Shown here: one piece after another, positions 1 through 64,000 of the stretch
How positions within the stretch are numbered: position 1 is the first letter of the stretch
Layout: every line of letters starts with the position of its first letter
Source: Arthrobacter woluwensis
GTDB lineage: Bacteria; Actinomycetota; Actinomycetes; Actinomycetales; Micrococcaceae
Length of the DNA stretch: 64,000 nt
Direction of reading: 5' to 3'
Assembly (NCBI RefSeq): GCF_900105345.1
Contig: NZ_FNSN01000003.1
Coordinates: 2,914,001 to 2,978,000, forward strand
Program-made: the position numbers and the translations under genes
Notes under the pieces: model-generated
Seen by the model: the letters and a program-made list of their open reading frames with translations, nothing else
What the model was told of the DNA's origin: nothing
Database searches by the model: none

Positions 1-708
1 GATGACCTTCTGGAACGACAGCGACTCCTCGAGCTTGAGGCGCACGTACAGGCCGACGGCCACGATCACGGCCGAGAGGATGAACGGAACGCGCCAGCCC
101 CAGTCCAGGAACTGCTGCGGGGTGAGCCAGGTCTGCAGGGCGACGAAGATCAGGTTCGAAAGGATGAAGCCGATGGGGGCGCCCAGTTGCGGGAACGTTC
201 CCCAGATGGCGCGCTTGCCCGCCGGGGCGTTCTCGGTGGCCAGGAGCGCGGCGCCGGACCACTCGCCGCCGAGGGCGATGCCCTGCGCGAACCGGAGGAC
301 CACGAGCGCCAGCGGGGCCAGCACGACCCAGCCGCCCGCGGCCGGCGGAAGGAAACCGATCAGGAAGGTCGCGATGCCCATGGTCAGCAGCGAGGCCACC
401 AGGGTTCCCTTGCGGCCCAGCTTGTCGCCGAAGTGGCCGAACAGAATGGAGCCGATGGGGCGGGCCACGAAGGCCACGCCGAAGATGGCGAAGGCGCTCA
501 GGATCGCGTTGATGTCCGTGGCGTTCGGGAAGAAGAGCCGCGGGAACACGAGCACGGACGCCGTGGCGTACGCGTAGAAGTCGTAGAACTCGATCGTGGT
601 GCCGATGAGGCTGGCGAAGATCACGCGTCCTCGCGTGTTGGCGGCGGGCGCCGCCGCTGGTGCCCCCGGAGTTCCCGGGGCAGCCGGTGTGGCTGGAGTG
701 GATGACAT
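1..708 (-). CDS. MHS-family MFS transporter, N-terminal part (runs off the left edge)
   Basis: Reading leftwards from ATG at 708, 236 codons are open and the gene leaves the window. A 25-residue Ala/Pro-rich tail is followed by the family hallmark TTIEFYDFYAYATAS at about residue 36, then the loop motif GHFGDKLGRKG (around residue 92) and RFAQGIALGGEWSGA. These are typical of the metabolite:H+ symporter (ProP/KgtP/ShiA-like) branch, a proton-coupled inner-membrane importer of organic acids or osmolytes. The substrate cannot be told from the sequence. The Shine-Dalgarno GGAAGGAAAG just upstream supports this start. A perfect inverted repeat 89 bases upstream may be its operator. Confidence 0.85.
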   Translation of the reverse strand, partial: MSSTPATPAAPGTPGAPAAAPAANTRGRVIFASLIGTTIEFYDFYAYATASVLVFPRLFFPNATDINAILSAFAIFGVAFVARPIGSILFGHFGDKLGRKGTLVASLLTMGIATFLIGFLPPAAGGWVVLAPLALVVLRFAQGIALGGEWSGAALLATENAPAGKRAIWGTFPQLGAPIGFILSNLIFVALQTWLTPQQFLDWGWRVPFILSAVIVAVGLYVRLKLEESLSFQKVI

Positions 709-796
709 GGGTCCGGCTTTCCTTCCGGGCGGCCCGCCCCCTGAAGCGGCCGCCATGCTATGAGACGGCGTTCATCTTAACCACCGGGGTCCATCT

Positions 797-816
797 ACTG
801 GACAACTGTGTCCAGT
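797..816. promoter_or_regulatory. Perfect inverted repeat, candidate operator of the transporter
   Basis: ACTGGACA-ACTG-TGTCCAGT is an 8-bp perfect inverted repeat with a 4-base centre, lying between the hydrolase stop and the transporter start. It has no T-run, so an operator is more likely than a terminator. The regulator is unknown. Confidence 0.45.
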
Positions 817-883
817 ATGTGGAATGACTCGCACGGACCCTTTCAGAAAAGATCCGCCCGCCCTCGCCCCGCCGGGCGGGAGG

Positions 884-1579
884 TCACCGGGACGCAGCCT
901 CCGCGATGAGGCCGGTGAGCCGCTCCGGGACGGAGAACTGGGGCCAGTGACCCGAACCGATGGTGACGACGTCGAGTGATTTCACGGCCGCGGCCTCGTC
1001 CGCGAACGCACCCCACTGGGCCAGCGCCGCGCGGAACTGCTCCTCGTCCATGCCGCCCGAGAGGACGGTCACCGGCACGTCGTACCGTCGCTCGTCCGTC
1101 AGGGAGATGGGCCCGGTGGGCACCTGCGCCGGAACACTGAAGGTGGCGTTCGCGGCACGTTCCCGCACCTCCGGGGTGAGGTCGTACACCTCTTCCTCGT
1201 CGAAGAAGTCCCAGCCCGGGAACGGGATCACCCCGTCCACCACGTCGAACTCCGAGATCATGGCGCCAGGCGGCGGCACGGCGGTGTCGACGAGGATCAC
1301 GCGCGACACCTTGTCCGGACGCGCATCCGCGGCGCCCCACACGACGTTGCCTCCGCCGCTGTGCCCGACGAGGACCACGGGCCCGTCCAGCGCGTCGATC
1401 TGCGTGACGGTCGCCGCGACCCAGTCGTCGATGGTGAGGGAGGACGACTCCGCAGCAGGCGCGCCGACACCGGGCAGAGTGAGGGGATGCGGACGGTGCC
1501 CGGCGGCGATGAGCCCCGGACTCACCTCATCCCAGGAGGACGCGTCGAGCCAGAGACCGGGTACGAGGAGGAGATCCAT
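884..1579 (-). CDS. Alpha/beta hydrolase (231 aa)
   Basis: Small single-domain alpha/beta hydrolase without signal peptide, cytoplasmic. The nucleophile elbow GHSGGG places Ser74, the N-terminal VPGLWLDASSW loop forms the oxyanion side, and His211 in GSGHWPQFS is the likely catalytic histidine. Length fits salicylate-esterase/EstC-like family members; the substrate is unknown. The start is set by a leaderless promoter (TAGGCT, six bases, ATG). Its promoter and first 31 codons occur again 1349 bp away (2836-2972) with one conservative change (Ser20 to Thr), because a foreign cassette lies immediately upstream. The gene itself is intact. Confidence 0.85.
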   Translation of the reverse strand: MDLLLVPGLWLDASSWDEVSPGLIAAGHRPHPLTLPGVGAPAAESSSLTIDDWVAATVTQIDALDGPVVLVGHSGGGNVVWGAADARPDKVSRVILVDTAVPPPGAMISEFDVVDGVIPFPGWDFFDEEEVYDLTPEVRERAANATFSVPAQVPTGPISLTDERRYDVPVTVLSGGMDEEQFRAALAQWGAFADEAAAVKSLDVVTIGSGHWPQFSVPERLTGLIAEAASR

Positions 1580-1623
1580 GGGGTCAGCCTACGCTCGCCC
1601 TCAGACGATTTTCGAGGGGTCTC
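1487..1623. repeat. 137-bp direct repeat, copy 1
   Basis: Identical to 2836-2972 except at 1521 (C versus G) and 1603 (A versus C), so 135 of 137 match. It covers the first 31 hydrolase codons plus 44 bp upstream including the promoter. Identity stops abruptly at both ends. This copy belongs to the intact hydrolase gene. Confidence 0.95.
1586..1591 (-). promoter_or_regulatory. -10 element of a leaderless hydrolase promoter
   Basis: Read on the minus strand, TAGGCT is followed by exactly six bases and then the ATG at 1579, the usual actinobacterial leaderless arrangement. The -35 position (about 1609-1614) is still inside the duplicated 137-bp segment, so the promoter was duplicated whole (second copy at 2935-2940). 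Confidence 0.6.
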
Positions 1624-1653
1624 GTGGCCGGTCGCCGGTGCCCGGATTCCAAA

Positions 1654-1696
1654 GCGGACCTCACCCCCGCAGAGCATCTGCGGGGGTGAGGTCCGC
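1654..1696. terminator. 20-bp perfect hairpin at the end of insert 1
   Basis: Two perfectly complementary 20-base arms (1654-1673 and 1677-1696) enclose the 3-base loop GCA. On the minus strand it follows the PLDc_N-like gene and is trailed by TTTGG, so it probably ends cassette transcription before the hydrolase promoter. The T-run is weak; it may work on both strands. Confidence 0.6.
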
Positions 1697-1761
1697 GCGT
1701 TCCCGGAGGTACCAGGCGATTCACTCTCAGCACCGCCCGGTACCCTCGAAATTGAGTACCA

Positions 1762-2004
1762 CTATGTTGAGCGCCGTTTTCTTACAGCCGCCGTGCGTAC
1801 CCGAAGTACCACATAGAGCACCGCGCCAAGAAGCGGTATCACTAAGATCAGCGCCGCCCAGAGCAGTCGAGATCCCAAGGTCAAGTGCCGATCAGCAAGT
1901 GCTAGCACCAAAGTCGTCAGTATGAACGCAGCAACGAGGACCACGGGGATCGAAGCGATTCCCATTTCCCAATAGTTCGGATTGAGCTCAGATGGTTGGT
2001 TCAT
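1762..2004 (-). CDS. Small PLDc_N-like membrane protein (80 aa)
   Basis: Two hydrophobic segments: about residues 15-36 (IASIPVVLVAAFILTTLVLA) and 45-68 (LLWAALILVIPLLGAVLYVV), the latter followed by a basic tail RVRTAAVRKRRST. The second segment with W-x3-I-x3-P-x2-G-x2-LY matches the PLDc_N (phospholipase D nuclease N-terminal) membrane motif, with no nuclease domain attached. It lies six bases after the secreted-protein gene and is surely cotranscribed with it. A small membrane protein paired with a secreted one could be an immunity or anchoring factor, but this is inference. Confidence 0.75.
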   Translation of the reverse strand: MNQPSELNPNYWEMGIASIPVVLVAAFILTTLVLALADRHLTLGSRLLWAALILVIPLLGAVLYVVLRVRTAAVRKRRST

Positions 2005-2010
2005 GACGGT

Positions 2011-2766
2011 TTATGAGCTAGTCGCCCATCCCCCACTTCCGTTGACGTTCAGTTGGACCCAAGTGTCCCAGGAAAAAGGAACCCCAACAGTCTGGGTCAC
2101 CCACATATGGATTCGCTGCATCGCCGGTCCGGCATAATCTGAGGAGGTCTTTTGAGGATCCCAAGTCGGCTGATTACAAGACAATCCCCAACACGTCCCG
2201 GTCTGATTTCCAACCCAGTCGATTTTCCCGCCACCAGCCCATGACTCGAAGTTGGCGTTGAAAGCCAGATAAACATTGCCCCACTGATTGCTTTCACCAC
2301 ACCCCGAGAAAGTTGCTGAATAGCTTGTCCGGTACACCGAACAACCTTGGACCGATGCGTAAGGCGTGACTTCTCCGCTCTTTAGCTCGACCACGGGCTT
2401 CTCGACAGTAGTCACCTTTACCGAACCGTCAGCAAACCTACTGATCTGAACCGTCTCGTCGGATTTGTCTCGAGTTTCCACCGAGACGGGATCTCCACCT
2501 TTGTTAGAGTCCCACGGCTGACCTGACTCCCACGTCCTCAGGAGAGGTGCCCAATTTTGGGCCGGAACCTCATACGTCTTGAAGAAGTCCTTTATGTGTT
2601 GCCGATCGCTATTGGTGATGTGCGGACCAGGCGTCGCCTGCGCTGGCATTGCAAGTCCAGCAAGCAGAAGTAAGCCGGAAAAAATGCTGGCGAGAACTAC
2701 TCTCAGATGCCTCATCGAATTCCGCAATTCAGTAACGAGGAGCCCCCAATGACCCCTCATCGTCAT
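2011..2766 (-). CDS. Secreted four-cysteine protein of unknown function
   Basis: No family is recognised. A Sec signal peptide is clear: basic RHLR, a hydrophobic stretch VVLASIFSGLLLLAGLA, and the cleavage motif AQA at about residues 42-44. The mature part is about 207 residues, with a charged N-terminal half (45-134) and an aromatic, Gly/Ser-rich C-terminal half holding four cysteines (142, 156, 192, 197) that could form two disulfides. ATG 2766 is chosen because a promoter (TTGTCA, 17 bases, TAGGCT) places transcription start at or next to it, implying a leaderless mRNA. Met18 (2715) would give a more usual signal peptide length but has no better ribosome site. Lower GC than the neighbourhood marks it as acquired. 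Confidence 0.7.
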   Translation of the reverse strand: MTMRGHWGLLVTELRNSMRHLRVVLASIFSGLLLLAGLAMPAQATPGPHITNSDRQHIKDFFKTYEVPAQNWAPLLRTWESGQPWDSNKGGDPVSVETRDKSDETVQISRFADGSVKVTTVEKPVVELKSGEVTPYASVQGCSVYRTSYSATFSGCGESNQWGNVYLAFNANFESWAGGGKIDWVGNQTGTCWGLSCNQPTWDPQKTSSDYAGPAMQRIHMWVTQTVGVPFSWDTWVQLNVNGSGGWATSS

Positions 2767-2769
2767 CTG

Positions 2770-2798
2770 AGCCTAAGGCTGTTGACTCAAAGTGACAA
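2770..2798 (-). promoter_or_regulatory. Promoter of the cassette operon
   Basis: On the minus strand TTGTCA (2793-2798) and TAGGCT (2770-2775) are separated by 17 bases. The expected start point falls within a few bases of the ATG at 2766, so the transcript would be leaderless or nearly so. The -10 hexamer is the same as that of the hydrolase promoter. Confidence 0.5.
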
Positions 2799-2928
2799 GA
2801 CTTTTCAGATACTTACTGCCCGGTTCTTGACCTTCATGCGGACGGTGCCCGGCGGCGATGAGCCCCGGAGTCACCTCATCCCAGGAGGACGCGTCGAGCC
2901 AGAGACCGGGTACGAGGAGGAGATCCAT
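2773..2928 (-). pseudogene. Truncated hydrolase 5' copy fused to cassette DNA
   Basis: The second copy of the hydrolase start keeps its promoter and first 31 codons, then runs out of homology at 2836 and continues for 20 codons of cassette sequence to TAG at 2773-2775. The resulting 51-residue product lacks the nucleophile and cannot be an active hydrolase. Its transcript would read into the cassette genes. It may be untranslated relic DNA. Confidence 0.75.
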
Positions 2929-2972
2929 GGGGTCAGCCTACGCTCGCCCTCCGACGATTTTCGAGGGGTCTC
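2836..2972. repeat. 137-bp direct repeat, copy 2
   Basis: Second copy of 1487-1623, next to the DUF2087 gene. It is probably the original upstream junction of the hydrolase gene, since it runs straight into GC-rich chromosomal sequence and the neighbouring gene. Confidence 0.95.
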
Positions 2973-3001
2973 ATGCCCGGGCTCCCACTAGAGTGGCGGG
3001 C

Positions 3002-3487
3002 ATGTCCGCTCTCAGTTCCGTCCGGGTGCTCCTCAGTCTCCTGCGGTCGCCGAAGTCCGCTCCCCTGGTCTCCCGGCTGGCCGCCGGGGAACTCGTCGAC
3101 GCCGACGAGCGCCTCGCAGGGAATCTCGTGCAGAGCGGCCTGGCCGTGGCCGAGGACGGCGGACTCAGGCTCGCGCCGGACGTCCTGGGGCAGGCCCTCG
3201 CCGCTCTGGACCCGGCCGCGCAGGTCGAGGCCCTCCTCGCCACTCCGAGGATCGCCTTGGCGGGCCGGGCGCCGGGCAGCGTGAACGGTCTTGTCCACGC
3301 AGTGGTCACCCGCTGCGTCCGGGACGGCGAGGTGCTCTCCGAAGCCCAGGTCAACGAACGCCTGTCCGTCCTGGTCGAGGACGTCGCGTTCTTCCGCCGC
3401 CACGCCGTGGACCTGGACATCCTCCGCCGGAAGTCCGACGGGACCGCCTACTGGCTCAGCCCGCCGTCGTCGTCCTGGATGGCGTAG
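3002..3487 (+). CDS. DUF2087 domain protein (161 aa), probable winged-helix regulator
   Basis: The C-terminal half (about residues 110-155) shows the DUF2087 pattern: LSEAQVNERLSVLVEDVAFF, RRHAVDLDILRR, then SDGTAYWL. The N-terminal half (SVRVLLSLLRSPKSAPLVSRLAAGEL) looks like a winged-helix repeat of the kind seen in ArsR-like relatives. DUF2087 proteins are usually small transcription regulators; the target is unknown. The start is fixed by TAGAGT (2989-2994) seven bases before ATG, a leaderless pattern. It is divergent from the hydrolase, and the 137-bp repeat copy 2 abuts its promoter. Confidence 0.75.
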   Translation: MSALSSVRVLLSLLRSPKSAPLVSRLAAGELVDADERLAGNLVQSGLAVAEDGGLRLAPDVLGQALAALDPAAQVEALLATPRIALAGRAPGSVNGLVHAVVTRCVRDGEVLSEAQVNERLSVLVEDVAFFRRHAVDLDILRRKSDGTAYWLSPPSSSWMA

Positions 3488-3511
3488 ACGCCGCAGACGG
3501 CGCCGTGGCGA

Positions 3512-4933
3512 CTAGCCGTCGTAGTGGTGCACGTGCAGGCGGCGCGCCGCCTCCGCGATGGAACCGGTCAGCGACGGGAAGACCGTGAAGGTGCTCGCGA
3601 CGTCGTCCACGTGCAGCTTCTTCGCCACGGCCAGGCCGATCGGGTAGATGAGCTCCGAGGCGTTCGGACCCACCACGACGCCGCCGATCACCGTGCCCGA
3701 GCCCTTGCGGGAGATGATCTTGACGAAGCCGTCCTTGGAGTTCCGCATCTTGGCGCGCGGGTTCGACTTGAGCGGCAGCATGACGACGTCGCCCTGGTAG
3801 CGGCCCGTGGAGAGGTCCTTCTCCGAGACGCCCACCGAGGCGATCTCCGGGGAGGTGAAGATGTTGGACGCCACCTCGTTGAGCTTGAGGGGGCGGACGC
3901 CATCGCCCATGATGTGGGCCACCGCGATGCGGCCCTGCATGGCGGCCACGGACGCCAGCGCGAACACCCCGGTGCAGTCGCCGGCCGCGTAGACATTGTG
4001 GGCCGTCGTGCGGGAGACGCCGTCGACCTTGATGTGGCCCGAGTCGGTCAGCGCCACTCCGGCGTTCTCCAGACCGATGCCCTCGGTGTTCGGGATGGAG
4101 CCCACACACATGAGGCAGTGGGTGCCCGTGATGGTGCTGCCGTCGCCGAGGGTGACGAGCACGCCGTCCTCGGTGCGCTCCACCTTCTCCGCACGCGAGC
4201 GGGACAGGACGCGGACGCCACGGCGCTCGAAGACCTCTTCCAGCACGTCGGCGGCGTCGCTGTCCTCACCCGGGAGCACCTGGTCGCGGCTGGAGATCAG
4301 GGTGACCTTGGACCCCAGACCGTTGTACGCGGAGGCGAACTCGGCGCCGGTCACGCCGGAACCGACCACGATCAGTTCCTCGGGCAGCGTGGTCAGGTTG
4401 TAGAGCTGGGTCCAGTTCAGGATCCGCTCGCCGTCCGGCTTGGCGCTCGGCAGCTCGCGGGGGTGGGCGCCGACGGCCAGGATGATGGCGTCGGCGTCGA
4501 CCGTGCGCACCGAGCCCGACTTGGTGGTGACCTTGATGGTGCGGTCGTCCTGCAGCACGCCGTCACCGATCAGCACCTTCACGCCGGCCTCCTCGAGGCT
4601 GCGGCGGATGTCGTCCGACTGCTCCTGGGCCAGCTCCATCACACGGCGGTCGATGTGCTCCAGATCGGCCACCATGGTCGGCGCGCCGGAATCCACCTCG
4701 AAGCGGACCCCCAGGGAGTGCGCCTCCGAGACGCGCGCCATGAGGTCGGCGGTGGCAATCAGGGTCTTGGAGGGCACGACGTCGGTCAGCACCGCGGCGC
4801 CTCCCAGGCCGTTGCGCTCGATGACGGTGACCTTCGCACCCAGGGATGCGGCGACCGCGGCGGCCTCGTAACCACCGGGACCTCCTCCGAGGACGGCGAT
4901 ACGGGGCGCGGCGAAATCAGGATGCGTGCTCAC
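3512..4933 (-). CDS. lpdA: NAD(P)H-quinone dehydrogenase LpdA-like flavoprotein (473 aa)
   Basis: Class I pyridine nucleotide-disulfide oxidoreductase fold. The FAD-binding GGGPGGYEAA is near residue 16, the NAD(P)-binding VVGSGVTGAEFAS near 190, the second FAD motif VYAAGDCTG near 315, and the dimerisation domain follows. The redox CxxxxC is absent: the site reads GGAAVLTDVVPSK. This is characteristic of M. tuberculosis LpdA (Rv3303c), which reduces quinones rather than lipoamide. GTG at 4933 is used as start because the Rossmann strand begins about ten residues later; longer frames upstream have no domain content. It is divergent from the purine nucleoside phosphorylase gene, as in mycobacteria. 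Confidence 0.88.
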   Translation of the reverse strand: MSTHPDFAAPRIAVLGGGPGGYEAAAVAASLGAKVTVIERNGLGGAAVLTDVVPSKTLIATADLMARVSEAHSLGVRFEVDSGAPTMVADLEHIDRRVMELAQEQSDDIRRSLEEAGVKVLIGDGVLQDDRTIKVTTKSGSVRTVDADAIILAVGAHPRELPSAKPDGERILNWTQLYNLTTLPEELIVVGSGVTGAEFASAYNGLGSKVTLISSRDQVLPGEDSDAADVLEEVFERRGVRVLSRSRAEKVERTEDGVLVTLGDGSTITGTHCLMCVGSIPNTEGIGLENAGVALTDSGHIKVDGVSRTTAHNVYAAGDCTGVFALASVAAMQGRIAVAHIMGDGVRPLKLNEVASNIFTSPEIASVGVSEKDLSTGRYQGDVVMLPLKSNPRAKMRNSKDGFVKIISRKGSGTVIGGVVVGPNASELIYPIGLAVAKKLHVDDVASTFTVFPSLTGSIAEAARRLHVHHYDG

Positions 4934-5074
4934 AAAGGACAATTCTGTCCCATGCACTGCCCCACTGCCAGCCGAGGACCCGTCACGAAGCGGCCACCGG
5001 GCCGAAAGTGACGCATCCCACGGCGACGGCGATGCCCGCACAGCCCGTGCTGGGCAAGACCACGGCCCTGCGAG

Positions 5075-5080
5075 TACGGT
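5075..5080 (+). promoter_or_regulatory. -10 element of a leaderless promoter for the PNP gene
   Basis: TACGGT is followed by exactly six bases (TTTCCC) and the GTG start at 5087. No Shine-Dalgarno is present, so the mRNA is probably leaderless. Confidence 0.55.
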
Positions 5081-5086
5081 TTTCCC

Positions 5087-5905
5087 GTGACTACCTTGGA
5101 CTTGAACACGATGGATCCCTTCGAGGCCGCGAAGCTCGCCGCTGAGCACATCGCCCGCGAAACCGGGGTCGAACAGCACGACGTCGCCCTGGTGCTGGGC
5201 TCCGGATGGGGCGGCGCCGCCGACCTCATCGGCGAGACGACCCACACGCTGGACGCCGCGACCGTGCCCGGTTTCCACGCCCCGGCGGTGGTCGGCCACA
5301 CCGGCACCATCCGCTCGGTCCTCACCTCCGACGGCAAGCGCGCCCTGGTCCTCGGCGCCCGCACGCACTTCTACGAGCGCAAGGGCGTCCGCGCCGTCGC
5401 GCACGGGGTCCGCACCGCGGCGGCCGCCGGCTGCAAGACCCTCGTCCTGACCAACGGCTGCGGCGGTCTGAACGAGAACTGGAAGCCCGGCACCCCCGTG
5501 CTGATCAGCGATCACATCAACCTCACGGCGGCCTCCCCGCTCGAAGGCGCCACCTTCGTGGACCTCACGGACCTGTACTCCTCCCGCATCCGCGGCCTGG
5601 CCCGCGAAGTGGATCCCACCCTGGAGGAGGGCGTCTACGCGCAGTTCACCGGCCCGCACTACGAGACTCCGGCCGAAGTCCAGATGGCCAAGATCATCGG
5701 CGCGAGCCTCGTCGGCATGTCCACCGCCCTGGAGGCCATTGCGGGCCGTCAGGCCGGCATGGAGGTCTTCGGCATCTCCCTCGTGACGAACCTCGCCGCA
5801 GGCATCAGCCCCGAACCGCTCAGCCACGCCGAGGTCCTGGAGGCCGGACAGGCCGCCGGCCCCCGCATCTCCGCCCTGCTCGCCCAGATCATCGGCAAGC
5901 TCTGA
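5087..5905 (+). CDS. Purine-nucleoside phosphorylase (272 aa)
   Basis: Trimeric-type PNP: it splits inosine/guanosine and their deoxy forms with phosphate into base and (deoxy)ribose 1-phosphate in the cytoplasm. Phosphate-binding GSGWGGAA lies near residue 39, GHTGT near 72, the NGCGGLN motif near 126, GPHYETPAEV near 190, and MSTALEAIAGRQAGMEVFGISLVTNLAAG follows. Length is normal. GTG is the start because of the leaderless promoter. The phosphosugar mutase begins three bases after its stop, so the two are cotranscribed. In M. tuberculosis the equivalent gene is called deoD or punA. Confidence 0.92.
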   Translation: MTTLDLNTMDPFEAAKLAAEHIARETGVEQHDVALVLGSGWGGAADLIGETTHTLDAATVPGFHAPAVVGHTGTIRSVLTSDGKRALVLGARTHFYERKGVRAVAHGVRTAAAAGCKTLVLTNGCGGLNENWKPGTPVLISDHINLTAASPLEGATFVDLTDLYSSRIRGLAREVDPTLEEGVYAQFTGPHYETPAEVQMAKIIGASLVGMSTALEAIAGRQAGMEVFGISLVTNLAAGISPEPLSHAEVLEAGQAAGPRISALLAQIIGKL

Positions 5906-5908
5906 GCC

Positions 5909-7678
5909 ATGGCCCCGCACAGCACGGCGCACGACGACGCCGCCTCCGCTCCCCTGCCCACCGGCCTCGCGCAGCGGGCCCGGGAGTGGGCGGCCACCGA
6001 CCCTGACAGCGCCACCGCGGCGCAGCTGCTCGCCCTCGTGGACGACGCGGAGCGCGGCTCCGCCACGGCGACGGCCGAGCTGGAGGACGCGTTCTCCGGG
6101 ACCCTGCAGTTCGGCACCGCCGGTCTGCGCGCCGCGCTGGGCCCGGGACCGATGCGGATGAACCGCGTGGTGGTGCGCCGTGCCGCAGCCGGTTTCGCGG
6201 CCTTCCTCAACGAGGCCCTGGGCGCCGACGGCGAGGCCCGTGCGCCGCGCGTCGTGGTCGGCTTCGACGCCCGCCACAACTCGGACGTCTTCGCACGGGA
6301 CTCCGCCGCCGTGTTCACGGCCGCGGGCCTGGAGGTCTTCCTCATGCCCTCCGCCCTGCCGACCCCTCTGCTCGCCTACGCGGTGCGGGCCCTCGACGCC
6401 GACGGCGGTGTCATGGTCACGGCCAGCCACAATCCGCCGCAGGACAACGGTTACAAGGTGTACCTCGGCGGGCGAGCGGTTCCGGAAGGCGCCCGTGGCT
6501 CGCAGATCGTGGAGCCGTACGACGCGAGGATCGCGGCGGCGATCGCCGCCGTAGGCCCGTCCGAGTCGATCGCCCTGGCGGAGTCCGGCTGGGAGGTCCT
6601 CCCGGCGTCCATCGAGGACGACTACCGCGCTGCAGTGGTCGCGCTGGCACTGCCCGACCGCTTCCCGGAGCGGGACCTGGACATCGTTCTCACTCCGATG
6701 CACGGCGTCGGTGGACGGACCACCGAGGCGGTGCTGCGCGCGGCCGGATTCGCGTCGGTGACGCAGGTCGCCGAGCAGGCGCAGCCCGACCCGGACTTCC
6801 CCACCGTGAGCTTCCCCAATCCGGAGGAGCCCGGTGCGCTCGATCTGGCCCTGGCCCTCGCCGCGGAGCGCGGCGCGGATGTGGTCCTGGCCAACGATCC
6901 CGACGCCGACCGCGCCGCCGTGGCTGCCTTCGACCCGGACGCCGACGGCGGCCGTGGCGCGTGGCGGATGCTGCGCGGCGACGAGGTGGGCGCTCTGCTG
7001 GGGGCCCACATGGCCGACCGCCTCGCGGGCCGGACCGAGGGCGTCTTCGCGAATTCGATCGTGTCCTCCCGGCTGCTGTCCCGCATCGCGGCGGCCGCCG
7101 GCTACGAGCACCGTGAGACTCTCACCGGGTTCAAGTGGATCTCCCGTGTCCCCGGACTCGTCTACGGCTACGAGGAGGCCCTCGGGTACTGCGTGGCGCC
7201 GGAGCTGGCCCGCGACAAGGACGGGATCTCCGCCGCCCTGCTGATCGCGGAGCTCGCGGCCCAGGCCAAGGCGCAGGGCTCCTCCCTCTTCGGTCTTCTC
7301 GACACGCTGGCGCTGGAGCACGGACTGCACGCGAGCGATCAGCTGAGCGTCCGGGTGGCCGATCTCAGCCTGCTGGACACCATGATGGCGGCCCTCCGCG
7401 CCACTCCCCCGGCGGCACTGGCGGAGTCCGCCGTCGTCGTGGCGCAGGACCTGTCGCAGGGCACGGAGGAGCTGCCCGGCACCAACGGGCTCAAGTACCT
7501 CAGCGAGGACGGCACGCAGGTGATCGTGCGGCCCAGCGGCACGGAACCGAAACTCAAGTGCTACCTCGAGGTGGTCGTGCCGGTGGACGGCGCGGACGCG
7601 CTGCCCGCGGCCAAGCGGGAGGCCCGACGCCGGCTGGACGCCGTGCTGGACGGCATGAGGTCCGCGCTGGGCGTCTGA
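5909..7678 (+). CDS. Phosphomannomutase/phosphoglucomutase-family enzyme (589 aa), possible phosphopentomutase
   Basis: Alpha-D-phosphohexomutase fold in four domains. The active-site serine is Ser173 in [13 protein letters not shown], the Mg2+ loop is NDPDADRAA near residue 330, the sugar loop GYEEALGY lies near 421, and the phosphate loop [10 protein letters not shown] near 537. It matches the long branch that includes M. tuberculosis PmmB and mammalian PGM2. Sitting between a nucleoside phosphorylase and DeoC, with no DeoB in view, it is well placed to convert (deoxy)ribose 1-phosphate to the 5-phosphate. That substrate is inferred from context, and hexose phosphates remain possible. Confidence 0.85.
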
Positions 7679-7773
7679 GCGCCCGGCATGAGATTCTGGG
7701 GGATCACCGCACACACCCGGCGCGCCACCACCCCTCGGCCCGCGCCACGACATCAGGCATGCAAAGGAAGACC

Positions 7774-8448
7774 ATGAGCACGAACATCGCCTCTTACATC
7801 GACCACACCCTCCTCAAGCCGGACGCGAGCCGCGAGGACGTGCAGCGCCTCTGCGCCGAGGCCGTGGAATACGGTTTCAAGTCCGTGTGCGTGAACCCGG
7901 TCTGGGTGAAGACCGCCGTCCAGGCGCTCAAGGGCAGCCCGGTGCTGTGCTGCGCCGTCGTGGGCTTCCCGCTGGGCGCCACGCCCACCGATGTGAAGGT
8001 CTTCGAGGCACGCGGCGCGGTGGAGGACGGCGCCGCGGAGATCGACATGGTCATCAACATCGCTTCGGCCCAGGCGGACGACAAGGACGCGCTCGTCGAG
8101 GACATCGCCGCCGTGGCCGCCGCGGTGCACGACGGCGAGGCGATCCTGAAGGTCATCATCGAGACCGCGCTGCTCACGGACGAGCAGAAGGTCCTCGCCT
8201 GCCAGGCGTCCGTCGAGGCGGGCGCGGACTTCGTGAAGACCTCCACCGGCTTCAACGGCGGCGGGGCGACCGTGGAGGACGTGAAGCTCATGCGCGCCAC
8301 CGTGGGTCCCGATCTGGGCGTCAAGGCGTCCGGCGGAGTGCGGAGCCTGGAGGATGCACAGGCTATGATTGCTGCTGGTGCCACCCGCATCGGCGCGAGC
8401 TCCGGCATCGCCATCGTCAAGGGCGAACAGGGTCAGAGCGACTACTGA
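7774..8448 (+). CDS. deoC: Deoxyribose-phosphate aldolase (224 aa)
   Basis: Class I aldolase cleaving 2-deoxyribose 5-phosphate to glyceraldehyde 3-phosphate and acetaldehyde. The Schiff-base lysine is Lys155 in FVKTSTGF, with the supporting Asp91 (EIDMVI) and Lys184 (GVKASGGVR). Substrate loops IDHTLLKP and VGFPLG are intact. The start is at 7774, with AAGGAAG five bases upstream; an in-frame ATG five codons earlier lacks a ribosome site. It completes a deoxynucleoside degradation route with the two preceding genes, although the 95-bp gap suggests a separate promoter. Confidence 0.95.
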
Positions 8449-8455
8449 GAACCCG

Positions 8456-8475
8456 GGGTCCCCTCACGGGGACCC
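8456..8475 (+). terminator. Hairpin after deoC
   Basis: GGGTCCCC and GGGGACCC pair perfectly around TCAC, seven bases after the deoC stop. There is no T-run, so termination may be partial. Confidence 0.45.
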
Positions 8476-8557
8476 GAGAGCGTGCCCCTGTCCGGGCCGC
8501 CCTGCGGAAGACTGACGACGTCCCAGCGGACGTCACGAGAAAGAAAGTTGGGAGACC

Positions 8558-8794
8558 ATGTCCCGTCCGATCGGCAAAGAGAACAACACCGTCCAGTCCC
8601 TGGTGCTGTTCATCATCTGCTTCGCGCTGTTCGCCGGGGCTGTCTACTCGCTGTCCTTCCTGAGCCTGGAGAACACCTGGCCCGCGGCCGTGACCCTGGT
8701 CCTGTTCGCACTGGCCTTCGCCATCCCGCAGCACGTCCTCGGCCGGTCCGACACGCTCGCCGAGCTCGAGCGCGCCAAGCAGGACGCCAAGTAA
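8558..8794 (+). CDS. Small two-helix membrane protein (78 aa), unknown function
   Basis: Not a recognised family. A short polar N-terminus (SRPIGKENNTVQ) is followed by two hydrophobic segments at about residues 13-34 (SLVLFIICFALFAGAVYSL) and 42-60 (WPAAVTLVLFALAFAIP), and a charged cytoplasmic tail TLAELERAKQDAK. Shine-Dalgarno GGGAG sits six bases before the ATG. It is followed by a strong hairpin and has its own promoter space after deoC, so it is likely a separate transcription unit. Confidence 0.75.
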   Translation: MSRPIGKENNTVQSLVLFIICFALFAGAVYSLSFLSLENTWPAAVTLVLFALAFAIPQHVLGRSDTLAELERAKQDAK

Positions 8795-8810
8795 CGCTTG
8801 TCAGCAGCAC

Positions 8811-8842
8811 GAAGGCCCCGGAGGTTCTCCTCCGGAGCCTTC
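8811..8842. terminator. Bidirectional terminator between the small membrane protein gene and mfd
   Basis: Fourteen-base arms (GAAGGCCCCGGAGG and its complement, one mismatch) flank a TTCT loop. The hairpin sits between the convergent ends of the 8558-8794 gene and mfd. Confidence 0.7.
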
Positions 8843-8872
8843 GTCGTTCAAGGGCGTTGTCGTCCGGGCCGC

Positions 8873-11800
8873 TCAGTCCTCGAAGATCGCCGCGAGCACG
8901 TTGCGGGCCCACTCGAGGACCTGTGCGTCGGCGAGATCGCGGCCCCCGACCCGCGCCGTCTTCGGCTTCGGGATCAGCACCGCGTTGAGCGCAGGCTTGA
9001 TCTGGGAGCCCGGGTACATGCGGCTCAGGCGCATGGTCTTGGACTCCGGCAGCGCCGCCGGGGCGAACTTGATGAAGTTCCCCTGGACCGCGACGTCGGT
9101 CAGCCCGACCGCGCGGGCGGCCACGCGGAAGCGCGCCACGTCCAGGAGGTTGACCACGGGGGCGGGCGGCTCGCCGTAGCGGTCCACCAGTTCGTCGCGC
9201 ACCTCGTCGATCGCCGCGTCCGTGTGGGCCGCGGCGAGCTTGCGGTAGGCCTCGAGGCGCAGGCGCTCCCCCGGCACGTAGTCGTGCGGCAGGTGGGCGT
9301 TGATCGGCAGCTCGATCTTCATCTCGGCCGCCGCTTCCTCCTTCTCCCCGCGGTACTCCGCGACCGCTTCGCCGACGAGGCGGATGTAGAGGTCGAAGCC
9401 CACCCCCTGGATGTGGCCCGACTGCTCACCGCCCAGGAGGTTGCCGGCGCCGCGGATCTCGAGGTCCTTCATGGCGAGCTGCATGCCGGCGCCGAGTTCG
9501 TTGTGCGCGGCGACGGCCTTGAGACGTTCCAGGGCCACCTCGCCCAGCGGTTTCTCCGACGGATACAGGAAGTACGCGTACGCCCGCTCCCGGCCACGGC
9601 CCACACGGCCACGGAGCTGGTGCAGCTGTGAGAGGCCGTAGTTGTTGGCGCCGTCCACGATCAGGGTGTTGGCGTTGGAGATGTCCAGGCCGGTCTCGAT
9701 GATGGTGGTGCAGACCAGCACGTCGAACCGCTTCTCCCAGAAGTCCACGATGATCTGTTCCAGGCGCGCCTCGGTCATCTGACCATGCGCCACCTCGACC
9801 CGTGCCTCCGGGACCAGCTCGCGGATGGACGCTGCCACCCGGTCGATCGAGGACACCCGGTTGTGCACGAAGAACACCTGGCCCTCGCGCATGAGCTCAC
9901 GGCGGACCGCGGCGGACACCTGCTTGTCCGTGTACGGGCCGACGTAGGTGAGCACGGGGTGGCGCTCCTCCGGCGGCGTGGCCAGGGTGGAGGTCTCCCG
10001 GATGCCGGTGAGGGACATCTCGAGGGTGCGCGGGATCGGGGTGGCGGACATCGCCAGCACGTCCACGTTGGTGCGCATCTTCTTGAGCGCTTCCTTGTGC
10101 TCCACGCCGAACCGCTGTTCCTCGTCGATGATGACGAGTCCCAGATCCTTGAACTCGATCTCCTTGGACAGGAGGCGGTGCGTGCCGATCACGAGATCGA
10201 CGCTGCCGTCCTTGACGCCGGCGAGCGTCTCCTTGGACTCCTTGGCGATCTGGAACCGGGACAGGGCCCGGACCCGGACCGGGAACCCGGAGAACCGCTC
10301 GCTGAAGGTCTCGTGGTGCTGCTGGGCGAGGAGGGTGGTGGGCACCAGAACGGCCACCTGCTTGCCGTCCTGGATGGCCTTGAACGCGGCGCGGACCGCG
10401 ATCTCGGTCTTGCCGTAGCCGACGTCGCCGGAGACGAGGCGGTCCATGGGGATCTCCTTCTCCATGTCCGCCTTGACCTCGTTGATGGTCGTCAGCTGAT
10501 CCGGCGTCTCGACATACGGGAACGCCTGTTCCAGTTCGCGCTGCCAGGGGGTGTCCTGCCCGAACGCGTGCCCCTTGGACGCCATCCGGGCCGAGTACAG
10601 CCGGATGAGCTCGCCGGCGATCTCCTTGACCGCCCGGCGCGCCTTGGACTTGGTGGAGGCCCAGTCGGAGCCGCCCATCTTGCTGAGCGCCGGGGTGTCA
10701 CCGCCGACGTAACGGGTGACCTGGTCCAGCTGATCGGTGGGGACGAAGAGCCGGTCCCCGGGGGCGCCGCGCTTGGACGGGGCGTACTCCAGGACCAGGT
10801 ATTCGCGCACCCCGTCCGAGCCGGCGGTCTTCCGCTGCACCAGCTCCACGAACCGGCCGATGCCGTGCTGTTCGTGCACGACGAAGTCGCCGGCGTGCAG
10901 GGACAGGGGGTCGACGGCGTTGCGGCGCCGGGACGGCATCTTCCGCATGTCCTTGGTGCCGCCACGGGCGCTCGAACGGCCGAGCAGATCGGCCTCGGTC
11001 AGGACGCCGAACTTCAGCCCGTCCAGGACGAAGCCGTGGCCGGCCTCCGCCGTCGTGATCTCGATGATGCCGGGAGCCGGCGCGTCCGCCAGGCGATCCA
11101 CCCGGGCACAGGGCACGTCGGCATCGTGGAACAGCTCGGCGAGGCGCTGCGCCGGGCCCGGGCCGTCCGTGACCACGACGAGCCGCCAGGAGTCCTTGAT
11201 CCGGGAGGAGATGAACTCCAGCATCTCCCCCACATCGCCGCGGTATCCGCGCGGTTCCCTGGCCCGCAGCGCCAGCACGTCGACGTCGTGCCCCAGTTCC
11301 TCGTCCACACCCAGGGTGGAGACGTCCCACCAGGAGACGCCCGCCGACTGCGCGTCGGTCCGGGTGTCCGCGAGCGTGCGGAAGCTGGCCTCGTGGAGGA
11401 GGGCCTCCGGGTCCAGGCCGAGGTCCAGCGGCGCGGCGCCGCCGTCCGAGGCGGTGGACCACGCGGCCGCGAGGAATTCCTCGTTGGTCGCGATGAGGTC
11501 GTGGGCGCGGAGCCGGACCTTCTCCGGTTCGATCATGAACGCGATCGAGCCCTCGGGCAGGGACGAGACGAACGGCACCATGGAGTCGACCAGCACGGGC
11601 GCCAGGGACTCCATGCCTTCCACGGTGATCCCACCCGCGATCTTCTCCAGCATGTCCGCGGCGCCGGGCATGCTCTTCTGCAGCTTCGCGGCGCGGGACA
11701 TGACGGACGGCGTGATGAGCAGTTCGCGGCACGGCGGAGCCCACAGGACCTCGGGGTGGACGACGCCGTCACCCACGGAGAGGGAGCGCTGGTCGGCGAC

Positions 11801-12559
11801 CGCGAAGTAGCGCATCTGCTCCACCTCGTCGCCGAAGAACTCGATGCGGATGGGGTGGTTCTCGGTGGGCGGGAAGACGTCCAGGATGCCGCCACGGACG
11901 GCGAACTCGCCGCGGTGCGTCACCATGTCCACTCGCGCGTACGCCGCGGCGGCGAGCCGGCGGACGAGGTCCTCGAAGGGCTCTTCCGCGCCGACCCGCA
12001 CCGTGACGGGTTCCAGGTCGCCGAGGCCCGCCACGACCGGCTGGACGACGGCGCGCACGGGCGCCACGACGACGCGCAGCGGGGTGGCGAACGCCTCCGG
12101 GTGGGCCAGGCGGCGCAGCACGGTGAGACGGCGCCCGACCGTGTCGGAACGGGGCGAGAGCCGCTCATGGGGCAGCGTCTCCCAGCTGGGGAACTCCGCC
12201 ACCTCGTCCTCCGGCAGATAGGCGCGCAGGGCGGCGGCCAGGTCCTCCGCCTCGCGCCCCGTCGCCGTCACGGCGAGCACGACGGCAGGCGCCGTTCCCG
12301 CCGAGGTTCCGGAGCCGGCGTCGGGCCTCTCGGAGTCCAGCTCCTTGAGCCCGTCCACCAGTTCGGCGATCACCACGGGGTTCAGGCCGCTCGGCGCACC
12401 CAGATGGAAGTCGTCGCTGCGCCGGGTGCCCTGGGCCGCTGACACCCGCAGGTTCCCGAAGGCCGGGTCTTCGGCCAGGACGGTGCGGATGCCCGCGAGC
12501 TGTGCCTGGAACACGGCGGGATTCTGGGAGGACGTGGCGGATGCGGTGCGAGGACTCAT
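8873..12559 (-). CDS. mfd: Transcription-repair coupling factor Mfd (1228 aa)
   Basis: ATP-driven translocase that removes RNA polymerase stalled at lesions and recruits UvrA. Domains in order: UvrB-homology module with SWETLPHERLSP (near residue 123); the RNA polymerase-interacting CarD-like domain (GDFVVHEQHGIGRFVEL, near 553); helicase motif I GDVGYGKTE (near 705); the DEEQ box VIIDEEQRFG (near 805); motif III SATPIPRTL; motif VI QLRGRVGRGRERAYAY; and the TRCF C-terminal domain with DLEIRGAGNLLG. Length is normal. In M. tuberculosis mfd is close to glmU and prs; here those lie about 35 kb away. Confidence 0.97.
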   Translation of the reverse strand: MSPRTASATSSQNPAVFQAQLAGIRTVLAEDPAFGNLRVSAAQGTRRSDDFHLGAPSGLNPVVIAELVDGLKELDSERPDAGSGTSAGTAPAVVLAVTATGREAEDLAAALRAYLPEDEVAEFPSWETLPHERLSPRSDTVGRRLTVLRRLAHPEAFATPLRVVVAPVRAVVQPVVAGLGDLEPVTVRVGAEEPFEDLVRRLAAAAYARVDMVTHRGEFAVRGGILDVFPPTENHPIRIEFFGDEVEQMRYFAVADQRSLSVGDGVVHPEVLWAPPCRELLITPSVMSRAAKLQKSMPGAADMLEKIAGGITVEGMESLAPVLVDSMVPFVSSLPEGSIAFMIEPEKVRLRAHDLIATNEEFLAAAWSTASDGGAAPLDLGLDPEALLHEASFRTLADTRTDAQSAGVSWWDVSTLGVDEELGHDVDVLALRAREPRGYRGDVGEMLEFISSRIKDSWRLVVVTDGPGPAQRLAELFHDADVPCARVDRLADAPAPGIIEITTAEAGHGFVLDGLKFGVLTEADLLGRSSARGGTKDMRKMPSRRRNAVDPLSLHAGDFVVHEQHGIGRFVELVQRKTAGSDGVREYLVLEYAPSKRGAPGDRLFVPTDQLDQVTRYVGGDTPALSKMGGSDWASTKSKARRAVKEIAGELIRLYSARMASKGHAFGQDTPWQRELEQAFPYVETPDQLTTINEVKADMEKEIPMDRLVSGDVGYGKTEIAVRAAFKAIQDGKQVAVLVPTTLLAQQHHETFSERFSGFPVRVRALSRFQIAKESKETLAGVKDGSVDLVIGTHRLLSKEIEFKDLGLVIIDEEQRFGVEHKEALKKMRTNVDVLAMSATPIPRTLEMSLTGIRETSTLATPPEERHPVLTYVGPYTDKQVSAAVRRELMREGQVFFVHNRVSSIDRVAASIRELVPEARVEVAHGQMTEARLEQIIVDFWEKRFDVLVCTTIIETGLDISNANTLIVDGANNYGLSQLHQLRGRVGRGRERAYAYFLYPSEKPLGEVALERLKAVAAHNELGAGMQLAMKDLEIRGAGNLLGGEQSGHIQGVGFDLYIRLVGEAVAEYRGEKEEAAAEMKIELPINAHLPHDYVPGERLRLEAYRKLAAAHTDAAIDEVRDELVDRYGEPPAPVVNLLDVARFRVAARAVGLTDVAVQGNFIKFAPAALPESKTMRLSRMYPGSQIKPALNAVLIPKPKTARVGGRDLADAQVLEWARNVLAAIFED

Positions 12560-12624
12560 GCGGGCTGCTGCTTTCCTGGCGGGCTCGGTGAAGGGGCGTC
12601 GCCACGGGCCATCCCGGACAACAC

Positions 12625-12658
12625 AAACACCCGGGACTTGTGAAAGTACCGGGTGTTT
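12625..12658. terminator. Hairpin between rpf-like gene and mfd
   Basis: AAACACCCGG and CCGGGTGTTT pair perfectly over 10 bp around a 14-base loop. On the minus strand it follows the transglycosylase gene and is trailed by GTGTTGT. Confidence 0.55.
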
Positions 12659-12748
12659 CCAGTGTAATCCGCAACGCGTGATCCCTCCCGGCCCCGATCT
12701 CTCACGAGGAGCGGGCCGGAAGGGATTCCGCGCGGGAAAGCCTGCGGA

Positions 12749-13745
<997 letters not shown>

Positions 13746-13807
13746 AAGCCGCCTACCATGGTGGAGGCCCCGCAGACCGCGCGGGCTCACCCGACCTTGG
13801 AGGATCC

Positions 13808-14305
13808 ATGGCCCTGAACGCTTCGACCACCGTGCCCTTCGGACTGCCGGAGGTGGCGGCCGTCCTGGTCGACGAGAACTTCGTCCGCCATGTGAGCGAA
13901 CTCGTGGGCGGCACCCTGGAGAGTTTCACGATCGACGGCGACACGGCCGCGGCGTTCACCGCCACCGTGGTGCGCACCGTTCCGACGACCCGCCTCCCGG
14001 ACATCGCCCGCAAGGTGGTGGGCGAAGCGCTCACCGTCACGCAGCGCGAGGCGTGGACCGCTCCCCTGGAGGACGGCAGCCGTCAGGCCGACATCCAGAT
14101 CTCGATCAGCGGCGCTCCCGTGAGCGCGTCCGCGCTGCAGAAGCTCGTCCCCGTGGACGGCCAGACCCGGATCGACGTCGAGGGTGAAGTGACCTCCTCC
14201 ATCCCGTTCCTGGGCGGCAAGATCGCCGGCGCGGCCGAGCCCCTGGTCGGCAAGGCCCTCAACCTGCAGGCTCAGCAGGCGCAGTCCTGGCTCGAAAGCC
14301 ACTGA
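13808..14305 (+). CDS. DUF2505 family protein (165 aa)
   Basis: Single-domain SRPBCC-like (START-fold) protein of the DUF2505 family, common in actinobacteria and of unknown function. It begins FGLPEVAAVLVDENFVRHVSELVG and ends with the helix PLVGKALNLQAQQAQSWLE, as in the family. It has no signal peptide or membrane segment. Ribosome site TTGGAGG is six bases upstream. Monocistronic; a large palindrome follows. Confidence 0.82.
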   Translation: MALNASTTVPFGLPEVAAVLVDENFVRHVSELVGGTLESFTIDGDTAAAFTATVVRTVPTTRLPDIARKVVGEALTVTQREAWTAPLEDGSRQADIQISISGAPVSASALQKLVPVDGQTRIDVEGEVTSSIPFLGGKIAGAAEPLVGKALNLQAQQAQSWLESH

Positions 14306-14352
14306 CGCCACTGACGGCGGTTCTCGCCTGAGATTTCCGACACCCTTCCGCT

Positions 14353-14417
14353 GAAACAGTGAGTTCCCGTCGAAACCGTGTGTTCAACGCACTGTTTCGA
14401 CGGGAACTCGCTGTTTC
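14353..14417. repeat. Large palindrome (24-bp arms), REP-like or bidirectional terminator
   Basis: Arms 14353-14376 and 14394-14417 are complementary at 23 of 24 positions around a 17-base loop. The element fills the gap between two convergent genes, so it could end both transcripts. Its size and CGAAAC/GTTTCG-rich arms resemble dispersed palindromic repeats; no second copy exists in this window. Confidence 0.7.
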
Positions 14418-14432
14418 GGCGGTGACGCCGGC

Positions 14433-16274
14433 TCAGCCGAGACTGATCTCCGGGACGTTCCGCTCCCGCCAGCGCGTGCGCAGCCAGCGGTCGTGCGTCG
14501 CAATCACGACGGCCCCGGCGAAGGACTCCAGCGCCTCCTCCAGTTCCTCGACCAGAGCCAGGGACAGGTGGTTGCTGGGCTCGTCCAGGAGCAGCACCCT
14601 CGGAGGGTCCGCCACGAGGGCCGCCAGCGCCACACGCCGCTGCTGCCCGATGCTGAGCTCGCCGGGGGCCCGCCCCGTGTCCCGCTCGGGAAGCAGCCCG
14701 AGGGCCGCGAGCGGCGTGCTCTCGGCTCGTTCGAAGCCCACGGCACGTGCGTACCAGGCGGCAGCGCTCAGGCCGGGGTCGTCGAACACGGTGTCCTGCG
14801 CCAGATAGCCCACCGTGGCGCCGTCGGCCCGGAGGATCTCGCCCTCATGCGCGACCCGTCCGGCCAAGGCTTTGAGCAGCGTCGACTTCCCGCTGCCGTT
14901 GGCACCCGTCAGGAGCAGCCTGCCGTGCGAGCCGAGCCCGAAGGACACCGGCGCCAGCCGTCCGGGGACGGCCACGCGGTGGGCACGGAGCGCCGCCTCC
15001 GCGGCGGGACCCTGCGGCCCGGCGTCATGGTCACCGTGCCGGCCAGGCACCAGGTCCACGCCCGACGACGCCCGCTGGGCCGCTGTCGTCGGTTCCGCCG
15101 TCGCCTCATCCACTGCCGGCACGTCGCGCAGAGCCGTGGCGGCGTGGTCGAATCCGGCGAAGCGCAGGGGCTCCGGAGGGCGCCGGACCCGTCCGCTCTC
15201 CAGCGTCTCGAGACGGACCCGCGCATTGCGCGCCCGGCGCGCGATGACCCGGGCATCCTTGTCGGCATAGAACTTCCGGGAGGCCCGCGCCTCGGTCCGG
15301 GGGTCGGACTTGCGGTTGACGTTGCGCGCCCCCACCTCGATCTCCTCGCGCAGCGCGAGCAGTTCGGCCTGTTCCGCGGCGTAGCGGTCACGCCACTGCC
15401 GCATGAGATCCCGGCGCGCACGGAGAGCGCTGCTGTAGTCCCCACCGAAGTGGCGGACCCCCAGCCCGCTGCCGCTGTCGGAGGTCGTGTCGCCCGGCTC
15501 CGCCCCGACGGCTCCGGCGGCCCCTGCCGGCCGTGAGGCGCCGGAGGGGACAGCGGGAGAGGCCGGGGCGACCGCGTCGGCCAGCACCACGGCCGGCACA
15601 GGCAAGGGGTCCAGGTCCACGATTCGTGTGGCCACCCGGTCCAGGAAGGTGCGGTCGTGACTGGCGAAGAGCACAGGGCCCTTCCAGTCGCGCAAGGCGG
15701 ATTCCAGATACGCCACGGCGGCGTCATCCAGATGATTGCTCGGCTCGTCGAGCAGCAGCGCGTCCGGCTCCTCCAGGAGGAGGGCCGCGAGCGCCAGCCG
15801 GGATCGCTGTCCACCGGACAGCCGTTCCACGGGCGTCCGTTCGTCGAGGCCGGAGAGTCCCAGCCCGGCGAGGACTTCCCCGCGTCGGGCCTGAGCGCTC
15901 CAGGCGCCCAGGCGTTCGGCGTCGTCGAGAGCCTGTGCATAGGCGTCCACGTCCTGGCTCTCCAGCGCGGCGAGCGCTTCGAGAGCCGGGCGCTGGGCAC
16001 GGTCCAGCACCTCGCCGGCGGTGCTGCCGGGAGGTGCGTCGAGCTCCTGGGCGAAGTACCCCAGGCGTTCCGGCCGGAGCACCAGACCCGCATCCGGGCG
16101 CTGGGCACCGGCGGCGATGCGCAGCACGGTGGATTTGCCGGAACCGTTCTCCCCGATCAGACCCACCCGCTGTCCCGGAGAGACGGCGAAGGTGATGTCG
16201 CTGAGGACGCGGCGTCCGGCGTAGCGCTGGGAGATGCCGTCCAGCGCCAGATGTTGAAGAGTCAAGGCGTGCAT
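14433..16274 (-). CDS. ABC-F ATPase, probable antibiotic-resistance/ribosome-protection type (613 aa)
   Basis: Two ABC domains in one chain and no membrane segments, so not a transporter. Domain 1 has Walker A GENGSGKST (near residue 44), signature LSGGQRSRLALAAL and Walker B LLLDEPSNHLDD. Domain 2 has GANGSGKST, signature LSIGQQRRVALAAL and LLLDEPSNHLSL. Between them is a long basic linker (about residues 230-400; NVNRKSDPRTEARASRKFY) that in ABC-F proteins reaches the ribosomal peptidyl-transferase centre. The layout resembles actinomycete macrolide/lincosamide-resistance ABC-F proteins (TlrC/OleB/VarM group); the drug is unknown. ATG 16274 is chosen because GGAAGGACTC precedes it. Confidence 0.85.
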   Translation of the reverse strand: MHALTLQHLALDGISQRYAGRRVLSDITFAVSPGQRVGLIGENGSGKSTVLRIAAGAQRPDAGLVLRPERLGYFAQELDAPPGSTAGEVLDRAQRPALEALAALESQDVDAYAQALDDAERLGAWSAQARRGEVLAGLGLSGLDERTPVERLSGGQRSRLALAALLLEEPDALLLDEPSNHLDDAAVAYLESALRDWKGPVLFASHDRTFLDRVATRIVDLDPLPVPAVVLADAVAPASPAVPSGASRPAGAAGAVGAEPGDTTSDSGSGLGVRHFGGDYSSALRARRDLMRQWRDRYAAEQAELLALREEIEVGARNVNRKSDPRTEARASRKFYADKDARVIARRARNARVRLETLESGRVRRPPEPLRFAGFDHAATALRDVPAVDEATAEPTTAAQRASSGVDLVPGRHGDHDAGPQGPAAEAALRAHRVAVPGRLAPVSFGLGSHGRLLLTGANGSGKSTLLKALAGRVAHEGEILRADGATVGYLAQDTVFDDPGLSAAAWYARAVGFERAESTPLAALGLLPERDTGRAPGELSIGQQRRVALAALVADPPRVLLLDEPSNHLSLALVEELEEALESFAGAVVIATHDRWLRTRWRERNVPEISLG

Positions 16275-16530
16275 GAGAGTCCTTCCGTCAGAACGAAAGT
16301 CCCGCCGGCCTGCCACGCTTCACAAGCCCGGATCCCCTGGCGGCCGTCGGACCGAGAACGTCACGGACGGAGGCCCTGGAGCAAGGGCCTGCAGGAGAAC
16401 CTGGAAAGGGGAGGTGAGACGCAGCCACCGCGCGATCGCCGAGTGCATCCTCCGTCAACGTCCGGAGGGCGGCAGGCGCGGGAATCATCGGCACAGGATG
16501 TCAGCGGGACAACGGGCAAAATGGCCAGCT
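16275..16530 (-). promoter_or_regulatory. Long leader of the ABC-F gene, possible attenuator
   Basis: The 433 bases between ABC-F and the next gene contain no firm gene. On the minus strand, a 68-codon frame (GTG 16494 to TGA 16288) stops right at the ABC-F ribosome site, and a perfect 7-bp hairpin (AGGCCCT/AGGGCCT, 16371-16390) lies inside it. Antibiotic-responsive ABC-F genes are often controlled by leader-peptide attenuation, but the frame lacks its own ribosome site. The remainder (16531-16707) shows only the promoter space of the next gene. Confidence 0.3.
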
Positions 16531-16707
16531 GTCAGCAGGCTGCGTCAGTTCTTCACCTTCCCAGGGTATCAGGGTTTCGGCGCATCCCGGCCGGCCCCCT
16601 CCCCTCCGGGCCCTTGCGCTGCTAGGGTCGGCGACAGGGGGACGGCGCATCGGAGCGGCATTCCCGGCACATCAGAGCACGATCCGCCGACCATCGGAAG
16701 GGCCGCG

Positions 16708-17361
16708 ATGAACGAGATCTGGGACGTCGTCCACGAGGAGCGCCGCGCGCTGGCGGCCGATCTGGCGGAGCTGGAACCCGAAGCCTGGGACACGCCCTCC
16801 CTGTGCCCGGGATGGACGGTCCATGACGTGGTGGCCCATCTCGTGAATGACGCCAAGACCACCTGGGCCGGCTTCGCAGGGGAACTGCTCAAGGCCCGTT
16901 TCGACTTCGACGCCCTCAACGAGCACGGCGTCGCCCGTGAGCGCCGGGCAGACCCGCGGGAGACGCTGGAGAACCTCCGGGCCGTGAGCGGGCGCACCAG
17001 CAGCGCTCCCGCGCCCCGGGTCACGCGCCTCGTGGAGGCTTTCGTCCATGGCGAGGACATCCGCCGCCCGCTCGGGATCAGCCGCTCCTATCCCCCCGGT
17101 CCCCTGCTCGAGGCTCTGAAGCACCAGCTGGCCACGTCCACCGGCTTCGGCGGCGGCAAGGAGCGGGCCGCGGGCGTGATCCTCGAGGCCACCGACACGG
17201 ACTTCCACGGGCGACCGACCAGCCCGGCGGTGAACGCCGCGCCGGTCGTGCGGGGCAGCACCCTGGCGCTCCTGCTCGCGGTGTCCGGGCGCCCCGTCCG
17301 GCCCGGAGAGCTCGACGGCGACGGCGCGTCGGCCTTCGCCGTCACCTCCGGGGACGGCTGA
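16708..17361 (+). CDS. Maleylpyruvate isomerase N-terminal/mycothiol-type DinB-fold protein (217 aa)
   Basis: The motif LCPGWTVHDVVAHLVNDAK (residues about 31-49) and the helix pattern LAADLAELEPEAWDTPS are those of the TIGR03083/MDMPI_N family, a DinB-like four-helix bundle that binds a metal and often uses mycothiol. A conserved histidine pair (VVAHL and VEAFVHGEDIRR) is present. The C-terminal part probably carries an SCP-2-like small domain. The reaction is unknown; family members include mycothiol-dependent isomerases and S-transferases. GGAAGG lies seven bases before the ATG. Confidence 0.75.
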   Translation: MNEIWDVVHEERRALAADLAELEPEAWDTPSLCPGWTVHDVVAHLVNDAKTTWAGFAGELLKARFDFDALNEHGVARERRADPRETLENLRAVSGRTSSAPAPRVTRLVEAFVHGEDIRRPLGISRSYPPGPLLEALKHQLATSTGFGGGKERAAGVILEATDTDFHGRPTSPAVNAAPVVRGSTLALLLAVSGRPVRPGELDGDGASAFAVTSGDG

Positions 17362-17493
17362 GCGGCCCATCGGGCACCGCATCTGCGGTAAAATGGAGGC
17401 TGGTGTGCCGGGAAGTCTGGTCGGCCCACTGCCTCCCGGGGACCATCCCGGACGTGCGGCGGTGGTCAGGAACCGACGACCCTTCAGGAACCC

Positions 17494-18762
17494 ATGCACC
17501 AGACATCCACCACCCGCCGCCTGATCCCGGAGCGCCTGCGCGTGACGCGCCTGCTCCGCAACGAGACCACCGGCGGTTTCCTGCTTCTCGCCGCCACCGT
17601 GATCGCCTTGCTCTGGGCCAACTCCCCGTGGGGCGCCTCCTATTTCGAACTGCGGGACATCCAGGTCGGGCCCGAGAGCCTGCACCTGAATCTGAGCCTC
17701 GGCACCTGGGCGGCCGACGGTCTCCTCGCCGTGTTCTTCTTCCTGGCAGGGCTGGAACTGAAGCGTGAACTCCTGCAAGGCGAGCTGAGTGACCCGCGCA
17801 AGGCCCTGGTGCCGGTCGCCGCGGCCGTGGGTGGCGTCGTCGTTCCTGCGGTGCTGTACGTCCTCGTGAACGCCGGAAACCCGGAGGGTCTGGCCGGCTG
17901 GGCCATCCCGACGGCCACGGACATCGCCTTCGCCCTGGCCGTGCTCGGCGTGGTCGGCTCGCATCTTCCCGCGGCGCTGCGGACCTTCCTCCTGACGCTC
18001 GCGGTGGTGGACGACCTGATCGCGATCGTCATCATCGCGCTCTTCTACGGCGGGGCCCTCCAGATCGGCTACCTCCTGGCGGCGCTGCTCCCCCTCGCGG
18101 CCTTCGCGGCGCTCGGCCGGGTGGCCGACGGACGCTGGGCGCGCTGGTGGACGCTGCTCCCCCTCGCCCTGCTCACCTGGGTGCTCGTGCACTCCTCCGG
18201 CGTCCACGCCACGGTGGCCGGGGTGCTGCTGGCCTTCACCGTCCCCCTGGGCCGCTCGGCGGCGGAGGCTCCGGCGAACGGCCTCGCCGACCGGCTCGAG
18301 CACGGTCTGCGGCCCTTCAGCGCCGGCTTCGCCGTGCCGCTGTTCGCGTTCTTCGCGGCGGGAGTCGCGCTCGGAGGGTTCGACGGCGTGCGGTCGGCTG
18401 CCACGGACAGCGTCGCGGTGGGCATCGTCGTGGCGCTCGTCGTGGGCAAGTTCGTGGGCGTGCTCGGGACGTCCTTCGCCCTGACGCGGCTGCCCGGGGT
18501 GGCACTGGACAAGTCGGTGCGATGGCTCGACATGGTCGGCGTCGCCCTGCTCACCGGGGTCGGCTTCACGGTGTCCCTGCTCGTCGCGGATCTCTCCTTC
18601 GGCGGAGGTCACGGCGGTGAGGGGTCAGCGCATGGCGAGCACGCCAAGGTCGCCATCCTGGCGGCCTCGGTGGTCGCGGCGGTGCTCGGCGCCGTCGTGC
18701 TCCGCCTCCGGAACCGGCATCACCGGAGACTGAAGGAGCGCCGCCGCCCGCAAGCGCGCTGA
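17494..18762 (+). CDS. nhaA: Na+/H+ antiporter NhaA (422 aa)
   Basis: Inner-membrane antiporter for sodium extrusion and pH homeostasis. About eleven hydrophobic segments are visible. Hallmarks are [20 protein letters not shown] (TM1), [28 protein letters not shown] with Asp143, and [17 protein letters not shown] with the ion-binding pair Asp173/Asp174. The C-terminus carries a His-rich loop [15 protein letters not shown] and a basic tail. A -10-like TAAAAT lies at 17389-17394, leaving a leader of about 95 bases. Confidence 0.95.
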
Positions 18763-18811
18763 GAAGCCCGCGGCAGGCCGAGGCCCGAGACGGGGCGGGG
18801 CGCGCGGCGCG

Positions 18812-19300
18812 TCAGGCCGCGGTGGACACGGCCTGACGCAGCGCGTCCTCCGCCGCCACCCAGGCGAGCATGGCGCATTTGACGCGGGCCGGGAACTTCG
18901 AGACGCCGGAGAGCGCGGCGGCATCGCCGAGTTCTTCGGGATCGCCCTCCACGGTGCCGCGGGAGCGCAGCACCGTGCGGAACTCTTCGATCAGAGTGGC
19001 GAGTTCGTCCACCGAGGAGACCTCGCCGGCCAGATCGGTCAGCATCGAGGCGGAGGCCATCGAGATGGAGCAGCCGTTGCCGAGCCATTCGAGCGATTCG
19101 ATGCGGCGTTCACCGTCGGCGCCGGTGACCGAGAGACGCAGCGTGATCTCGTCACCGCACACCGGGTTCAGCTGGTGGCACTGCCCGGTGCCCGCGGGCC
19201 AGGAGGTCTCACAGGCGGCGACTTCGCTCAGGCTCCCGCCGTGACGGGCCTTGGCGTGTTCCAGGATGGTCTGCTGGTACAGCGATTCGAGAGAACTCAT
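18812..19300 (-). CDS. sufU: SufU zinc-dependent sulfurtransferase (162 aa)
   Basis: Receives sulfur from the SufS cysteine desulfurase for Fe-S cluster assembly in the cytoplasm. The IscU/SufU fold has its metal/sulfur cysteines in NPVCGDEI, LGNGCSIS and FPARVKCAMLAW, with the SufU-specific insert TVLRSRGTVEGDPEELGD between the last two. Its ATG overlaps the sufS stop (TGATG at 19298-19302), so translation is coupled. The other suf genes are not in this window. Confidence 0.92.
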   Translation of the reverse strand: MSSLESLYQQTILEHAKARHGGSLSEVAACETSWPAGTGQCHQLNPVCGDEITLRLSVTGADGERRIESLEWLGNGCSISMASASMLTDLAGEVSSVDELATLIEEFRTVLRSRGTVEGDPEELGDAAALSGVSKFPARVKCAMLAWVAAEDALRQAVSTAA

Positions 19301-20586
19301 CACTTCACTCCGAAGAATCCGCGGACACCGGCGACGCCCTCGAGGAAGGCGTCCACCTCGCCCTCGGTGGTGTACAGGTAGGCGCTGGCGCGGGTCGACG
19401 CCGAGAGGCCGTAGCGCCGGTGCAGGGGCTGCGCGCAGTGGTGACCCACGCGGACGGCGATCCCCTGGGCGTCCAGGTACTGGCCGACGTCGTGCGCGTG
19501 CACGCCTTCCACGTCGAACGAGACCAGCGCGGCGCGCTCGACGCCGGCGGCCGGGCCGAGCGTCCGGACGCCGGGGATGCGGGCCAGGCCCTCGAGCATC
19601 CGCTGCGCGAGGACCTCCTCCCGCGCATGGACGCGATCCATGCCGGTCTCCATCAGGTACCGCGCGGCCGCGGCCATCGCGATGGCCTGCGAGACGGGCT
19701 GCGTGCCGGCCTCGAAACGCTGCGGAGCCGGAAGGTACCCCGAGTGTTCCATGGTCACGGTGGTGATCATGGAGCCACCGGTGGTCACCGGCGGCAGGGC
19801 GTCCAGCAGTTCCTGGCGGCCGTAGAGGGCGCCGATGCCGGTGGGACCGAGCATCTTGTGACCGGAGAAGACCGCGAAGTCCACGTCGAGGGCCTTCACG
19901 TCGAGCGGCAGGTGCGGCGCGGACTGACAGGCGTCCAGGACCACCAGGGCGCCCACCGCGCGGGCCAGGCCGACGAGGTGCGCCACCGGGTTGATGGTGC
20001 CGAGGACGTTCGAGACGTGAGTGAACGCGAGGACGCGGGTCCTGGCGTTGATCACGCGGGCGGCCTCGTCCAGGTCCAGGGTGCCCTCGTCGGTCAGCGG
20101 AATGTATCGGAGGGTGGCGCCGGTCCGACGGCAGAGTTCCTGCCACGGCACCAGATTGGCGTGGTGCTCCATCTCGGTGACGACGATCTCGTCCCCAGGG
20201 CCGAGCGCGAAGCGGCGCGCCTCGGGGGCGACCTCCCCCACGCTCGCGTTGGAGAAGGCGTAGGCGAGGAGGTTGAGGCCCGCGGTCGCGTTGGAGGTCC
20301 AGACGATCTCCTCCTCGCGCGCCCCCACGAACTCCGCCACCGTGGCGCGGGCGTCCTCGAAGGCGAGCGTGGCGTGGGCCGCCAGGGTGTGGGCGCCGCG
20401 GTGCACGGCGGAGTTCCGCTGTTCGTAGAACTCCTGCTCGGCTTCCAGCACGCTCAGGGGGTTCTGGCTCGTGGCCCCCGAGTCGAGGTAGACGAGCTCC
20501 CGCCCGTTCACCGGGTGTGCCAGGAGGGGGAAGTCGTTCCGGATCCGGAGGACTTCCACATCAGTCAGAGGGACGCCGTTGTTCAC
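19300..20586 (-). CDS. sufS: Cysteine desulfurase SufS (428 aa)
   Basis: Pyridoxal-phosphate enzyme that takes sulfur from cysteine to form a persulfide for SufU. The PLP lysine is Lys244 in [26 protein letters not shown] holds the cofactor Asp, EHHANLVPW the stacking His, and [14 protein letters not shown] carries the catalytic cysteine of group II desulfurases. Length is normal. The start is GTG 20586, with GGAGGTGG just upstream. It is first in a two-gene unit with sufU. Confidence 0.94.
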
Positions 20587-20663
20587 GTTCCCACCTCCGC
20601 CTTATTTAGGAAACATTTGCCTGGTCTATTCTCGCACCACCGGGGCCCGGGGCGCTTCCCAGG

Positions 20664-20735
20664 ACTACCTAAGTACCCGGCACCCCGAATTGCGTAGTCC
20701 CTACTCGGGCCTGGCGTTCCGGCGGCCCGTAGCGT
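20664..20735 (+). promoter_or_regulatory. gmd promoter with two ACTAC-type sites
   Basis: Two related 12-mers, ACTACCTAAGTA (20664-20675) and CCTACTCGGGCC (20700-20711), precede a -10-like TAGCGT (20730-20735). The second site overlaps where the -35 hexamer would be, the usual place for a class II activator. Similar sequences lie upstream of the sugar transferase gene at 40637-40786. Confidence 0.45.
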
Positions 20736-20770
20736 GCAGACATCAGCAGGAATCGCTAAGGAGCAGGGAC

Positions 20771-21814
20771 ATGGCGAGACGTGCGTTCATCGCTGGAATC
20801 ACGGGCCAGGACGGGTCTTACCTGGCCGAACTACTACTACTCAAGGGCTATGAGGTCCACGGTCTCATCCGACGCACCTCCGCGTTCAACACGGCCCGCA
20901 TCGATCATCTCTACGTGGATCCCCACGAGAGCGATGCGCGCCTCTTCCTCCACTACGGGGACATGGACGACGGCGCCCGGCTCGTCACGCTGCTGGCACA
21001 GGTCCAGCCGGACGAGGTCTACAACCTGGCCGCCCAATCGCATGTGCGGGTCTCGTTCGACGAGCCGATCCACACCGGCAACACCACCGGACTGGGCACC
21101 TCCCGCTTCCTCGAAGCCGTGCGGCTCGCCGGAGTGGACACCCGGTTCTACCAGGCCTCGACCTCCGAGATGTTCGGGGCCTCGCCACCGCCGCAGAACG
21201 AGGAGACGCCGTTCTCTCCGCGCTCCCCGTACGGCGCCGCGAAGGTCTACAGCTACTGGATGACCCGCAACTACCGCGAGGCCTACGGCATGTTCGCCGT
21301 CAACGGGATCCTGTTCAACCACGAATCCCCGCGGCGCGGCGCCACGTTCGTCACCCGGAAGATCACCCGTGCGGTGGCCTCCATCGCTTCGGGCGCGGCG
21401 GAGCGCCTCTATCTGGGCAATCTGGACGCCATCCGCGACTGGGGCTACGCCGCCGAGTACGTCGAGGGCATGTGGCGGATGCTGCAGGTCGATGCCCCGC
21501 AGGACTACGTCCTCGCCACGAGCACACCCACCACGGTGCAGCAGTTCCTGGAGTACGCCTTCGGGAGCGTCGGGCTGAACTGGAGGGACCACGTCGAGTT
21601 CGACGAGCGGTACCTCCGGCCCACCGAGGTGGACTCCCTCATCGGCGATCCCACGAACGCCCAGGTGGACCTCGGCTGGAAGGCGTCCGTCGGCGCGGAG
21701 GACCTGGCCCGCCTCATGGTGGCCCATGACCTGGCCGAGCTCGGCAGCCCCCGCGGGCACGTGGTGGACCAGGTGACTCTCCCGTCGTGGAACGCCAGCC
21801 TGGAACTGACATGA
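20771..21814 (+). CDS. gmd: GDP-mannose 4,6-dehydratase (347 aa)
   Basis: Converts GDP-mannose to GDP-4-keto-6-deoxymannose, the first step to GDP-fucose. Extended SDR fold: NADP-binding [15 protein letters not shown] at the N-terminus, the catalytic STSEMFG loop, and Tyr/Lys in [13 protein letters not shown] (near residue 153), plus the family signature [25 protein letters not shown] is eight bases before the ATG. The next gene starts inside its stop codon (ATGA), so the two are translationally coupled. It supplies a deoxyhexose to the exopolysaccharide locus. Confidence 0.95.
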
Positions 21815-22830
21815 GCACTCACACCGGGCTGGACACCCGTGACACCGCGGTCACCAGGGACGCCGGCCAGGACGGCACCGGCATCCTGGACCGGGACGCG
21901 CCGTTCTACGTGGCCGGGCACCGCGGACTCATCGGATCGGCGATCTGGCGGCGCCTCGAACGCGCCGGCTTCACGCACCTGATCGGGGTGCCGTCCTCCG
22001 AACTCGATCTGCTGGACCGTACGGCGGTGGAGGACTTCTTCGCCGAGCATCAGCCGCGCCATGTGGCCCTGGCCGCCGCCAAGGTGGGCGGGATCCAGGC
22101 CAACCACGACTTCCCGGTGGACTTCCTGAGCGAGAATCTCCGGATCCAGGGGAACGTCATGGACAGCGCGGTGCGGCACCGTGTCCACAAACTCCTCTTC
22201 CTGGGATCGAGCTGCATCTACCCGCGGTTCGCGCCGCAGCCGATCCCCGAGGACGCGCTGCTCACCGGCAAGCTGGAAGTCACCAACGACGCGTACGCGG
22301 TGGCGAAGATCGCCGGGATCCAGTACGTCAAAGCCGTGCGGCGGCAGTACGGGCTGCCCTGGATCAGCGCCATGCCCAGCAACCTCTACGGCCCCGGGGA
22401 CAACTTCCGGCCGGGCGTCTCCCACGTGCTGCCGGCGCTGATCATGCGGTACCGCCAGGCCCGCGACGACGGCGCGGCCACCGTCACGAACTGGGGCACC
22501 GGCACGCCGCTGCGGGAGTTCCTCTACGCGGACGACTGCGCGGACGCCTGCCTCTTCCTCCTGGACCACTACGACGGCGGCCGCCACCTCAACGTCGGAA
22601 CCGGCGCCGAGATCAGCATCAAGGACCTCGCGGCCCTCATCGCGGACGTCGTCGGCTACGAGGGCGAGACCGTCTGGGACGCCTCGAAGCCGGACGGGAC
22701 CCCGCGGAAGATGATGGACGTCTCCCGCCTGAGCGGCCTCGGCTGGCGGGCGCGGACCGGCCTGCGGGAAGGCGTCGAGCGCACCGTGCGGTGGCTCGAA
22801 TCGCACGAGGAGGAAGCACGGACGGCCTGA
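21811..22830 (+). CDS. fcl: GDP-L-fucose synthase (339 aa)
   Basis: Epimerase/reductase that turns GDP-4-keto-6-deoxymannose into GDP-L-fucose. The SDR nucleotide motif [12 protein letters not shown] is preceded by a 30-residue Asp/Thr-rich extension not usual in the family. Catalytic features are LGSSCIYPR (Ser/Cys), Tyr/Lys in [11 protein letters not shown] (near residue 164), and the substrate loop [12 protein letters not shown] 21811 overlaps the gmd stop. With gmd it forms a two-gene GDP-fucose operon. Confidence 0.94.
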
Positions 22831-22919
22831 GACCGAGCGGTCCCAGGCCGTCCGCGGCGCGCCGGCCGCCGCCGTCGTCGTGTGCTCACCGACCGGGCGG
22901 CCAGGCGGCGTGGCGCCGC

Positions 22920-23684
22920 TCAGGTCCGGCCGAAGCCCGAGAGCTCGCGGTACCACTTCGGCAGCGCCAGGCACAGGAAGAGCACATTGCACACGAAGAG
23001 GGCGAGGTAAACCCAGTGGAACAGCGCCGGCCAGCCCCACAGCACGAACACGCAGGCCAGCACCCCGTACTCGGTGGGCAGCACGGCCAGCGAGTACAGC
23101 ACGGAGGAGCTGCCCTCGCCGGCCAGGCGCATGCCGCTGGACCCGCGATGCGCCCGGCGCAGCTGGTCCGTGAGCATGATGGTGCAGAAGAAGAACGCCG
23201 CCAGGAAGGCGTACGCCCCGGGCAGCACCAGCCACAGCCCGGATTCCGTGCCGGTGCGCGCCCAGGCGAACAGCACCACGAGGTGGAACAGGGACATCTT
23301 GGCGGCGTCCACCACGTGGTCCAGCCATTCGCCGGCGAAACTCCCCCCTCCGCGCAGGCGGGCCAGCTGGCCGTCCGCAGAATCGAAGGCGTAGCCCAGG
23401 ATCAGCAGCACCGCCACGAGCAGGCCGGTGACCGGCGTGACCGGGGAGAACGCCAGCACGGCGAGCCCCCCGAAAGTGGCCAGCGCGCTGATGGCGGTGA
23501 CGACGTTGGGCGTCAGGCCCAGCCGGTGAGCCACCGCGGCCAGCACCCGTCCGAACGGACGGTTGAAGAACCGGACGTAGGCGGAGGCACCCTTTGAGGT
23601 CTTCTGCTTGCCTTTCAGGATCTGCAAGGACGCGGCGATCCCGCGGTCCTCGCCCCTGCCGGACTGCGTGTCCTGGAGTCCCAT
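22920..23684 (-). CDS. CDP-alcohol phosphatidyltransferase family membrane enzyme (254 aa)
   Basis: Integral membrane transferase with the catalytic CDP-alcohol phosphotransferase motif intact: DSADGQLARL followed by GEWLDHVVDAAK (D-x2-D-G-x2-A-R, then G-x3-D-x3-D), near residues 100-128. Five or six hydrophobic segments follow. Unlike housekeeping phospholipid synthases it has an extended N-terminus (LQILKGKQKTSKGASAYVRFFNRPFGR). In the EPS locus, with a TagD-like cytidylyltransferase, it may use a CDP-activated alcohol to modify lipid or polymer. The substrate is unknown. Confidence 0.82.
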   Translation of the reverse strand: MGLQDTQSGRGEDRGIAASLQILKGKQKTSKGASAYVRFFNRPFGRVLAAVAHRLGLTPNVVTAISALATFGGLAVLAFSPVTPVTGLLVAVLLILGYAFDSADGQLARLRGGGSFAGEWLDHVVDAAKMSLFHLVVLFAWARTGTESGLWLVLPGAYAFLAAFFFCTIMLTDQLRRAHRGSSGMRLAGEGSSSVLYSLAVLPTEYGVLACVFVLWGWPALFHWVYLALFVCNVLFLCLALPKWYRELSGFGRT

Positions 23685-23755
23685 GGACAGCCCCTCACTC
23701 CCGCTGGCTCACGGTCACCGCACGGTGCCCGGAAGCCGCCACCCCGAAGGCTTTG

Positions 23756-25321
23756 TCAGCGAAGGTACGCCACACTGGCGGTGGAGTCGAACCCCGCGCT
23801 CTTCCAGCCAGGATATGTGACGAGTGCGTTGATGCTGTTGAAACCTTTCTGCGCGCTGGTGTTCAGCGTGTAGGAGTTCCGGCTGAACACGATCCCGGCC
23901 GAGGACGCGGTGAGGATGCGGTCCTTGGTGGTCACCACACCGGTGGTGGCCGTGGCCGGGGAGCCGGTCCCCATGTCCACCGTGTTCCCGGAGACCGTCA
24001 CCTTGCTGAGCAGGTAGGTGCCCCAGGAGCTGGTGCCGCGGTTCCTGGCCTGGAGGCTGATGCCGTTGAGGTTGGAGCGCAGCACGTTCCCGGTGATGGT
24101 GACGTCGGACGAGGTGTTCACATCGATCCCGGCGCCCGACCAGAGCCCGGTTCCGCCGCCCCGGCCCATCCTCTTCGCATTGTCCGTGACGGTGTTGTTC
24201 GTGATGACGCCACGACGGCTGATCTCATAGCGGATGCCGTCGGCGTAATTGCCCGTGATGGTGTTCGCGTCGACCGTGATGCCGTCCGACTGCACATCGG
24301 CCCAGACACCGACGCCCAGGTTTCCCGAGACGATGTTCCGCTGGATCAGGGCGCTCGAGTACGTGGTCTTGATGCCGCCGGACTCCCAGTCGGCGATCCA
24401 GTAGCCCGCCGTGTTGTTGCCGGTGACGGTGTTGCCCGTGACGGTGGCGCTGCTGGTCCGGTAGAGGGTCACTCCCAGCTGGCCGTTGCGGATCACCGTG
24501 TTGTTCAGGATCTGCGGTCGCACGGCCTGATCGGTCAGGATCCCGACGCCGTGATTGTCGCTCACCGTGTTCCCGGTGACCTTCCAATCGGAGCCGGACA
24601 CCACGACGGCGCCACGCTGGGACCGGTTGGCGAAGTGCTGGACCGTCAGGCCGGTGAGCTTCACCCCCGCCTGCGTGGACGAGATCGCGGTCTGCAGCTT
24701 GGCCATGCGGATGCTGTGGGACACCGGGGTGTTGGCGATCGTCAGGGTGTTGCTCGCGTAGTCGGCGAAGAAGGTCCCGGGCACCACGGCGGCCAGGCTG
24801 TTCACGCGACGCAGCCGGGCGCCGTCGTAGAACAGGTCCTCGGCGAAGTTGCAGCTGGTGCTGCCCGCGGTTTCACACTGGCCGGGGCCCGAGTACGCGG
24901 CGGGGAGGTTGCCGCGCGACTGCCAGCGGGCCGGCTGACCGGTCACCTGGTACGCGGTCCAGGACTTGAGCGGCTTGGCTCCGTCCACGATCGAACCGGG
25001 GAGACCTCTCAGCTCCTGCTGAGCCTTGGGGGCGACGGTGTGGTTGAGGATGTGCCGGCCGGCCGCAAGGCAGATCACGGCGCCTTGGGGCTGCGCGTTG
25101 ACCGCGTCCGCGATCTCGGTGCCGGGTGCCACCGTGACGGTGCACGCCGGGACGGCCGCTTCGGCGGCGCCCGGCGCGGAGACGGTCAGCAGACCGCCGC
25201 CCAGGAGCCCTGCGAGGGCGAGGACGGCGGGGATGCGGCGTCGGGAGGCGCGGTGCTTTCCGCGCTGTTCCCGGGTCTGCGGGGAGGTGTTCAGGGCATG
25301 GTTCGATGAACGGTTCGCCAT
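23756..25321 (-). CDS. Secreted right-handed parallel beta-helix protein (521 aa)
   Basis: A basic n-region (REQRGKHRASRRRIPA) and hydrophobic core VLALAGLLGGGLLTVSA ending AAEA form a signal peptide. Residues about 190-480 consist of PbH1-type repeats: many VTGNTV, ITGNYADGI, VSGNLGVGVW and ITNNTVTDN units, typical of pectate-lyase-like solenoids that bind or cleave polysaccharide. No catalytic residues can be assigned. Its place among EPS genes suggests action on the polymer (lyase, epimerase or structural binder). The start is ATG 25321. It is divergent from the next glycosyltransferase. Confidence 0.82.
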   Translation of the reverse strand: MANRSSNHALNTSPQTREQRGKHRASRRRIPAVLALAGLLGGGLLTVSAPGAAEAAVPACTVTVAPGTEIADAVNAQPQGAVICLAAGRHILNHTVAPKAQQELRGLPGSIVDGAKPLKSWTAYQVTGQPARWQSRGNLPAAYSGPGQCETAGSTSCNFAEDLFYDGARLRRVNSLAAVVPGTFFADYASNTLTIANTPVSHSIRMAKLQTAISSTQAGVKLTGLTVQHFANRSQRGAVVVSGSDWKVTGNTVSDNHGVGILTDQAVRPQILNNTVIRNGQLGVTLYRTSSATVTGNTVTGNNTAGYWIADWESGGIKTTYSSALIQRNIVSGNLGVGVWADVQSDGITVDANTITGNYADGIRYEISRRGVITNNTVTDNAKRMGRGGGTGLWSGAGIDVNTSSDVTITGNVLRSNLNGISLQARNRGTSSWGTYLLSKVTVSGNTVDMGTGSPATATTGVVTTKDRILTASSAGIVFSRNSYTLNTSAQKGFNSINALVTYPGWKSAGFDSTASVAYLR

Positions 25322-25407
25322 AGGCTCTCTTTGGTGACGGGCGGAGACCGGCGCCCTGGTGTTGTATGAAGTTGGACTCGCCCCTGACAAGTCAAAGGCC
25401 GATTCTA

Positions 25408-26604
25408 GTGAAGATACTGGTAGCTCACAATTACTATCGCTCGGCGCAGCCGTCCGGCGAAGACTCGGTGGTGCGCCAGGAGATGGCCCTGCTGGAGGCC
25501 GCCGGACACCGGGTGGGGCACTTCTCCCGGCACTCCGACGACATCGCCCGGATGCCCGTCGCGCGCAAGGCCCTGGTGCCGCTGGGCGTGGTGCATTCCC
25601 CGTCCGCACGCCGCGATCTGGCCGGCGTCCTGGAGCGGGAGCGGCCGGACGTGCTGCACGTCCACAACACGTTCCCCCTGCTCAGCCCGTCGATCCTGCT
25701 CGCTGCCCGGGACGCGCGCGTCCCCGTGGTCATGACCTTGCACAACTACCGCATGTTCTGCGCCGACGGAACGTTCCTGCGGGACGGGAAGCCGTGCACG
25801 GACTGCCTCTCGGGCGCCGGTCCGCTGCCCGGACTGCGCCACGCCTGCTACCGGGGTTCGACGGCGGCGACTCTTCCGCTCACCGTGAGCATCGGGCTTC
25901 ACCGGGCCCTGGGCACGTGGACCCACGGAGTGACGAAGTTCGTGGTCATGAGCGCTTTCGCCCGCGATCTGTTCGCCTCCCACGGCCTGGATCCGGACCG
26001 GATCACCGTCAAACCGCATTTCGTGCCCGCGGCGGCCCCCGAGGACGTGAGTGTTACGTCAGATGACGCGCCCGTGGTGTACCTCGGGCGCCTCTCGCCG
26101 GAGAAGGGACCCGACGTCCTGCTGGACGCCTGGCAGGACTCCTTCGGCCCCCTGATCCTGATCGGCGACGGCCCGCTCCGCCCCGCGCTGGAGGCTCAGG
26201 CGGCCCGGCGCGGGCTGCGGACCGTGACGTTCCTGGGGGCGCTGCCGCGGGCGGAGGCCATGGCCCGCCTGGGCCGGGCCCGCCTGCTCGTGAATTCCTC
26301 CCGGGTCTTCGAGACCTTCGGTCTGAGCGTGGTGGAGGGCTTCGCGCACGGGCTGGGCGCCGTGATCCCGGATCAGGGCGTCTTCCCGGAACTGACCGGC
26401 GACGACGGCGCGGCGGTCACCTTCCGCTCCGGGGACCCGGACTCGCTCGCCGGGGTCCTCGCAGACGTCCTGAAGCCCGGGGCGGCGCGCCGCATGGGCC
26501 GGGCCGCCCTCGTGCGGCATGCGGAGCACTACGGCGCCGAAGACAATCTGCGGCGGCTCGAAGCCGTGTACAAGGAGGCCGTGGCAGCCGGGGTGCCCGC
26601 CTGA
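25408..26604 (+). CDS. GT4-family glycosyltransferase (398 aa)
   Basis: GT-B fold. The N-terminal acceptor domain begins KILVAHNYYRSAQPSGEDSV and contains HVHNTFPLLSP and a Cys-rich loop MFCADGTFLRDGKPCTDC. The C-terminal donor domain has VVYLGRLSPEKGPDVLLDA, LILIGDGPL and the E-x7-E sugar-nucleotide motif (ETFGLSVVEGFAHG). It probably extends the EPS repeat unit; donor and linkage are unknown. GTG 25408 is chosen since the Rossmann strand starts there with AAAGG nine bases upstream; an in-frame ATG at 25366 has no ribosome site. Confidence 0.85.
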   Translation: MKILVAHNYYRSAQPSGEDSVVRQEMALLEAAGHRVGHFSRHSDDIARMPVARKALVPLGVVHSPSARRDLAGVLERERPDVLHVHNTFPLLSPSILLAARDARVPVVMTLHNYRMFCADGTFLRDGKPCTDCLSGAGPLPGLRHACYRGSTAATLPLTVSIGLHRALGTWTHGVTKFVVMSAFARDLFASHGLDPDRITVKPHFVPAAAPEDVSVTSDDAPVVYLGRLSPEKGPDVLLDAWQDSFGPLILIGDGPLRPALEAQAARRGLRTVTFLGALPRAEAMARLGRARLLVNSSRVFETFGLSVVEGFAHGLGAVIPDQGVFPELTGDDGAAVTFRSGDPDSLAGVLADVLKPGAARRMGRAALVRHAEHYGAEDNLRRLEAVYKEAVAAGVPA

Positions 26605-26664
26605 CAGGCCACCGTGCGCGGTGCCGGTCACGCCTCCCCCGGTTGCGCTCCAGGGGGTCGCGCT

Positions 26665-28125
26665 TCAGGAGGTCGCCAACACGGCGACATCCCGGAAGCG
26701 GACCGTCTGCGGCGTCCGGTAGCCCTTGACGAGCGCGAGGTAGCCCCCCTGCTGACCGCCGTCCTGCGCGGTCGTCTTCCAGGCCGGATCCCCGTCGCGG
26801 GACAGCGTGATCCCGGAGGGGGTCGCCTCGAGCCGCAGGGTCGCCCACTCCCCCCGCTTCAAGGCCGCGGTCTGCACCGAGGCGAGCACCCGATCGGAGC
26901 CCGCCGAGCCCTGACGCAGCAGCAGGGTGAGTTTCCCCTGGGGGCTCAGCTGTGCCAGGTAGGCGGCCGCGGCAGGCCCGGAGACGAGTGCCGGATCGTC
27001 CTGCGCGAGCGCCAGGGCCAGCCCCGCGCCGTCGTCGGGCGCCGGCAGCTCCTCCGGCCAGCAGAGACTGAACGTGCAGCCGTACGACGGAGCAGCGAGG
27101 GGACCCAGGGAGCCCAGGACGTAGGTGGCGGCCGAGGCGAAGGCGAAGTCCAGGCCGCGGGACGGCTCATCGAAGCGCGGCTGGTACTTGGGGGTCAGGA
27201 TCCACGGCAGATCGCCCGTGGCACGGCGGCCCGTGCCGAAATCGTCCTTGACGGCGAGCGCGGTGGAGGCCGTGACGTACGGGTAGTTCGAACACATCAG
27301 GCCGCGCACCCCGAGGGCCAGCACCCGCCGGCGCATCGCCCGGGTGTGGATCTCCCAGCAGATCACGGGCTTGCCGAAGGCCACCAGGTCCCGCATGGCC
27401 TGGTCGGTGGCGCCGTGGTAGATGCCCAGGAGGTCGAAGCGGTCCTGGTACCGGTCGAACTGGTGGTCGGCGTCGTCCATGAAGTATCCCCACAGGGTGT
27501 ACCCGCGACGCCGCGCCTCCTTGTAGGACCCCGAGGCCGCCGTCTGCTTCCACACCATGTGGGAGGTGGAGCCCGGGTAGAAGTCCATCAGGTCCAGGAC
27601 CTCCTTGGCGTGCTCCCCCGTCTTGTCCTCGATGAAGAGCACCGTCCGGTGAGCGAGCGCGTCCAGCACGTCCCGGAAGGCCGGGATGGGCTCGAGAGGC
27701 GTGGCCGGGCCGAGCCAGGCCCGGGCGTCGTTGCGGATGACCGCGAGCTCCTCGAAGGTCAGGTCCTTGATGTCGCGGTCCACGCCGGTCATGCGGGACA
27801 GGTTGGTGTCGTGGTGGCAGACCAGGACACCGTCCTTGGTCATGTGCACGGAGACCTCGACGGCCATGGCCCCCGCGGCCACGGCCTCCGTGTAGGCCCG
27901 CAGCGTGTGCTCGGGCCAGGTGTCGCCCGACCCCCGGTGGGCGATCGCGAACACGTCCTGGGCCAGGAGTTCATCCAGCGTCGTGGTGGTGCGGGTGGGA
28001 GTCGGCGTCACCCCCGGCGGCACGACGGCGCTCGCCGAGCAGGCGGTCAGCAGGCCCGTGGCGCCGAGCATGGCGAGCTGCAGGAAGCGCCGCCTGCCGA
28101 AGCCCGCCTCCTCACGGGGTGACAT
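26665..28125 (-). CDS. Glycerophosphodiester phosphodiesterase lipoprotein (486 aa)
   Basis: The N-terminus GRRRFLQLAMLGATGLLTAC combines a twin-arginine motif and a lipobox (Cys29), so the enzyme is exported folded and lipid-anchored outside the membrane. The GDPD barrel follows: catalytic AHRGSGDTWPEHT (His near residue 64), metal ligands in AVEVSVHMTKDGVLVCHHD, and a late Trp-rich strand. Residues about 330-486 form an extra beta-rich region (LTLLLRQGSAG...LRLEATPSGITLSRDG) resembling a laminin-G/DUF1080-like sandwich. It may cleave glycerophosphoryl groups from lipid or polymer. Its start overlaps the end of the upstream glycosyltransferase by 14 bases. Confidence 0.87.
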   Translation of the reverse strand: MSPREEAGFGRRRFLQLAMLGATGLLTACSASAVVPPGVTPTPTRTTTTLDELLAQDVFAIAHRGSGDTWPEHTLRAYTEAVAAGAMAVEVSVHMTKDGVLVCHHDTNLSRMTGVDRDIKDLTFEELAVIRNDARAWLGPATPLEPIPAFRDVLDALAHRTVLFIEDKTGEHAKEVLDLMDFYPGSTSHMVWKQTAASGSYKEARRRGYTLWGYFMDDADHQFDRYQDRFDLLGIYHGATDQAMRDLVAFGKPVICWEIHTRAMRRRVLALGVRGLMCSNYPYVTASTALAVKDDFGTGRRATGDLPWILTPKYQPRFDEPSRGLDFAFASAATYVLGSLGPLAAPSYGCTFSLCWPEELPAPDDGAGLALALAQDDPALVSGPAAAAYLAQLSPQGKLTLLLRQGSAGSDRVLASVQTAALKRGEWATLRLEATPSGITLSRDGDPAWKTTAQDGGQQGGYLALVKGYRTPQTVRFRDVAVLATS

Positions 28126-29458
28126 GATCCGCCGTCCTCTGCGGGTGGGCTGCCCGGGCGTCGAGCGCCCTGCGATACCAGTCTCCGACGCGTGCCGTGA
28201 AGGCCTCCTGGGTCCAGGATGCGGGATCCGGGAGCGGCCACGCGGCGCTGCCGTGCCGGCCGGGCCGCCGGGTGTTCGGACGCAGGGTGTCCAGACGCAG
28301 CGTGTCCAGACGCTCGCACAGGTCCGCCACGACGTTCCGGCTCACGGGCGCGGCCTGCCCCCGCTCGGCGAGGAACGACGGCGGACCGCCCAGATCCACG
28401 CACACCACGGGCAGGCCGTGACTCAACGCCTCCCCGACCACCCAGCCGCAGGAGTCGTGCAGGGAGGGGAAGAGCAGCGCGTCGGCGAGGCCCATGAGAC
28501 GGAGGACCTCGGGGCGCTCCACCTGACCCAGGAAGTGGACCCGCTGTTCCAGGCCCCGGCGGCGTGCCATGGCCTCCAGCCACTCGCGTTCCGGGCCGTC
28601 GCCCACGAAGGTGAGAGACCACTGCGGGCTTTCCGCCACGGCGGCCAGGGCCAGCCGGACGCCCTTCCACGCGACGAGGCGGCCCACGAACAGCGCGTTC
28701 AGCTCCAGGGGCGCCCCGTGGCCGCCGGGCCCGGGTGCTGACGCTGTGGCGTCGCGGTGGGCCGGTGTCGCGGCCGGGGCGGGGGAACCGCCGGGTTCCG
28801 GTTCACCGAGCACGACGTTCGGCGCGATCAGCACCTCACCCGCACTGTGGAAACGGCGCGCCGTGTCCGCGTTGAGGGCCACCGTGACGGCGGCGCGGGC
28901 CGCCGTCGTGCCCGTGGAGAGGCGCCGCACGGTGCGCGTGGCGGCGCTCCGCAGCAGCTCATGGACCGTGCCGCGGATTCCGAGCCAGCGCCACAGCTCC
29001 GGCGGCACATAGCTCGCCCCGCCCACGGGACCCCAGACGAGAGGGATCTCGCGGGACAGGGATGACAGTCCGCACGGCATCCAGTCGACGGCGAACGTGG
29101 CGTGATGCAGCAGCGTGAAGTGATGTTCGCCGTGCAGTCGCCGGGCCACCCGCGCGGCTTCGCGCTGCCACAGCGGGTAATACCAGTAGACGTCCCGGTG
29201 CCGGCGCTTGGCGCGGAGGTAGCGGTCCGGGAGGTCGACGTAGACGGGCCTCACCCGGGAGGCCAGGAAGCTGTCGGCGGCCAGGGCCCGGGCGATCGCG
29301 GGCGCGAACCGCTCCCGTGTCATGACCCAGACCCTGGCGTGGCGGGCGGCGGCCTGAACCACCGCCCACCCCGCCCCGGGCTCGGATCCGAGCCCGGGGC
29401 CGCAGGCGTAGGCGCTGATGAGCACCCGTGGCAGCCCCTGCCCTGCTGGTGCACTCAT
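28112..29458 (-). CDS. GT4-family glycosyltransferase (448 aa)
   Basis: GT-B enzyme. The N-terminal domain has SAYACGPGLGSEPGAGWAVV and WGPVGGASYVPPELWRW; the donor domain has ALFVGRLVAWKGVRLALAA, LTFVGDGPEREWLE, ADALLFPSLHDSCGWVVGEALSHGLPVV (E-x7-E region). It resembles WsaF/PslH-like EPS transferases that start GSEPGxGW. A Pro/Gly/Ala-rich insert (EPEPGGSPAPAATPAHRDA) lies between the domains. Near the C-terminus, LDTLRLDTLRPNTRRP is encoded by three imperfect 15-bp tandem units. It belongs to the minus-strand EPS operon. Confidence 0.85.
   Translation of the reverse strand: MSAPAGQGLPRVLISAYACGPGLGSEPGAGWAVVQAAARHARVWVMTRERFAPAIARALAADSFLASRVRPVYVDLPDRYLRAKRRHRDVYWYYPLWQREAARVARRLHGEHHFTLLHHATFAVDWMPCGLSSLSREIPLVWGPVGGASYVPPELWRWLGIRGTVHELLRSAATRTVRRLSTGTTAARAAVTVALNADTARRFHSAGEVLIAPNVVLGEPEPGGSPAPAATPAHRDATASAPGPGGHGAPLELNALFVGRLVAWKGVRLALAAVAESPQWSLTFVGDGPEREWLEAMARRRGLEQRVHFLGQVERPEVLRLMGLADALLFPSLHDSCGWVVGEALSHGLPVVCVDLGGPPSFLAERGQAAPVSRNVVADLCERLDTLRLDTLRPNTRRPGRHGSAAWPLPDPASWTQEAFTARVGDWYRRALDARAAHPQRTADHVTP
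28266..28310. repeat. Three 15-bp tandem units inside the glycosyltransferase gene
   Basis: Units at 28266-28280, 28281-28295 and 28296-28310 share CGC-GGTGTCCAGA-type sequence with a few changes. They stay in frame and encode a short LDTLR-like repeat in a C-terminal loop. Replication slippage could vary the copy number between strains. Confidence 0.6.
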
Positions 29459-29484
29459 GGTCTTGCTCCTTCGCGATTCAGCGG

Positions 29485-32400
29485 TCAGCGCGGCGTGGTG
29501 ACCAGGTAGTCCGTCACGCGTGCCTGAACGGGTGCATTGGTGGAGGAGCCGGACAGCGTGGTCCGCAGTGCGGGCGAGCCCGCCGCCTGCAGTCCGGCCG
29601 TGCCGTCCGTGGTGCTCAGCTGCCATGCGCCGGGTTCGGCGCCACTGCTGTCCCAGGCTTTCGCCTTGAGCGTCGTGGTGCCGGAACCGGAGACCAGGAA
29701 CTTCACCTGGAGCGTGTTGCCGGCGGCCGGGGTGGCCGCCAGGACCTGGGTTTCGGGGACCAGGACGGTCTCCGTTCCCGCGCTGTCCACCCGGATCAGG
29801 GAGAGGTACACGCGGCCCGCCGCGATGTACCGGACCTTGGCCCGGTAGGCGCCCTGGCCCGCGATGGTCCGGGAGTCCACGCTCACGTAGACGCCACCGC
29901 CCGTCGCCGGCTTGTCCAGGGACAGACCCAGGCTGACCTCCGTGTCCTGTGCGGAGAAGGAGTTCAGCGCCGCGCCGGTCTGGTTGCCCGCCGTCAGCAT
30001 GGTCAGGGTGCCCTGCCCGCCGCTGACCGCGTACCGGCTGGCCGTGCCGCTCACCGTCCACGCGCCGCCCTTGTCCGCCGTGCCCCAGCCGTTGGTGACG
30101 GTCCGCGCGAAGGTGTCCTTCGCCAGGACCGTGCCGGCCGGGACCGCATTGCTCAGATCCAGCTGCTTGCTGGCGCTGGCCGTGCCGCCGCGGTTGTCCG
30201 TCACGGTGACCGTGGCGGTGTACACGCCAGGGGCCGAGTACGTGTGGCTCGGCGTGACGCCGGTGCCCGTCGTGCCGTCCCCGAAGGTCCAGGCGTAGGA
30301 GACGATGCTCCCGTCCGAATCGCTCGAGGCCGAGGCGTCGAACGCGCAGGCGAGCTGCGTGCAGGACGCGGCGGCACTCGCCACGGGCGGCTGGTTGGCC
30401 GGCTGCGGCGCGACGGTGACGGTGGTTCCGGCACTGTTCTGCGCGCCGTCGTTGTCCGTGACCGTCACGGTGGCCGTGTACGTTCCGGCCGCGGCGTAAC
30501 TGTGCTGCGGTGTGGCGCCGGTGCCCGTCGTGCCGTCCCCGAAGGTCCAGGCGTAGGAGGCGATGGTGCCGTCCGGATCACTCGAGGCCGAGGCGTCGAA
30601 GTCACAGACCAGATAGGTGCACGACGACGTCGCGCTGGCCACCGGCGGCTGGTTCGGCGCCGTCGTGGTCACCGTCTGGCTGGTCACCGTGGTGGCCCCG
30701 AGATTGTCCTTCACCGTGAGCCGCACGTTCCACGTGCCCGCCGAGGCGTAGGTGTGACTCGTGTTCACGCCGGTCCCCGTGGCTCCGTCACCGAAGTCCC
30801 ACGTGTAGGAGGTGATGGTGCCGTCCGGATCGTTCGACGCCGAGGCGTTGAACGAGCAGGCCATGAGCGTGCAGGACGGCGTGAAGGCCGCCACGGGCGC
30901 CTGATTGCCACGGCCCAGCGAGTTGTGCCAGGCCACCTGTGAGGCGTCCAGGGCCGAGGAGTACACGGCCACCTGGGACACGCGTCCCACGATGCCCTGG
31001 TTCAGCGGCTGGTTGGGCCAGGCGCCGAGGTTGTTCGCACCGATCCGCCAGTACCCGGTGTAGCCCTCGGCACCGGCCGCCGGGGACGAGCCCTGACTGA
31101 CGCCGTCGACGTAGAGCGTCGCGTTGCCGCCGCCGAGCGTGCCGACCAGGTGGTGCCACTTGCCGTCGTTGACGGCGCTGCCGCCGCGGACGGTCACCAC
31201 GTAGCCGGGGTAGACGCCGAAGACCGGACGCCCGCCGCTGTCCACGTAGAGGTGGCGGTCGTACTGACTGCTGCTCCCGCTCGACGTGTTCCCGAAGCCG
31301 ACGACCTTCCCGCCCAGGAGACTCGTGGTGTTGATCCACGCCTCGACGGAGAACGTGTTCGGTCCGGAGAGCTGCACCGAGCTGTTCAGGCTCGCATTCG
31401 AGTTCTGGATGTTCACGGACTTGGAGGTGGCGTTCGGGCCGGCGGAACCGAGCTGGGTCCGGTTGCTGCCGGTGAGGTTGTTGCCGGCGATCGCATCGTG
31501 GGCGGACGTGCCGCTGCTCTCATCCGTGGGCCAGAAGTACTGCGCCCCGTCCGCCACCACATTGTCCGAGTAACCGGCGTTCTGGCTGGCCACGGTGATG
31601 TAGGGGGTCCAGTAGGACGTGACCACATTCGTGCCGTCCGTGACCTCCACCCGGTACGCGACCTGGCTGCCCGGGGACAGACCCGGGTCCGTGATGCGGT
31701 AGCTGGGGATGTCCCAGAACCGGGAGCGGACCGTGCGGACGTCCAGCGGGGTGCTGGAGCCGTTGCGGAACACCTTGTAGTTCAGGTATTCGTCGTCGTT
31801 GTCCAGGGTCGCGGTGACCCGGACGTCCACTTGGCCCGCCCGGAGGCTGGCCGCCGACGGGGTGGCGGGCTTCTTCGGCGGGGCGTCGCTCTCCGAGCCG
31901 AACATGGTCAGGCCCTGCTGCCCCACCCCGTTGACCGTGGTGAAGTCGCCGCCCACCCAGAGGTGCTGGCCGTCCGTGGCCATGTCCCAGGGGCCGACGT
32001 AGGTGCTGGGCCCGGCGTTGGTCTGCGGGTACCAGCCCTGCACGTCGCCCGTGTCCGGCTTCTCGGCCAGGAGGAACCGGTTCGGGCCCTGCGGGAAGCC
32101 GCCCATGGAGCTGCAGTCGTGGGCGTGGGAGCCCTTGTAGAGCCACTCCCCCACGAAGACGATCGCCTCCGTGGCGCCCAGGCAGGTGTTCTTCCAGTTG
32201 AGCTGGCCGGTGCCGATCGACGCGGACCAGGTGCCGTCGAAGCAGCCGCCGCCGTCGCCGGCATTCGCGAAGTACACATTGTCACCGTGGGTGATGATGT
32301 CCTCCACCTTGGTCCAGCAGGAACCGGTCCGGTCCGGCAGCGTCGACGCCGCGGGGAACGGGAGCAGGGCACCCTGCTGGGCGTCGACGAGGGCCACGCT

Positions 32401-33090
32401 TTCACGGTGCACGCTGCCCACGTAGGCGAACTTGCCGCCGAGGTAGACCTTGCTGCCGTCCGGGGACGCCTTGACGGAGTTCACATCGGCGTCCGGTGCG
32501 GGATTCCACGGCAGGAGCGCGCCATCGCTGGCCTGCACGGCCGCGGCCCTCGGACGGTCGACACCGGCCACCTGGGTGAAGCTGCCACCGAAGTAGATGG
32601 TCGGACCGGCGACGTCGATGGTGCTGACGCGGTACGCCACGTACGGCTTGAAGGCCGGGCGCAGAGTGAGGCTCGCGGTGTCGATGGCGGCGATGCGGCC
32701 ACGGGCCGCCCCGTAGATCTGGGTGAAATCACCGCCCGCATAGACGGTGGTGCCGTCCGCGGACGCGGTGAGGGACCAGACCTTGCCGTTCGGCTGCGGC
32801 GCGCTGCCGAGCAGGTCACCCGTGGCGGCGTCGAACACGGCCAGATACGTCCGCGAGGTCTCCGAGACCCCGGCGGCGGCGCCCGGTGGGCGGACCGTGG
32901 TGAATTCGCCGCCCACGAAGACCTTCCCGGCCGCATACGCGACGGCACGGACGGTGGCATTGGTCTGCCAGGTCGGAGTGGACAGCGCCGACAAGGTGGT
33001 CTGCTTCGCCCACGCGGGGGCGGCGGTCATGCCCAGGACCACGGCCACCGCAGCGATTCCCACGGCCAGACGCCTGAGGATGCTTTTCAT
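29485..33090 (-). CDS. Large secreted protein: beta-propeller, LamG and three PKD domains (1201 aa)
   Basis: The signal peptide LRRLAVGIAAVAVVLGMTAAPAWA is followed by a propeller of repeats such as GKVFVGGEFTTV, TTVYAGGDFTQI, TIYFGGSFTQV and HLWVGGDFTTV (residues about 45-400). A fibronectin-like region (about 420-510), a LamG/concanavalin-like domain (about 540-730: FSVEAWINTTSL, KWHHLVGTLGGG), three PKD domains (about 740-1000: YTWDFGDGATGTG, YAWTFGDGTTGTG twice, each preceded by a C-x4-C pair), and a final beta-sandwich follow. No sortase motif or membrane anchor is seen. It is probably an extracellular polysaccharide-binding or matrix protein, in the middle of the EPS operon, six bases after the polymerase gene. 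Confidence 0.85.
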   Translation of the reverse strand: MKSILRRLAVGIAAVAVVLGMTAAPAWAKQTTLSALSTPTWQTNATVRAVAYAAGKVFVGGEFTTVRPPGAAAGVSETSRTYLAVFDAATGDLLGSAPQPNGKVWSLTASADGTTVYAGGDFTQIYGAARGRIAAIDTASLTLRPAFKPYVAYRVSTIDVAGPTIYFGGSFTQVAGVDRPRAAAVQASDGALLPWNPAPDADVNSVKASPDGSKVYLGGKFAYVGSVHRESVALVDAQQGALLPFPAASTLPDRTGSCWTKVEDIITHGDNVYFANAGDGGGCFDGTWSASIGTGQLNWKNTCLGATEAIVFVGEWLYKGSHAHDCSSMGGFPQGPNRFLLAEKPDTGDVQGWYPQTNAGPSTYVGPWDMATDGQHLWVGGDFTTVNGVGQQGLTMFGSESDAPPKKPATPSAASLRAGQVDVRVTATLDNDDEYLNYKVFRNGSSTPLDVRTVRSRFWDIPSYRITDPGLSPGSQVAYRVEVTDGTNVVTSYWTPYITVASQNAGYSDNVVADGAQYFWPTDESSGTSAHDAIAGNNLTGSNRTQLGSAGPNATSKSVNIQNSNASLNSSVQLSGPNTFSVEAWINTTSLLGGKVVGFGNTSSGSSSQYDRHLYVDSGGRPVFGVYPGYVVTVRGGSAVNDGKWHHLVGTLGGGNATLYVDGVSQGSSPAAGAEGYTGYWRIGANNLGAWPNQPLNQGIVGRVSQVAVYSSALDASQVAWHNSLGRGNQAPVAAFTPSCTLMACSFNASASNDPDGTITSYTWDFGDGATGTGVNTSHTYASAGTWNVRLTVKDNLGATTVTSQTVTTTAPNQPPVASATSSCTYLVCDFDASASSDPDGTIASYAWTFGDGTTGTGATPQHSYAAAGTYTATVTVTDNDGAQNSAGTTVTVAPQPANQPPVASAAASCTQLACAFDASASSDSDGSIVSYAWTFGDGTTGTGVTPSHTYSAPGVYTATVTVTDNRGGTASASKQLDLSNAVPAGTVLAKDTFARTVTNGWGTADKGGAWTVSGTASRYAVSGGQGTLTMLTAGNQTGAALNSFSAQDTEVSLGLSLDKPATGGGVYVSVDSRTIAGQGAYRAKVRYIAAGRVYLSLIRVDSAGTETVLVPETQVLAATPAAGNTLQVKFLVSGSGTTTLKAKAWDSSGAEPGAWQLSTTDGTAGLQAAGSPALRTTLSGSSTNAPVQARVTDYLVTTPR
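30250..30860. repeat. Three PKD-domain DNA repeats
   Basis: Three copies of a block encoding FGDG-type PKD cores recur about every 258 bp (near 30260, 30518 and 30775). The first two are close to 90% alike by eye over 80 bases; the third is more diverged. This suggests recent in-gene duplication. Confidence 0.7.
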
Positions 33091-33096
33091 GATGGA

Positions 33097-34431
33097 TCAC
33101 TTTCTCCCCGAGAGGATGCTGAACCTGGGACCCCGGGACACGTCACCGGCCGGGAGGCCCTTGGTGTGGAACCTCCCGCACAGCGAGAGCTGCGCGGAGG
33201 CCAGGAGCAGGAGCGTCATGGATGACAGGTCACACAGGCCGCTCTCATTGATGGACGCCACGAGGACGTAGCCGCACAGGAAGGCGGCGACGGCGCGGGC
33301 GCCCGGCTCCGGGGTCCGGAGCGCGTAGACGAGGGCGGCGAGGGTCGCCGCCACGATGAGCACCAGACCCACCAGGCCGGATTCCCAATAGGAGTCCAGC
33401 CAGCTGTTGTCGATGGCCATGTAGTTGATGTCCCCTTCGCCGCGGCGCAGGAGGATCCGCTTCTCCCCCAGCCCGTGACCGAACCAGCGGGTGAGGTCCG
33501 TCATGGGCTGCGAAAGGATGAAATCCCAGACCAGCGTGCGCCCGCTCAGGCGTTCCAGCTGGCTGGTGTCCTGGCCGCGGAGGGCCCAGGTCGAAATGGT
33601 GCCCAGGAAGGGCGCGGCCGCCACGCAGGCCGCGAGGAACACGGCGGCGATCCGCCGGGCGCCCTGATGCCGGCGCAGCGCCAGCGCGGCCAGGAGCAGG
33701 CCGGTGAGGGCCGCCAGAGGCGCCGTGCGGGTGCGGCTGAGCACGATCAACGCGGCTCCCAGCGCGACGGCGGCGAGGGCCACCGGCAGCGGGAGCAGGC
33801 GCAAGGCCCAGAGCAGGATGCCGAGGCCCAGGACGACGGCGCCGATCTCACCCACCCGGGGCGGCATCATCGGCATGATCGCGCCCATGAGCCGGCCGCC
33901 CTGAGCGAAATTCCGGCCGTCGAGCCACGCTTGCGAGGGCAGGAGCACCATGCCGGCGAGCACGCTGAACCCCAGCACCAGGTGGACGCCGAACATGATC
34001 CGCACGAAGGTGTGCGCCCGGTCTTTGATGAGGGGGAACAGCAGCACCAGCACGGCGATCCCGGCCATGAACCTGCCGGCCCGGACCATGATGGTCAGAC
34101 TCGACGGCAGCAGCAGCGAACTCAGGATGACCGCAACGGTGAACAGCAGGTAGATCCGGAAGACCGGTGGGACCGCCAGCCGCGTCCGCGGCGGCGTCAA
34201 CACCACGAGCCCGAGCAGGCAGGCGAGCAGGACCACGCCCTTGAGCAGGCTGCTGCTGTCCGTGCCGCCCAGCGAATCCGAGCGGGACCACGGCTGCACG
34301 CTGAGCTCCAGGAGAAGCCACACGAGCGTCACGACGACGGTCGCGGCCACCGGGCCCAGGACGGTCCGGTCACGGGCGGGCCCGCGCGCATCGGCCAGGC
34401 GCCGGGGGCCCGGAACCGTCACGGCGCTCAT
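33097..34431 (-). CDS. O-antigen ligase/Wzy-type polysaccharide polymerase (444 aa)
   Basis: About eleven hydrophobic segments with a large extracytoplasmic loop near residues 290-355. The Wzy_C hallmark is present: LVWDFILSQPM, then INYMAIDNSWLDSYWESGLVGLVLIV, which joins the loop to a late helix. Such proteins polymerise lipid-linked repeat units on the outer face of the membrane. Its ATG overlaps the co-polymerase stop (ATGA at 34428-34431). The sequence alone does not say whether it is polymerase or ligase; operon context favours polymerase. Confidence 0.83.
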   Translation of the reverse strand: MSAVTVPGPRRLADARGPARDRTVLGPVAATVVVTLVWLLLELSVQPWSRSDSLGGTDSSSLLKGVVLLACLLGLVVLTPPRTRLAVPPVFRIYLLFTVAVILSSLLLPSSLTIMVRAGRFMAGIAVLVLLFPLIKDRAHTFVRIMFGVHLVLGFSVLAGMVLLPSQAWLDGRNFAQGGRLMGAIMPMMPPRVGEIGAVVLGLGILLWALRLLPLPVALAAVALGAALIVLSRTRTAPLAALTGLLLAALALRRHQGARRIAAVFLAACVAAAPFLGTISTWALRGQDTSQLERLSGRTLVWDFILSQPMTDLTRWFGHGLGEKRILLRRGEGDINYMAIDNSWLDSYWESGLVGLVLIVAATLAALVYALRTPEPGARAVAAFLCGYVLVASINESGLCDLSSMTLLLLASAQLSLCGRFHTKGLPAGDVSRGPRFSILSGRK

Positions 34432-36056
34432 GACCGCGCCCTCGCCGGGGTGCGGCCGGACACCCGGGCCTTTCCGGCCCTCGCGGATGCCGGACCGGCC
34501 CCGTGACCGGAGTCCTGCCCGGAGTCCCGGTCCTCACCGGCGGAAGGCTCCGGGCCGGACGACACCGCGGTCAGCCCAGCCCGCTTCGGCGCCCGGGTCT
34601 TCCGGCGGGAAGGGAACCAGCGGAAGCGGCGCGGCGCCTTGGTGAGCACGACGGCGGCGACATCCAGCCCGGACATCCGAAGCTGGTCCACCGCGTCGAA
34701 CAGGCCGTCCGCGCTGTCCATGCCTTCTTCGACGGACAGGAGGACCGGACCCCCGAAATGCTCGGGCAAGGAGGCGTGCCCCTCGGCGGAGGAGGTGATC
34801 GGGTCCCCCCCGACGATCGTGACCATGTCACCCTGCAGCGTCCGCGAACTGGACGCCAGGTAACTCGCCTGGTTCAGCGACAATCCGTTGACCCGGCGTC
34901 GGGCCGCGCCGTCGAGCTCCTCAAGGCCCGCCGCGGATACGGCGTCGGCCCCGCTCAGCTTCCCCGCGGCCTCCCCCGACTCCGTGTACAGGAGCAGCGA
35001 GTGCCCGGCGTGGGCCGCCGCTTCGGCCACGGCGGTCGCGGCCCGCAGGCCCGACGCCGGGCTGGACAGGGCCTGGACGGCGACCACGCGGCTGCCCGTC
35101 TGACTCTGCCCGAGGGGCAGGATGCGGGACAGCGTCCGCCAGAGCAGCGGTCCCAGGGCCGGATCCCCGGCGCTTCGTTCGGCAAACACGGCGACTCCTT
35201 CAAGGGTGCGGACGATGTCCAGACGATCAGTGATGCGGGGTGAGACCTGACGGCGCACGGCCGCGGTGACGATCCCCAGGCCCAGGCCACCGGCCAGTCC
35301 CAGGAGCCCGTAGACCACGAGGCTCAGGGAACGGCTGGTCTTGTCGGCGCTGGCCCTCTCGAGGACGGATCCGCCGCCCTTGAAGTCCAGGGCCATGGCG
35401 GTCAGCGAGGCCGCGGTGCCGCGCGCCTGCTCGGCCTGCTTGAGCAGTTCCTGCTGCCGCGCCACGAGGGACGCGCCGGTGCTCGTGTTCGCCCCGCCGG
35501 CCCCCTGGATGCTCTTGTCCAGGGCCTTCGCGGCGCTCGCGGACGCATCGGCCTGCTCGGTGTACTGGCCGGCCAGCTTGTTCATGCTCGCCTTCCCCAG
35601 TTCGGCCCGGTAGGCGAGGTAGGAACTGGCGACCGCGTTGGCGTAGTCCGCGGCCTCCTTCGCCGACGGGCCCTGGGCCGTGATGGTGAAGGAGTTGTCC
35701 GTGGCCGGGCTCGCCTTCACGGATTCGGCCATGTCCCGGGCCGCCGTGCCGTCCACCCCGAGGGCGTCCGAGGCGGCGTTCGTGATGACGGGGCTGGCGA
35801 TGATGATCGCCTGGGTCTCCGCCGGGAGTTCCAGGGCCAGCGGCCCCGTCTTGTCGATCACGCCCTGGATGCCGATGTTGCTGGGCAGGCTGTAGGTTCC
35901 GGTCACCACGCTCGTTCGGGCGGTGAAGGTGACCGGCTGCTTGTACCCGTACCCGAGTCCTCCGAGCACCCCTGCCAGGGTGATCAGCAGGATCAGGACA
36001 TACTGCGTGGTGAACAGCTTCCTGAGCGCGTAGACCACGGACCATCCGCCGTTCAT
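34428..36056 (-). CDS. Wzz-type polysaccharide co-polymerase (542 aa)
   Basis: Chain-length regulator topology: TM1 at about residues 16-36 (YVLILLITLAGVLGGLGYGY), an extracytoplasmic alpha-rich domain with coiled-coil character (MNKLAGQYTEQADASASAAKALDKS), and TM2 at about 245-265 (LSLVVYGLLGLAGGLGLGI). The cytoplasmic part has a BY-kinase-like outline (VVAVQALSSPASGLRAATAVAEAAAHAG) but no P-loop lysine and no C-terminal tyrosine cluster, so it is likely a non-catalytic relative. It works with the Wzy and Wzx neighbours. The C-terminal 80 residues are basic and disordered. Confidence 0.82.
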   Translation of the reverse strand: MNGGWSVVYALRKLFTTQYVLILLITLAGVLGGLGYGYKQPVTFTARTSVVTGTYSLPSNIGIQGVIDKTGPLALELPAETQAIIIASPVITNAASDALGVDGTAARDMAESVKASPATDNSFTITAQGPSAKEAADYANAVASSYLAYRAELGKASMNKLAGQYTEQADASASAAKALDKSIQGAGGANTSTGASLVARQQELLKQAEQARGTAASLTAMALDFKGGGSVLERASADKTSRSLSLVVYGLLGLAGGLGLGIVTAAVRRQVSPRITDRLDIVRTLEGVAVFAERSAGDPALGPLLWRTLSRILPLGQSQTGSRVVAVQALSSPASGLRAATAVAEAAAHAGHSLLLYTESGEAAGKLSGADAVSAAGLEELDGAARRRVNGLSLNQASYLASSSRTLQGDMVTIVGGDPITSSAEGHASLPEHFGGPVLLSVEEGMDSADGLFDAVDQLRMSGLDVAAVVLTKAPRRFRWFPSRRKTRAPKRAGLTAVSSGPEPSAGEDRDSGQDSGHGAGPASARAGKARVSGRTPARARS

Positions 36057-36057
36057 C

Positions 36058-37374
36058 TCAGGCCCCCTTTCCCATCAGGACGGTTCCGGGCAGCGCTGCG
36101 GACGCCGCCTCGGCACACCCTCTCCGGTACTGCACGGCCCAGAGCCAGGCGGACAGCGCCGCCGCCACCGCCATCGACCAGGCCGCTCCGTCGGCCGCCG
36201 CGAGCACGGCTCCGAGCAGGCCGGCCACGGTCGAGAGCCCCGACGTGAGCGCACGGGTCACGAAGCCCCGGTGGGCCTGTCCCATGGCGCGCAGCATCAC
36301 GGCGTCCCCGGTCCGCAGGCCGTTGCCCACCTGGACCAGGACGAGCGGCAGCACCAGCACGGCGGCGGCCGGCCAGTGCGGGCCGAGCAGCGCCGTCGTC
36401 CACGTCATCGGCAGGAGCAGCAGGACCAGGCCCCACACGGCCGCTCCCCCGGCGACCAGGCCGGAGGACCCGTGCCGGACGCGGTTCACGCTCTCCCGGC
36501 CGGCCCGGAGCGCGCGTGCCGCCTCCGGGACGGCCACCACCCCAACGCCCTGCACCAGGACGAACACCGGCCCCAGCGCCACCATGGCGAGCTTCAGCTG
36601 GCCGAGGGCCGCCATGCCCGCCACGGCCGCGATGGCGGCGAAGAGGATCTGCTGTGCGCCGTTCACGGCGAGGTTCTCCCCCAGGTACCGGGTCCACAGG
36701 GCGCGGTGTTCCCTGGCCCAGGCAGGCATCTTCGCGGGCCTGGGCCAGAGCCTGGCCTGGAGGAGTCCGCAGACCGCAGCGGCGGTCCCGGCCAGTCCCC
36801 AGGCGAGCACATAGGCGGCGACGGAGTGGGAGCCGGAGAGCAGGAGCCCGGCGAATCCGGGGATCATGAAGAGGAGCCAGAGCAGGTCGTTGAGGAACGC
36901 GCTGGCGCCGCGTGCCCCGCTGAAGAACACCTGCCGCCAGGCGTCCTGAAGCAGGAGTCCGGGCAGGCTCACCGCGAGCGCGAGGGTCAGGGCGCGGGCG
37001 CCTGCGTCCAGGAACGGCGTCGCCGCGGCGACCAGCGCCGCCAGTCCTGTGCCGAGCACCAGCGCGGTGCCCGTGCTGCGTCCCGCGGCGGCGCGCGCCG
37101 GTTCGCCGTCGACTGCGGAATACCGCACCGCGTACGGTTCCGTGGACAGCGACCGCGAGATCCCCAGCGCCAGGGAGTAACCGGCGAACGCCAGCGCGTA
37201 GGCGCCGAAGTCCGCCAGAGGGACGGCGCGCGCCACGACGATCCCCATCGCGAAATTGCCGGCACTGTTGAGCACCTGATCGGCGATGCCCCAGCTCGCC
37301 CTGTGCCAGAGTTTCACGGTTCCCGGGGCCCCTGCCCCCGGATGCGCTGCGCTGTGTCGAGACCTGGTGTTCAT
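36058..37374 (-). CDS. Wzx-like polysaccharide flippase (438 aa)
   Basis: Twelve or so hydrophobic segments throughout and the MATE-like Wzx start WGIADQVLNSAGNFAMGIVVARAVPLADFGAYALAF (residues about 28-63). These proteins flip undecaprenyl-pyrophosphate-linked repeat units to the outer face. It lies one base from the co-polymerase start and two bases after the GT26 gene, firmly in the operon. Confidence 0.83.
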   Translation of the reverse strand: MNTRSRHSAAHPGAGAPGTVKLWHRASWGIADQVLNSAGNFAMGIVVARAVPLADFGAYALAFAGYSLALGISRSLSTEPYAVRYSAVDGEPARAAAGRSTGTALVLGTGLAALVAAATPFLDAGARALTLALAVSLPGLLLQDAWRQVFFSGARGASAFLNDLLWLLFMIPGFAGLLLSGSHSVAAYVLAWGLAGTAAAVCGLLQARLWPRPAKMPAWAREHRALWTRYLGENLAVNGAQQILFAAIAAVAGMAALGQLKLAMVALGPVFVLVQGVGVVAVPEAARALRAGRESVNRVRHGSSGLVAGGAAVWGLVLLLLPMTWTTALLGPHWPAAAVLVLPLVLVQVGNGLRTGDAVMLRAMGQAHRGFVTRALTSGLSTVAGLLGAVLAAADGAAWSMAVAAALSAWLWAVQYRRGCAEAASAALPGTVLMGKGA

Positions 37375-37375
37375 G

Positions 37376-38302
37376 TCAGGGTGTCCTTGCTCCTGGGTCC
37401 CGGGACGGGCCGGTCAGCAGATGCGGGGGGTCTCCCACGATCCCCGCCAGGAACCGGGGGATCACTTTGCTGTACCGGGGCCAGAGGCGCTTGGGCTCCT
37501 GCAGGAGCCGGTAGCTCCATTCGAGGCCGCTGCGCTGCATCCAGCGCGGCGCCCGGCCCACGGTCCCGGCGTTCATGGCGAACGCGCCGCCGACGCCGAA
37601 CGCGACCGGCACGGTGAGCCGGTGGTTGTGGCTCCCCAGCCAGGCCTCCTGTTTGGGGGCGCCGAGGCCCACCCACAGGAAGGTGGCGCCCGAGGCGTTG
37701 ATGTCCTGGACGATCCGCTCGTCCTCGTCCTCGCTGAGGGCGCGGAACGGCGGGCAGTGCCAGCCCGCCACCTGCAGTCCGGGGATGTTCTCCTCCAGGC
37801 GGCCGATGAGCGCTCTCATGGTCTCCTCGTCGCCGCCGAGGAAGTAGTTGGACCAGCCGCGCTCGGCGGAGAGCCGCAGCACGGCCGGCATGAGCTCGGG
37901 CCCGGGGACCCGGTCGATCACCTGCGAACCCGCCCAGCGGCCCGACCACACCAGCGGCATCCCGTCGGGCACCGTCAGCAGCGAGTCGTTGAGCACGTCC
38001 CGCAGGGCGCCGTCGTCGCGGGCGTGGAGCAGGGCGTTCGCGTCGCTCACGCAGACGTAGCCGTGCCGCGAGCCGTCGACGCACTCCTCCACGAGGGCGA
38101 CCGCCCGTCGCATGTTCACGCAGCTGACGTGCACGCCCATGATGTCCACGCGCGAGTGCGTGCGGTTCACGGTGCCGTGCGGCGACGGGGTCGCGTGCTG
38201 TGCGGGTGTCCTGTGCTGTGCGGGTGTCCTGTGCTGTGCCGGGGCCATCGCGGAGGCCTTCCGTTCGGGGTGCACGACGCCGCGCGGCTCGGTCGCGCTC
38301 AT
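37376..38302 (-). CDS. WecG/TagA/CpsF-family glycosyltransferase (308 aa)
   Basis: GT26 enzyme. Key motifs: VSDANALLHARDDGALRDVLNDSLLTVPDGMPLVW (near residues 84-118), YFLGGDEETM, and FLWVGLGAPKQEAWL, which holds the family GAPKQE signature (near 217), then FGVGGAFAMNAGTVGRAPRWMQRSGLEW. TagA and WecG add N-acetylmannosamine(uronic acid) to GlcNAc-PP-undecaprenol; the sugar here is unknown. The first 45 residues are a disordered His/Pro/Gln tail built from 18-bp tandem repeats (AQHRTP). ATG 38302 overlaps the preceding stop. Confidence 0.88.
   Translation of the reverse strand: MSATEPRGVVHPERKASAMAPAQHRTPAQHRTPAQHATPSPHGTVNRTHSRVDIMGVHVSCVNMRRAVALVEECVDGSRHGYVCVSDANALLHARDDGALRDVLNDSLLTVPDGMPLVWSGRWAGSQVIDRVPGPELMPAVLRLSAERGWSNYFLGGDEETMRALIGRLEENIPGLQVAGWHCPPFRALSEDEDERIVQDINASGATFLWVGLGAPKQEAWLGSHNHRLTVPVAFGVGGAFAMNAGTVGRAPRWMQRSGLEWSYRLLQEPKRLWPRYSKVIPRFLAGIVGDPPHLLTGPSRDPGARTP
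38195..38241. repeat. 18-bp tandem repeat in the GT26 N-terminus
   Basis: Two exact units (38195-38212, 38213-38230) and a partial third encode the AQHRTP repeats of the disordered N-terminal tail. Confidence 0.8.
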
Positions 38303-38775
38303 GGCGTCACCTGGCCGATCGGCAGCTGTGCGGGGGCCGGGGCCGCGGAGCGGTCCAGGAGGTCGAGGGCCCTGCGGAGCGCGGTGCTCGAGGTGTGCAG
38401 GGTGTACGGGAGGTAGACGATCTCGACGCCGAGAGGCTCGAACAGCTGCTCCAGGGCGTCCCCGGCCGGGGTGCCCTGCCAGTCGTCGCCCTTGAAGATG
38501 GCGTCGAAGTGGACCTGTTCCCACACCTCGGTCTTGCTCGGGACCGCTTCGAGAATCCCCTCGTCCACGATGTTCAACGAGGAGACGATGTCGAGGCGTT
38601 CGTGCTCGGGGACGACGGGCGTGAAGCCCTTCCGTTCCCGGACGAGGTCGTCGCTGACGACGCCCGCCACGAGGTATTCGCAGTGCTGGCGGGCCTGCCG
38701 CAGGAGGTTCAGATGCCCCACGTGGAAGAGGTCGTAGACCCCGGGGACGTAACCGATCCGATGGATGACGGGCAT
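38299..38775 (-). CDS. TagD-like nucleotidyltransferase, probable alcohol-phosphate cytidylyltransferase (158 aa)
   Basis: HxGH nucleotidyltransferase: GVYDLFHVGHLNLLRQA (residues about 10-26) and FKGDDWQGTPAGDALEQL (near 94), the latter closely like the MGDDWxG of glycerol-3-phosphate cytidylyltransferase. The usual RTxGISTT nucleotide motif is altered to YTLHTSSTALRR, so substrate may differ. It would make a CDP-alcohol for the CDP-alcohol transferase in the same locus. ATG 38775 is one base after the sugar-transferase stop; an upstream GTG at 38787 sits on top of the GGAAGG ribosome site and is less likely. Confidence 0.82.
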   Translation of the reverse strand: MPVIHRIGYVPGVYDLFHVGHLNLLRQARQHCEYLVAGVVSDDLVRERKGFTPVVPEHERLDIVSSLNIVDEGILEAVPSKTEVWEQVHFDAIFKGDDWQGTPAGDALEQLFEPLGVEIVYLPYTLHTSSTALRRALDLLDRSAAPAPAQLPIGQVTP

Positions 38776-38776
38776 G

Positions 38777-40564
38777 TCAGTACGCACCTTCCGCTGAGAC
38801 CATGGCTTTCGCGGTTCGCCACATGATCATGAGATCGCCCATGAGCGACCAGTTCTCGACGTAGTAGAGGTCAAGCCGGACCGATTCCTGCCACGACAGA
38901 TTGGACCGTCCGCTGATCTGCCACAGCCCGGTGATCCCGGGTTTGATGAGGAGCCGGCGGTGTGCGGGCTGCTCATAGGCCTCGACCTCCCGGCGGAGCG
39001 GCGGACGGGGTCCGACCAGGCTCATCTCGCCGGTCAGCACGTTGAACAGCTGGGGCAGCTCGTCCAGCGAGTAGCGGCGCATCCACTTCCCGCACCGGGT
39101 GACCCGGGGGTCGTCGTGCAGTTTGAAGAGGGGTCCTGAGCCCTGGTTCCCGCCGCTCAGCTCCGCGAGGCGGAGGTCGGCGTCGGTGGTCATGGACCGG
39201 AACTTGTGCATCCGGAACGTGGTGCCGTTGCGGCCGATCCGCTCCTGCGAGTAGAAGACCGGGCCGGACGAATCCGCCTTCACCACCACGGCGAGGAGCA
39301 GGAGGACCGGCGCCAGGATCACGAGCGCCAGGATGCCGACCGTGAGGTCCACGAGGCGTTTGAGGAGGTGGCGGGTTCCGGTGAACTGCGGCAGCTCCAC
39401 GTGCATGAGAGGCATGCCCTCGACGGGACGGTAGTGGACGCGCGGTCCGGCGATGTCCGTCAGGCGTGAGGCCAGGACCAGCTCGGTGGAGAGGTCCTCG
39501 AGCCGCCAGCCGAGTTCGCGGAGGCGATGCGAGCCGCCCGGGAGCGTGCCCGCCACGATCACGATGCTCGCTCCTGCGCGGCGGACGAGCTCTTCGATGT
39601 CGTCCAGGGTGGACATCACGGGGATGCGGTACCAGGGCTTGCCGTACGAGGCTTTCCTCGGCAGCGAGTTGAGCGCCACCCCGGCCACCCGGTACCCGAC
39701 GGCGGGATTGTCCTGGAGCTGCAGGATCACCGATTCGACGTCCTTGGTGCGTCCGATCACCACCACGTCCTGCAGGTACTCGCCGCGGCGACGGCGGCCG
39801 TTGAGATCGCGGCGCCAGAGCCAGCGGGACAGGAGCAGCAGGAGCAGGCCGCACGGGAACGCGGTCAGGAAGAAGCCGCGGAGGACACCGCCCTGCACCA
39901 CGATCAGCACCGCCGCGGCGAGCACGAAGACGCGGGTCGCGGAGTGGGCCAGCGCCTTGTACTCCGAGGCGCCGAGCCCGAGGACCCGGGCGTCCCGGCT
40001 GTGCCCGAACTCCAGGTCCAGGCACCACAGGACGATGATGCCGAGGCTCACCCAGAAGTAGGTGTCCCCGAGTTCCCAGGCGTCGAATCCCCAGCGGAAG
40101 GTGTGGGCCAGGAACACGGCGGCCACGATGCACGCCCAGTCGCTGATTCGCAGCTTCCGCCTCAGGCCGCTCTCCCAGGAGGCCGCTCCGGCAGTGGTGA
40201 CGGTGCGTGCCACCCGGTGGGCGGTGGCGCTCTTCACGACGCCGGCCGGCACGTCGAGCTCCTCCAGCCCGCCGCCTGCGCTCACGCGGCGCGCGGTGGC
40301 CCGGTGGGCGGCCGCACGGTTCGCCAGGGCCTGGTGTGCCGACGCCCAAGGGGTGGTGCGCCCTCGGAAGAGTGAGGGGGCCGACGGTGGCAGGGGGGTA
40401 GCCTCGGTCTCGGAAGGCTGTTCCACCGCCGACCCCGCATGTGGAGCCCGCGCCTGACGGCCGGGCAGTGTGATCGCACCACCGCTGCTGTCGATGGACC
40501 GCACAGGACTGACCCGGGACGGGTTCTCGCCACGATGCGCCACCGGGGATGAAGACCGGGACAT
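38777..40564 (-). CDS. EPS-initiating polyprenyl sugar phosphate transferase (595 aa)
   Basis: WbaP/CpsE-like enzyme that loads the first sugar phosphate on undecaprenyl phosphate. After a 140-residue disordered Arg/Ala-rich N-terminus come four hydrophobic segments (about residues 145-265), a Rossmann-like CoA-binding-type domain (VVVIGRTKDVESVILQLQDN), another membrane helix (LTVGILALVILAPVLLLLAVV, near 406), and the catalytic bac_transf domain: GPVFYSQERIGRNG, HKFRSM, LDELPQLFNVLTGEMSLVGPRPP, LIKPGITGLWQISGRS. It is the first gene of the nine-gene minus-strand operon (40564 to 26665). Upstream lie ACTAC-type motifs shared with gmd. Confidence 0.92.
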   Translation of the reverse strand: MSRSSSPVAHRGENPSRVSPVRSIDSSGGAITLPGRQARAPHAGSAVEQPSETEATPLPPSAPSLFRGRTTPWASAHQALANRAAAHRATARRVSAGGGLEELDVPAGVVKSATAHRVARTVTTAGAASWESGLRRKLRISDWACIVAAVFLAHTFRWGFDAWELGDTYFWVSLGIIVLWCLDLEFGHSRDARVLGLGASEYKALAHSATRVFVLAAAVLIVVQGGVLRGFFLTAFPCGLLLLLLSRWLWRRDLNGRRRRGEYLQDVVVIGRTKDVESVILQLQDNPAVGYRVAGVALNSLPRKASYGKPWYRIPVMSTLDDIEELVRRAGASIVIVAGTLPGGSHRLRELGWRLEDLSTELVLASRLTDIAGPRVHYRPVEGMPLMHVELPQFTGTRHLLKRLVDLTVGILALVILAPVLLLLAVVVKADSSGPVFYSQERIGRNGTTFRMHKFRSMTTDADLRLAELSGGNQGSGPLFKLHDDPRVTRCGKWMRRYSLDELPQLFNVLTGEMSLVGPRPPLRREVEAYEQPAHRRLLIKPGITGLWQISGRSNLSWQESVRLDLYYVENWSLMGDLMIMWRTAKAMVSAEGAY

Positions 40565-40636
40565 TGAGACCTCATTTGTGGTTCTTGAACTGCCCTTTCA
40601 GTCAAGTACCCCGGCCGTGCGCAGGCCCGCGGAGCG

Positions 40637-40786
40637 ACTACCTGCATCTGGCTCCGGTCTCCCCGCCACGGTCCCCGGAGGAACTCCGGGATTACCCGAG
40701 TAGTGCCCGCACCGGATGCCGTCGGCCCTCCGGTTCCCCGTGGTCCTACCTGATTCCGGACCGCGCGGTCACCGACTACTCAGGTA
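40637..40786 (-). promoter_or_regulatory. Cluster of ACTAC-type sites upstream of the EPS operon
   Basis: The 299-base gap between the EPS operon and the LuxR gene has no ORF but holds four related 12-mers: ACTACCTGCATC (40637), TACCCGAGTAGT (40693-40704, inverted), CCTACCTGATTC (40745) and ACTACTCAGGTA (40775-40786). They share ACTAC followed by CYKRR-like sequence with the two sites in front of gmd. Closer to the gene (40584-40604) is an imperfect inverted repeat TTGAACTG/CAGTCAA. The LuxR-type regulators next door are the natural candidates to bind. Confidence 0.45.
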
Positions 40787-40863
40787 CACCGTGAAGAGCG
40801 CGTGGTGGAAGGCAGGGTGTGAGGGCCGTATGTTTCAGGGCCGGCCCGGCCCAGGGCGGCCGA

Positions 40864-43536
40864 TCAGTCCTTGAAGACGTCCGCCAGCTGGCGCCGTGAC
40901 GAGACGCCGAGCTTCCGGTACGCGCGGCTGAGGTGACCGCCGACCGTCCGGACGGAGAGGTGCAGGAGCGCGGCGATCGTCTCATCCGAGTGTCCGTCCC
41001 GCGCCAGCCTGGCGATCTCCTGCTCACGTCCCGTGAGTCTCGGGGCCCCCGGTTCGTCCGGCATCCCGCCGTCACCGGACAGCTCGGCCACAGTGCTGAG
41101 CGCCTGGCGGGCGTGGTGGGCCGTGACGCCGTCGCCGTTCCGCCGTGCAGTGTCCGCCGCCGTCCGGTACAGGGACCGCGCGAGCGCCGTATGGCCGCGC
41201 ACGTCGAGTGAACGGCCCGCCTCGAGGATCTGCTGGGCGTCCGGGACCTGGGCCGCCTCCAGGAAGCGGGCCATCGCCTCCGCCCAAGGACCGGTGAGCC
41301 CGGGGATGATGGCTTCCAGCCGCTCGCGTGCGCCGGGATGTCCGAGACCCAGCAGCATGGACCAGGCCGGCGCCGCCAGACCGAGGAAACCCGCCCGCGC
41401 CATGGTCTCGGCCGTGTCGGCCATGGCCGCCGCGCCGGGTCCGTCGGGGTCGAGCTCCGCGTCCCCGCACGCCAGCATCAGCGACGACATGACTTGGCCG
41501 TAATAGAAGGTGCAGCCGGGTTCGTAGCTCTCCCGCAGCTCACGGGCCAGCTCGACCCGGCCCGTCTTGGCCGCCGCCATGTACGCCTGCGCCACGAAGA
41601 AGCCGCGCAGCCGCTGGGGATCGTTGATCTTCAGGTTCTCCAGGCCGGCCAGCAGGGGCTCCAGGCTCGCGGCGTACTCCCCCTGCAGCCCGAGATTGGC
41701 GCCCGTGATCAGGCTCGTCCCACCGCCGAACGCCATCGCGGCGCCCGTGGCGTCGATCCGGGTCAGCGCCACCAGTTCCAGCGCGGCCTGCGGGCTCCCG
41801 GCGGCGAGGGACACCATGAGTGCCGTGACGATCACGGTCTCCGGCAGGAAGAACACGTCGAGGCTCTCGTCGTGCCGGAGCGCGAAGGCCTCCCCGGCAC
41901 GACGCAGCGCCGCCTCGGAATCGCCCAGGACCGTGAGGCGCTCCGCATCGAGGGACAGGGCCAGGGTCCGGTCGATCAGGGCCTGCGGCGAGTCGTCCCC
42001 CGCGGTGGCGTCGAGGAGGGATCCGATCAGTCCCTCCATCGCTGACAGGTGGCCCTGCTGGTTGGCCGCCAGGGCGTCCAGCACCACGGCGCGCCGCCGG
42101 AGCGCCGCGCAGGTGGCGCCGCCGTCGTCGTCGTCCCCGTCCTCCGTGGCGGCCAGCGCACGGAGCCTCCGCGCCTGCCCGCTGATGCCCGACGACGGCA
42201 GCCCGGCGGCGATGGTGGTGGCCGCCTCCAGGAGGGACACCCGCAGCTGGGCCACCTGATCGGCCAGGAGCCAGGGCGCGGCGAGACGCTCCCGGATCCG
42301 CCGGTACTCGCCCTCGTTGAAGTCCAGCCGGGCCCTCACCGCCTCCGTCCACGCCGCGTGGGCCGTTGCGGGCACGGCGCCCAGGAACCTCTCGGCCAGG
42401 TCCGCGTCGAAGTGCTTGCACGCCAGGGTGGCCGCACGCAGCAGCTGCTCCGGTGGCACGGACATCCCGGAGTCGAGCAGCCAGCGGGTCCGCTGGAGGA
42501 GCACGAGGGGCACGTCCACGTCACCCTCGAGGTTCTCCAGGTCCTCCAGGATCGCGCGGCTCAGACTGTGCGGGATCAGGGAGCGGACCACCTCCCCGTA
42601 CACCGGGTTGGTCATCCGGACCCGTTCGGGGTCGCCGTCCTCGCAGCGGACGAACCCTTCGTCCAGAAGGGTCTGCAGGGCCTCCGTGCCGAAGCGGGCC
42701 TCGAGCACCTCGAGCCGGAGGGTGCCGCCCAGCGCCACGGCATTGAGTGCGTGATGCGATTGCAGGCTCAGGCTGGCGAGCCGTTCCTCGACGATCGCGT
42801 GCAGCCCCTCGCCGGACCACGGCTCCTTGGCGGTGGCCACCCACACCTCGCGCCGCAGCGCGATGCCCCCGTTGCGGCGGGCCTCGGAGAGCAGGAGATG
42901 CAGGAGCATGGGACTCCCGCCCGAGTCCTGCCAGAGCTTCCACTCCAGACCGGGCAGCAGCGGCGCGCCCAGAGCCTCCCGGGCGTAGCTGCGCGTGCGC
43001 TCGCGGTCGAGCGGTTCGAGGCCCACCTCCTCGGCCAGGCCCATTCCCCAGAGTTCGCTGAGGGGCCCGGACAGAGGGCGCCGGGCGTCATAGGACGCCA
43101 CGAGGGCAATGTCCCCCTCCATCACCAGGGAGGCGAAGAGGTCGCTGCTCGCAGGGTCCAGGGAGTCCGCCTCATCCACGACCACCACGGGAGGCGGCCC
43201 GTCCGAGTCCCCGCCCAAAGCCTGGCGTTGGGCCCGGAAGTGCGCCCGGAGCACCTTGAGGGCAGGGGTGGGGTTGAGCGACAGGGCGCCCAGGGAGTCC
43301 ATGCCGCGCAGCACGGCGAGCACCCCGTAGTTGACGAGGGTGAGGGCGGGCGTGCCGTGCAGCGAGAGCACGGGGCGCGTGGCGGAGAGGGTTCCGAAGA
43401 GCCGGCGCAGCAGCGTGGTGACGCCCATGCCGGGTGCGGCGGCCACGAAGACGGCGGGCACCTCGTCGGCGGTCAGGAGTCTGAGCACCTCCGCCAGTTC
43501 CGGTTCCCGGCCGAACGGCCGCGCGATGTCATTCAT
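40864..43536 (-). CDS. Large LuxR-family ATPase regulator, degenerate P-loop (890 aa)
   Basis: LAL/MalT-like layout: N-terminal AAA ATPase, long alpha-helical (TPR-like) middle, C-terminal LuxR helix-turn-helix (LTGREQEIARLARDGHSDETIAALLHLSVRTVGGHLSRAYRKLG, about residues 825-870). Walker B VVVVDEADSLD is present, but the P-loop reads APGMGVTT (residues 34-41), with valine where the catalytic lysine belongs, so ATP turnover is doubtful. Its start lies 8 bases inside the upstream LuxR gene, so the pair is coupled. It probably controls the adjacent EPS operon. Confidence 0.85.
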   Translation of the reverse strand: MNDIARPFGREPELAEVLRLLTADEVPAVFVAAAPGMGVTTLLRRLFGTLSATRPVLSLHGTPALTLVNYGVLAVLRGMDSLGALSLNPTPALKVLRAHFRAQRQALGGDSDGPPPVVVVDEADSLDPASSDLFASLVMEGDIALVASYDARRPLSGPLSELWGMGLAEEVGLEPLDRERTRSYAREALGAPLLPGLEWKLWQDSGGSPMLLHLLLSEARRNGGIALRREVWVATAKEPWSGEGLHAIVEERLASLSLQSHHALNAVALGGTLRLEVLEARFGTEALQTLLDEGFVRCEDGDPERVRMTNPVYGEVVRSLIPHSLSRAILEDLENLEGDVDVPLVLLQRTRWLLDSGMSVPPEQLLRAATLACKHFDADLAERFLGAVPATAHAAWTEAVRARLDFNEGEYRRIRERLAAPWLLADQVAQLRVSLLEAATTIAAGLPSSGISGQARRLRALAATEDGDDDDGGATCAALRRRAVVLDALAANQQGHLSAMEGLIGSLLDATAGDDSPQALIDRTLALSLDAERLTVLGDSEAALRRAGEAFALRHDESLDVFFLPETVIVTALMVSLAAGSPQAALELVALTRIDATGAAMAFGGGTSLITGANLGLQGEYAASLEPLLAGLENLKINDPQRLRGFFVAQAYMAAAKTGRVELARELRESYEPGCTFYYGQVMSSLMLACGDAELDPDGPGAAAMADTAETMARAGFLGLAAPAWSMLLGLGHPGARERLEAIIPGLTGPWAEAMARFLEAAQVPDAQQILEAGRSLDVRGHTALARSLYRTAADTARRNGDGVTAHHARQALSTVAELSGDGGMPDEPGAPRLTGREQEIARLARDGHSDETIAALLHLSVRTVGGHLSRAYRKLGVSSRRQLADVFKD

Positions 43537-46366
43537 GATCGGGCGCTGGCTGTCCTGCGGGGGTGGTGTCCGACAAGGCGGCGGACAAGGAGTCGAGTTG
43601 CTGTCGCGAGGTCACGCCGAGTTTCGCGAAGGCCTGATAGAGATGGCCCTCCACCGTGCGGACCGAAATGCCGATCCGGCGCGCGATGTCCCGGTTGCCC
43701 AGGCCCTGCTCGGCCAGCCGCGCCACCTGCAGTTCCCGGTGGGTGAGATGACCGCCGTGACTGACGGAGACCAGGGTCCGGTTCACGAGCCCGCCGCTCT
43801 CGGCCGATTGCAGGTGGGCCCGCGCCGACGCGACCGAGAGACTGCTGGCGTTCTCCTTCGCCAGCTCGAGCGCGACGGCGGCGCACCGGTACTCGACCGC
43901 CTGCAGCTGAAGCTTCTCGGCGGCGGTGGCCGCGTGCAGCGCCTCCTGCGGATCACGGTTGAGGACCGCGGACGCCCAGCCCGCGGTGATGGCGCCCATG
44001 GCCCCCTGACGTTGCATCCCGGACTCCCGGACCGCCTCGATCTCGCGGTGGTTGTTGTAGTACTTGGCGCCGAACAGACTGAGCGACGCCGCGGTGAGAC
44101 GTCCCGCGTCAAGGTCCTCGAGACCTGAGCGGACCAGCGTCCGGGCCGCTTCGAGGTCGTTCATCGCGAGGTGGGCCATGTGGACGAAGAACCCGGTCAT
44201 GAAGCGGTTGGTCCAGCTCATCGCCGTTTCGATCCGGTCCAGTCGGAGGAGCAGGTCCCGGGCGGCATCCTCGTTGCCGGCCGAGGCCTGGGAGAAGGCG
44301 AGCGCCGCGAGTGCCACGCACAGGTAGCCGTTGGGCCGCTCCGCCTCCAGCTGTGCGATCGAGGACGCGAGACTCTCGATGGACTGATCGGACTTCCCCG
44401 CGAAGCAGTAGGCCAGACCGACGCCGAGTTCCATGACACCGCCGCGGAACATGGCGTCCTGGCCACTGGCCTCCAGAAGCTCCTGAAGTTCATCGACGCA
44501 CTCCACCCAGCGGCCGCTCCAGATCAGGGCGAGCACGCGCCCTTCGAGGTGGATCTCGCGGACCTTGTAGTCCTGCGGCGCCCGGCGCAGCCGCTCCACG
44601 ACCTCTCCCGAGAGCCGCACGGCGTCGTCCTCCCGGCCCATCACCGCATGGCACATGACCAGGAAACTGCCGCAGACCAGACGCATCTCCTCGCTGCTCG
44701 CGGGCGAGGCCCACACAGCCTCCAGTTCGGGCCCGACGGTGCGGAAGTCCCCGCTGTGGAAGCGGATCTCCAGGCCTGCCAGCAGGAGACGCTCGGCGAC
44801 GCTGAGGTGACTGCCGTCGCCGGCCGTCCGGGTCCAGCCGGTGCGGTTCTCCTGTTCGAAACGGCTGATGAGCGCCTCCAGCGTGGCGACCTCGTTCCAA
44901 GCGGCCTGCTGGTCCCCGAACAGTTCCAGGTGGCACCGCACGCGGGCCTGCTGGACCATCGCCGCGACGGCCAGGGAGCCGGGGCCCGGGGCGACGGCCA
45001 TGAACGCCTCGACGTCGACCGGGGCGATCACGGCCCACGCCTTCTCGGCTTCGGCCAGGGCGAAGTACGCGGTGGCCAGGAGGAAGCGGGCTTCCACGGC
45101 CCGCGGGTCGTCGTCCGGGAAGTCCCGCAGCACCCGCACGGTGAGCAGGGGCCGCGCGTTGGCCAGAGCGTGATCGGCGATGCCCAGACGGAGCCCGGTG
45201 TCGAGCTCCTGCCCGGAATCGAGAAGCCATTGTCCCAGCACCAGGAGTTCCGACGATTCGAGCTCCATGAGCGAACCGCCGGCGGCCAGGTTGATCTCGG
45301 AGAGCAGCTCCCCACTGGCCTTCTCGTGATTTCCGACCCTGATGGACTCGGCCAGGAAATAGTCCTTCAGGCTCACATGCCGGTCTCTGGAGGTCTCGAC
45401 GAGCAGGTGCCCGCGTTCTTCGAGTTCCACGAGGGTCTTCACCCCGACCACCGCGGCGGCCAGCCGCCACGGCGCCCGGTGGAGCAGTGCGATCTTGACC
45501 AGCGCCTTCTGAAGATCTTCGGGCTCACGCTGGAGGCGCGCCGCCATGAGCCGTGCCACCGGTCCTCGGGGTTCGATGGCCAGAGGATGGGTGGAGATCC
45601 AGTGCCCGGACTGGAGTTCGATCCGGCGCTGCTCGACCTGTTCGCCGAACAGGGCCTGCATGGTCAGCGCGGAGCGTCCGTGGTGCTGCAGGAGCGCGCT
45701 CAGGGCCGCCTCGGAGATCGGATGTCCGGTGGACTGGAGGATCAGCTGGCGGGATTCGCTCCGGTTGAGCGGCGCCATGCGGTGCTGGACGATCAGCCCG
45801 TCCCGGACGAGCCAGCCGAGGCTCGCGTTCACCTCTTTGCCGCGTGGCGCGGTGGCGAGGAGTTTGCTCCGTCCGGAGAGCACCAGGTGCACGATCACGG
45901 ACAGCGAAGCGCTGTCGATGCGGTGGATGTCGTCCACGAACAACAGGGTGGTGCGCCCCCGGGCCTCTTCGGCGATGGCCTGGCTCAGCGGCGGGATGAC
46001 TTCGGCGGGCGCCCGGTCGGAACCATCCGGTTCGGTGCTGTCCGGGATACGGTCCAGGTACTTGAGGAACACGCCCAGCGGCTTGCGGCGCAGCGCCTGG
46101 GTTCCGGAGAGGATCACCACGTGGATGTCCGGCCGAGACCGGGCGAATTCATAGCCGAGTGAGGATTTGCCGCTGCCTTCGGGACCTTCCAGGAGCATGC
46201 CCCGCAGATCGGGGTCCTGGATCATGGCGTCCACCGTGGGGATCAGGCGCCGGTGTGCCACACCGGACCACTTTCTCCGCTCGACCGCGCCGAGAACCTT
46301 CCTCCATGTGGAGGGAGCTGCGGACAACGCCAAGGTTGGCGTGTGGGCAGTACCGAATGTACTCAC
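43529..46366 (-). CDS. Large LuxR-family ATPase regulator, intact P-loop (945 aa)
   Basis: Same layout as the downstream gene. Walker A is GPEGSGKSS (near residue 61-69), Walker B LLFVDDIHRID (near 135), then helical repeats (EARFLLATAYFALAEAEKAW and similar), and a C-terminal LuxR helix-turn-helix LTHRELQVARLAEQGLGNRDIARRIGISVRTVEGHLYQAFAKLG. The start GTG 46366 is preferred because AGAGG lies about eight bases upstream; a GTG three codons earlier overlaps that site. First gene of the two-regulator operon; the pair may act together, one partner supplying ATPase activity. Confidence 0.85.
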   Translation of the reverse strand: MSTFGTAHTPTLALSAAPSTWRKVLGAVERRKWSGVAHRRLIPTVDAMIQDPDLRGMLLEGPEGSGKSSLGYEFARSRPDIHVVILSGTQALRRKPLGVFLKYLDRIPDSTEPDGSDRAPAEVIPPLSQAIAEEARGRTTLLFVDDIHRIDSASLSVIVHLVLSGRSKLLATAPRGKEVNASLGWLVRDGLIVQHRMAPLNRSESRQLILQSTGHPISEAALSALLQHHGRSALTMQALFGEQVEQRRIELQSGHWISTHPLAIEPRGPVARLMAARLQREPEDLQKALVKIALLHRAPWRLAAAVVGVKTLVELEERGHLLVETSRDRHVSLKDYFLAESIRVGNHEKASGELLSEINLAAGGSLMELESSELLVLGQWLLDSGQELDTGLRLGIADHALANARPLLTVRVLRDFPDDDPRAVEARFLLATAYFALAEAEKAWAVIAPVDVEAFMAVAPGPGSLAVAAMVQQARVRCHLELFGDQQAAWNEVATLEALISRFEQENRTGWTRTAGDGSHLSVAERLLLAGLEIRFHSGDFRTVGPELEAVWASPASSEEMRLVCGSFLVMCHAVMGREDDAVRLSGEVVERLRRAPQDYKVREIHLEGRVLALIWSGRWVECVDELQELLEASGQDAMFRGGVMELGVGLAYCFAGKSDQSIESLASSIAQLEAERPNGYLCVALAALAFSQASAGNEDAARDLLLRLDRIETAMSWTNRFMTGFFVHMAHLAMNDLEAARTLVRSGLEDLDAGRLTAASLSLFGAKYYNNHREIEAVRESGMQRQGAMGAITAGWASAVLNRDPQEALHAATAAEKLQLQAVEYRCAAVALELAKENASSLSVASARAHLQSAESGGLVNRTLVSVSHGGHLTHRELQVARLAEQGLGNRDIARRIGISVRTVEGHLYQAFAKLGVTSRQQLDSLSAALSDTTPAGQPAPDHE

Positions 46367-46497
46367 CTTTGACACCTCTCATGAGCAGTCGCCCCCTGAA
46401 GACCTGCGACTGACCACGATGCCCCCTGCTCGTTACGTTGAACGATACCAGCGAGCCGGGAGGAGGAGAAGGGACTTGAGGCCCGTATTTCCGGTGT

Positions 46498-47079
46498 CTA
46501 CGACGGCGAGTGGAACCTCTGCTGAGCGGCCACCAGACCGGAGCCCACGAGCTCCTCCACGGCGTCCGCGGCGGAGTCCAGGAGGAACGGCAGATCCTTG
46601 CGTTCGGTCGCGGTGAAATCCTTGAGCACGTAGTCCGCGGTGTCCATGCGGCCCGGCGGACGGCCCACGCCGACCCGCACGCGCAGGTAGTCCTTGGTGG
46701 CCAGGGCCTTGCTGATGTCGCGCAGGCCGTTGTGCCCGCCCTCTCCCCCGCCGAGCTTCAGTTTCACGGTGTTGAAGGGGATGTCGATCTCATCGTGGAC
46801 GGCGATCACGTGGTCCGGCTCGATCCCGAAGAACCGGCTCAGGGCCGACGTGGCGCCGCCCGAGAGGTTCATGTAGCTCATCGGCTTGGCGAGCAGGAGC
46901 TTCGGCCCGCCGATGCCCAGCCGGCCCTCGGCCAGCTGGGCGCGGCTCTTGTGGACGCTGAACCGCGCGCCCATCCGCTGAGCCAGCTCATCCAGGACCA
47001 TCTGGCCCACGTTGTGCCGGTTGCCCGCATACTGCGCCCCCGGATTGCCCAGTCCGACCACCAGCCATGTTTCGCTCAC
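46498..47079 (-). CDS. pth: Peptidyl-tRNA hydrolase (193 aa)
   Basis: Releases tRNA from peptidyl-tRNA that drops off ribosomes. Signatures: [18 protein letters not shown] (Asn11 and the catalytic His of NRHNVG, near residue 22), [21 protein letters not shown] and [13 protein letters not shown]. Length is normal. Gene order pth-rplY-prs-glmU on one strand matches other actinobacteria. Confidence 0.96.
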
Positions 47080-47153
47080 CGGAATATTTTACGTGCCGAC
47101 GGCCGGTCCCGGGTCACCACCGGCGGACCGGGACGCCGGGCCGGGGACGCACG

Positions 47154-47183
47154 AAGGGCCGGACCCCAGGGGGTCCGGCCCTT
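47154..47183. terminator. Terminator between rplY and pth
   Basis: AAGGGCCGGACCC (47154-47166) and its exact complement (47171-47183) enclose CAGG. On the minus strand it ends the rplY transcript; T-richness is weak. Confidence 0.7.
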
Positions 47184-47218
47184 CTCAGCGAAGATCATCC
47201 GGCCGATGGCCGGAAGGA

Positions 47219-47809
47219 TCACTCGGCTTCGGGAGCGGCTTCCTCAGCGGCAGCCTCGTCCTCGGTCTCCACGACGGTGGCCTCGGAGAGGTTGACGACC
47301 AGGGTCTCCGGGTCGCTCAGCAGGACGGAACCCTTCGGCAGGACGAGGTCGGAGGCGTGCACGTGCGCGCCGGCCTCGCGGCCCTCGATGTCGAACTCGA
47401 TGGCGTTGGGCACGTGGGTGGCCTCGGCCTCGACGGAGACGGTGGTGGCTTCCTGGTTGGCGACGACACCCGGAGCGGCTTCACCGGTGACGTGAACGGG
47501 AACGTCCACGGCGACCTTCTCGCCCTTCTTCACGGTCAGCAGGTCGATGTGCTCGATGATCTGCTTGATCGGGTCGCGCTGGATGTCCTTGACGATGGTC
47601 AGGTGCTCGGCACCGTCGATCACGAGGTTCAGCAGGGCGTTCGGGGTGCGGACGGCGAGGGTGGTCTCGCGGCCCGGCAGGTTGACGTGCACGGGCTCTG
47701 CGCCGTGACCGTAGATGACGGCGGGGATCTTGCCGGCGGCGCGGGCGCGGCGGGCGTAGCCCTTGCCGAATTCGGTGCGCAGTTCGGTATCGAGCTTGGT
47801 CTCAGACAT
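47219..47809 (-). CDS. rplY: 50S ribosomal protein L25, long CTC form (196 aa)
   Basis: Binds 5S rRNA through its N-terminal L25 domain (FGKGYARRARAAGKIPAVIYGHG, then HIDLLTVKKGEKVAVDVPVHVTGEA). The C-terminal TL5/CTC beta domain (EATHVPNAIEFDIEGREAGAHVHASDLVLPKGS) and an acidic tail EDEAAAEEAAPEAE mark the long general-stress form. GAGAGGAG lies upstream of the ATG. Confidence 0.95.
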   Translation of the reverse strand: MSETKLDTELRTEFGKGYARRARAAGKIPAVIYGHGAEPVHVNLPGRETTLAVRTPNALLNLVIDGAEHLTIVKDIQRDPIKQIIEHIDLLTVKKGEKVAVDVPVHVTGEAAPGVVANQEATTVSVEAEATHVPNAIEFDIEGREAGAHVHASDLVLPKGSVLLSDPETLVVNLSEATVVETEDEAAAEEAAPEAE

Positions 47810-48020
47810 CTGAGGCTCCTCTCAGTAGTCGGCCGACGGCATTCCTCCGGGGAGGACAGGCCGGGCCTGATGGGCGGCGGGACAAGTCCGGCCACCCGGC
47901 GGCCATGAGGCCGGCCTGGGAGCCCAGGACCCAGTCGATCACGGAACCGGAGAATCGGTTCCCTCGCCAAGGTGACGGTCCAGCTTATCAGGACACCGGC
48001 CGGACGCGGAAAACGAACGG

Positions 48021-48042
48021 ACCCACGGAAATTTCCGTGGGT
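48021..48042. terminator. Intrinsic terminator after prs
   Basis: A perfect 22-bp palindrome (ACCCACGGAAA and its complement) is followed on the minus strand by CCGTTCGTTTTCC. It ends the glmU-prs transcript before rplY. The 273-base space between rplY and prs holds no gene. Confidence 0.7.
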
Positions 48043-48082
48043 CAGCGACGAAACCGTGGGTCCGGACGCCGAAAGGCGAGGA

Positions 48083-49063
48083 TCAGGCCTTGCCGTCGAA
48101 GAGGCTGGTGACCGAGCCGTCGTCGAACACTTCGCGGATGGCGCGGGCGATCAGCGGAGCGATGGACAGCACCGTGAGGTTCGGGAAGCGCTTCTCGGCC
48201 GGGATCGGCAGGGTGTTAGTCACCACGACCTCGCGGGCGCCGGACTCGGCGAGACGCTGGGAGGCCGGCTCGGACAGCACGGCGTGGGTGCACGCGATGA
48301 TGACGTCCTTGGCGCCGGCGTTCTTCAGCACCTGGACGGCGCCGGAGATCGTTCCACCGGTGTCGATCATGTCGTCGATCAGGACGCAGGTGCGGCCTTC
48401 GACCTGTCCCACCACGGTCTTGGAGACGGCCTGGTTCGGGACGGTGAGGTCGCGGCTCTTGTGCACGAAGGCCAGCGGGGCGCCACCCAGGCGCTCGGCC
48501 CACTGCTCGGCGACGCGCACGCGGCCCGTGTCCGGGGAGACGACGGTGATGTTGTCGGCCTCGACCTTGGTGCGGATGTAGTCGGCCAGGAGCGGGATGG
48601 CCATGAGGTGGTCCACGGGGCCGTCGAAGAAGCCCTGGATCTGGCTCGTGTGCAGGTCCACGCTCATGATGCGGTCCGCGCCGGCGGTCTTGTAGAGGTC
48701 GGCCACCAGACGGGCGGAGATGGGCTCGCGGCCACGGCCCTTCTTGTCCTGGCGGGCGTACGGGTAGAACGGGGACACCACGGTGATGCGCTTGGCGGAG
48801 GCGCGCTTGAGCGAATCGATGAGGATCAACTGCTCCATGAGCCAGTTGTTCATGGGAGCCGGGTGCGACTGGATCACGAAGGCGTCGGTGCCGCGCACGC
48901 TCTCGGCCGGGCGGACGTACAGCTCACCATTGGCGAAGTCATAGGCGTCCACGGGAAGAAGGGAGGTGCCGAGCTCGCTGGCGATCTCCTGTGCCAGCTC
49001 CGGGTGGGCCCGTCCGCTCGCCAGGACCAGTTTCTTCTCGCCGTGCGCGGTGATTGCGGACAT
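48083..49063 (-). CDS. prs: Ribose-phosphate pyrophosphokinase (326 aa)
   Basis: Makes phosphoribosyl pyrophosphate from ribose 5-phosphate and ATP. Class I signatures: VSPFYPYARQDKKGRGREPISARLVADL (the flexible loop), DRIMSVDLHTSQIQGFF (the PRPP metal/ATP signature) and VLIDDMIDTGGTI (PRPP binding loop, near residue 232). Length is normal. It begins two bases after glmU and is surely cotranscribed. Confidence 0.97.
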   Translation of the reverse strand: MSAITAHGEKKLVLASGRAHPELAQEIASELGTSLLPVDAYDFANGELYVRPAESVRGTDAFVIQSHPAPMNNWLMEQLILIDSLKRASAKRITVVSPFYPYARQDKKGRGREPISARLVADLYKTAGADRIMSVDLHTSQIQGFFDGPVDHLMAIPLLADYIRTKVEADNITVVSPDTGRVRVAEQWAERLGGAPLAFVHKSRDLTVPNQAVSKTVVGQVEGRTCVLIDDMIDTGGTISGAVQVLKNAGAKDVIIACTHAVLSEPASQRLAESGAREVVVTNTLPIPAEKRFPNLTVLSIAPLIARAIREVFDDGSVTSLFDGKA

Positions 49064-49065
49064 GA

Positions 49066-50547
49066 TTATTCGCCTTCTGTTGTGGGGTCGCTCTGGGTGG
49101 AAGTCTGTGCGTCCACGGCGGCCTGCGCAAGTTGCGCGGAAATGCTACCGGGCCGGTTGGCGATCACCCATTCCTGGGCATTGCGCTGAGGTGAGGCGTT
49201 GATGGCGAGCGCGCCGGCCGGGACGTCCTTGCGGATGACCGCGCCGGCTCCCGAGTAGGCGCCGTCCCCGACGGTGACGGGGGCCACGAAGACCGTGTTG
49301 GAGCCGGTCCGGACGCCCGAGCCGATCACCGTGCGGTGCTTCTTCTCGCCGTCGTAGTTGGCCGTGATGTTGCCGCAGCCGATGTTGGTGTCCTCGCCGA
49401 TCTCGGCGTCCCCGGCGTAGCCGAGGTGGGACAGCTTGGAGCCGGCGCCGATCGTGACGTTCTTGGTCTCGTAGAACGCCCCGATCTTGCCCTTCTCCCC
49501 CAGGACGGTGCCCGGGCGGAGGTAGGTGAAGGGGCCCACCGAGGAGCCGGCCTTGATCTCCGAGCCGGAGCCGTGCGTGCGGGTGACCTTGGCGCCTTCG
49601 CCGATGATCACATCGGTGAGCGTGGAGTCCGGGCCGACGACGGCGTCGCGCGCCACCCGGGTGCTGCCGTGCAGCTGCGTGTTGGGCAGGAGGGTCACGT
49701 CCTCCTCCAGCTCGACGGTGCCGTCGATCCAGGTGGTGCTGGGGTCGACGACGGTCACGCCGGCGCGCATCCAGGCCTCGACCGTGCGGCGGTTCAGCTC
49801 CGCGCCGAGGGCGGCGAGCTGGACGCGGTCGTTGGCGCCCTCCACCTGCCAGCGGTCCTCGGTCACGACGGCGGCCACGCGGCCTCCGCGGGAGCGGGCG
49901 ATGGCCAGCACGTCCGTCAGATACTTCTCGCCCTGAGCGTTGTCAGTGGTGACCTCGCCGAGGGCCTCGCGCAGCACGGCGGCGTCGAAGGCGTAGATGC
50001 CGGAGTTGATCTCGCGGATGGCCCGTTCCTCGTCGCTGGCGTCCTTGTGCTCGCGGATGCCCAGCACGGAGCCGTCCTCGGCGCGCAGGATGCGGCCGTA
50101 TCCTGCGGCGTCGTCCAGCACGGTGGTCAGCACCGTGACGGCGTTGTCCTGTTCCTGGTGGGCGGCGAGGAGTTCACCGAGCATGACGGAGGTGAGCAGG
50201 GGGACGTCGCCGTAGGTGACGATCACGGTGCCCTCGACAGCACCCGTGGCGTCCAGGGCTGCCAGGCCCTGCTCGACGGCACGGCCGGTGCCCGGGACCT
50301 CATCCTGGTCCACGATCAGGGCGTCCGGGGCGATCTCGGCGATGTGGCCGGCCACGAGGTCGCGCTGGTGGCGGACCAGGACGGCCAGACGTTCGGGGTC
50401 GATCCCCCAGGCGGCGTCGAGGGCGTGGCCCACCATGGACTTGCCGCCGATGCGGTGCAGGATCTTGGGGGTGCGGGACTTCATCCGGGTGCCGGCGCCA
50501 GCCGCCAGGACGATGACTGCGGCGGCGCGGTTCTCGGCATTGCTCAC
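49066..50547 (-). CDS. glmU: Bifunctional UDP-GlcNAc pyrophosphorylase/GlcN-1-P acetyltransferase (493 aa)
   Basis: Makes UDP-N-acetylglucosamine for wall and polysaccharide synthesis. The N-terminal uridylyltransferase has LAAGAGTRMKSRTPKILHRIGGKSM (near residue 15) and VTYGDVPLL; the C-terminal left-handed beta-helix acetyltransferase shows hexapeptide repeats, the linker HGSGSEIKAGSSVGPF, and IGCGNITANYDG. ATG 50547 fits the Rossmann motif. It supplies a precursor the EPS and peptidoglycan pathways need. Confidence 0.97.
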   Translation of the reverse strand: MSNAENRAAAVIVLAAGAGTRMKSRTPKILHRIGGKSMVGHALDAAWGIDPERLAVLVRHQRDLVAGHIAEIAPDALIVDQDEVPGTGRAVEQGLAALDATGAVEGTVIVTYGDVPLLTSVMLGELLAAHQEQDNAVTVLTTVLDDAAGYGRILRAEDGSVLGIREHKDASDEERAIREINSGIYAFDAAVLREALGEVTTDNAQGEKYLTDVLAIARSRGGRVAAVVTEDRWQVEGANDRVQLAALGAELNRRTVEAWMRAGVTVVDPSTTWIDGTVELEEDVTLLPNTQLHGSTRVARDAVVGPDSTLTDVIIGEGAKVTRTHGSGSEIKAGSSVGPFTYLRPGTVLGEKGKIGAFYETKNVTIGAGSKLSHLGYAGDAEIGEDTNIGCGNITANYDGEKKHRTVIGSGVRTGSNTVFVAPVTVGDGAYSGAGAVIRKDVPAGALAINASPQRNAQEWVIANRPGSISAQLAQAAVDAQTSTQSDPTTEGE

Positions 50548-50651
50548 GGATGGAACTCCTCATCTGCGATTCTGACTCGCGGTGTCAGGATGCGCCCGGA
50601 CTGGCGACCGGGCTGGTCAGTCATCCACCGGGCTCACGCCGTGGGATGCCG

Positions 50652-50723
50652 TTCCGCCCATAGGATTCGAACCTATACTCCAAGGCTCCAAAGGCCTGGG
50701 TGCTGCCGTTACACCAGAGCGGA
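50652..50723 (-). tRNA. tRNA-Gln (anticodon TTG)
   Basis: On the minus strand the acceptor TCCGCTC pairs with GGGCGGA. The D-arm GTGTAACGGCAGCAC, anticodon loop CTTTGGA (anticodon TTG) and T-arm ATAGGTTCGAATCCTAT are all present. CCA is not encoded. It lies 104 bases upstream of glmU; nothing else is seen between them. Confidence 0.93.
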
Positions 50724-50916
50724 CCGTGCCGGAAAGGCCGGGGCCAAGGCCGGACACAAAAGTCCATTCTGCCACGCGGACAGCCGAGGTGCGAGCTGAG
50801 CGGAGGCCGTCCGGAAGCCGGGCCGGACCCGCCCCCGGGGCGGTGCGGCGTGCGCCACACGGCGCGCAGACGAACCGGGTAGGGCATGATGGAGCGGTGA
50901 CTTCGGGGAGAAACGA

Positions 50917-51639
50917 GTGCCGGTGACGACCAGTGGACGGACCGGTCCCCGGCGCACCCGGATGGCCGCGGTCGAGCGGCGAGCGCAGCTGACCTCGGTG
51001 GCCCGCGCACTCTTCTCCGAGAAGGGTCTCGGCGGCACCAGCATCGAGGAGATCGCGGCGGCCGCCGGCGTCTCCAAGCCCGTGGTCTACGAGCACTTCG
51101 GCGCGAAGGAGCGGCTCTACGCCGCCGTCGTCGAGGAGGAGTCGGCCGCGCTGCTGCGGGATATCACGGAGGCCCTGGCCGAACCGGCGCCGGCCCGCAT
51201 CCTGCTGGAGCGCGCGGCGCTGGCCCTCCTCGGCTACATCGAGGGGCACACGCAGGGGTTCCGGATCCTGGTCCGGGACGCGCCGCCGTCGGACTCGACA
51301 GGCTCCACTGCGAGCTATTCCACGATTCTCGGAGCCATCACCCGGCGCGTGACCCACATCCTCGCCGCCGAGTTCGCCCAGCGCGGCTATGCCGAGCGCG
51401 ACGCCGCCCTCTATGCGCAGATGCTCGTGGGCATGGTGGCTTCGACCGGCCAGTGGTGGCTGGACGCCCGCACCGCGGCGGCCGGACCGGGCGCTCTCCC
51501 GGCGCCGGGCAAGGACGAGGTCGCCGCGCACATCGTGAACCTCGCGTGGAACGGGCTCACGCGGCTGTCGGCGGAGCCGGGGCTGAGAGTGCGACGGCGG
51601 GAACTGCCGGCGAGCGACGACGGCCCCGCCGCTCAGTGA
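50917..51639 (+). CDS. TetR-family regulator (240 aa)
   Basis: N-terminal helix-turn-helix: RRAQLTSVARALFSEKGLGGTSIEEIAAAAGVSKPVVYEHFGAKERLYAAVV (residues about 20-72). The C-terminal ligand domain is helical with WWLDARTAA. Position next to glmU matches M. tuberculosis Rv1019, a TetR gene beside glmU. GTG start with GGGGAG upstream. Its last five codons and stop are repeated at 52349-52366 because a foreign segment has entered just behind the gene; the gene is intact. Confidence 0.88.
   Translation: MPVTTSGRTGPRRTRMAAVERRAQLTSVARALFSEKGLGGTSIEEIAAAAGVSKPVVYEHFGAKERLYAAVVEEESAALLRDITEALAEPAPARILLERAALALLGYIEGHTQGFRILVRDAPPSDSTGSTASYSTILGAITRRVTHILAAEFAQRGYAERDAALYAQMLVGMVASTGQWWLDARTAAAGPGALPAPGKDEVAAHIVNLAWNGLTRLSAEPGLRVRRRELPASDDGPAAQ
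51622..51639. repeat. 18-bp direct repeat, left copy
   Basis: GGCCCCGCCGCTCAGTGA, covering the last codons and stop of the TetR gene; identical to 52349-52366. Confidence 0.9.
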
Positions 51640-51644
51640 CTCAG

Positions 51645-51872
51645 TCAGGCGATGTGAAGGCTGCCGCCGCTGAAGTAGCGAGAATGCGTCACCTTGATCT
51701 CATCCAAGGACCGGGCATTGAGTGACACGATTTCGACGTCGGAATCTGTCCGTCGAGCTTCGAGTTCCAGACGGCGTTTCAGGGCCTTGCGGGAGCCGTC
51801 TCGTCCTTCAAAGGTCTCGAGATCCTCCAGTTCACCGCTCTTGCGGTTGTACTGGATCACGAATCCAGACAT
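51645..51872 (-). CDS. Small conserved-looking protein (75 aa), partner of a RelA/SpoT-like gene?
   Basis: No family name can be given with certainty. The sequence is soluble and charged: FVIQYNRKSGELEDLETFEG, then the helix SRKALKRRLELEARR, then DVEIVSLNARSLDEIKVTHSRYF. From memory, short proteins with a VxYNRxxG start and a THSRYF end are found right after RelA/SpoT-domain genes in actinobacteria, which fits the broken gene just upstream. A very strong ribosome site (GGAAGGAG) precedes the ATG, 14 bases after the upstream stop. The frame is intact although its partner is broken. Confidence 0.6.
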   Translation of the reverse strand: MSGFVIQYNRKSGELEDLETFEGRDGSRKALKRRLELEARRTDSDVEIVSLNARSLDEIKVTHSRYFSGGSLHIA

Positions 51873-51886
51873 CAGACACTCCTTCC

Positions 51887-52215
51887 CTAACGCGTGCGGC
51901 CTTCCTGGAGCTTGTCCAGTGCCTCTTGGCTCTTCGCCAAACCATTGCGGAATCCCTGTTCCAATTGAGAAAATTCTACCGCCATCGCGTCCAGCTCGGC
52001 CTTGTCTATCTGACTAGCGGCACCGCGGTCAGCCAAACGCCGGTAGTCCTCCCCAGCCCCATCAACCGTTCCTGGACCGCGGCCGCCAAATCGTTGTATC
52101 ACAGCACGACGTCTCCATAACGTGGCTCCCTCTCAGAGGGAACTGTGCCGTCACGCAGACAAGTGCCGAGCCGGCCGAGCGCCTTCACCGACCATGGCAA
52201 CGGTTTCAGATCCAT
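51887..52215 (-). pseudogene. Remnant of a RelA/SpoT-like alarmone synthetase gene
   Basis: From ATG 52215 the frame reads LPWSVKALGRLGTCLRDG, then PRYGDVVL, a TGA stop (52099-52101), and continues YNDLAAAVQERL. N-termini of actinobacterial RelA/SpoT-domain proteins have LWYNDLAAEVQ here, so the TGA replaces a tryptophan codon. After about 20 more codons homology ends, and a different frame gives a coiled-coil tail (AELDAMAVEFSQLEQGF, then LAKSQEALDKLQEG) like the C-terminus of those proteins. The catalytic middle (several hundred bases) is missing. So: nonsense change plus internal deletion. The 71-codon frame starting at GTG 52102 could instead be a separate small gene, which I think less likely. 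Confidence 0.5.
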
Positions 52216-52348
52216 CACGGCGCACCTTTCTTTTGGAGTCTTCTCTCACGAAGTCCTCAGGGCTCAGCCAACCAGCGTTGACTGTAAAGATCCCTGTCGT
52301 CACATCGAACTGAACCGAGGCCTGACGAAGATGCCGCGCCACGAGCGT

Positions 52349-52366
52349 GGCCCCGCCGCTCAGTGA
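52349..52366. repeat. 18-bp direct repeat, right copy
   Basis: Exact copy of 51622-51639. It contains the thioesterase stop codon (TCA read on the plus strand, 52360-52362). Confidence 0.9.
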
Positions 52367-52776
52367 TCCTTGGGGTCCATCAGCATGTTCGTGATGCGGG
52401 CCGTCGCGAGCAGGCGGCCTTCGCCATCCGTGATCACCACCTGGTACGTCGCGATCCGTGAGCCGGCGTGCAGCGGAGTGGCGGTGGCGACGATGTCGCC
52501 GTCGCGGGCGCCGCGGTGGTGCGTGATGTTCAGATCCACGCCCACGCAGACCTTGCCCCGGAGGCTCGCGTGGATCATCCCGGCCCAGGATCCGGTGGCC
52601 TCGGCCAGGGCCGCACTCGCCCCGCCGTGCAGCCGGCCCAGGGACTGGGTGTTGCCCGCGACCGGCATGGTGGTCACCACACGCTCCGCCGACTGTTCGA
52701 GCACCCGGATCCCGAGCTTCTCATCCAGCTCCCCCAGATGAATCGTCCACGGCTCACGCCGTTCGTCCGCGCTCAT
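52360..52776 (-). CDS. PaaI-like hotdog-fold thioesterase (138 aa)
   Basis: The hotdog thioesterase core shows LGRLHGGASAALAEATGSWAG (central helix, residues about 46-66) and VGVDLNITHHRGARDGDIVATATPLHAGSRIATYQV. The PaaI/YbgC-type family hydrolyses aryl- or acyl-CoA. It is distinct from the paaI gene of the paa operon and is oriented towards the TetR gene at 50917. Its stop lies within the 18-bp repeat. Divergent from the TetR gene at 52887, it may be under the same PaaR-like operator. Confidence 0.85.
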   Translation of the reverse strand: MSADERREPWTIHLGELDEKLGIRVLEQSAERVVTTMPVAGNTQSLGRLHGGASAALAEATGSWAGMIHASLRGKVCVGVDLNITHHRGARDGDIVATATPLHAGSRIATYQVVITDGEGRLLATARITNMLMDPKDH

Positions 52777-52825
52777 GCCGCTCCGCCTTCCTCACGCCGG
52801 TGTCCCGGACTGCTAGATTTCAAGG

Positions 52826-52847
52826 ACTTGCCGACCGGTCGTTCACG
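52826..52847. promoter_or_regulatory. PaaR-like operator in front of a TetR gene
   Basis: The site begins ACTTGCCGACCGGTCG and matches 12 of 16 fixed positions of an ACTNACCG...CGGTNAGT palindrome that I recall for C. glutamicum PaaR. It lies just after a -10-like TAGATT (52814-52819), where a repressor would block the promoter of the gene at 52887. Confidence 0.45.
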
Positions 52848-52886
52848 CCGCACCCGCCGTGGCCCCGCACCCTTCGAGGAGACACT

Positions 52887-53486
52887 ATGACAGCCGAGGC
52901 CACCCCCCGCCGCGGACGCCCGGGATACGACCGGGCGCAGGTGCTGCGCATCGCCGTCGAACTCTTCAATGAGCAGGGCTACGACGCCACGTCCGTCGCG
53001 GATCTCGCCCAGCGTCTGGGCCTTTCCAAGTCGGCGCTCTACCACCACTTCGACTCCAAGGAGCAGCTCCTGAGCCTCGCCCTGGAGGACGCGCTCACCG
53101 GCCTCGAAGCCGATCTGGAGGACGCCGTGCGCCGGGGCGGGTCCGCCGCGGAATCCCTGAACCTGCTGATCAGGGCCGCCGTGCTGACCCTCACCCGTCA
53201 GCAGCCGCAGGTGACGCTGCTGCTGCGCCTCCGGGGGAACAGCCCCGTGGAACTCGCGGCCCTTGAACGGCGCCGCGCCTTCGACGCCCGCGTCACCGCT
53301 CTGGTCCGGGAGGCGCAGGCCGACGGGCAGCTGCGCGCCGACCTCGACGCCGGGATCGCCACCCGCCTGATCTTCGGCATGGTCAACTCGGTCGCCGAGT
53401 GGTACCGCCCGGGCGGGAGCATCGAGCCGGAACAGCTGGGCCGCGAAGTCATCGCCATCGCCCTCGACGGGCTGCGGCCGCGCTGA
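52887..53486 (+). CDS. TetR-family regulator, probable PaaR-type repressor of phenylacetate genes (199 aa)
   Basis: Helix-turn-helix YDRAQVLRIAVELFNEQGYDATSVADLAQRLGLSKSALYHHFDSKEQLLSLAL (residues about 14-65), followed by a helical ligand domain with LLLRLRGNSPVELAALERRR, typical of acyl-CoA-sensing TetR proteins. It is convergent with paaG and has a PaaR-like site in its own promoter. It may sense phenylacetyl-CoA and derepress the cluster. ATG 52887 has GAGGAG upstream. A second TetR gene flanks the other end of the cluster, so which one is the main repressor is open. Confidence 0.82.
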   Translation: MTAEATPRRGRPGYDRAQVLRIAVELFNEQGYDATSVADLAQRLGLSKSALYHHFDSKEQLLSLALEDALTGLEADLEDAVRRGGSAAESLNLLIRAAVLTLTRQQPQVTLLLRLRGNSPVELAALERRRAFDARVTALVREAQADGQLRADLDAGIATRLIFGMVNSVAEWYRPGGSIEPEQLGREVIAIALDGLRPR

Positions 53487-53527
53487 GAGCCGCCCCTGAC
53501 ACGACAGCGGCCCCTCCACGCCGCCGC

Positions 53528-54331
53528 TCATGCGCCCGTGAAGACGGGCCGTTCCCGGGCGAGGAACGCCGCCAGGGCGCCGGCATGGTCGCGCGTCGAC
53601 CCACAGCGGGCCTGGGCCACCGCTTCGGCCTCCAGCGCGGCGTCGAGATCGGCCCCGGAATTCTCCAGCAGGAGCCGTTTCGTCTCAGCGAACGCCAGCG
53701 TGGGCCCGGCCGCCAGGGCTGCGGCCAGTTCGCGGGCCCGGTCCAGGACCGCACCCGGCCCCGCCTCGGCGTCGACCGTCTCCCCCGCGATGCCCCAGGC
53801 GATCCCCTCCTCGGCGGTGAAGACCTGCGGGAACAGCATGAGCTCGCGGGTCCGCGCGTCCCCGACGGCGCGGGGCAGGGTGAAGGACAGCCCGGAGTCG
53901 AACGTCAGCCCGATCCCGCTGAACGCCGTGCCGAGCTTCACCCCGGCCGCGAACACCCGGTGGTCGGCCGCGAGGGCGAGCCCCAGGCCCGCCCCCACGC
54001 AGGTTCCGGCCACGGCCGCGATGACGGGCTTCGGCATGGCGAGGAGTGAGCGGATGATCGGCGAATAGTGCTCCCGGACCGTGGCGAACGCGGCGTCGCC
54101 TCCCCCGCGCAGAGCCTCGGCGTGCTCGGCCAGGTCCTGCCCGACCGAGAACGCCGGCCCCTCGGCCGCGAGCACCACGGCGCGCACCCCGCCGTCGTCG
54201 GCCACGTCCGCGAGCGCGTCGCGCAGGGCCGTCTTGAGCTCCACGGTGAGCGCGTTGCGCTTCTCCGGGAGGTTCAGCGTCACGACGGCGACGCCGCCCT
54301 CCCGCTCGATCCGCACGGGTCCGGTGGTCAT
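53528..54331 (-). CDS. paaG: Epoxyphenylacetyl-CoA isomerase PaaG (267 aa)
   Basis: Crotonase-fold enzyme that turns ring-1,2-epoxyphenylacetyl-CoA into the oxepin. Signatures: LNLPEKRNALTVELKTAL, FSVGQDLAEHAEAL (the PaaG-type GQDL loop, near residue 62), VIAAVAGTCVGAGLGLALAADHRV and FSGIGLTFDSGLSFTLPRAVG. It is the last gene of the paa operon; its ATG overlaps the paaI stop (ATGA). The related PaaF is also present and has the GADIA motif, which argues for PaaG here. Confidence 0.85.
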   Translation of the reverse strand: MTTGPVRIEREGGVAVVTLNLPEKRNALTVELKTALRDALADVADDGGVRAVVLAAEGPAFSVGQDLAEHAEALRGGGDAAFATVREHYSPIIRSLLAMPKPVIAAVAGTCVGAGLGLALAADHRVFAAGVKLGTAFSGIGLTFDSGLSFTLPRAVGDARTRELMLFPQVFTAEEGIAWGIAGETVDAEAGPGAVLDRARELAAALAAGPTLAFAETKRLLLENSGADLDAALEAEAVAQARCGSTRDHAGALAAFLARERPVFTGA

Positions 54332-54768
54332 GGGGTCTCCTCGAGGATCGGGCGGCCGAGCGACCGGCTGCGGCCGCGGAACAAGGCGACGACGGTGTCC
54401 CCGCGTCGCACGGTCACGTCGTAGATCCCGGAGCGTCCGCGCAGCACGACCTCCCGGCCGTCGGCCCGCAGCACGTCACCGAGGTGCGCGGCCTCCAGGA
54501 AATCGATCTCGAAACCGGCGGCCACGGTCACCACGTTGCGGGTGTTGCACGAGAACGCGAAGGTGCTGTCCGCCAGGGTCGAGATGAACCCGCCGTGACA
54601 GATGCCGTGGCCGTTGACCATGCCCGCGCGGACCGTCATGGAGAGGACCGCGCGGCCGGGCTCCACCCGTTCCAGGGTCATCCCGAGCCCCTTACTGGCC
54701 CGATCGGTGCTCCACATGGCGTCAGCGCACGCGCGCGCCAGCCGTTGGTCGTCCAGGAGCGTCACCAT
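54328..54768 (-). CDS. paaI: Phenylacetyl-CoA pathway thioesterase PaaI (146 aa)
   Basis: Hotdog thioesterase with the PaaI signature GMVNGHGICHGGFISTLADSTFAFSCNTRN (residues about 49-78). It hydrolyses stalled ring-hydroxylated CoA thioesters to release CoA. Length is normal. It overlaps paaH upstream and paaG downstream. Confidence 0.93.
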   Translation of the reverse strand: MVTLLDDQRLARACADAMWSTDRASKGLGMTLERVEPGRAVLSMTVRAGMVNGHGICHGGFISTLADSTFAFSCNTRNVVTVAAGFEIDFLEAAHLGDVLRADGREVVLRGRSGIYDVTVRRGDTVVALFRGRSRSLGRPILEETP

Positions 54769-55589
54769 GAGTAGAACCCCTGTCCGCTCTTGCGTCCGAG
54801 CTCCCCGGTGGCCACCTTGTCCCGCAGCACCTGCGGCGGGGCGAACCGCGGCCCGAGTTCCCGCTCGAGGTGCTCCGCGATGTTGAGCCGCACGTCGAGG
54901 CCCACGATGTCGGTGGTCTTCAGCGGCCCCACCGGATGGCGGTAGCCGAGGGTCATGGCGGTGTCGATGTCCTCGGCACTGGCCACGCCCTCCTCCAGCA
55001 GGCGCATCGCCTCGAGGGCGAGGGCCACACCGAGCCGGCTGCTCGCGAAGCCGGGGGCGTCCTGCACGGTGATGGCGGTCTTGCCGAGACCGGTCACCCA
55101 GCCGCGGGCCTCCTCGACCAGGGCCGGTGGAGTCTGCTCACCCACCACCACTTCCACGAGGTCGCTGACGGGCACCGGGTTGAAGAAGTGCAGGCCGATC
55201 AGCCGGGACGGGTCCTTGAGCGTCGCAGCGAGCGCGGTGATGGACAGGGAACTGGTGTTGCTGCCGATCACCGCGCCGGGCGCCGACTCCTCGATCTTTG
55301 CCAGGACCGCTTCCTTGAGGTCCACCAGCTCCGGCACTGCCTCCACCACCAGACGGCAGCCGGACAGGGCCACGGGGTCGGTGACCACGGTGACGGAACC
55401 CGTGGCCTCCGCGCCTTTCTCCGCCGACTTCGCCAGCGACGCCGCGATGCGCTCGCGCGCGGAGGAGGCGGAGGCGTCGTCGTTCTCCACGACCGTCACC
55501 GCCGCGCCGGCGAGTGCGAACGCGTGGGCGATCCCGCCGCCCATCCGGCCACCGCCGTAGACGCCCACTGTCTCAGGAACCGTGCTCAT
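54762..55589 (-). CDS. paaH: 3-hydroxyadipyl-CoA dehydrogenase PaaH (275 aa)
   Basis: NAD-dependent 3-hydroxyacyl-CoA dehydrogenase. Rossmann motif GVYGGGRMGGGIAHAFALAG (residue about 8), catalytic HFFNPVPVSDLVEVV (His near 138) and Glu partner, and the C-terminal domain TLGYRHPVGPLKTTDIVGLDVRL. At 275 residues it is the short single-domain form. ATG 55589 overlaps the paaF stop. Confidence 0.9.
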   Translation of the reverse strand: MSTVPETVGVYGGGRMGGGIAHAFALAGAAVTVVENDDASASSARERIAASLAKSAEKGAEATGSVTVVTDPVALSGCRLVVEAVPELVDLKEAVLAKIEESAPGAVIGSNTSSLSITALAATLKDPSRLIGLHFFNPVPVSDLVEVVVGEQTPPALVEEARGWVTGLGKTAITVQDAPGFASSRLGVALALEAMRLLEEGVASAEDIDTAMTLGYRHPVGPLKTTDIVGLDVRLNIAEHLERELGPRFAPPQVLRDKVATGELGRKSGQGFYSW

Positions 55590-56344
55590 TCCTTCTCCTT
55601 GCGTCGGTTCAGGAACGCGGTCATCCGGTCCTGTTTCTCCTGGGTCTCGAAGAGGACCGCCTGCGCCACATTGTCGATCAGGGGGTGGGCCTCGCGGGGC
55701 GCGTGGAACGCGGCCTTGCTCAGCCGGACCGCCAGCGGCGCCTGCCGGGCGATCCGGTCGGCCAGGCGATGTCCCGCGGCCTCCAGGTCCTCCGGCGCGG
55801 CCAGTTCGTTGAGCAGCCGGACCTCTTGCGCCTCCTCGCCCGTCAGGATGCGCCCGGCCAGGAGCACCTCCTTGGCCAACGGCTCGCCGACGAGCTCCCG
55901 CAGCCGCCACGCGCCGCCCGCGGCCGCCAGGATGCCGAGACCGGGCTCCGGGTTGCCGATCTTCACGGTGGGCGTGCCGATCCGGAAATCGCAGGCGTAG
56001 GCCAGTTCGGCGCCGCCGCCCAGCGCGTATCCGTCGAGCAGGGCGATGGTGGGCATCGGCAGGCGGTGGATGCGGTCGAAGATCCCGGAGTTGATACCGG
56101 CCAGGGCATCCGTGAGCCGCCGCTCCCGCAGCTGGGCGATGTCCGCCCCGGCCGCGAAGGTGCCCCCCGAGCCGACGAGCAGCGCGACGCGCGGCTCCCG
56201 TTCCAGCAGGGCGCACGCCTCGTGCAGGGCGTCCACCATCGACTGGTCGATCGCGTTGCGGACCTCGGGCCGGTTGAGACGGATCAGGACGCGGTCCTCC
56301 TGCTCCTCGATCAGCAGCGGACCGTCCGTCCGCGGCGCGCTCAT
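55586..56344 (-). CDS. paaF: 2,3-dehydroadipyl-CoA hydratase PaaF (252 aa)
   Basis: Crotonase-fold enoyl-CoA hydratase. Signatures: RLNRPEVRNAIDQSMVDAL, FAAGADIAQLRER (CoA-binding GADI), LDGYALGGGAELAYACDFRIG and the catalytic-loop region NPEPGLGILAAAGGAWRL, whose glutamate sits in the expected place. It hydrates dehydroadipyl-CoA in the lower phenylacetate pathway. Start ATG 56344 overlaps the thiolase stop (ATGA). Confidence 0.87.
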   Translation of the reverse strand: MSAPRTDGPLLIEEQEDRVLIRLNRPEVRNAIDQSMVDALHEACALLEREPRVALLVGSGGTFAAGADIAQLRERRLTDALAGINSGIFDRIHRLPMPTIALLDGYALGGGAELAYACDFRIGTPTVKIGNPEPGLGILAAAGGAWRLRELVGEPLAKEVLLAGRILTGEEAQEVRLLNELAAPEDLEAAGHRLADRIARQAPLAVRLSKAAFHAPREAHPLIDNVAQAVLFETQEKQDRMTAFLNRRKEKE

Positions 56345-57507
56345 GCCCGCTCCAGCAGCAGTGCGGAACCCTGCCCGACGCCGACGCACATGGCCGCGAG
56401 GCCGCGGCGGCCGCCGTCGTGCTCCAGACGACTGAGCAGCGTCAACGCGATCCGCGCGCCGGAACAGCCCAGCGGATGCCCGAGGGCGATGGCGCCGCCC
56501 CAGGCGTTGACCGTCGCCTCGTCCAGGCCCAGCTCCCGGATGCAGGCGAGCGACTGCGAGGCGAACGCCTCGTTCAGCTCGACCGCGTCCAGGTCGTCCA
56601 CGGTCCACCCGGCACGGTCGAGGATCTTCCGGCTCGCGGGGACCGGCCCGATGCCCATGATGTCGGGGGCGACCCCGGCGTTGGCGCCGCCCACCACGCG
56701 GGCGCGCGGCGTCAGACCCTGCGCGAGCGCGAACCGTTCGCTGACGAGCACGACCGCGGCCGCGCCGTCGTTCAGAGAGCTCGAGTTCCCGGCCGTGATC
56801 ACGCCGCCCGGGCCGTGCAGGGGCCGCAGGGCGGCGAGTTTCTCCGCGGTCGTGTCGGCGCGCGGGCCCTCGTCCTGCGCGAAGTCCCCCACCGGCACGA
56901 TCTCCGGCGTGAAGAGACCTTCCCGCTGGGCGGCGAGCGCCCGTTCGTGGGAGCGGAGCGCGAACGCGTCCAGTTCCTCACGGCCCAGCGCCCAGCGTTC
57001 GGCGACCCGTTCCGCCGTCTGCGGCATGGAGAGGGTGGTGTCCGCGTCGAGGCGCGGGTTGGTGAAGCGCCAGCCGATCGAGGTGTCCCAGCTCTCCCCC
57101 GGCTTCGCCCACGCCCGGGACGGCTTCCCCGTGACCCACGGCGCGCGCGTCATGGACTCCACCCCGCCGGCCACGACGACGTCGGCGTCCCCCGCGGCGA
57201 TCATCTGCCGCGCCGTGGTGATCGCCGTCATCCCGGAGGCGCACAGCCTGTTGACCGTGAAGCCGGGGATGCTGTCCGGAAGTCCCGCCAGCAGGACGGC
57301 CATGCGGGCCACGTTCCGGTTGTCCTCGCCGGCCTGGTTCGCGGCGCCCAGGATGACCTCGTCGATGGCCTCCGGATCCACCCCGCTGCGCTCGACGGCG
57401 GCGCGCACCGTCAGGGCAGCCAGATCGTCCGGACGCTCACCGGCGAGCGATCCGCCGTACCGGCCGATCGGGGTGCGGACCCCGTCGAGAAGGAAGACCT
57501 CGTTCAT
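56341..57507 (-). CDS. paaJ: Beta-ketoadipyl-CoA/3-oxo-5,6-dehydrosuberyl-CoA thiolase PaaJ (388 aa)
   Basis: Thiolase that yields acetyl-CoA in phenylacetate breakdown. The nucleophile cysteine is in TVNRLCASGM (near residue 89), with the activating His and Cys in GGAIALGHPLGCSGAR and CVGVGQGSALLLE. VESMTRAPWV and NEAFASQS are also typical of PaaJ/PcaF. It opens the second block of the operon, 64 bases after paaE; the gap holds a GC-rich hairpin but no gene. Confidence 0.92.
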   Translation of the reverse strand: MNEVFLLDGVRTPIGRYGGSLAGERPDDLAALTVRAAVERSGVDPEAIDEVILGAANQAGEDNRNVARMAVLLAGLPDSIPGFTVNRLCASGMTAITTARQMIAAGDADVVVAGGVESMTRAPWVTGKPSRAWAKPGESWDTSIGWRFTNPRLDADTTLSMPQTAERVAERWALGREELDAFALRSHERALAAQREGLFTPEIVPVGDFAQDEGPRADTTAEKLAALRPLHGPGGVITAGNSSSLNDGAAAVVLVSERFALAQGLTPRARVVGGANAGVAPDIMGIGPVPASRKILDRAGWTVDDLDAVELNEAFASQSLACIRELGLDEATVNAWGGAIALGHPLGCSGARIALTLLSRLEHDGGRRGLAAMCVGVGQGSALLLERA

Positions 57508-57571
57508 CGTGCTCCTGTCGTGTTCCGGGTGGTTTCTGGGGCGGCGTGTGCCGGGCCGGCTGTGGGCCGGT

Positions 57572-58657
57572 TCAGGCGTCGAAGTCCACGGTGAGCTCCT
57601 CGCTCACCGGGTAGCTCTGGCAGGTGAGGACGAAGCCCGCCGCGATCTCGGCGGGTTCCAGCGCGTAGTTGCGGACCATGTCCACCTCGCCCCCGCAGAG
57701 CTTGGCGCGGCAGGTCCCGCAGACTCCGCCCTTGCACGCGAACGGCAGATCCGTCCGGACCAGCTGCGCCGAGTCCAGCACGGACATGTCGCGCTGCATC
57801 GCGGTCGTGGTGGTGCGGCCGTCGAGGACCACGGTCACCTCGCTCGTGACACCCTCGGCGACCCGGTCGGCGTGCCGGAGCTGGGGCGGCGGCTCGTCCA
57901 CATAGAACAGTTCGAAGTGGATCCGCTCGCGGGGAACGCCGAGTTCTTCGAGCACCTCGCGGGCCTCGGTGAGCATCGCGAACGGCCCGCACAGCCACAC
58001 GTGGTCCAAGTCCTGGACGGGCACCAGCACGCCGAGAAGCCGGCGGAGGCGTTCGGCGTCGAGCCGTCCGGAGAACAGCTCCACGTCCCGCGGCTCGCGG
58101 GACAGGATGTGGATGAGATCCAGCTGCCGCGGATGGGCGTCCTTGAGGTCGGAGAGCTCCTCGGCGAACATCACGGAATTCGTGGTCCGGTTGCCGTAGA
58201 GCAGGGTGACCTCCGAATCCGGGTGGGTCAGGATCGTGGCCGCGATGGAGAGCATCGGGGTGATCCCGGACCCGGCCGCGATGCAGAGGTGCCGTCCGGC
58301 CTGCAGCGGATCGGCCCGGAAACTCCCGCTCGGAGGCTGCACCTCGACCGTGTCGCCCGGGCGGACCTGGCGCACGAGCCAGGAGGAGAACAGCCCGTCC
58401 GGGATCTCCCGCACTCCGATCCGGGGCGCGGCGCCGGCCGGCGAGCAGATCGAGTAGGTCCTCCGGTGCTCCACGCCGTCGATCACCCGGCGGAGCGTCA
58501 GCGACTGACCGGCGTCGAAGGCGAACAGCTCCCGCAGCTCCTCCGGCACGGCGAACGTGACGGCGGCGGAATCGTCGGTGAGCGTCTCGACCGAGGAGAC
58601 CGTGAGCGGGTGGAAGGCCGTGCGGCTTCCCGTGTCCGGGTCGGCGATGAGCGTCAT
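57572..58657 (-). CDS. paaE: Phenylacetyl-CoA epoxidase reductase PaaE (361 aa)
   Basis: Electron-transfer subunit: NAD(P)H to FAD to [2Fe-2S] to PaaA. N-terminal ferredoxin-reductase module has RRTYSICS (FAD), the NAD-binding CIAAGSGITPMLSI and VWLCGPFAMLTEAREVL; the C-terminal plant-type ferredoxin has FACKGGVCGTCRAKLCGG and VLTCQSYP, giving the four cluster cysteines. Length is normal. It ends the paaABCDE block. Confidence 0.95.
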   Translation of the reverse strand: MTLIADPDTGSRTAFHPLTVSSVETLTDDSAAVTFAVPEELRELFAFDAGQSLTLRRVIDGVEHRRTYSICSPAGAAPRIGVREIPDGLFSSWLVRQVRPGDTVEVQPPSGSFRADPLQAGRHLCIAAGSGITPMLSIAATILTHPDSEVTLLYGNRTTNSVMFAEELSDLKDAHPRQLDLIHILSREPRDVELFSGRLDAERLRRLLGVLVPVQDLDHVWLCGPFAMLTEAREVLEELGVPRERIHFELFYVDEPPPQLRHADRVAEGVTSEVTVVLDGRTTTTAMQRDMSVLDSAQLVRTDLPFACKGGVCGTCRAKLCGGEVDMVRNYALEPAEIAAGFVLTCQSYPVSEELTVDFDA

Positions 58658-58658
58658 G

Positions 58659-59168
58659 TCAGATCTCCTTCACGTGGTCGAAGGGCTCCAGGCAGGCCCG
58701 GCAGCGGTACATGGCCTTGCAGGCCGTGGAGCCGAATTCGGAGCTGAGCTCGACGTCGGCGCTCCCGCACTGCGGGCAGTGCACCGCGCGGCGGGTGGGC
58801 AGGAGGCTGATGGTCACGGGTCCGCTGCGGCGCGGAGCGGTCCCCGGGGGTGAGATCCCGGCTGCGGCGAGCGCCGCACGGCCCTCGGGGGTGATCCAGT
58901 CCGTGGTCCACGCCGGTTCGAGGGCCACCCGAACCCGGGCGTCCGGCAAGCCGGCCTCCTGGAACTCGCGCAGCAGATCGTCCCGCATGGCGGCCATGGC
59001 CGGGCACCCCGAGTAGGTGGGGGTGATCGCGGCGACCACGGCGCCGTCGTCGTCCACCGCGATGTCCCGCAGCACGCCCAGGTCGATCAGCGTGAGCATG
59101 GGCAGCTCGGGGTCCACCACGCGGGCGGCCGCGGCCCAGGCCCGTTCGAGAGTGTCCACGGCGATCAC
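58659..59168 (-). CDS. paaD: Phenylacetate pathway protein PaaD (169 aa)
   Basis: DUF59/MIP18-family protein needed for epoxidase maturation, probably in Fe-S or di-iron assembly. The N-terminal part has VVDPELPMLTLIDLGVLRDI and ITPTYSGCPAM; the C-terminus forms a zinc-ribbon-like module HCPQCGSADVE, TACKAMYRCRACLEPFDH. GTG 59168 overlaps the paaC stop (GTGA), fixing the start. Confidence 0.92.
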   Translation of the reverse strand: MIAVDTLERAWAAAARVVDPELPMLTLIDLGVLRDIAVDDDGAVVAAITPTYSGCPAMAAMRDDLLREFQEAGLPDARVRVALEPAWTTDWITPEGRAALAAAGISPPGTAPRRSGPVTISLLPTRRAVHCPQCGSADVELSSEFGSTACKAMYRCRACLEPFDHVKEI

Positions 59169-60100
59169 CAGCGTCCCTCCGGGTGGGCGCGGGCCACCAC
59201 CTGCATCTCGGCGAGCAGCCTGCTGAGCGCCTCGGTGTGCATCCCGTCCCGGCCGAGGCGGCCCTGGACTCCGGCCAGCGTTCCGCCCTGCGGGACCGGC
59301 ACCCGGGCCGCGTCGAAGACGTGCTCCAGGACCCCCCTCACCTCGGCCTCGACCTCGGAGGGATCGACGCCCGCGCCCGCCGCCGCGAGCGACCGCTCGA
59401 CGGCGTGCGGGGTGAACAGTTCGCCGGTGAAGGGCCAGAGACCCTGGAGCGCGGCGAGCAGCCGGCTCCGGGACTCGTCCGTGCCCTGCGCCAGGACCAG
59501 GAACCACCGGCCCACGTAGTCCCGGTGGTAGCTGAGTTCCTTGACGCCCTTGGCGGCGACCGCGGCCAGCACGGCGTCGCGGCTCCGGCTCAGGCGCTCG
59601 AACAGCGCCAGACGCCAGGTGGCGAAGAGCAGCACGCGGACGATGATCTCCGCGAAGTCGCCCGTGGGCAGCTCTGCGAGCCGGACGTTGCGGAAGTGCT
59701 GATCGTCGCGGAAGAACGCCAGCCGGTCCTCGTCCGGCACCGGGGAACCTTCGGGCAGCGCCGGGACCATGGCCGGGTCCGCGGCGGCGGCCCGGGCCAG
59801 GAGCAGCCGGGACTGGCCGAGGAGGTCGAGCGCGATGTTGGCCAGGGCGATGTCCTCCTCCAGATCCGGGGCGTTGCTGCACCACTCGGAGAGCCGCTGG
59901 GAGAAGACGAGGGCGTCGTCGCCGAGCATCAGGCAGTACGCCGCGAGTTCCGCGGGGTCCACGCCGTCCGGCACGGTGGTGTCGACGCCTGCGAGCGGGT
60001 CCTCGAAGTCGGTCCCGAACGCCCAGTGGGCATCGTTGACCAGGAGACCGGCGTAGGCGTTGTCATGCTCGCCTTCGGGCTGGATGTGCACGTCGCTCAT
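59165..60100 (-). CDS. paaC: Phenylacetyl-CoA epoxidase structural subunit PaaC (311 aa)
   Basis: Ferritin-like helical bundle that pairs with PaaA as a non-catalytic structural partner. Family features: LMLGDDALVFSQRLSEWCSNAPDLEEDIALANIALDLLGQSR, FRNVRLAELPTGDFAEIIVRVLLF and KGVKELSYHRDYVGRWFLVLAQGT. Iron ligands are incomplete as expected. It begins 17 bases after paaB. Confidence 0.94.
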   Translation of the reverse strand: MSDVHIQPEGEHDNAYAGLLVNDAHWAFGTDFEDPLAGVDTTVPDGVDPAELAAYCLMLGDDALVFSQRLSEWCSNAPDLEEDIALANIALDLLGQSRLLLARAAAADPAMVPALPEGSPVPDEDRLAFFRDDQHFRNVRLAELPTGDFAEIIVRVLLFATWRLALFERLSRSRDAVLAAVAAKGVKELSYHRDYVGRWFLVLAQGTDESRSRLLAALQGLWPFTGELFTPHAVERSLAAAGAGVDPSEVEAEVRGVLEHVFDAARVPVPQGGTLAGVQGRLGRDGMHTEALSRLLAEMQVVARAHPEGRW

Positions 60101-60117
60101 GAGCTGTCCTCCTCCCC

Positions 60118-60414
60118 TCACATGTGGGGGACGTTGTCCGGGATGTCGTAGAAGGTGGGATGCCGGTAGGCCTTGTCGCCGCTCGGGGCGAACAGCGGGT
60201 CCTTCTCCTCCGGGCTGGAGGCGATGATGTCCGCGGAGGGCACCACCCAGATGCTCACGCCTTCGTTGCGGCGGGTGTAGACGTCCCGCGCGTGGCGCAG
60301 GGCCATCTGACCGTCCGGAGCGTGCACGGAGCCGACGTGGACGTGGTTCAGGCCGCGCTTGCCGCGGATGAACACCTCGTAGAGCGGCCATTCGGCGCGG
60401 ATCTGCTCGGTCAT
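60118..60414 (-). CDS. paaB: Phenylacetyl-CoA epoxidase subunit PaaB (98 aa)
   Basis: Small bridging subunit of the epoxidase. [26 protein letters not shown] (residues about 9-34) and [22 protein letters not shown] are the family pattern. ATG 60414 overlaps the paaA stop. Confidence 0.95.
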
Positions 60415-61394
60415 CGCTGTGCCTCCTCGGCCAGGGTCTCCGTGGTCTCCTCGGTGCCGCCGGCCTCCTTGGCGGCGAACGCCAGGGCGGCTTCCCGCAC
60501 CCAGGCGCCGTCGTCCCAGGCCCGCTTGCGGTGGGCCAGGCGCTGGGCGTTGCAGGGCCCGTCGCCCTTGACCACGGACCAGAACTCGTCCCAGTCGGGC
60601 TGGCCGAAGTCATAGTGCCCGCGTTCCTCGTTCCAGCGCAGTTCTTGGTCCGGGAACGTCACGCCGAGCGCCTCGGCCTGCGGAACGGACATGTCCACGA
60701 ACTTCTGGCGGAGCTCGTCGTTGGTGTGGGTCTTGATGCCCCAGGCCATGGACTGCGCCGTGTTGGGCGACGCGTCGTCCGGCGGCCCGAACATCATGAG
60801 CGCCGGCCACCAGAAGCGGTTCACGGACTCCTGGACCATGGCGCGCTGTTCCTCGGTGCCGCGCATCATGGTCATGAGGAGCTCGTAGCCCTGCCGCTGG
60901 TGGAAGGACTCCTCCTTGCAGATGCGGATCATGGCGCGGCCGTACGGCCCGAAGGACGTGCGGCAAAGCGGCACCTGATTGCAGATGGCGGCCCCGTCCA
61001 CGAGCCAGCCGATCGTCCCCACATCGGTGTAGGAGAGCGTCGGGTAGTTGAAGATCGACGAGTACTTCTGCTTGCCGGAGATCAGCAGCTCGGTCAGCTC
61101 GTCGCGGGAGATGCCCAGGGTCTCGGCGGCGGAGTACAGGTACAGTCCGTGACCCGCCTCGTCCTGGACCTTGGCCAGCAGGATGGCCTTGCGGCGCAGG
61201 GACGGCGCCCGGCCGATCCAGTTCCCCTCCGGCTGCATGCCGATGATCTCCGAGTGGGCGTGCTGGGCGACCTGACGGATCAGGGTCTTCCGGTACGCGT
61301 CGGGCATCCAGTCCCGGGGTTCGATCCGGTCCTTGTGGCCCACGATGGCTTCGAATTCCGCCTCAAGCTGCGGCTCGGCGACTGCGGATGACAT
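60411..61394 (-). CDS. paaA: Phenylacetyl-CoA epoxidase catalytic subunit PaaA (327 aa)
   Basis: Di-iron monooxygenase subunit that epoxidises the ring of phenylacetyl-CoA. Carboxylate/His ligand motifs are visible in [16 protein letters not shown] (near residue 73) and [16 protein letters not shown] (near 162), with [18 protein letters not shown] upstream. Length is normal; the last 25 residues are an acidic low-complexity tail. AGGAGG precedes the ATG. First gene of the catabolic operon, divergent from paaZ, with a PaaR-like site in between. Confidence 0.97.
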
Positions 61395-61422
61395 GGCACC
61401 TCCTGGAGGGTTCGCTCTATTT

Positions 61423-61444
61423 ACTGACCGAACATTCTGTACTA
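61423..61444. promoter_or_regulatory. PaaR-like operator between paaA and paaZ
   Basis: Begins ACTGACCGAACATTCTGT: the left half-site ACTNACCG is exact, the right half partly kept. It resembles the site at 52826-52847 and lies in the 141-bp divergent promoter region, where one repressor could shut off both transcripts. Confidence 0.45.
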
Positions 61445-61535
61445 CTGTGGCACAGGACACACCCCTTGCGCAATGGTCCCGGAAGGGCGGGCGAGGGCAC
61501 GTCGAGAGCATCGCCGGATCACGAGAGGACCTCCC

Positions 61536-63581
61536 ATGAGCCCATTGCTGGAGAGCTACGCCGCAGGACACTGGTTCCGCGCCGACGACGCCGGGAAGCC
61601 GCTGCTGGACGCGGTCACCGGGGAGGAAGTGGCGCGAGTGTCCACCACGGGCCTCGACTACGCCGCGATGGTGCGCCATGCCCGGGACGTCGGCGGACCG
61701 GCCGTGCGGCGGCTGACCTTCCACGAACGGGCCCTCCTCCTCAAGGAGCTGGCCCTCCACCTGGGCGGACTCAAGGACGAGTTCTACGCCCTCTCCTTCC
61801 GCACCGGCGCCACGAAGCGCGACTCCTTCGTGGACATCGACGGCGGCATCGGCACCCTCTTCTCCTACGCGAGCAAGGGCCGCCGCGAACTGCCCAATGA
61901 CACGGTGATGCTCGACGGCGGCGTGGAGCCCCTGAGCCGCAACGGCACCTTCGTGGGCCAGCACCTCTACACCTCGCGGACCGGCGTCGCGGTCCAGATC
62001 AACGCGTTCAACTTCCCCGTCTGGGGCATGCTCGAAAAGCTCGCCCCCGCGTTCCTGGCCGGTCTGCCGAGCATCGTGAAGCCGGCCAGCCAGACGTCGT
62101 ACCTGACCGAGGCCGTCGTGCGCCGGATCATCGAATCCGGCATCCTGCCCGAAGGGTCGCTCCAGCTCGTCAGCGGCTCCGCGGGCGACCTCCTCGACCA
62201 CCTCGGCGAGCAGGACTCCGTGGACTTCACCGGCTCCGCGTCCACCGCCGACCTCCTGCGCCGTCACCCGGCCGTGCTGGAACGCGGCGTCCGGCTGGGC
62301 GTGGAGGCCGACTCGCTCAACTGCTCCATCCTGGGCCTGGACGTGACGCCCGACGACCCGGAGTTCGACCTGTTCATCAAGGGGGTCGTGGCGGAGATGA
62401 CCGTCAAGGCGGGCCAGAAGTGCACCGCGATCCGCCGGGCGATCGTGCCGGAGCCCCTCGCGGACGCCGTCATCCAGGCCCTCAGCGACCGCCTGGCGAA
62501 GACCGTGGTCGGGGATCCGGCGAACGAGGCCGTGCGCATGGGCGCCCTGGCCAGCCGCGAGCAGCGCGACGAGGTCCGGAAGGCGATCGACGAGCTGCGG
62601 CGCGGGGCCGACGTCGTATTCGGCGATCCGGACCGGGTGGACACCGTCGGCGCCGACGCCGAGGCCGGCGCCTTCCTCTCCCCCGTCCTCCTGAAGGCGC
62701 GGGAGGGCGCGAGCGAGCCGCACGACGTCGAGCCCTTCGGTCCCGTGAGCACGGTGCTGACGTACCGGACGACGGAGGAGGCGATCGCGCTGGCGGCGCG
62801 CGGCAAGGGCAGTCTCGCGGCGTCGCTCGTGACGCACGATCCGCGGATCGCCCGCGACGTCACCTTGGGTCTCGCGCCCTGGCATGGCCGCGTGCTCGTC
62901 CTGGACCGCGACGACGCCGGCGAGTCGACCGGGCACGGCAGCCCCCTCCCGGTGCTGGTCCACGGCGGTCCGGGTCGCGCGGGCGGCGGCGAGGAGCTCG
63001 GCGGCATCCGTGGCGTCCTGCACCACATGCAGCGCACCGCCATCCAGGGCTCGCCCGACATGATCACCGCGATCACCGGGCGCTGGACCACCGGTTCCCG
63101 GCGCGACGTGGGCGAGGTGCACCCGTTCCGGAAGAGCCTCGCGGAACTGAAGATCGGGGACGGCATCAGCTCGGCGCCCCGCACCGTGACTCTCGCGGAC
63201 ATCGACCACTTCGCCGACTTCACCGGGGACACCTTCTACGCGCACACCGATCCGGAAGCCGCCGCGGCCAACCCGCTGTTCGGCGGGATCGTGGCGCACG
63301 GCTACCTTGTGGTGTCGCTGGCGGCCGGCCTCTTCGTGGAGCCGAACCCGGGACCGGTCCTGGCCAACTTCGGCGTGGACCACCTGCGCTTCCTGACGCC
63401 GGTCAAGGCCGGGGACTCGATCGCCGTCGACCTCACCGTCAAGCAGATCACCCCGCGCAACTCCGCCGATTACGGCGAGGTCCGCTGGGATGCCGTGGTG
63501 CGGAACCAGGACGGCGAGACCGTGGCGACCTACGACGTGCTGACCCTCGTGGCGAAGGAACTCACGCCCGCCGCCGGCTGA
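61536..63581 (+). CDS. paaZ: Bifunctional ring-opening enzyme PaaZ (681 aa)
   Basis: Oxepin-CoA hydrolase plus semialdehyde dehydrogenase. N-terminal ALDH domain: [48 protein letters not shown] and the catalytic cysteine in [15 protein letters not shown] (near residue 295). C-terminal MaoC-like hydratase domain (about 540-681): [39 protein letters not shown] and the Asp/His pair of the R-hydratase fold. Start ATG 61536 has GAGAGG upstream; earlier in-frame codons carry no domain. It is divergent from paaA and shares its operator. Confidence 0.95.
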
Positions 63582-63606
63582 CGCGGCACCGTGGGAAGAT
63601 GTTCCG

Positions 63607-64000
63607 ATGCGCACCCAGGACACCCTCGAGGAGAGGACCCAAGAGAAGGGGGCCGCGGACGGGAAACCGGCGGCCCGCGAGCCCTACACCCTAGACCGGC
63701 TCCTGGATGTGGCGGTGCGGGTCTTCACGGAGCGCGGCTACGACGGCACGAGCTTCCAGCACCTCTCCCAGGCCTCCGGGCTCTCGAAGTCCTCGATCTA
63801 CCACCACATCGAGGGCAAGGAACATCTGCTCCGGCTGGGCCTGGAGAGGGCGCTCGAACCACTCATGGCCACGATCGCCGAGCCGGAGGCCACCACCGGC
63901 CCGGCGATCGACCGGCTGCGCTTCCTGATCCGCCGGAACATCGAGATCCTCACGGAGCGGCTCCCCTACGTGACGCTCCTCCTCAACGTGCACGGCAACA
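63607..64000 (+). CDS. TetR-family regulator, N-terminal part (runs off the right edge)
   Basis: 131 codons are visible and the frame continues past the window. Helix-turn-helix [53 protein letters not shown] (residues about 27-79), then the start of a helical ligand domain ([27 protein letters not shown]). It resembles the TetR at 52887 and follows paaZ by 25 bases, possibly cotranscribed. It is a good candidate for the cluster repressor (PaaR). GGGAAG is about eight bases before the ATG. Confidence 0.82.

Follow-up and report, generated by a model that had tools for sequence, protein, structure and literature searches.

A two-gene, toxin-immunity-like cassette between long copies of its target gene's start in Arthrobacter woluwensis

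The window analysed here is a stretch of 64,000 nucleotides from Arthrobacter woluwensis (contig NZ_FNSN01000003.1, positions 2,914,001 to 2,978,000), and all coordinates at the locus are counted from its first letter. Read along the minus strand, the DUF2087 gene, which lies on the opposite strand, is followed by repeat B, a toxin-like gene, a membrane protein gene, and repeat A with an intact hydrolase. The features are the following.

884..1579, minus strand: target alpha/beta hydrolase, intact, 231 aa (Abhydrolase_6, E=9.8e-21)
1487..1623, minus strand: repeat copy A, contiguous with the intact hydrolase (promoter region and first 31 codons)
1654..1696, minus strand: 20-bp perfect hairpin at the cassette end, probable terminator (RNA fold)
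1762..2004, minus strand: 80 aa protein with two TM helices, putatively for immunity (PLDc_N match below threshold)
2011..2766, minus strand: 251 aa protein, putatively a secreted toxin (signal peptide; family alignment A1)
2773..2928, minus strand: truncated hydrolase ORF in copy B, 51 codons, of which 31 are from the hydrolase and 20 are foreign
2836..2972, minus strand: copy B of the repeat, with the second hydrolase start and its promoter region (repeat comparison)
3002..3487, plus strand: DUF2087 gene, the other cassette border (PF09860, E=4.3e-10)

An initial annotation of this DNA had described the hydrolase promoter and first 31 codons as occurring twice around about 1.2 kb of AT-richer sequence, and this description holds. 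The copies at 1487-1623 and 2836-2972 are identical at 135 of 137 positions, with mismatches at 1521 and 1603, each consists of the hydrolase promoter region and the first 31 codons, and the 1212 bp between them have a GC content of 55% compared to 70% in the flanks. The difference is also seen in the GC3 of the cassette genes, which is 0.58 as against 0.88-0.94 for the neighbouring genes. Flanking repeats of this kind were absent from the 52 other positions scanned in the window. That the hydrolase is intact and has kept its own promoter was likewise borne out (884-1579, minus strand), and its amino acid identity is 99% in both G002 and G003. The annotation had also reported no integrase or transposase, and we found none between the repeats in the ORFs and Pfam matches of the cassette. 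The same ORFs and Pfam searches gave no replication or mobilisation gene in the 1212 bp insert, which contains the two cassette genes only.

Repeat B is located upstream of the toxin gene and has the same direction, and its duplicated promoter may drive the cassette; neither a sigma-70-like promoter nor an Rfam match was found within the cassette. The truncated hydrolase ORF of this copy stops 6 bp short of the start at 2766, while the position of the signal peptide suggests that the toxin gene starts at M18 (about 2715). At the other end, RNA folding over 1640-1720, the region of the hairpin, gave -59.6 kcal/mol with a z of -8.4.

The 251 aa protein has a signal-peptide-like N-terminus, and in the family alignment A1 a DGS motif is conserved and two cysteines are invariant. 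Searches of Pfam, NCBIfam, PADLOC and PHROG returned no match for it, and this secreted cargo protein of about 250 aa belongs to an undescribed family. Within the bacterial family, 19 of 395 genomes have a relative of it (22 of 295 by profile search), and an order-level search gave 23 of 396. Relatives are also present on Clavibacter and Gryllotalpicola plasmids, with only about 30% identity, and none were found in scans of viral contigs and phage records. Nearly every inspected relative is followed by a small protein (about 35-120 aa) that is predicted to have one or two membrane helices, and several of these partner proteins have a PLDc_N-like match. For the 80 aa protein this match falls below the cut-off of 23.3 (E=1.3e-4, 22.3 bits). 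Given the secreted protein with its small membrane partner, the patchy distribution, the low GC and the orphan partner in G003, the two-gene operon is most likely a toxin/bacteriocin-immunity pair, with both functions deduced from sequence features.

Membership of the 251 aa protein in PF09683 (lactococcin-972) was considered and rejected, as there is no Pfam match and its own genome is PF09683-negative. Predicting the structure of this protein from its sequence alone gave a poor model (pLDDT 46), which was not taken into a fold search. A weak profile match to Lmo2686, a secreted Listeria protein of solved structure (4k15), covers A1 positions 157-241 with E=0.0028 and was not relied on.

The locus was compared across four genomes of the genus. 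G002, an independent complete genome, has this arrangement too, with a repeat that is a few bases longer (about 144 bp), and it is therefore not an assembly artefact. Between G000 and G002 the two cassette genes have dS values of 0.029 and 0.015, as against 0.10 for the hydrolase, 0.185 for DUF2087 and 0.105 for lpdA in the flanks. Over all sites the divergence is 15/1209 (1.2%) in the cassette and 150/4485 (3.3%) in the flanks (P=4e-5), a contrast that involves only 15 substitutions and regions of unequal base composition. The tract of low divergence has its limits at the repeats, with repeats A and B themselves diverged as the flanks are, and its simplest reading would be an exchange of the cassette after the species split, bounded by the repeats. 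Additionally, a GAG and a T are common to copies A and B of the window and different in copy A of G002 and in G003, and gene conversion seems to have acted between the two repeat copies. In G003 the hydrolase is present once, the immunity gene is intact, and of the toxin a decayed 3' end is left. The dS of the G003 immunity gene is 1.2 (dN/dS 0.17) compared to 0.11-0.23 in the flanks. This is another cassette allele, in which the toxin was lost and the immunity gene kept.

In Arthrobacter horti (G001) both the cassette and DUF2087 are missing here and lpdA adjoins the hydrolase. The DUF2087 gene (3002-3487), which is thus missing at the locus in this species, has a dS of 0.185-0.23 and evolves faster than its neighbours.

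The initial annotation had also proposed a search for the same cargo elsewhere with different flanking duplications, and for the cargo family this was positive among Micrococcales loci. We searched the two 4 kb flanks of the cassette gene for direct repeats shared between them (E<1e-15) and found such repeats, at different sites, at 12 of 45 (27%) homologous Micrococcales cassette loci. Counting loci irrespective of relatedness throughout, they turned up in 6 of 500 random windows drawn from the genomes of these loci and from related ones (P=3e-10), and in none of 28 AT-rich windows (P=0.002). The six positive random windows come down to three loci, with repeats that are only 67-75% alike. We had considered that the pattern might be special to this cassette family and dropped this, as the frequency of flanking repeats at lactococcin-972 loci is comparable (3 of 16, with a single tandem array accounting for two). 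Bacteriocin-type units in general may have this pattern. One such lactococcin-972 locus, L255 (G159, 5238-9003), lies behind enolase and has a transporter-like ATP-binding protein and 62-bp flanking direct repeats (95%).

The 12 loci comprise eight with protein-gene fragments, two tRNA islands (L180 and L227), L042, and L035, which is left unassigned. At L042 the repeats are an upstream region common to two tandem secreted genes. In the two islands (L227 in G113, at tRNA-Val, and L180 in G691, at tRNA-Arg) the cassette family is found in about 2.8 kb together with an integrase-family gene, which at L180 appears truncated. At the remaining eight, the duplicated DNA comes from eight different protein genes, and an intact copy is always kept:

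Window: hydrolase start, 5' end with upstream region
L047: DUF4192 start, 5' end with upstream region
L033: ADP-ribosylglycohydrolase 3' end
L170: gene junction, alpha/beta-hydrolase end and GNAT start
L167: FtsX 3' end
L171: resolvase 3' end
L177: LuxR-type regulator 3' end
L040: 3' end of a 192 aa gene

Across the loci the repeats are 58-555 bp long and 74-99% alike, and no common motif at the insert ends and no common core was evident. The inserts at the window, L033, L167, L170 and L171 are 1.2-1.5 kb, which is barely longer than the two cassette genes, and that of L040 also contains an IS3-type transposase-like ORF. The two copies at L170 are nearer to each other than to relatives, and placement of the second copy at L033 as foreign or native has a bootstrap of 43. 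At L047 (G128, 4097-8827) a 3.6 kb insert lies between 555-bp copies of the DUF4192 start that are 98.7% identical. It includes a second secreted-peptide ORF (about 7030-7280) and then a short membrane-protein-like ORF (about 7411-7602), and is possibly a small bacteriocin island.

The initial annotation had proposed looking for empty sites in related genomes, and this succeeded in part. They are present in relatives at some of the homologous loci (L170, L033 and L167), but none of the four genomes of the genus has the hydrolase joined to DUF2087 at the window locus. For L170, a hydrolase/aminopeptidase-like gene directly adjoins the GNAT gene in about ten species of the G691 genus, and for L033 the site is without a cassette in G084. 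At the L167 site of G613, G767 and G768 the tRNA-Arg side is almost directly joined to the FtsX gene. A search of the genus of L047 gave no clear empty site. The tRNA-Arg/FtsX site, which holds the cassette in G396, contains about 1 kb of different DNA in L277 (G771, 535-1500), and this relative is 98.5% identical on the FtsX side; the site is likely an insertion hot spot. In L264 (G149, near 1500) the similarity to the ADP-ribosylglycohydrolase that is the L033 target ends before the 3' end and is followed by unrelated DNA.

The explanation that we consider best, with about even confidence, is an integrase-free entry with duplication of 137-145 bp of the target, followed by homologous exchange through the repeats. 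The two-gene unit, toxin-like and immunity-like, would have been acquired horizontally and have entered beside the hydrolase, and the duplication of 137-145 bp would have come from an event without an integrase whose initial capture step we infer. With the target duplicated at insertion, the hydrolase is left intact with its own promoter, and it may be because the duplication spares the target that such insertions survive. The repeats could then act as homology arms for RecA-type recombination, which would carry the cassette from one sister species to another at this locus, presumably by a circular or double-crossover route, and partly homogenise the copies. A third lineage would have lost the toxin and retained an immunity gene. 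As long target duplication would have it, the locus has long direct repeats of target DNA and an insert free of recombinases and insertion sequences.

The data are compatible with several first steps. The initial annotation favoured Campbell-type integration, by one crossover, of a circle that bore the cassette and had captured the hydrolase start. Its product has exactly the form seen here, near-identity over 137 bp is plausible for RecA, and the bounding of the low-divergence G000-G002 tract by the repeats upholds the part of the proposal that concerns recombination through the duplicated hydrolase start. The plasmid replication gene that a circle would suggest is absent from the insert, however, and the plasmid and phage collections contain no close relative. 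The proposal also leaves unexplained how the circle first acquired a piece of the target and why insertions recur at many unrelated genes, and we regard it as unlikely. This recurrence, in which the ends have no sequence in common, fits long target duplication no less well than it fits one particular circle, while Campbell integration may be the current route between strains at the window locus. The other serious candidate for the first step is homology-facilitated illegitimate recombination, in which hydrolase homology anchors one end of a linear donor and the other end is joined illegitimately. This was proposed for Vibrio effector-immunity modules (PMC5361080) and there are reports of it from transformable species and from conjugation in E. 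coli (PMC3240628). Against it, the second copy at L033 could be placed neither as foreign nor as native, and we give this course a rather low probability.

Very unlikely, in our judgement, is the remnant of an integrase island, with an att-site duplication at the hydrolase start and the integrase lost or supplied in trans. The homologous cassettes inside the tRNA-Val and tRNA-Arg islands speak for it. Every other case has a different target, however, the repeats vary in length and likeness and are without a common core or end motif, and the inserts of 1.2-1.5 kb have no integrase. Partial duplications do occur in bacteria, and chance could have placed unrelated AT-rich DNA in an old partial tandem duplication. 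This is highly improbable given the 12 of 45 loci against three poorly matching loci among the 500 controls, and given a cassette that diverged less than its flanks.

How small gene units without a recombinase enter new chromosomal sites is an old open question, and discussion of it has so far centred on the restriction-modification genes of Helicobacter. The present case offers a family of secreted proteins, hitherto undescribed, that has inserted independently many times, in several cases as only 1.2-1.5 kb, with long duplications and visible empty sites, and the mechanism of entry can therefore be tested. The family is in addition a candidate for a group of antibacterial proteins. The repeated occurrence of relatives between duplicated pieces of different genes suggests a recurring, integrase-free entry route that spares its targets. 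More tentatively, and less likely than not, small actinobacterial toxin-immunity cassettes could be a class of mobile units that do without a recombinase, in which a long duplication spares the target and the self-made repeats allow both movement from strain to strain and clean loss.

Several known systems can be compared to this cassette. The tRNA-borne integrase islands of G113 and G691 hold the same cassette family between direct repeats, whereas the cassette described here has neither integrase nor tRNA. The lactococcin-972 loci (PF09683) are similar as small secreted bacteriocin units found in the same families, some with flanking repeats, but no sequence relation was detected and their partner genes are different (an ATP-binding transport-type protein in L255). 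For restriction-modification genes, two reports describe insertion with long target duplication of variable length (PMC1643837, PMC3031569; after Nobusato et al. 2000). The likeness is a small foreign gene unit within long direct duplications of variable length, and the differences are that the cargo here is a secreted toxin-immunity-like pair, that the hosts are high-GC Micrococcales and that no strain-level empty site was found at this locus. In type VI secretion (T6SS) modules old immunity genes are retained (PMC5361080). The present cassette has no secretion cluster, and its duplicated DNA comes from an unrelated hydrolase and not from the toxin gene. What it has in common with the effector-immunity and orphan immunity genes of Vibrio cholerae (PMC5361080) is modular exchange and, as G003 illustrates, an immunity gene that outlasts its toxin.

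Follow-up and report, generated by a model that had tools for sequence, protein, structure and literature searches.

The gmd gene in the stretch of Arthrobacter woluwensis DNA analysed here (64,000 nucleotides, hereafter the window) is preceded by short ACTAC-type strings that recur about 20 kb away, upstream of an initiating sugar transferase gene (ST). An earlier note had taken them for binding sites of a small regulon that joins GDP-fucose supply with polymer assembly. This raises the questions of whether the strings are operators at all, which protein would read them, and whether they tie together separate loci. What emerges is an operator set that is genuine, conserved and linked to genes of LAL type (large ATP-binding LuxR) and that serves a single EPS island, which corrects the regulon idea in part.

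Boxes at the gmd and ST promoters

All six strings of the earlier note are present at the positions it gave (20664-20675, 20700-20711, 40775-40786, 40693-40704 inverted, 40745-40756 and 40637-40648). The boxes described in this study are as follows.

20664..20677, + strand: palindromic box at gmd, ACTACCTAAGTACC (core search; identical in two congeners)
20700..20711, + strand: proximal box of the gmd promoter, CCTACTCGGGCC, located at -35 (string match, congener alignment, spacing)
40598..40609, - strand: half-site GTACTTG overlapping TTGACT, upstream of ST (half-site search, congener alignment)
40637..40648, + strand: half-site ACTACCTGCATC (string match, congener alignment)
40693..40704, - strand: palindromic box ACTACTCGGGTA (extended to the complete 14-bp palindrome in two congeners)
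40745..40756, + strand: half-site CCTACCTGATTC, more weakly conserved (string match, congener alignment)
40775..40788, + strand: palindromic box ACTACTCAGGTACA (string match, core search, congener alignment)

The half-site consensus is STACYYR, and the palindrome ACTACYYRRGTAGT consists of two overlapping half-sites; six half-sites at five places precede the ST operon. Loose string matching gave nothing above chance as a test of these boxes: with up to three mismatches, ACTACCTAAGTA has 5 matches in the window against 3.4 expected and ACTACTCAGGTA has 10 against 10.9, neither of them significant. The palindromic core was therefore used instead. Its form TACYYRRGTA matches three times in the 64-kb window, where 0.06 matches are expected and none of 100 shuffles reaches three. 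Across the entire genome (3.86 Mb), the strict core CTACYYRRGTA has three exact matches, and all three lie at the gmd and ST promoters; the reversed pattern, used as control, has 16. With one mismatch allowed there are 129 matches (control 629), so exclusivity holds for the strict core only, and weaker regulon members may exist. The claim that the motifs occur in just two regulatory regions thus stands for the strict core and fails for the half-sites, whose background density across the window is about 1.1 per kb.

One island, two convergent operons and a pair of LAL genes

The genes around the two promoters were identified as follows.

19300..20586, - strand: sufS-family cysteine desulfurase gene, divergent from gmd, the far border of the island (TIGR01979 above cut-off; synteny)
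20771..21814, + strand: gmd, GDP-mannose 4,6-dehydratase, 347 aa (TIGR01472 above cut-off)
21787..22830, + strand: GDP-L-fucose synthase-like epimerase (best match NF047922, 430 bits, below the cut-off of 500)
38777..40564, - strand: initiating sugar transferase ORF, whose 5' part corresponds to an upstream ORF kept separate in other genera (TIGR03025 above cut-off from residue 141 on)
40864..43536, - strand: LAL1, 890-aa LuxR-HTH regulator (Pfam GerE, AAA_16)
43529..46375, - strand: LAL2, 948-aa LuxR-HTH regulator (Pfam GerE, AAA_16)

The gmd operon begins at 20771 on the + strand and extends to about 26604; the ST operon begins at 40564 on the - strand and extends down to about 26665, so that their last genes face one another near 26.6 kb. 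The gmd promoter lies in a gap of 184 bp between sufS and gmd, the ST promoter in one of 299 bp between LAL1 and ST. Between them they encode Gmd, the fucose-synthase-like epimerase, glycosyltransferases, a WecG/TagA-type transferase, a Wzy_C-domain protein and the initiating sugar transferase. The ST operon also contains the gene for a PKD / laminin-G-like protein of 1201 aa (29485-33090, - strand). Because the operons converge, the two shared promoters bound one EPS island; what had been described as promoters of distant operons are the island's two ends, and a link across two distant loci is ruled out.

The proposed small regulon keeps its shared, conserved sites and loses its separate loci. 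Its GDP-fucose component is seen only in this genus, since gmd in genus g38 (found in four of 19 genomes searched) lies within an operon and has no box array. A wider regulon in this species is not supported: the genome contains no further exact palindrome, and no other promoter with a box, 20-22 nt and a hexamer is common to the three island-bearing species.

The LAL1 and LAL2 genes lie directly upstream of the ST promoter and point in the same direction as ST. Both products have a C-terminal LuxR-type HTH (PF00196, E 6e-12 and 3e-14 in LAL1 and LAL2) and an AAA_16 match above cut-off, the N-terminal nucleotide-binding domain. LAL2 has a Walker A motif (GxxxxGK[ST]) in the form GPEGSGKS at residue 64; LAL1 has no such match and no Walker-A lysine, its N-terminus reading APGMGVTT. 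Given that missing lysine, one might speculate that the two proteins work together. The LAL1 HTH matches solved HTH chains of the GerE/VraR type. Separately, a conserved GTACTCA-like site at the start of LAL2, considered for autoregulation, falls within the coding frame as read.

Conservation and a fixed chromosomal slot

The three cores recur with the same 20-kb spacing in two congeners (G001 and G002), so the sites are conserved in related species. Further exact cores in these genomes comprise four copies each of one identical sequence, which lies within 23S rRNA at the single locus checked in each genome; in G002 an additional core adjoins a gene read from its ORF as ArsR-like. In the ST gap the surroundings of the sites have diverged while both palindromes and the GATGCAGGTAGT half-site are kept, the CCTACCTGATTC half-site less so. 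The gmd gap is conserved nearly throughout, so conservation alone proves less there. In a third congener (G003), ST has a 46% paralog but no ortholog, the search for gmd gave nothing at the threshold applied, and the genome contains no exact core.

The order prs, L25, pth, LAL2, LAL1, variable content, sufS is kept in the three further genomes compared; the window gene that we take to be pth is the one at 46498. The slot between the pth/LAL pair and sufS (19300-47809 here; loci L299, L300, L301 and L302) holds an island, a box array with a leader RNA, or nothing. It contains the EPS island in this species and the island-bearing congeners. In G003 it is empty: the LAL1 relative lies 133 bp from sufS, and the 501-bp stretch behind LAL has no half-sites. 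In genus g10 (G190) a box array occupies the slot together with the leader RNA treated further on, and a sufS ortholog (72-74% identity) comes next in 11 of 18 LAL-adjacent regions. In g38 (G183) the slot comprises a box array, the leader RNA, ST and other genes, and sufS follows after about 20 kb. The LAL proteins of G003 are only 33% identical to LAL1/LAL2, against 87% for pth and 91% for sufS; in the island-bearing G001 the LAL proteins reach 90-93% identity. The type of regulator thus changes together with the boxes and the island, as expected of a cluster-specific regulator.

Half-sites follow LAL genes in other Micrococcaceae

In genus g38, relatives of LAL1 (32-38% identity) adjoin relatives of ST (53-58% identity). 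A motif-free count of 6- and 7-mers in 13 LAL-ST gaps (12 from g38, one from g42, one near-identical twin dropped) placed TACTCG (in all 13, 1.2 expected) and AGTACTC (in 10, 0.2 expected) among the most enriched; AAGGTCTC, also enriched, is part of the leader. The STACYYR motif, taken from this genus, was then counted in LAL-to-leader gaps from independent genera. Of 30 regions, 14 such gaps were pooled (13 g38, one g42); those set aside were the twin, the regions of our genus, two that lack GGTCTC, those of g10 and a number of others from g38/g42. The 14 gaps contain 80 half-sites, against a mean of 8.5 and a maximum of 19 in 1000 shuffles and 7 for the reversed pattern. The 18 LAL-adjacent regions of g10 contain 64 (11.7 expected, reversed 12). 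A further 22 leader-RNA regions with no LAL detected next to them contain 51 (10.9 expected, reversed 12), six of these regions having none.

The full palindrome ACTACYYRRGTAGT occurs in seven of 295 family genomes, at one site each, whereas the reversed pattern has 77 sites (table summed). Four of the seven lie in a LAL-ST gap (G001, G002, G109 and G195); of the others, one is near a gene that we read as a glycosyltransferase, one falls within a sensor-kinase-like ORF and one coincides with the beginning of an unrelated gene.

Regions upstream of ST were compared by the presence of a LAL-like gene in the locus, using 79 of 80 named loci (one was too short). Those with LAL (n = 11) contain 51 half-sites in 8.25 kb (10.3 expected, reversed 16). 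Those without (n = 68) contain 68 in 51 kb, slightly above shuffles (38.9 expected, maximum of 200 shuffles 62) and below the reversed pattern (103). Density is thus 6.2 per kb with LAL and 1.3 per kb without, a difference of about five times. LAL genes without an adjacent leader RNA, meant as a negative control, are followed by 42 half-sites in 5.5 kb (11 regions, 6.6 expected); a twelfth region, from G003, has none. Boxes also precede sufS in g10. Since boxes occur behind LAL genes that are not next to ST, and before this sufS, the association with LAL extends beyond EPS: the boxes are a feature of this LAL group as a whole and not of ST alone.

That half-sites go with the presence of LAL, and boxes and island with LAL type, makes it probable that the LuxR proteins encoded at 40864-46375 read the boxes, as had been proposed; binding itself is what we infer from this. 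Instead, an unlinked LuxR/NarL-type response regulator could read them, with the LAL genes being neighbours for some other reason. Because the LAL1 HTH resembles VraR/GerE-type domains, a regulator of that kind could recognize similar DNA. We consider this unlikely, given that half-sites follow LAL genes in several genera, that the two ST sets differ in density as they do, and that LAL type and boxes were lost or replaced together in G003.

Promoter geometry

In 33 of 55 promoter regions, gmd included, exactly 22 nt separate a YACYYR box from a downstream T[A/T]NNNT hexamer; the next best spacings were 23 (12 regions) and 29 (nine), all others having 0-5. For each region the first box at spacing 22 was counted, and chance probably accounts for a few of the 33. 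The 55 were taken from 71 regions, the excluded ones comprising, among others, leader copies without an upstream half-site (L262, L264, L267, L269, L273, L275). The 33 come from four genera (our own, g38, g42 and g10) and are not independent, regions of one genus being alike. At gmd the arrangement is TACTCG, 22 nt and TAGCGT (20702-20735), with the following predicted element.

20730..20735, + strand: probable -10 hexamer TAGCGT, exactly 22 nt after TACTCG (spacing; common to three congeners)

The pattern TACTCGKG-N20-TWNNNT is not enriched in four genomes of the genus (six matches, eight for the reversed control), and gmd is the only place with it that is common to the three island-bearing species. 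In this genus ST lacks a promoter box with the 22-nt spacing.

A box at this distance from the predicted -10 fits activation from a site overlapping -35 (class II). The gmd site had been said to overlap -35 in just this way; that applies to the second, degenerate site at 20700-20711, with its spacing of 22, and not to the palindrome at 20664. A LAL that binds the boxes and represses both operons would also account for boxes far upstream of the putative -10, of which there are several, and the sign of control is not readable from sequence. A fixed distance from proximal box to -10-like hexamer, however, is needed by activators bound at -35 and not by repressors, and repression is accordingly quite improbable. 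That the boxes are a chance or compositional artefact of comparing two AT-richer gaps, as the looser strings with their three mismatches might suggest, is contradicted by genome-wide exclusivity, conservation, enrichment in independent genera and the fixed spacing, and deserves almost no credence.

A structured leader RNA behind the ST promoter

Downstream of the ST promoter lies a conserved 72-nt element.

40370..40441, - strand: structured leader RNA with two stacked helices, GAGACC in the loop and a C-run in an internal loop (model R1 match, 82.1 bits; covariation)

In an alignment of 13 sequences not fitted to the structure, 99.6% of the cells of its 20 pairs are paired and eight of the 20 pairs are changed on both sides (seven according to RNAalifold). 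With 73 distinct sequences, in an alignment fitted to the structure, 15 of 20 pairs have double changes; none of 500 shuffles reaches any observed measure, and structures slid along this alignment are only 27-62% paired. The model built from the 13 sequences matches 144 of 295 Micrococcaceae genomes at E <=1e-4, in 18 of 32 genera and with up to five copies each. An order-wide sample gave matches at E <=1e-6 in 21 of 396 genomes, all 21 of them Micrococcaceae; two Leifsonia loci also match the model. Rfam has no match in nine leader loci at E up to 5, and on the stretch from the window it gave two chance-level matches to eukaryotic families only. We regard the leader as a candidate new RNA family.

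The element lies about 430 nt behind the LAL match here and about 200-650 nt behind it in the 18 g10 regions. ST relatives are found downstream in 25 of 70 RNA-bearing loci (tblastn, L211-L280) and SufS in 11 of 70. Among six downstream proteins scanned, there was one each with AAA_16 (LAL-like), ANTAR, polysaccharide deacetylase, aminotransferase class V and CoA_binding_3 domains, and one with none. Leader copies L261, L263, L266, L268 and L271 precede look-alike genes; the one whose product was scanned, at L261, encodes an ANTAR (RNA-binding antiterminator) domain. Another subtype (L262, L264, L267, L269, L273, L275) has a longer inner helix and no LAL half-sites in the 450 nt upstream; in L264 and L269 it precedes a similar short protein of unknown type.

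Several identities were considered for the leader. As an intrinsic terminator the hairpin would lack its T-run in this genus. In some sequences the loop GAGACC could pair with a GGTCTC that lies upstream, close to where the leader starts, but this is not general: of 36 further leader loci, only 14 have GGTCTC in the preceding 300 nt. An antiterminator of the LoaP/RfaH type is not supported, as no NusG paralog was detected: each of the 295 genomes has one NusG-domain match, though a very diverged paralog could escape this search.

The leader lies inside the upstream ORF in all 18 regions of this genus and g38/g42, and at five other leader loci no comparable ORF covers it. The stop codon of this ORF overlaps an ATG or GTG in 12 of 15 regions from other genera; in the present genome the ORF is fused in frame to ST. 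Since the TIGR03025 match begins only at residue 141, the annotated N-terminus of ST may not be transferase sequence. The upstream ORF (40562-40564 and downstream, - strand) encodes a conserved E-P-A-A-x-K-P-S-E-T-like peptide.

Proposed control of the island

We think it probable, on comparative sequence grounds, that the boxes are operators of one or both LALs (40864-46375) and serve to switch on both convergent operons of the island. One or both of the tandem regulators would bind STACYYR half-sites. At gmd, protein bound to the proximal box at -35 would recruit RNA polymerase as a class II (MalT-like) activator, the palindrome upstream would be a second site, and upstream palindromes generally would hold further protomers. 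Both ends of the island would then be switched on together, one providing nucleotide-sugar supply and the other assembly.

More tentatively, and as a possibility that falls somewhat short of being probable, control may be a two-layer switch. A LAL activator at STACYYR boxes, 22 nt from -10, would act first, and the new leader RNA family would then make a second decision within that transcript, at the level of elongation or translation. The pth-sufS slot would exchange its island, boxes and LAL type as a unit, and the RNA would have its own regulon and a ligand or RNA-binding protein. If so, such control of Micrococcaceae polysaccharide islands has not been described before, and the leader RNA, which also stands before LAL-like, ANTAR, SufS and polysaccharide-deacetylase genes, would define a regulon of its own.

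Comparison with known systems

LAL regulators are common in actinobacteria, and the literature searched yielded no operator for a LAL that controls EPS. The box, its spacing and the target of LAL control are here derived from comparative evidence. The same searches, which covered few subscription papers, turned up work on LALs of antibiotic clusters and on leader RNAs of other groups, and nothing on the STACYYR box or on this leader RNA. The leader is widespread in a common soil family, covaries strongly and has no Rfam match, and so offers a route to a possible new class of cis-regulatory RNA.

Structured elements in the 5' leaders of polysaccharide and EPS operons are represented by epsC/EAR and JUMPstart (PMC2864571). 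The present leader differs from both in having no Rfam match, and the genomes have no detected NusG paralog of the kind that RfaH/LoaP systems need.

NarL/FixJ-type response regulators are related to LAL1 through the HTH. NarL recognizes a TACYY-like half-site that resembles the boxes here. LAL1 and LAL2, however, have no receiver-domain match, and here two half-sites overlap to give a core of 10 bp.

The SARP-LAL regulators known from antibiotic clusters (PMC5930380) likewise combine a large cluster-situated regulator with repeated operator units. In contrast, the Pfam matches of LAL1/LAL2 include no SARP-type domain, and the cluster is of a different kind.

LAL1 and LAL2 resemble MalT and other LAL activators in architecture, being of about 900 aa with an AAA_16-type N-terminus and a C-terminal LuxR HTH. 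MalT uses several sites per promoter, one of them at -35 with fixed spacing to -10, as here. What sets the present system apart is a STACYYR box with palindromic pairs, tandem regulators, a LAL1 without the Walker-A lysine, and an EPS island as the target.
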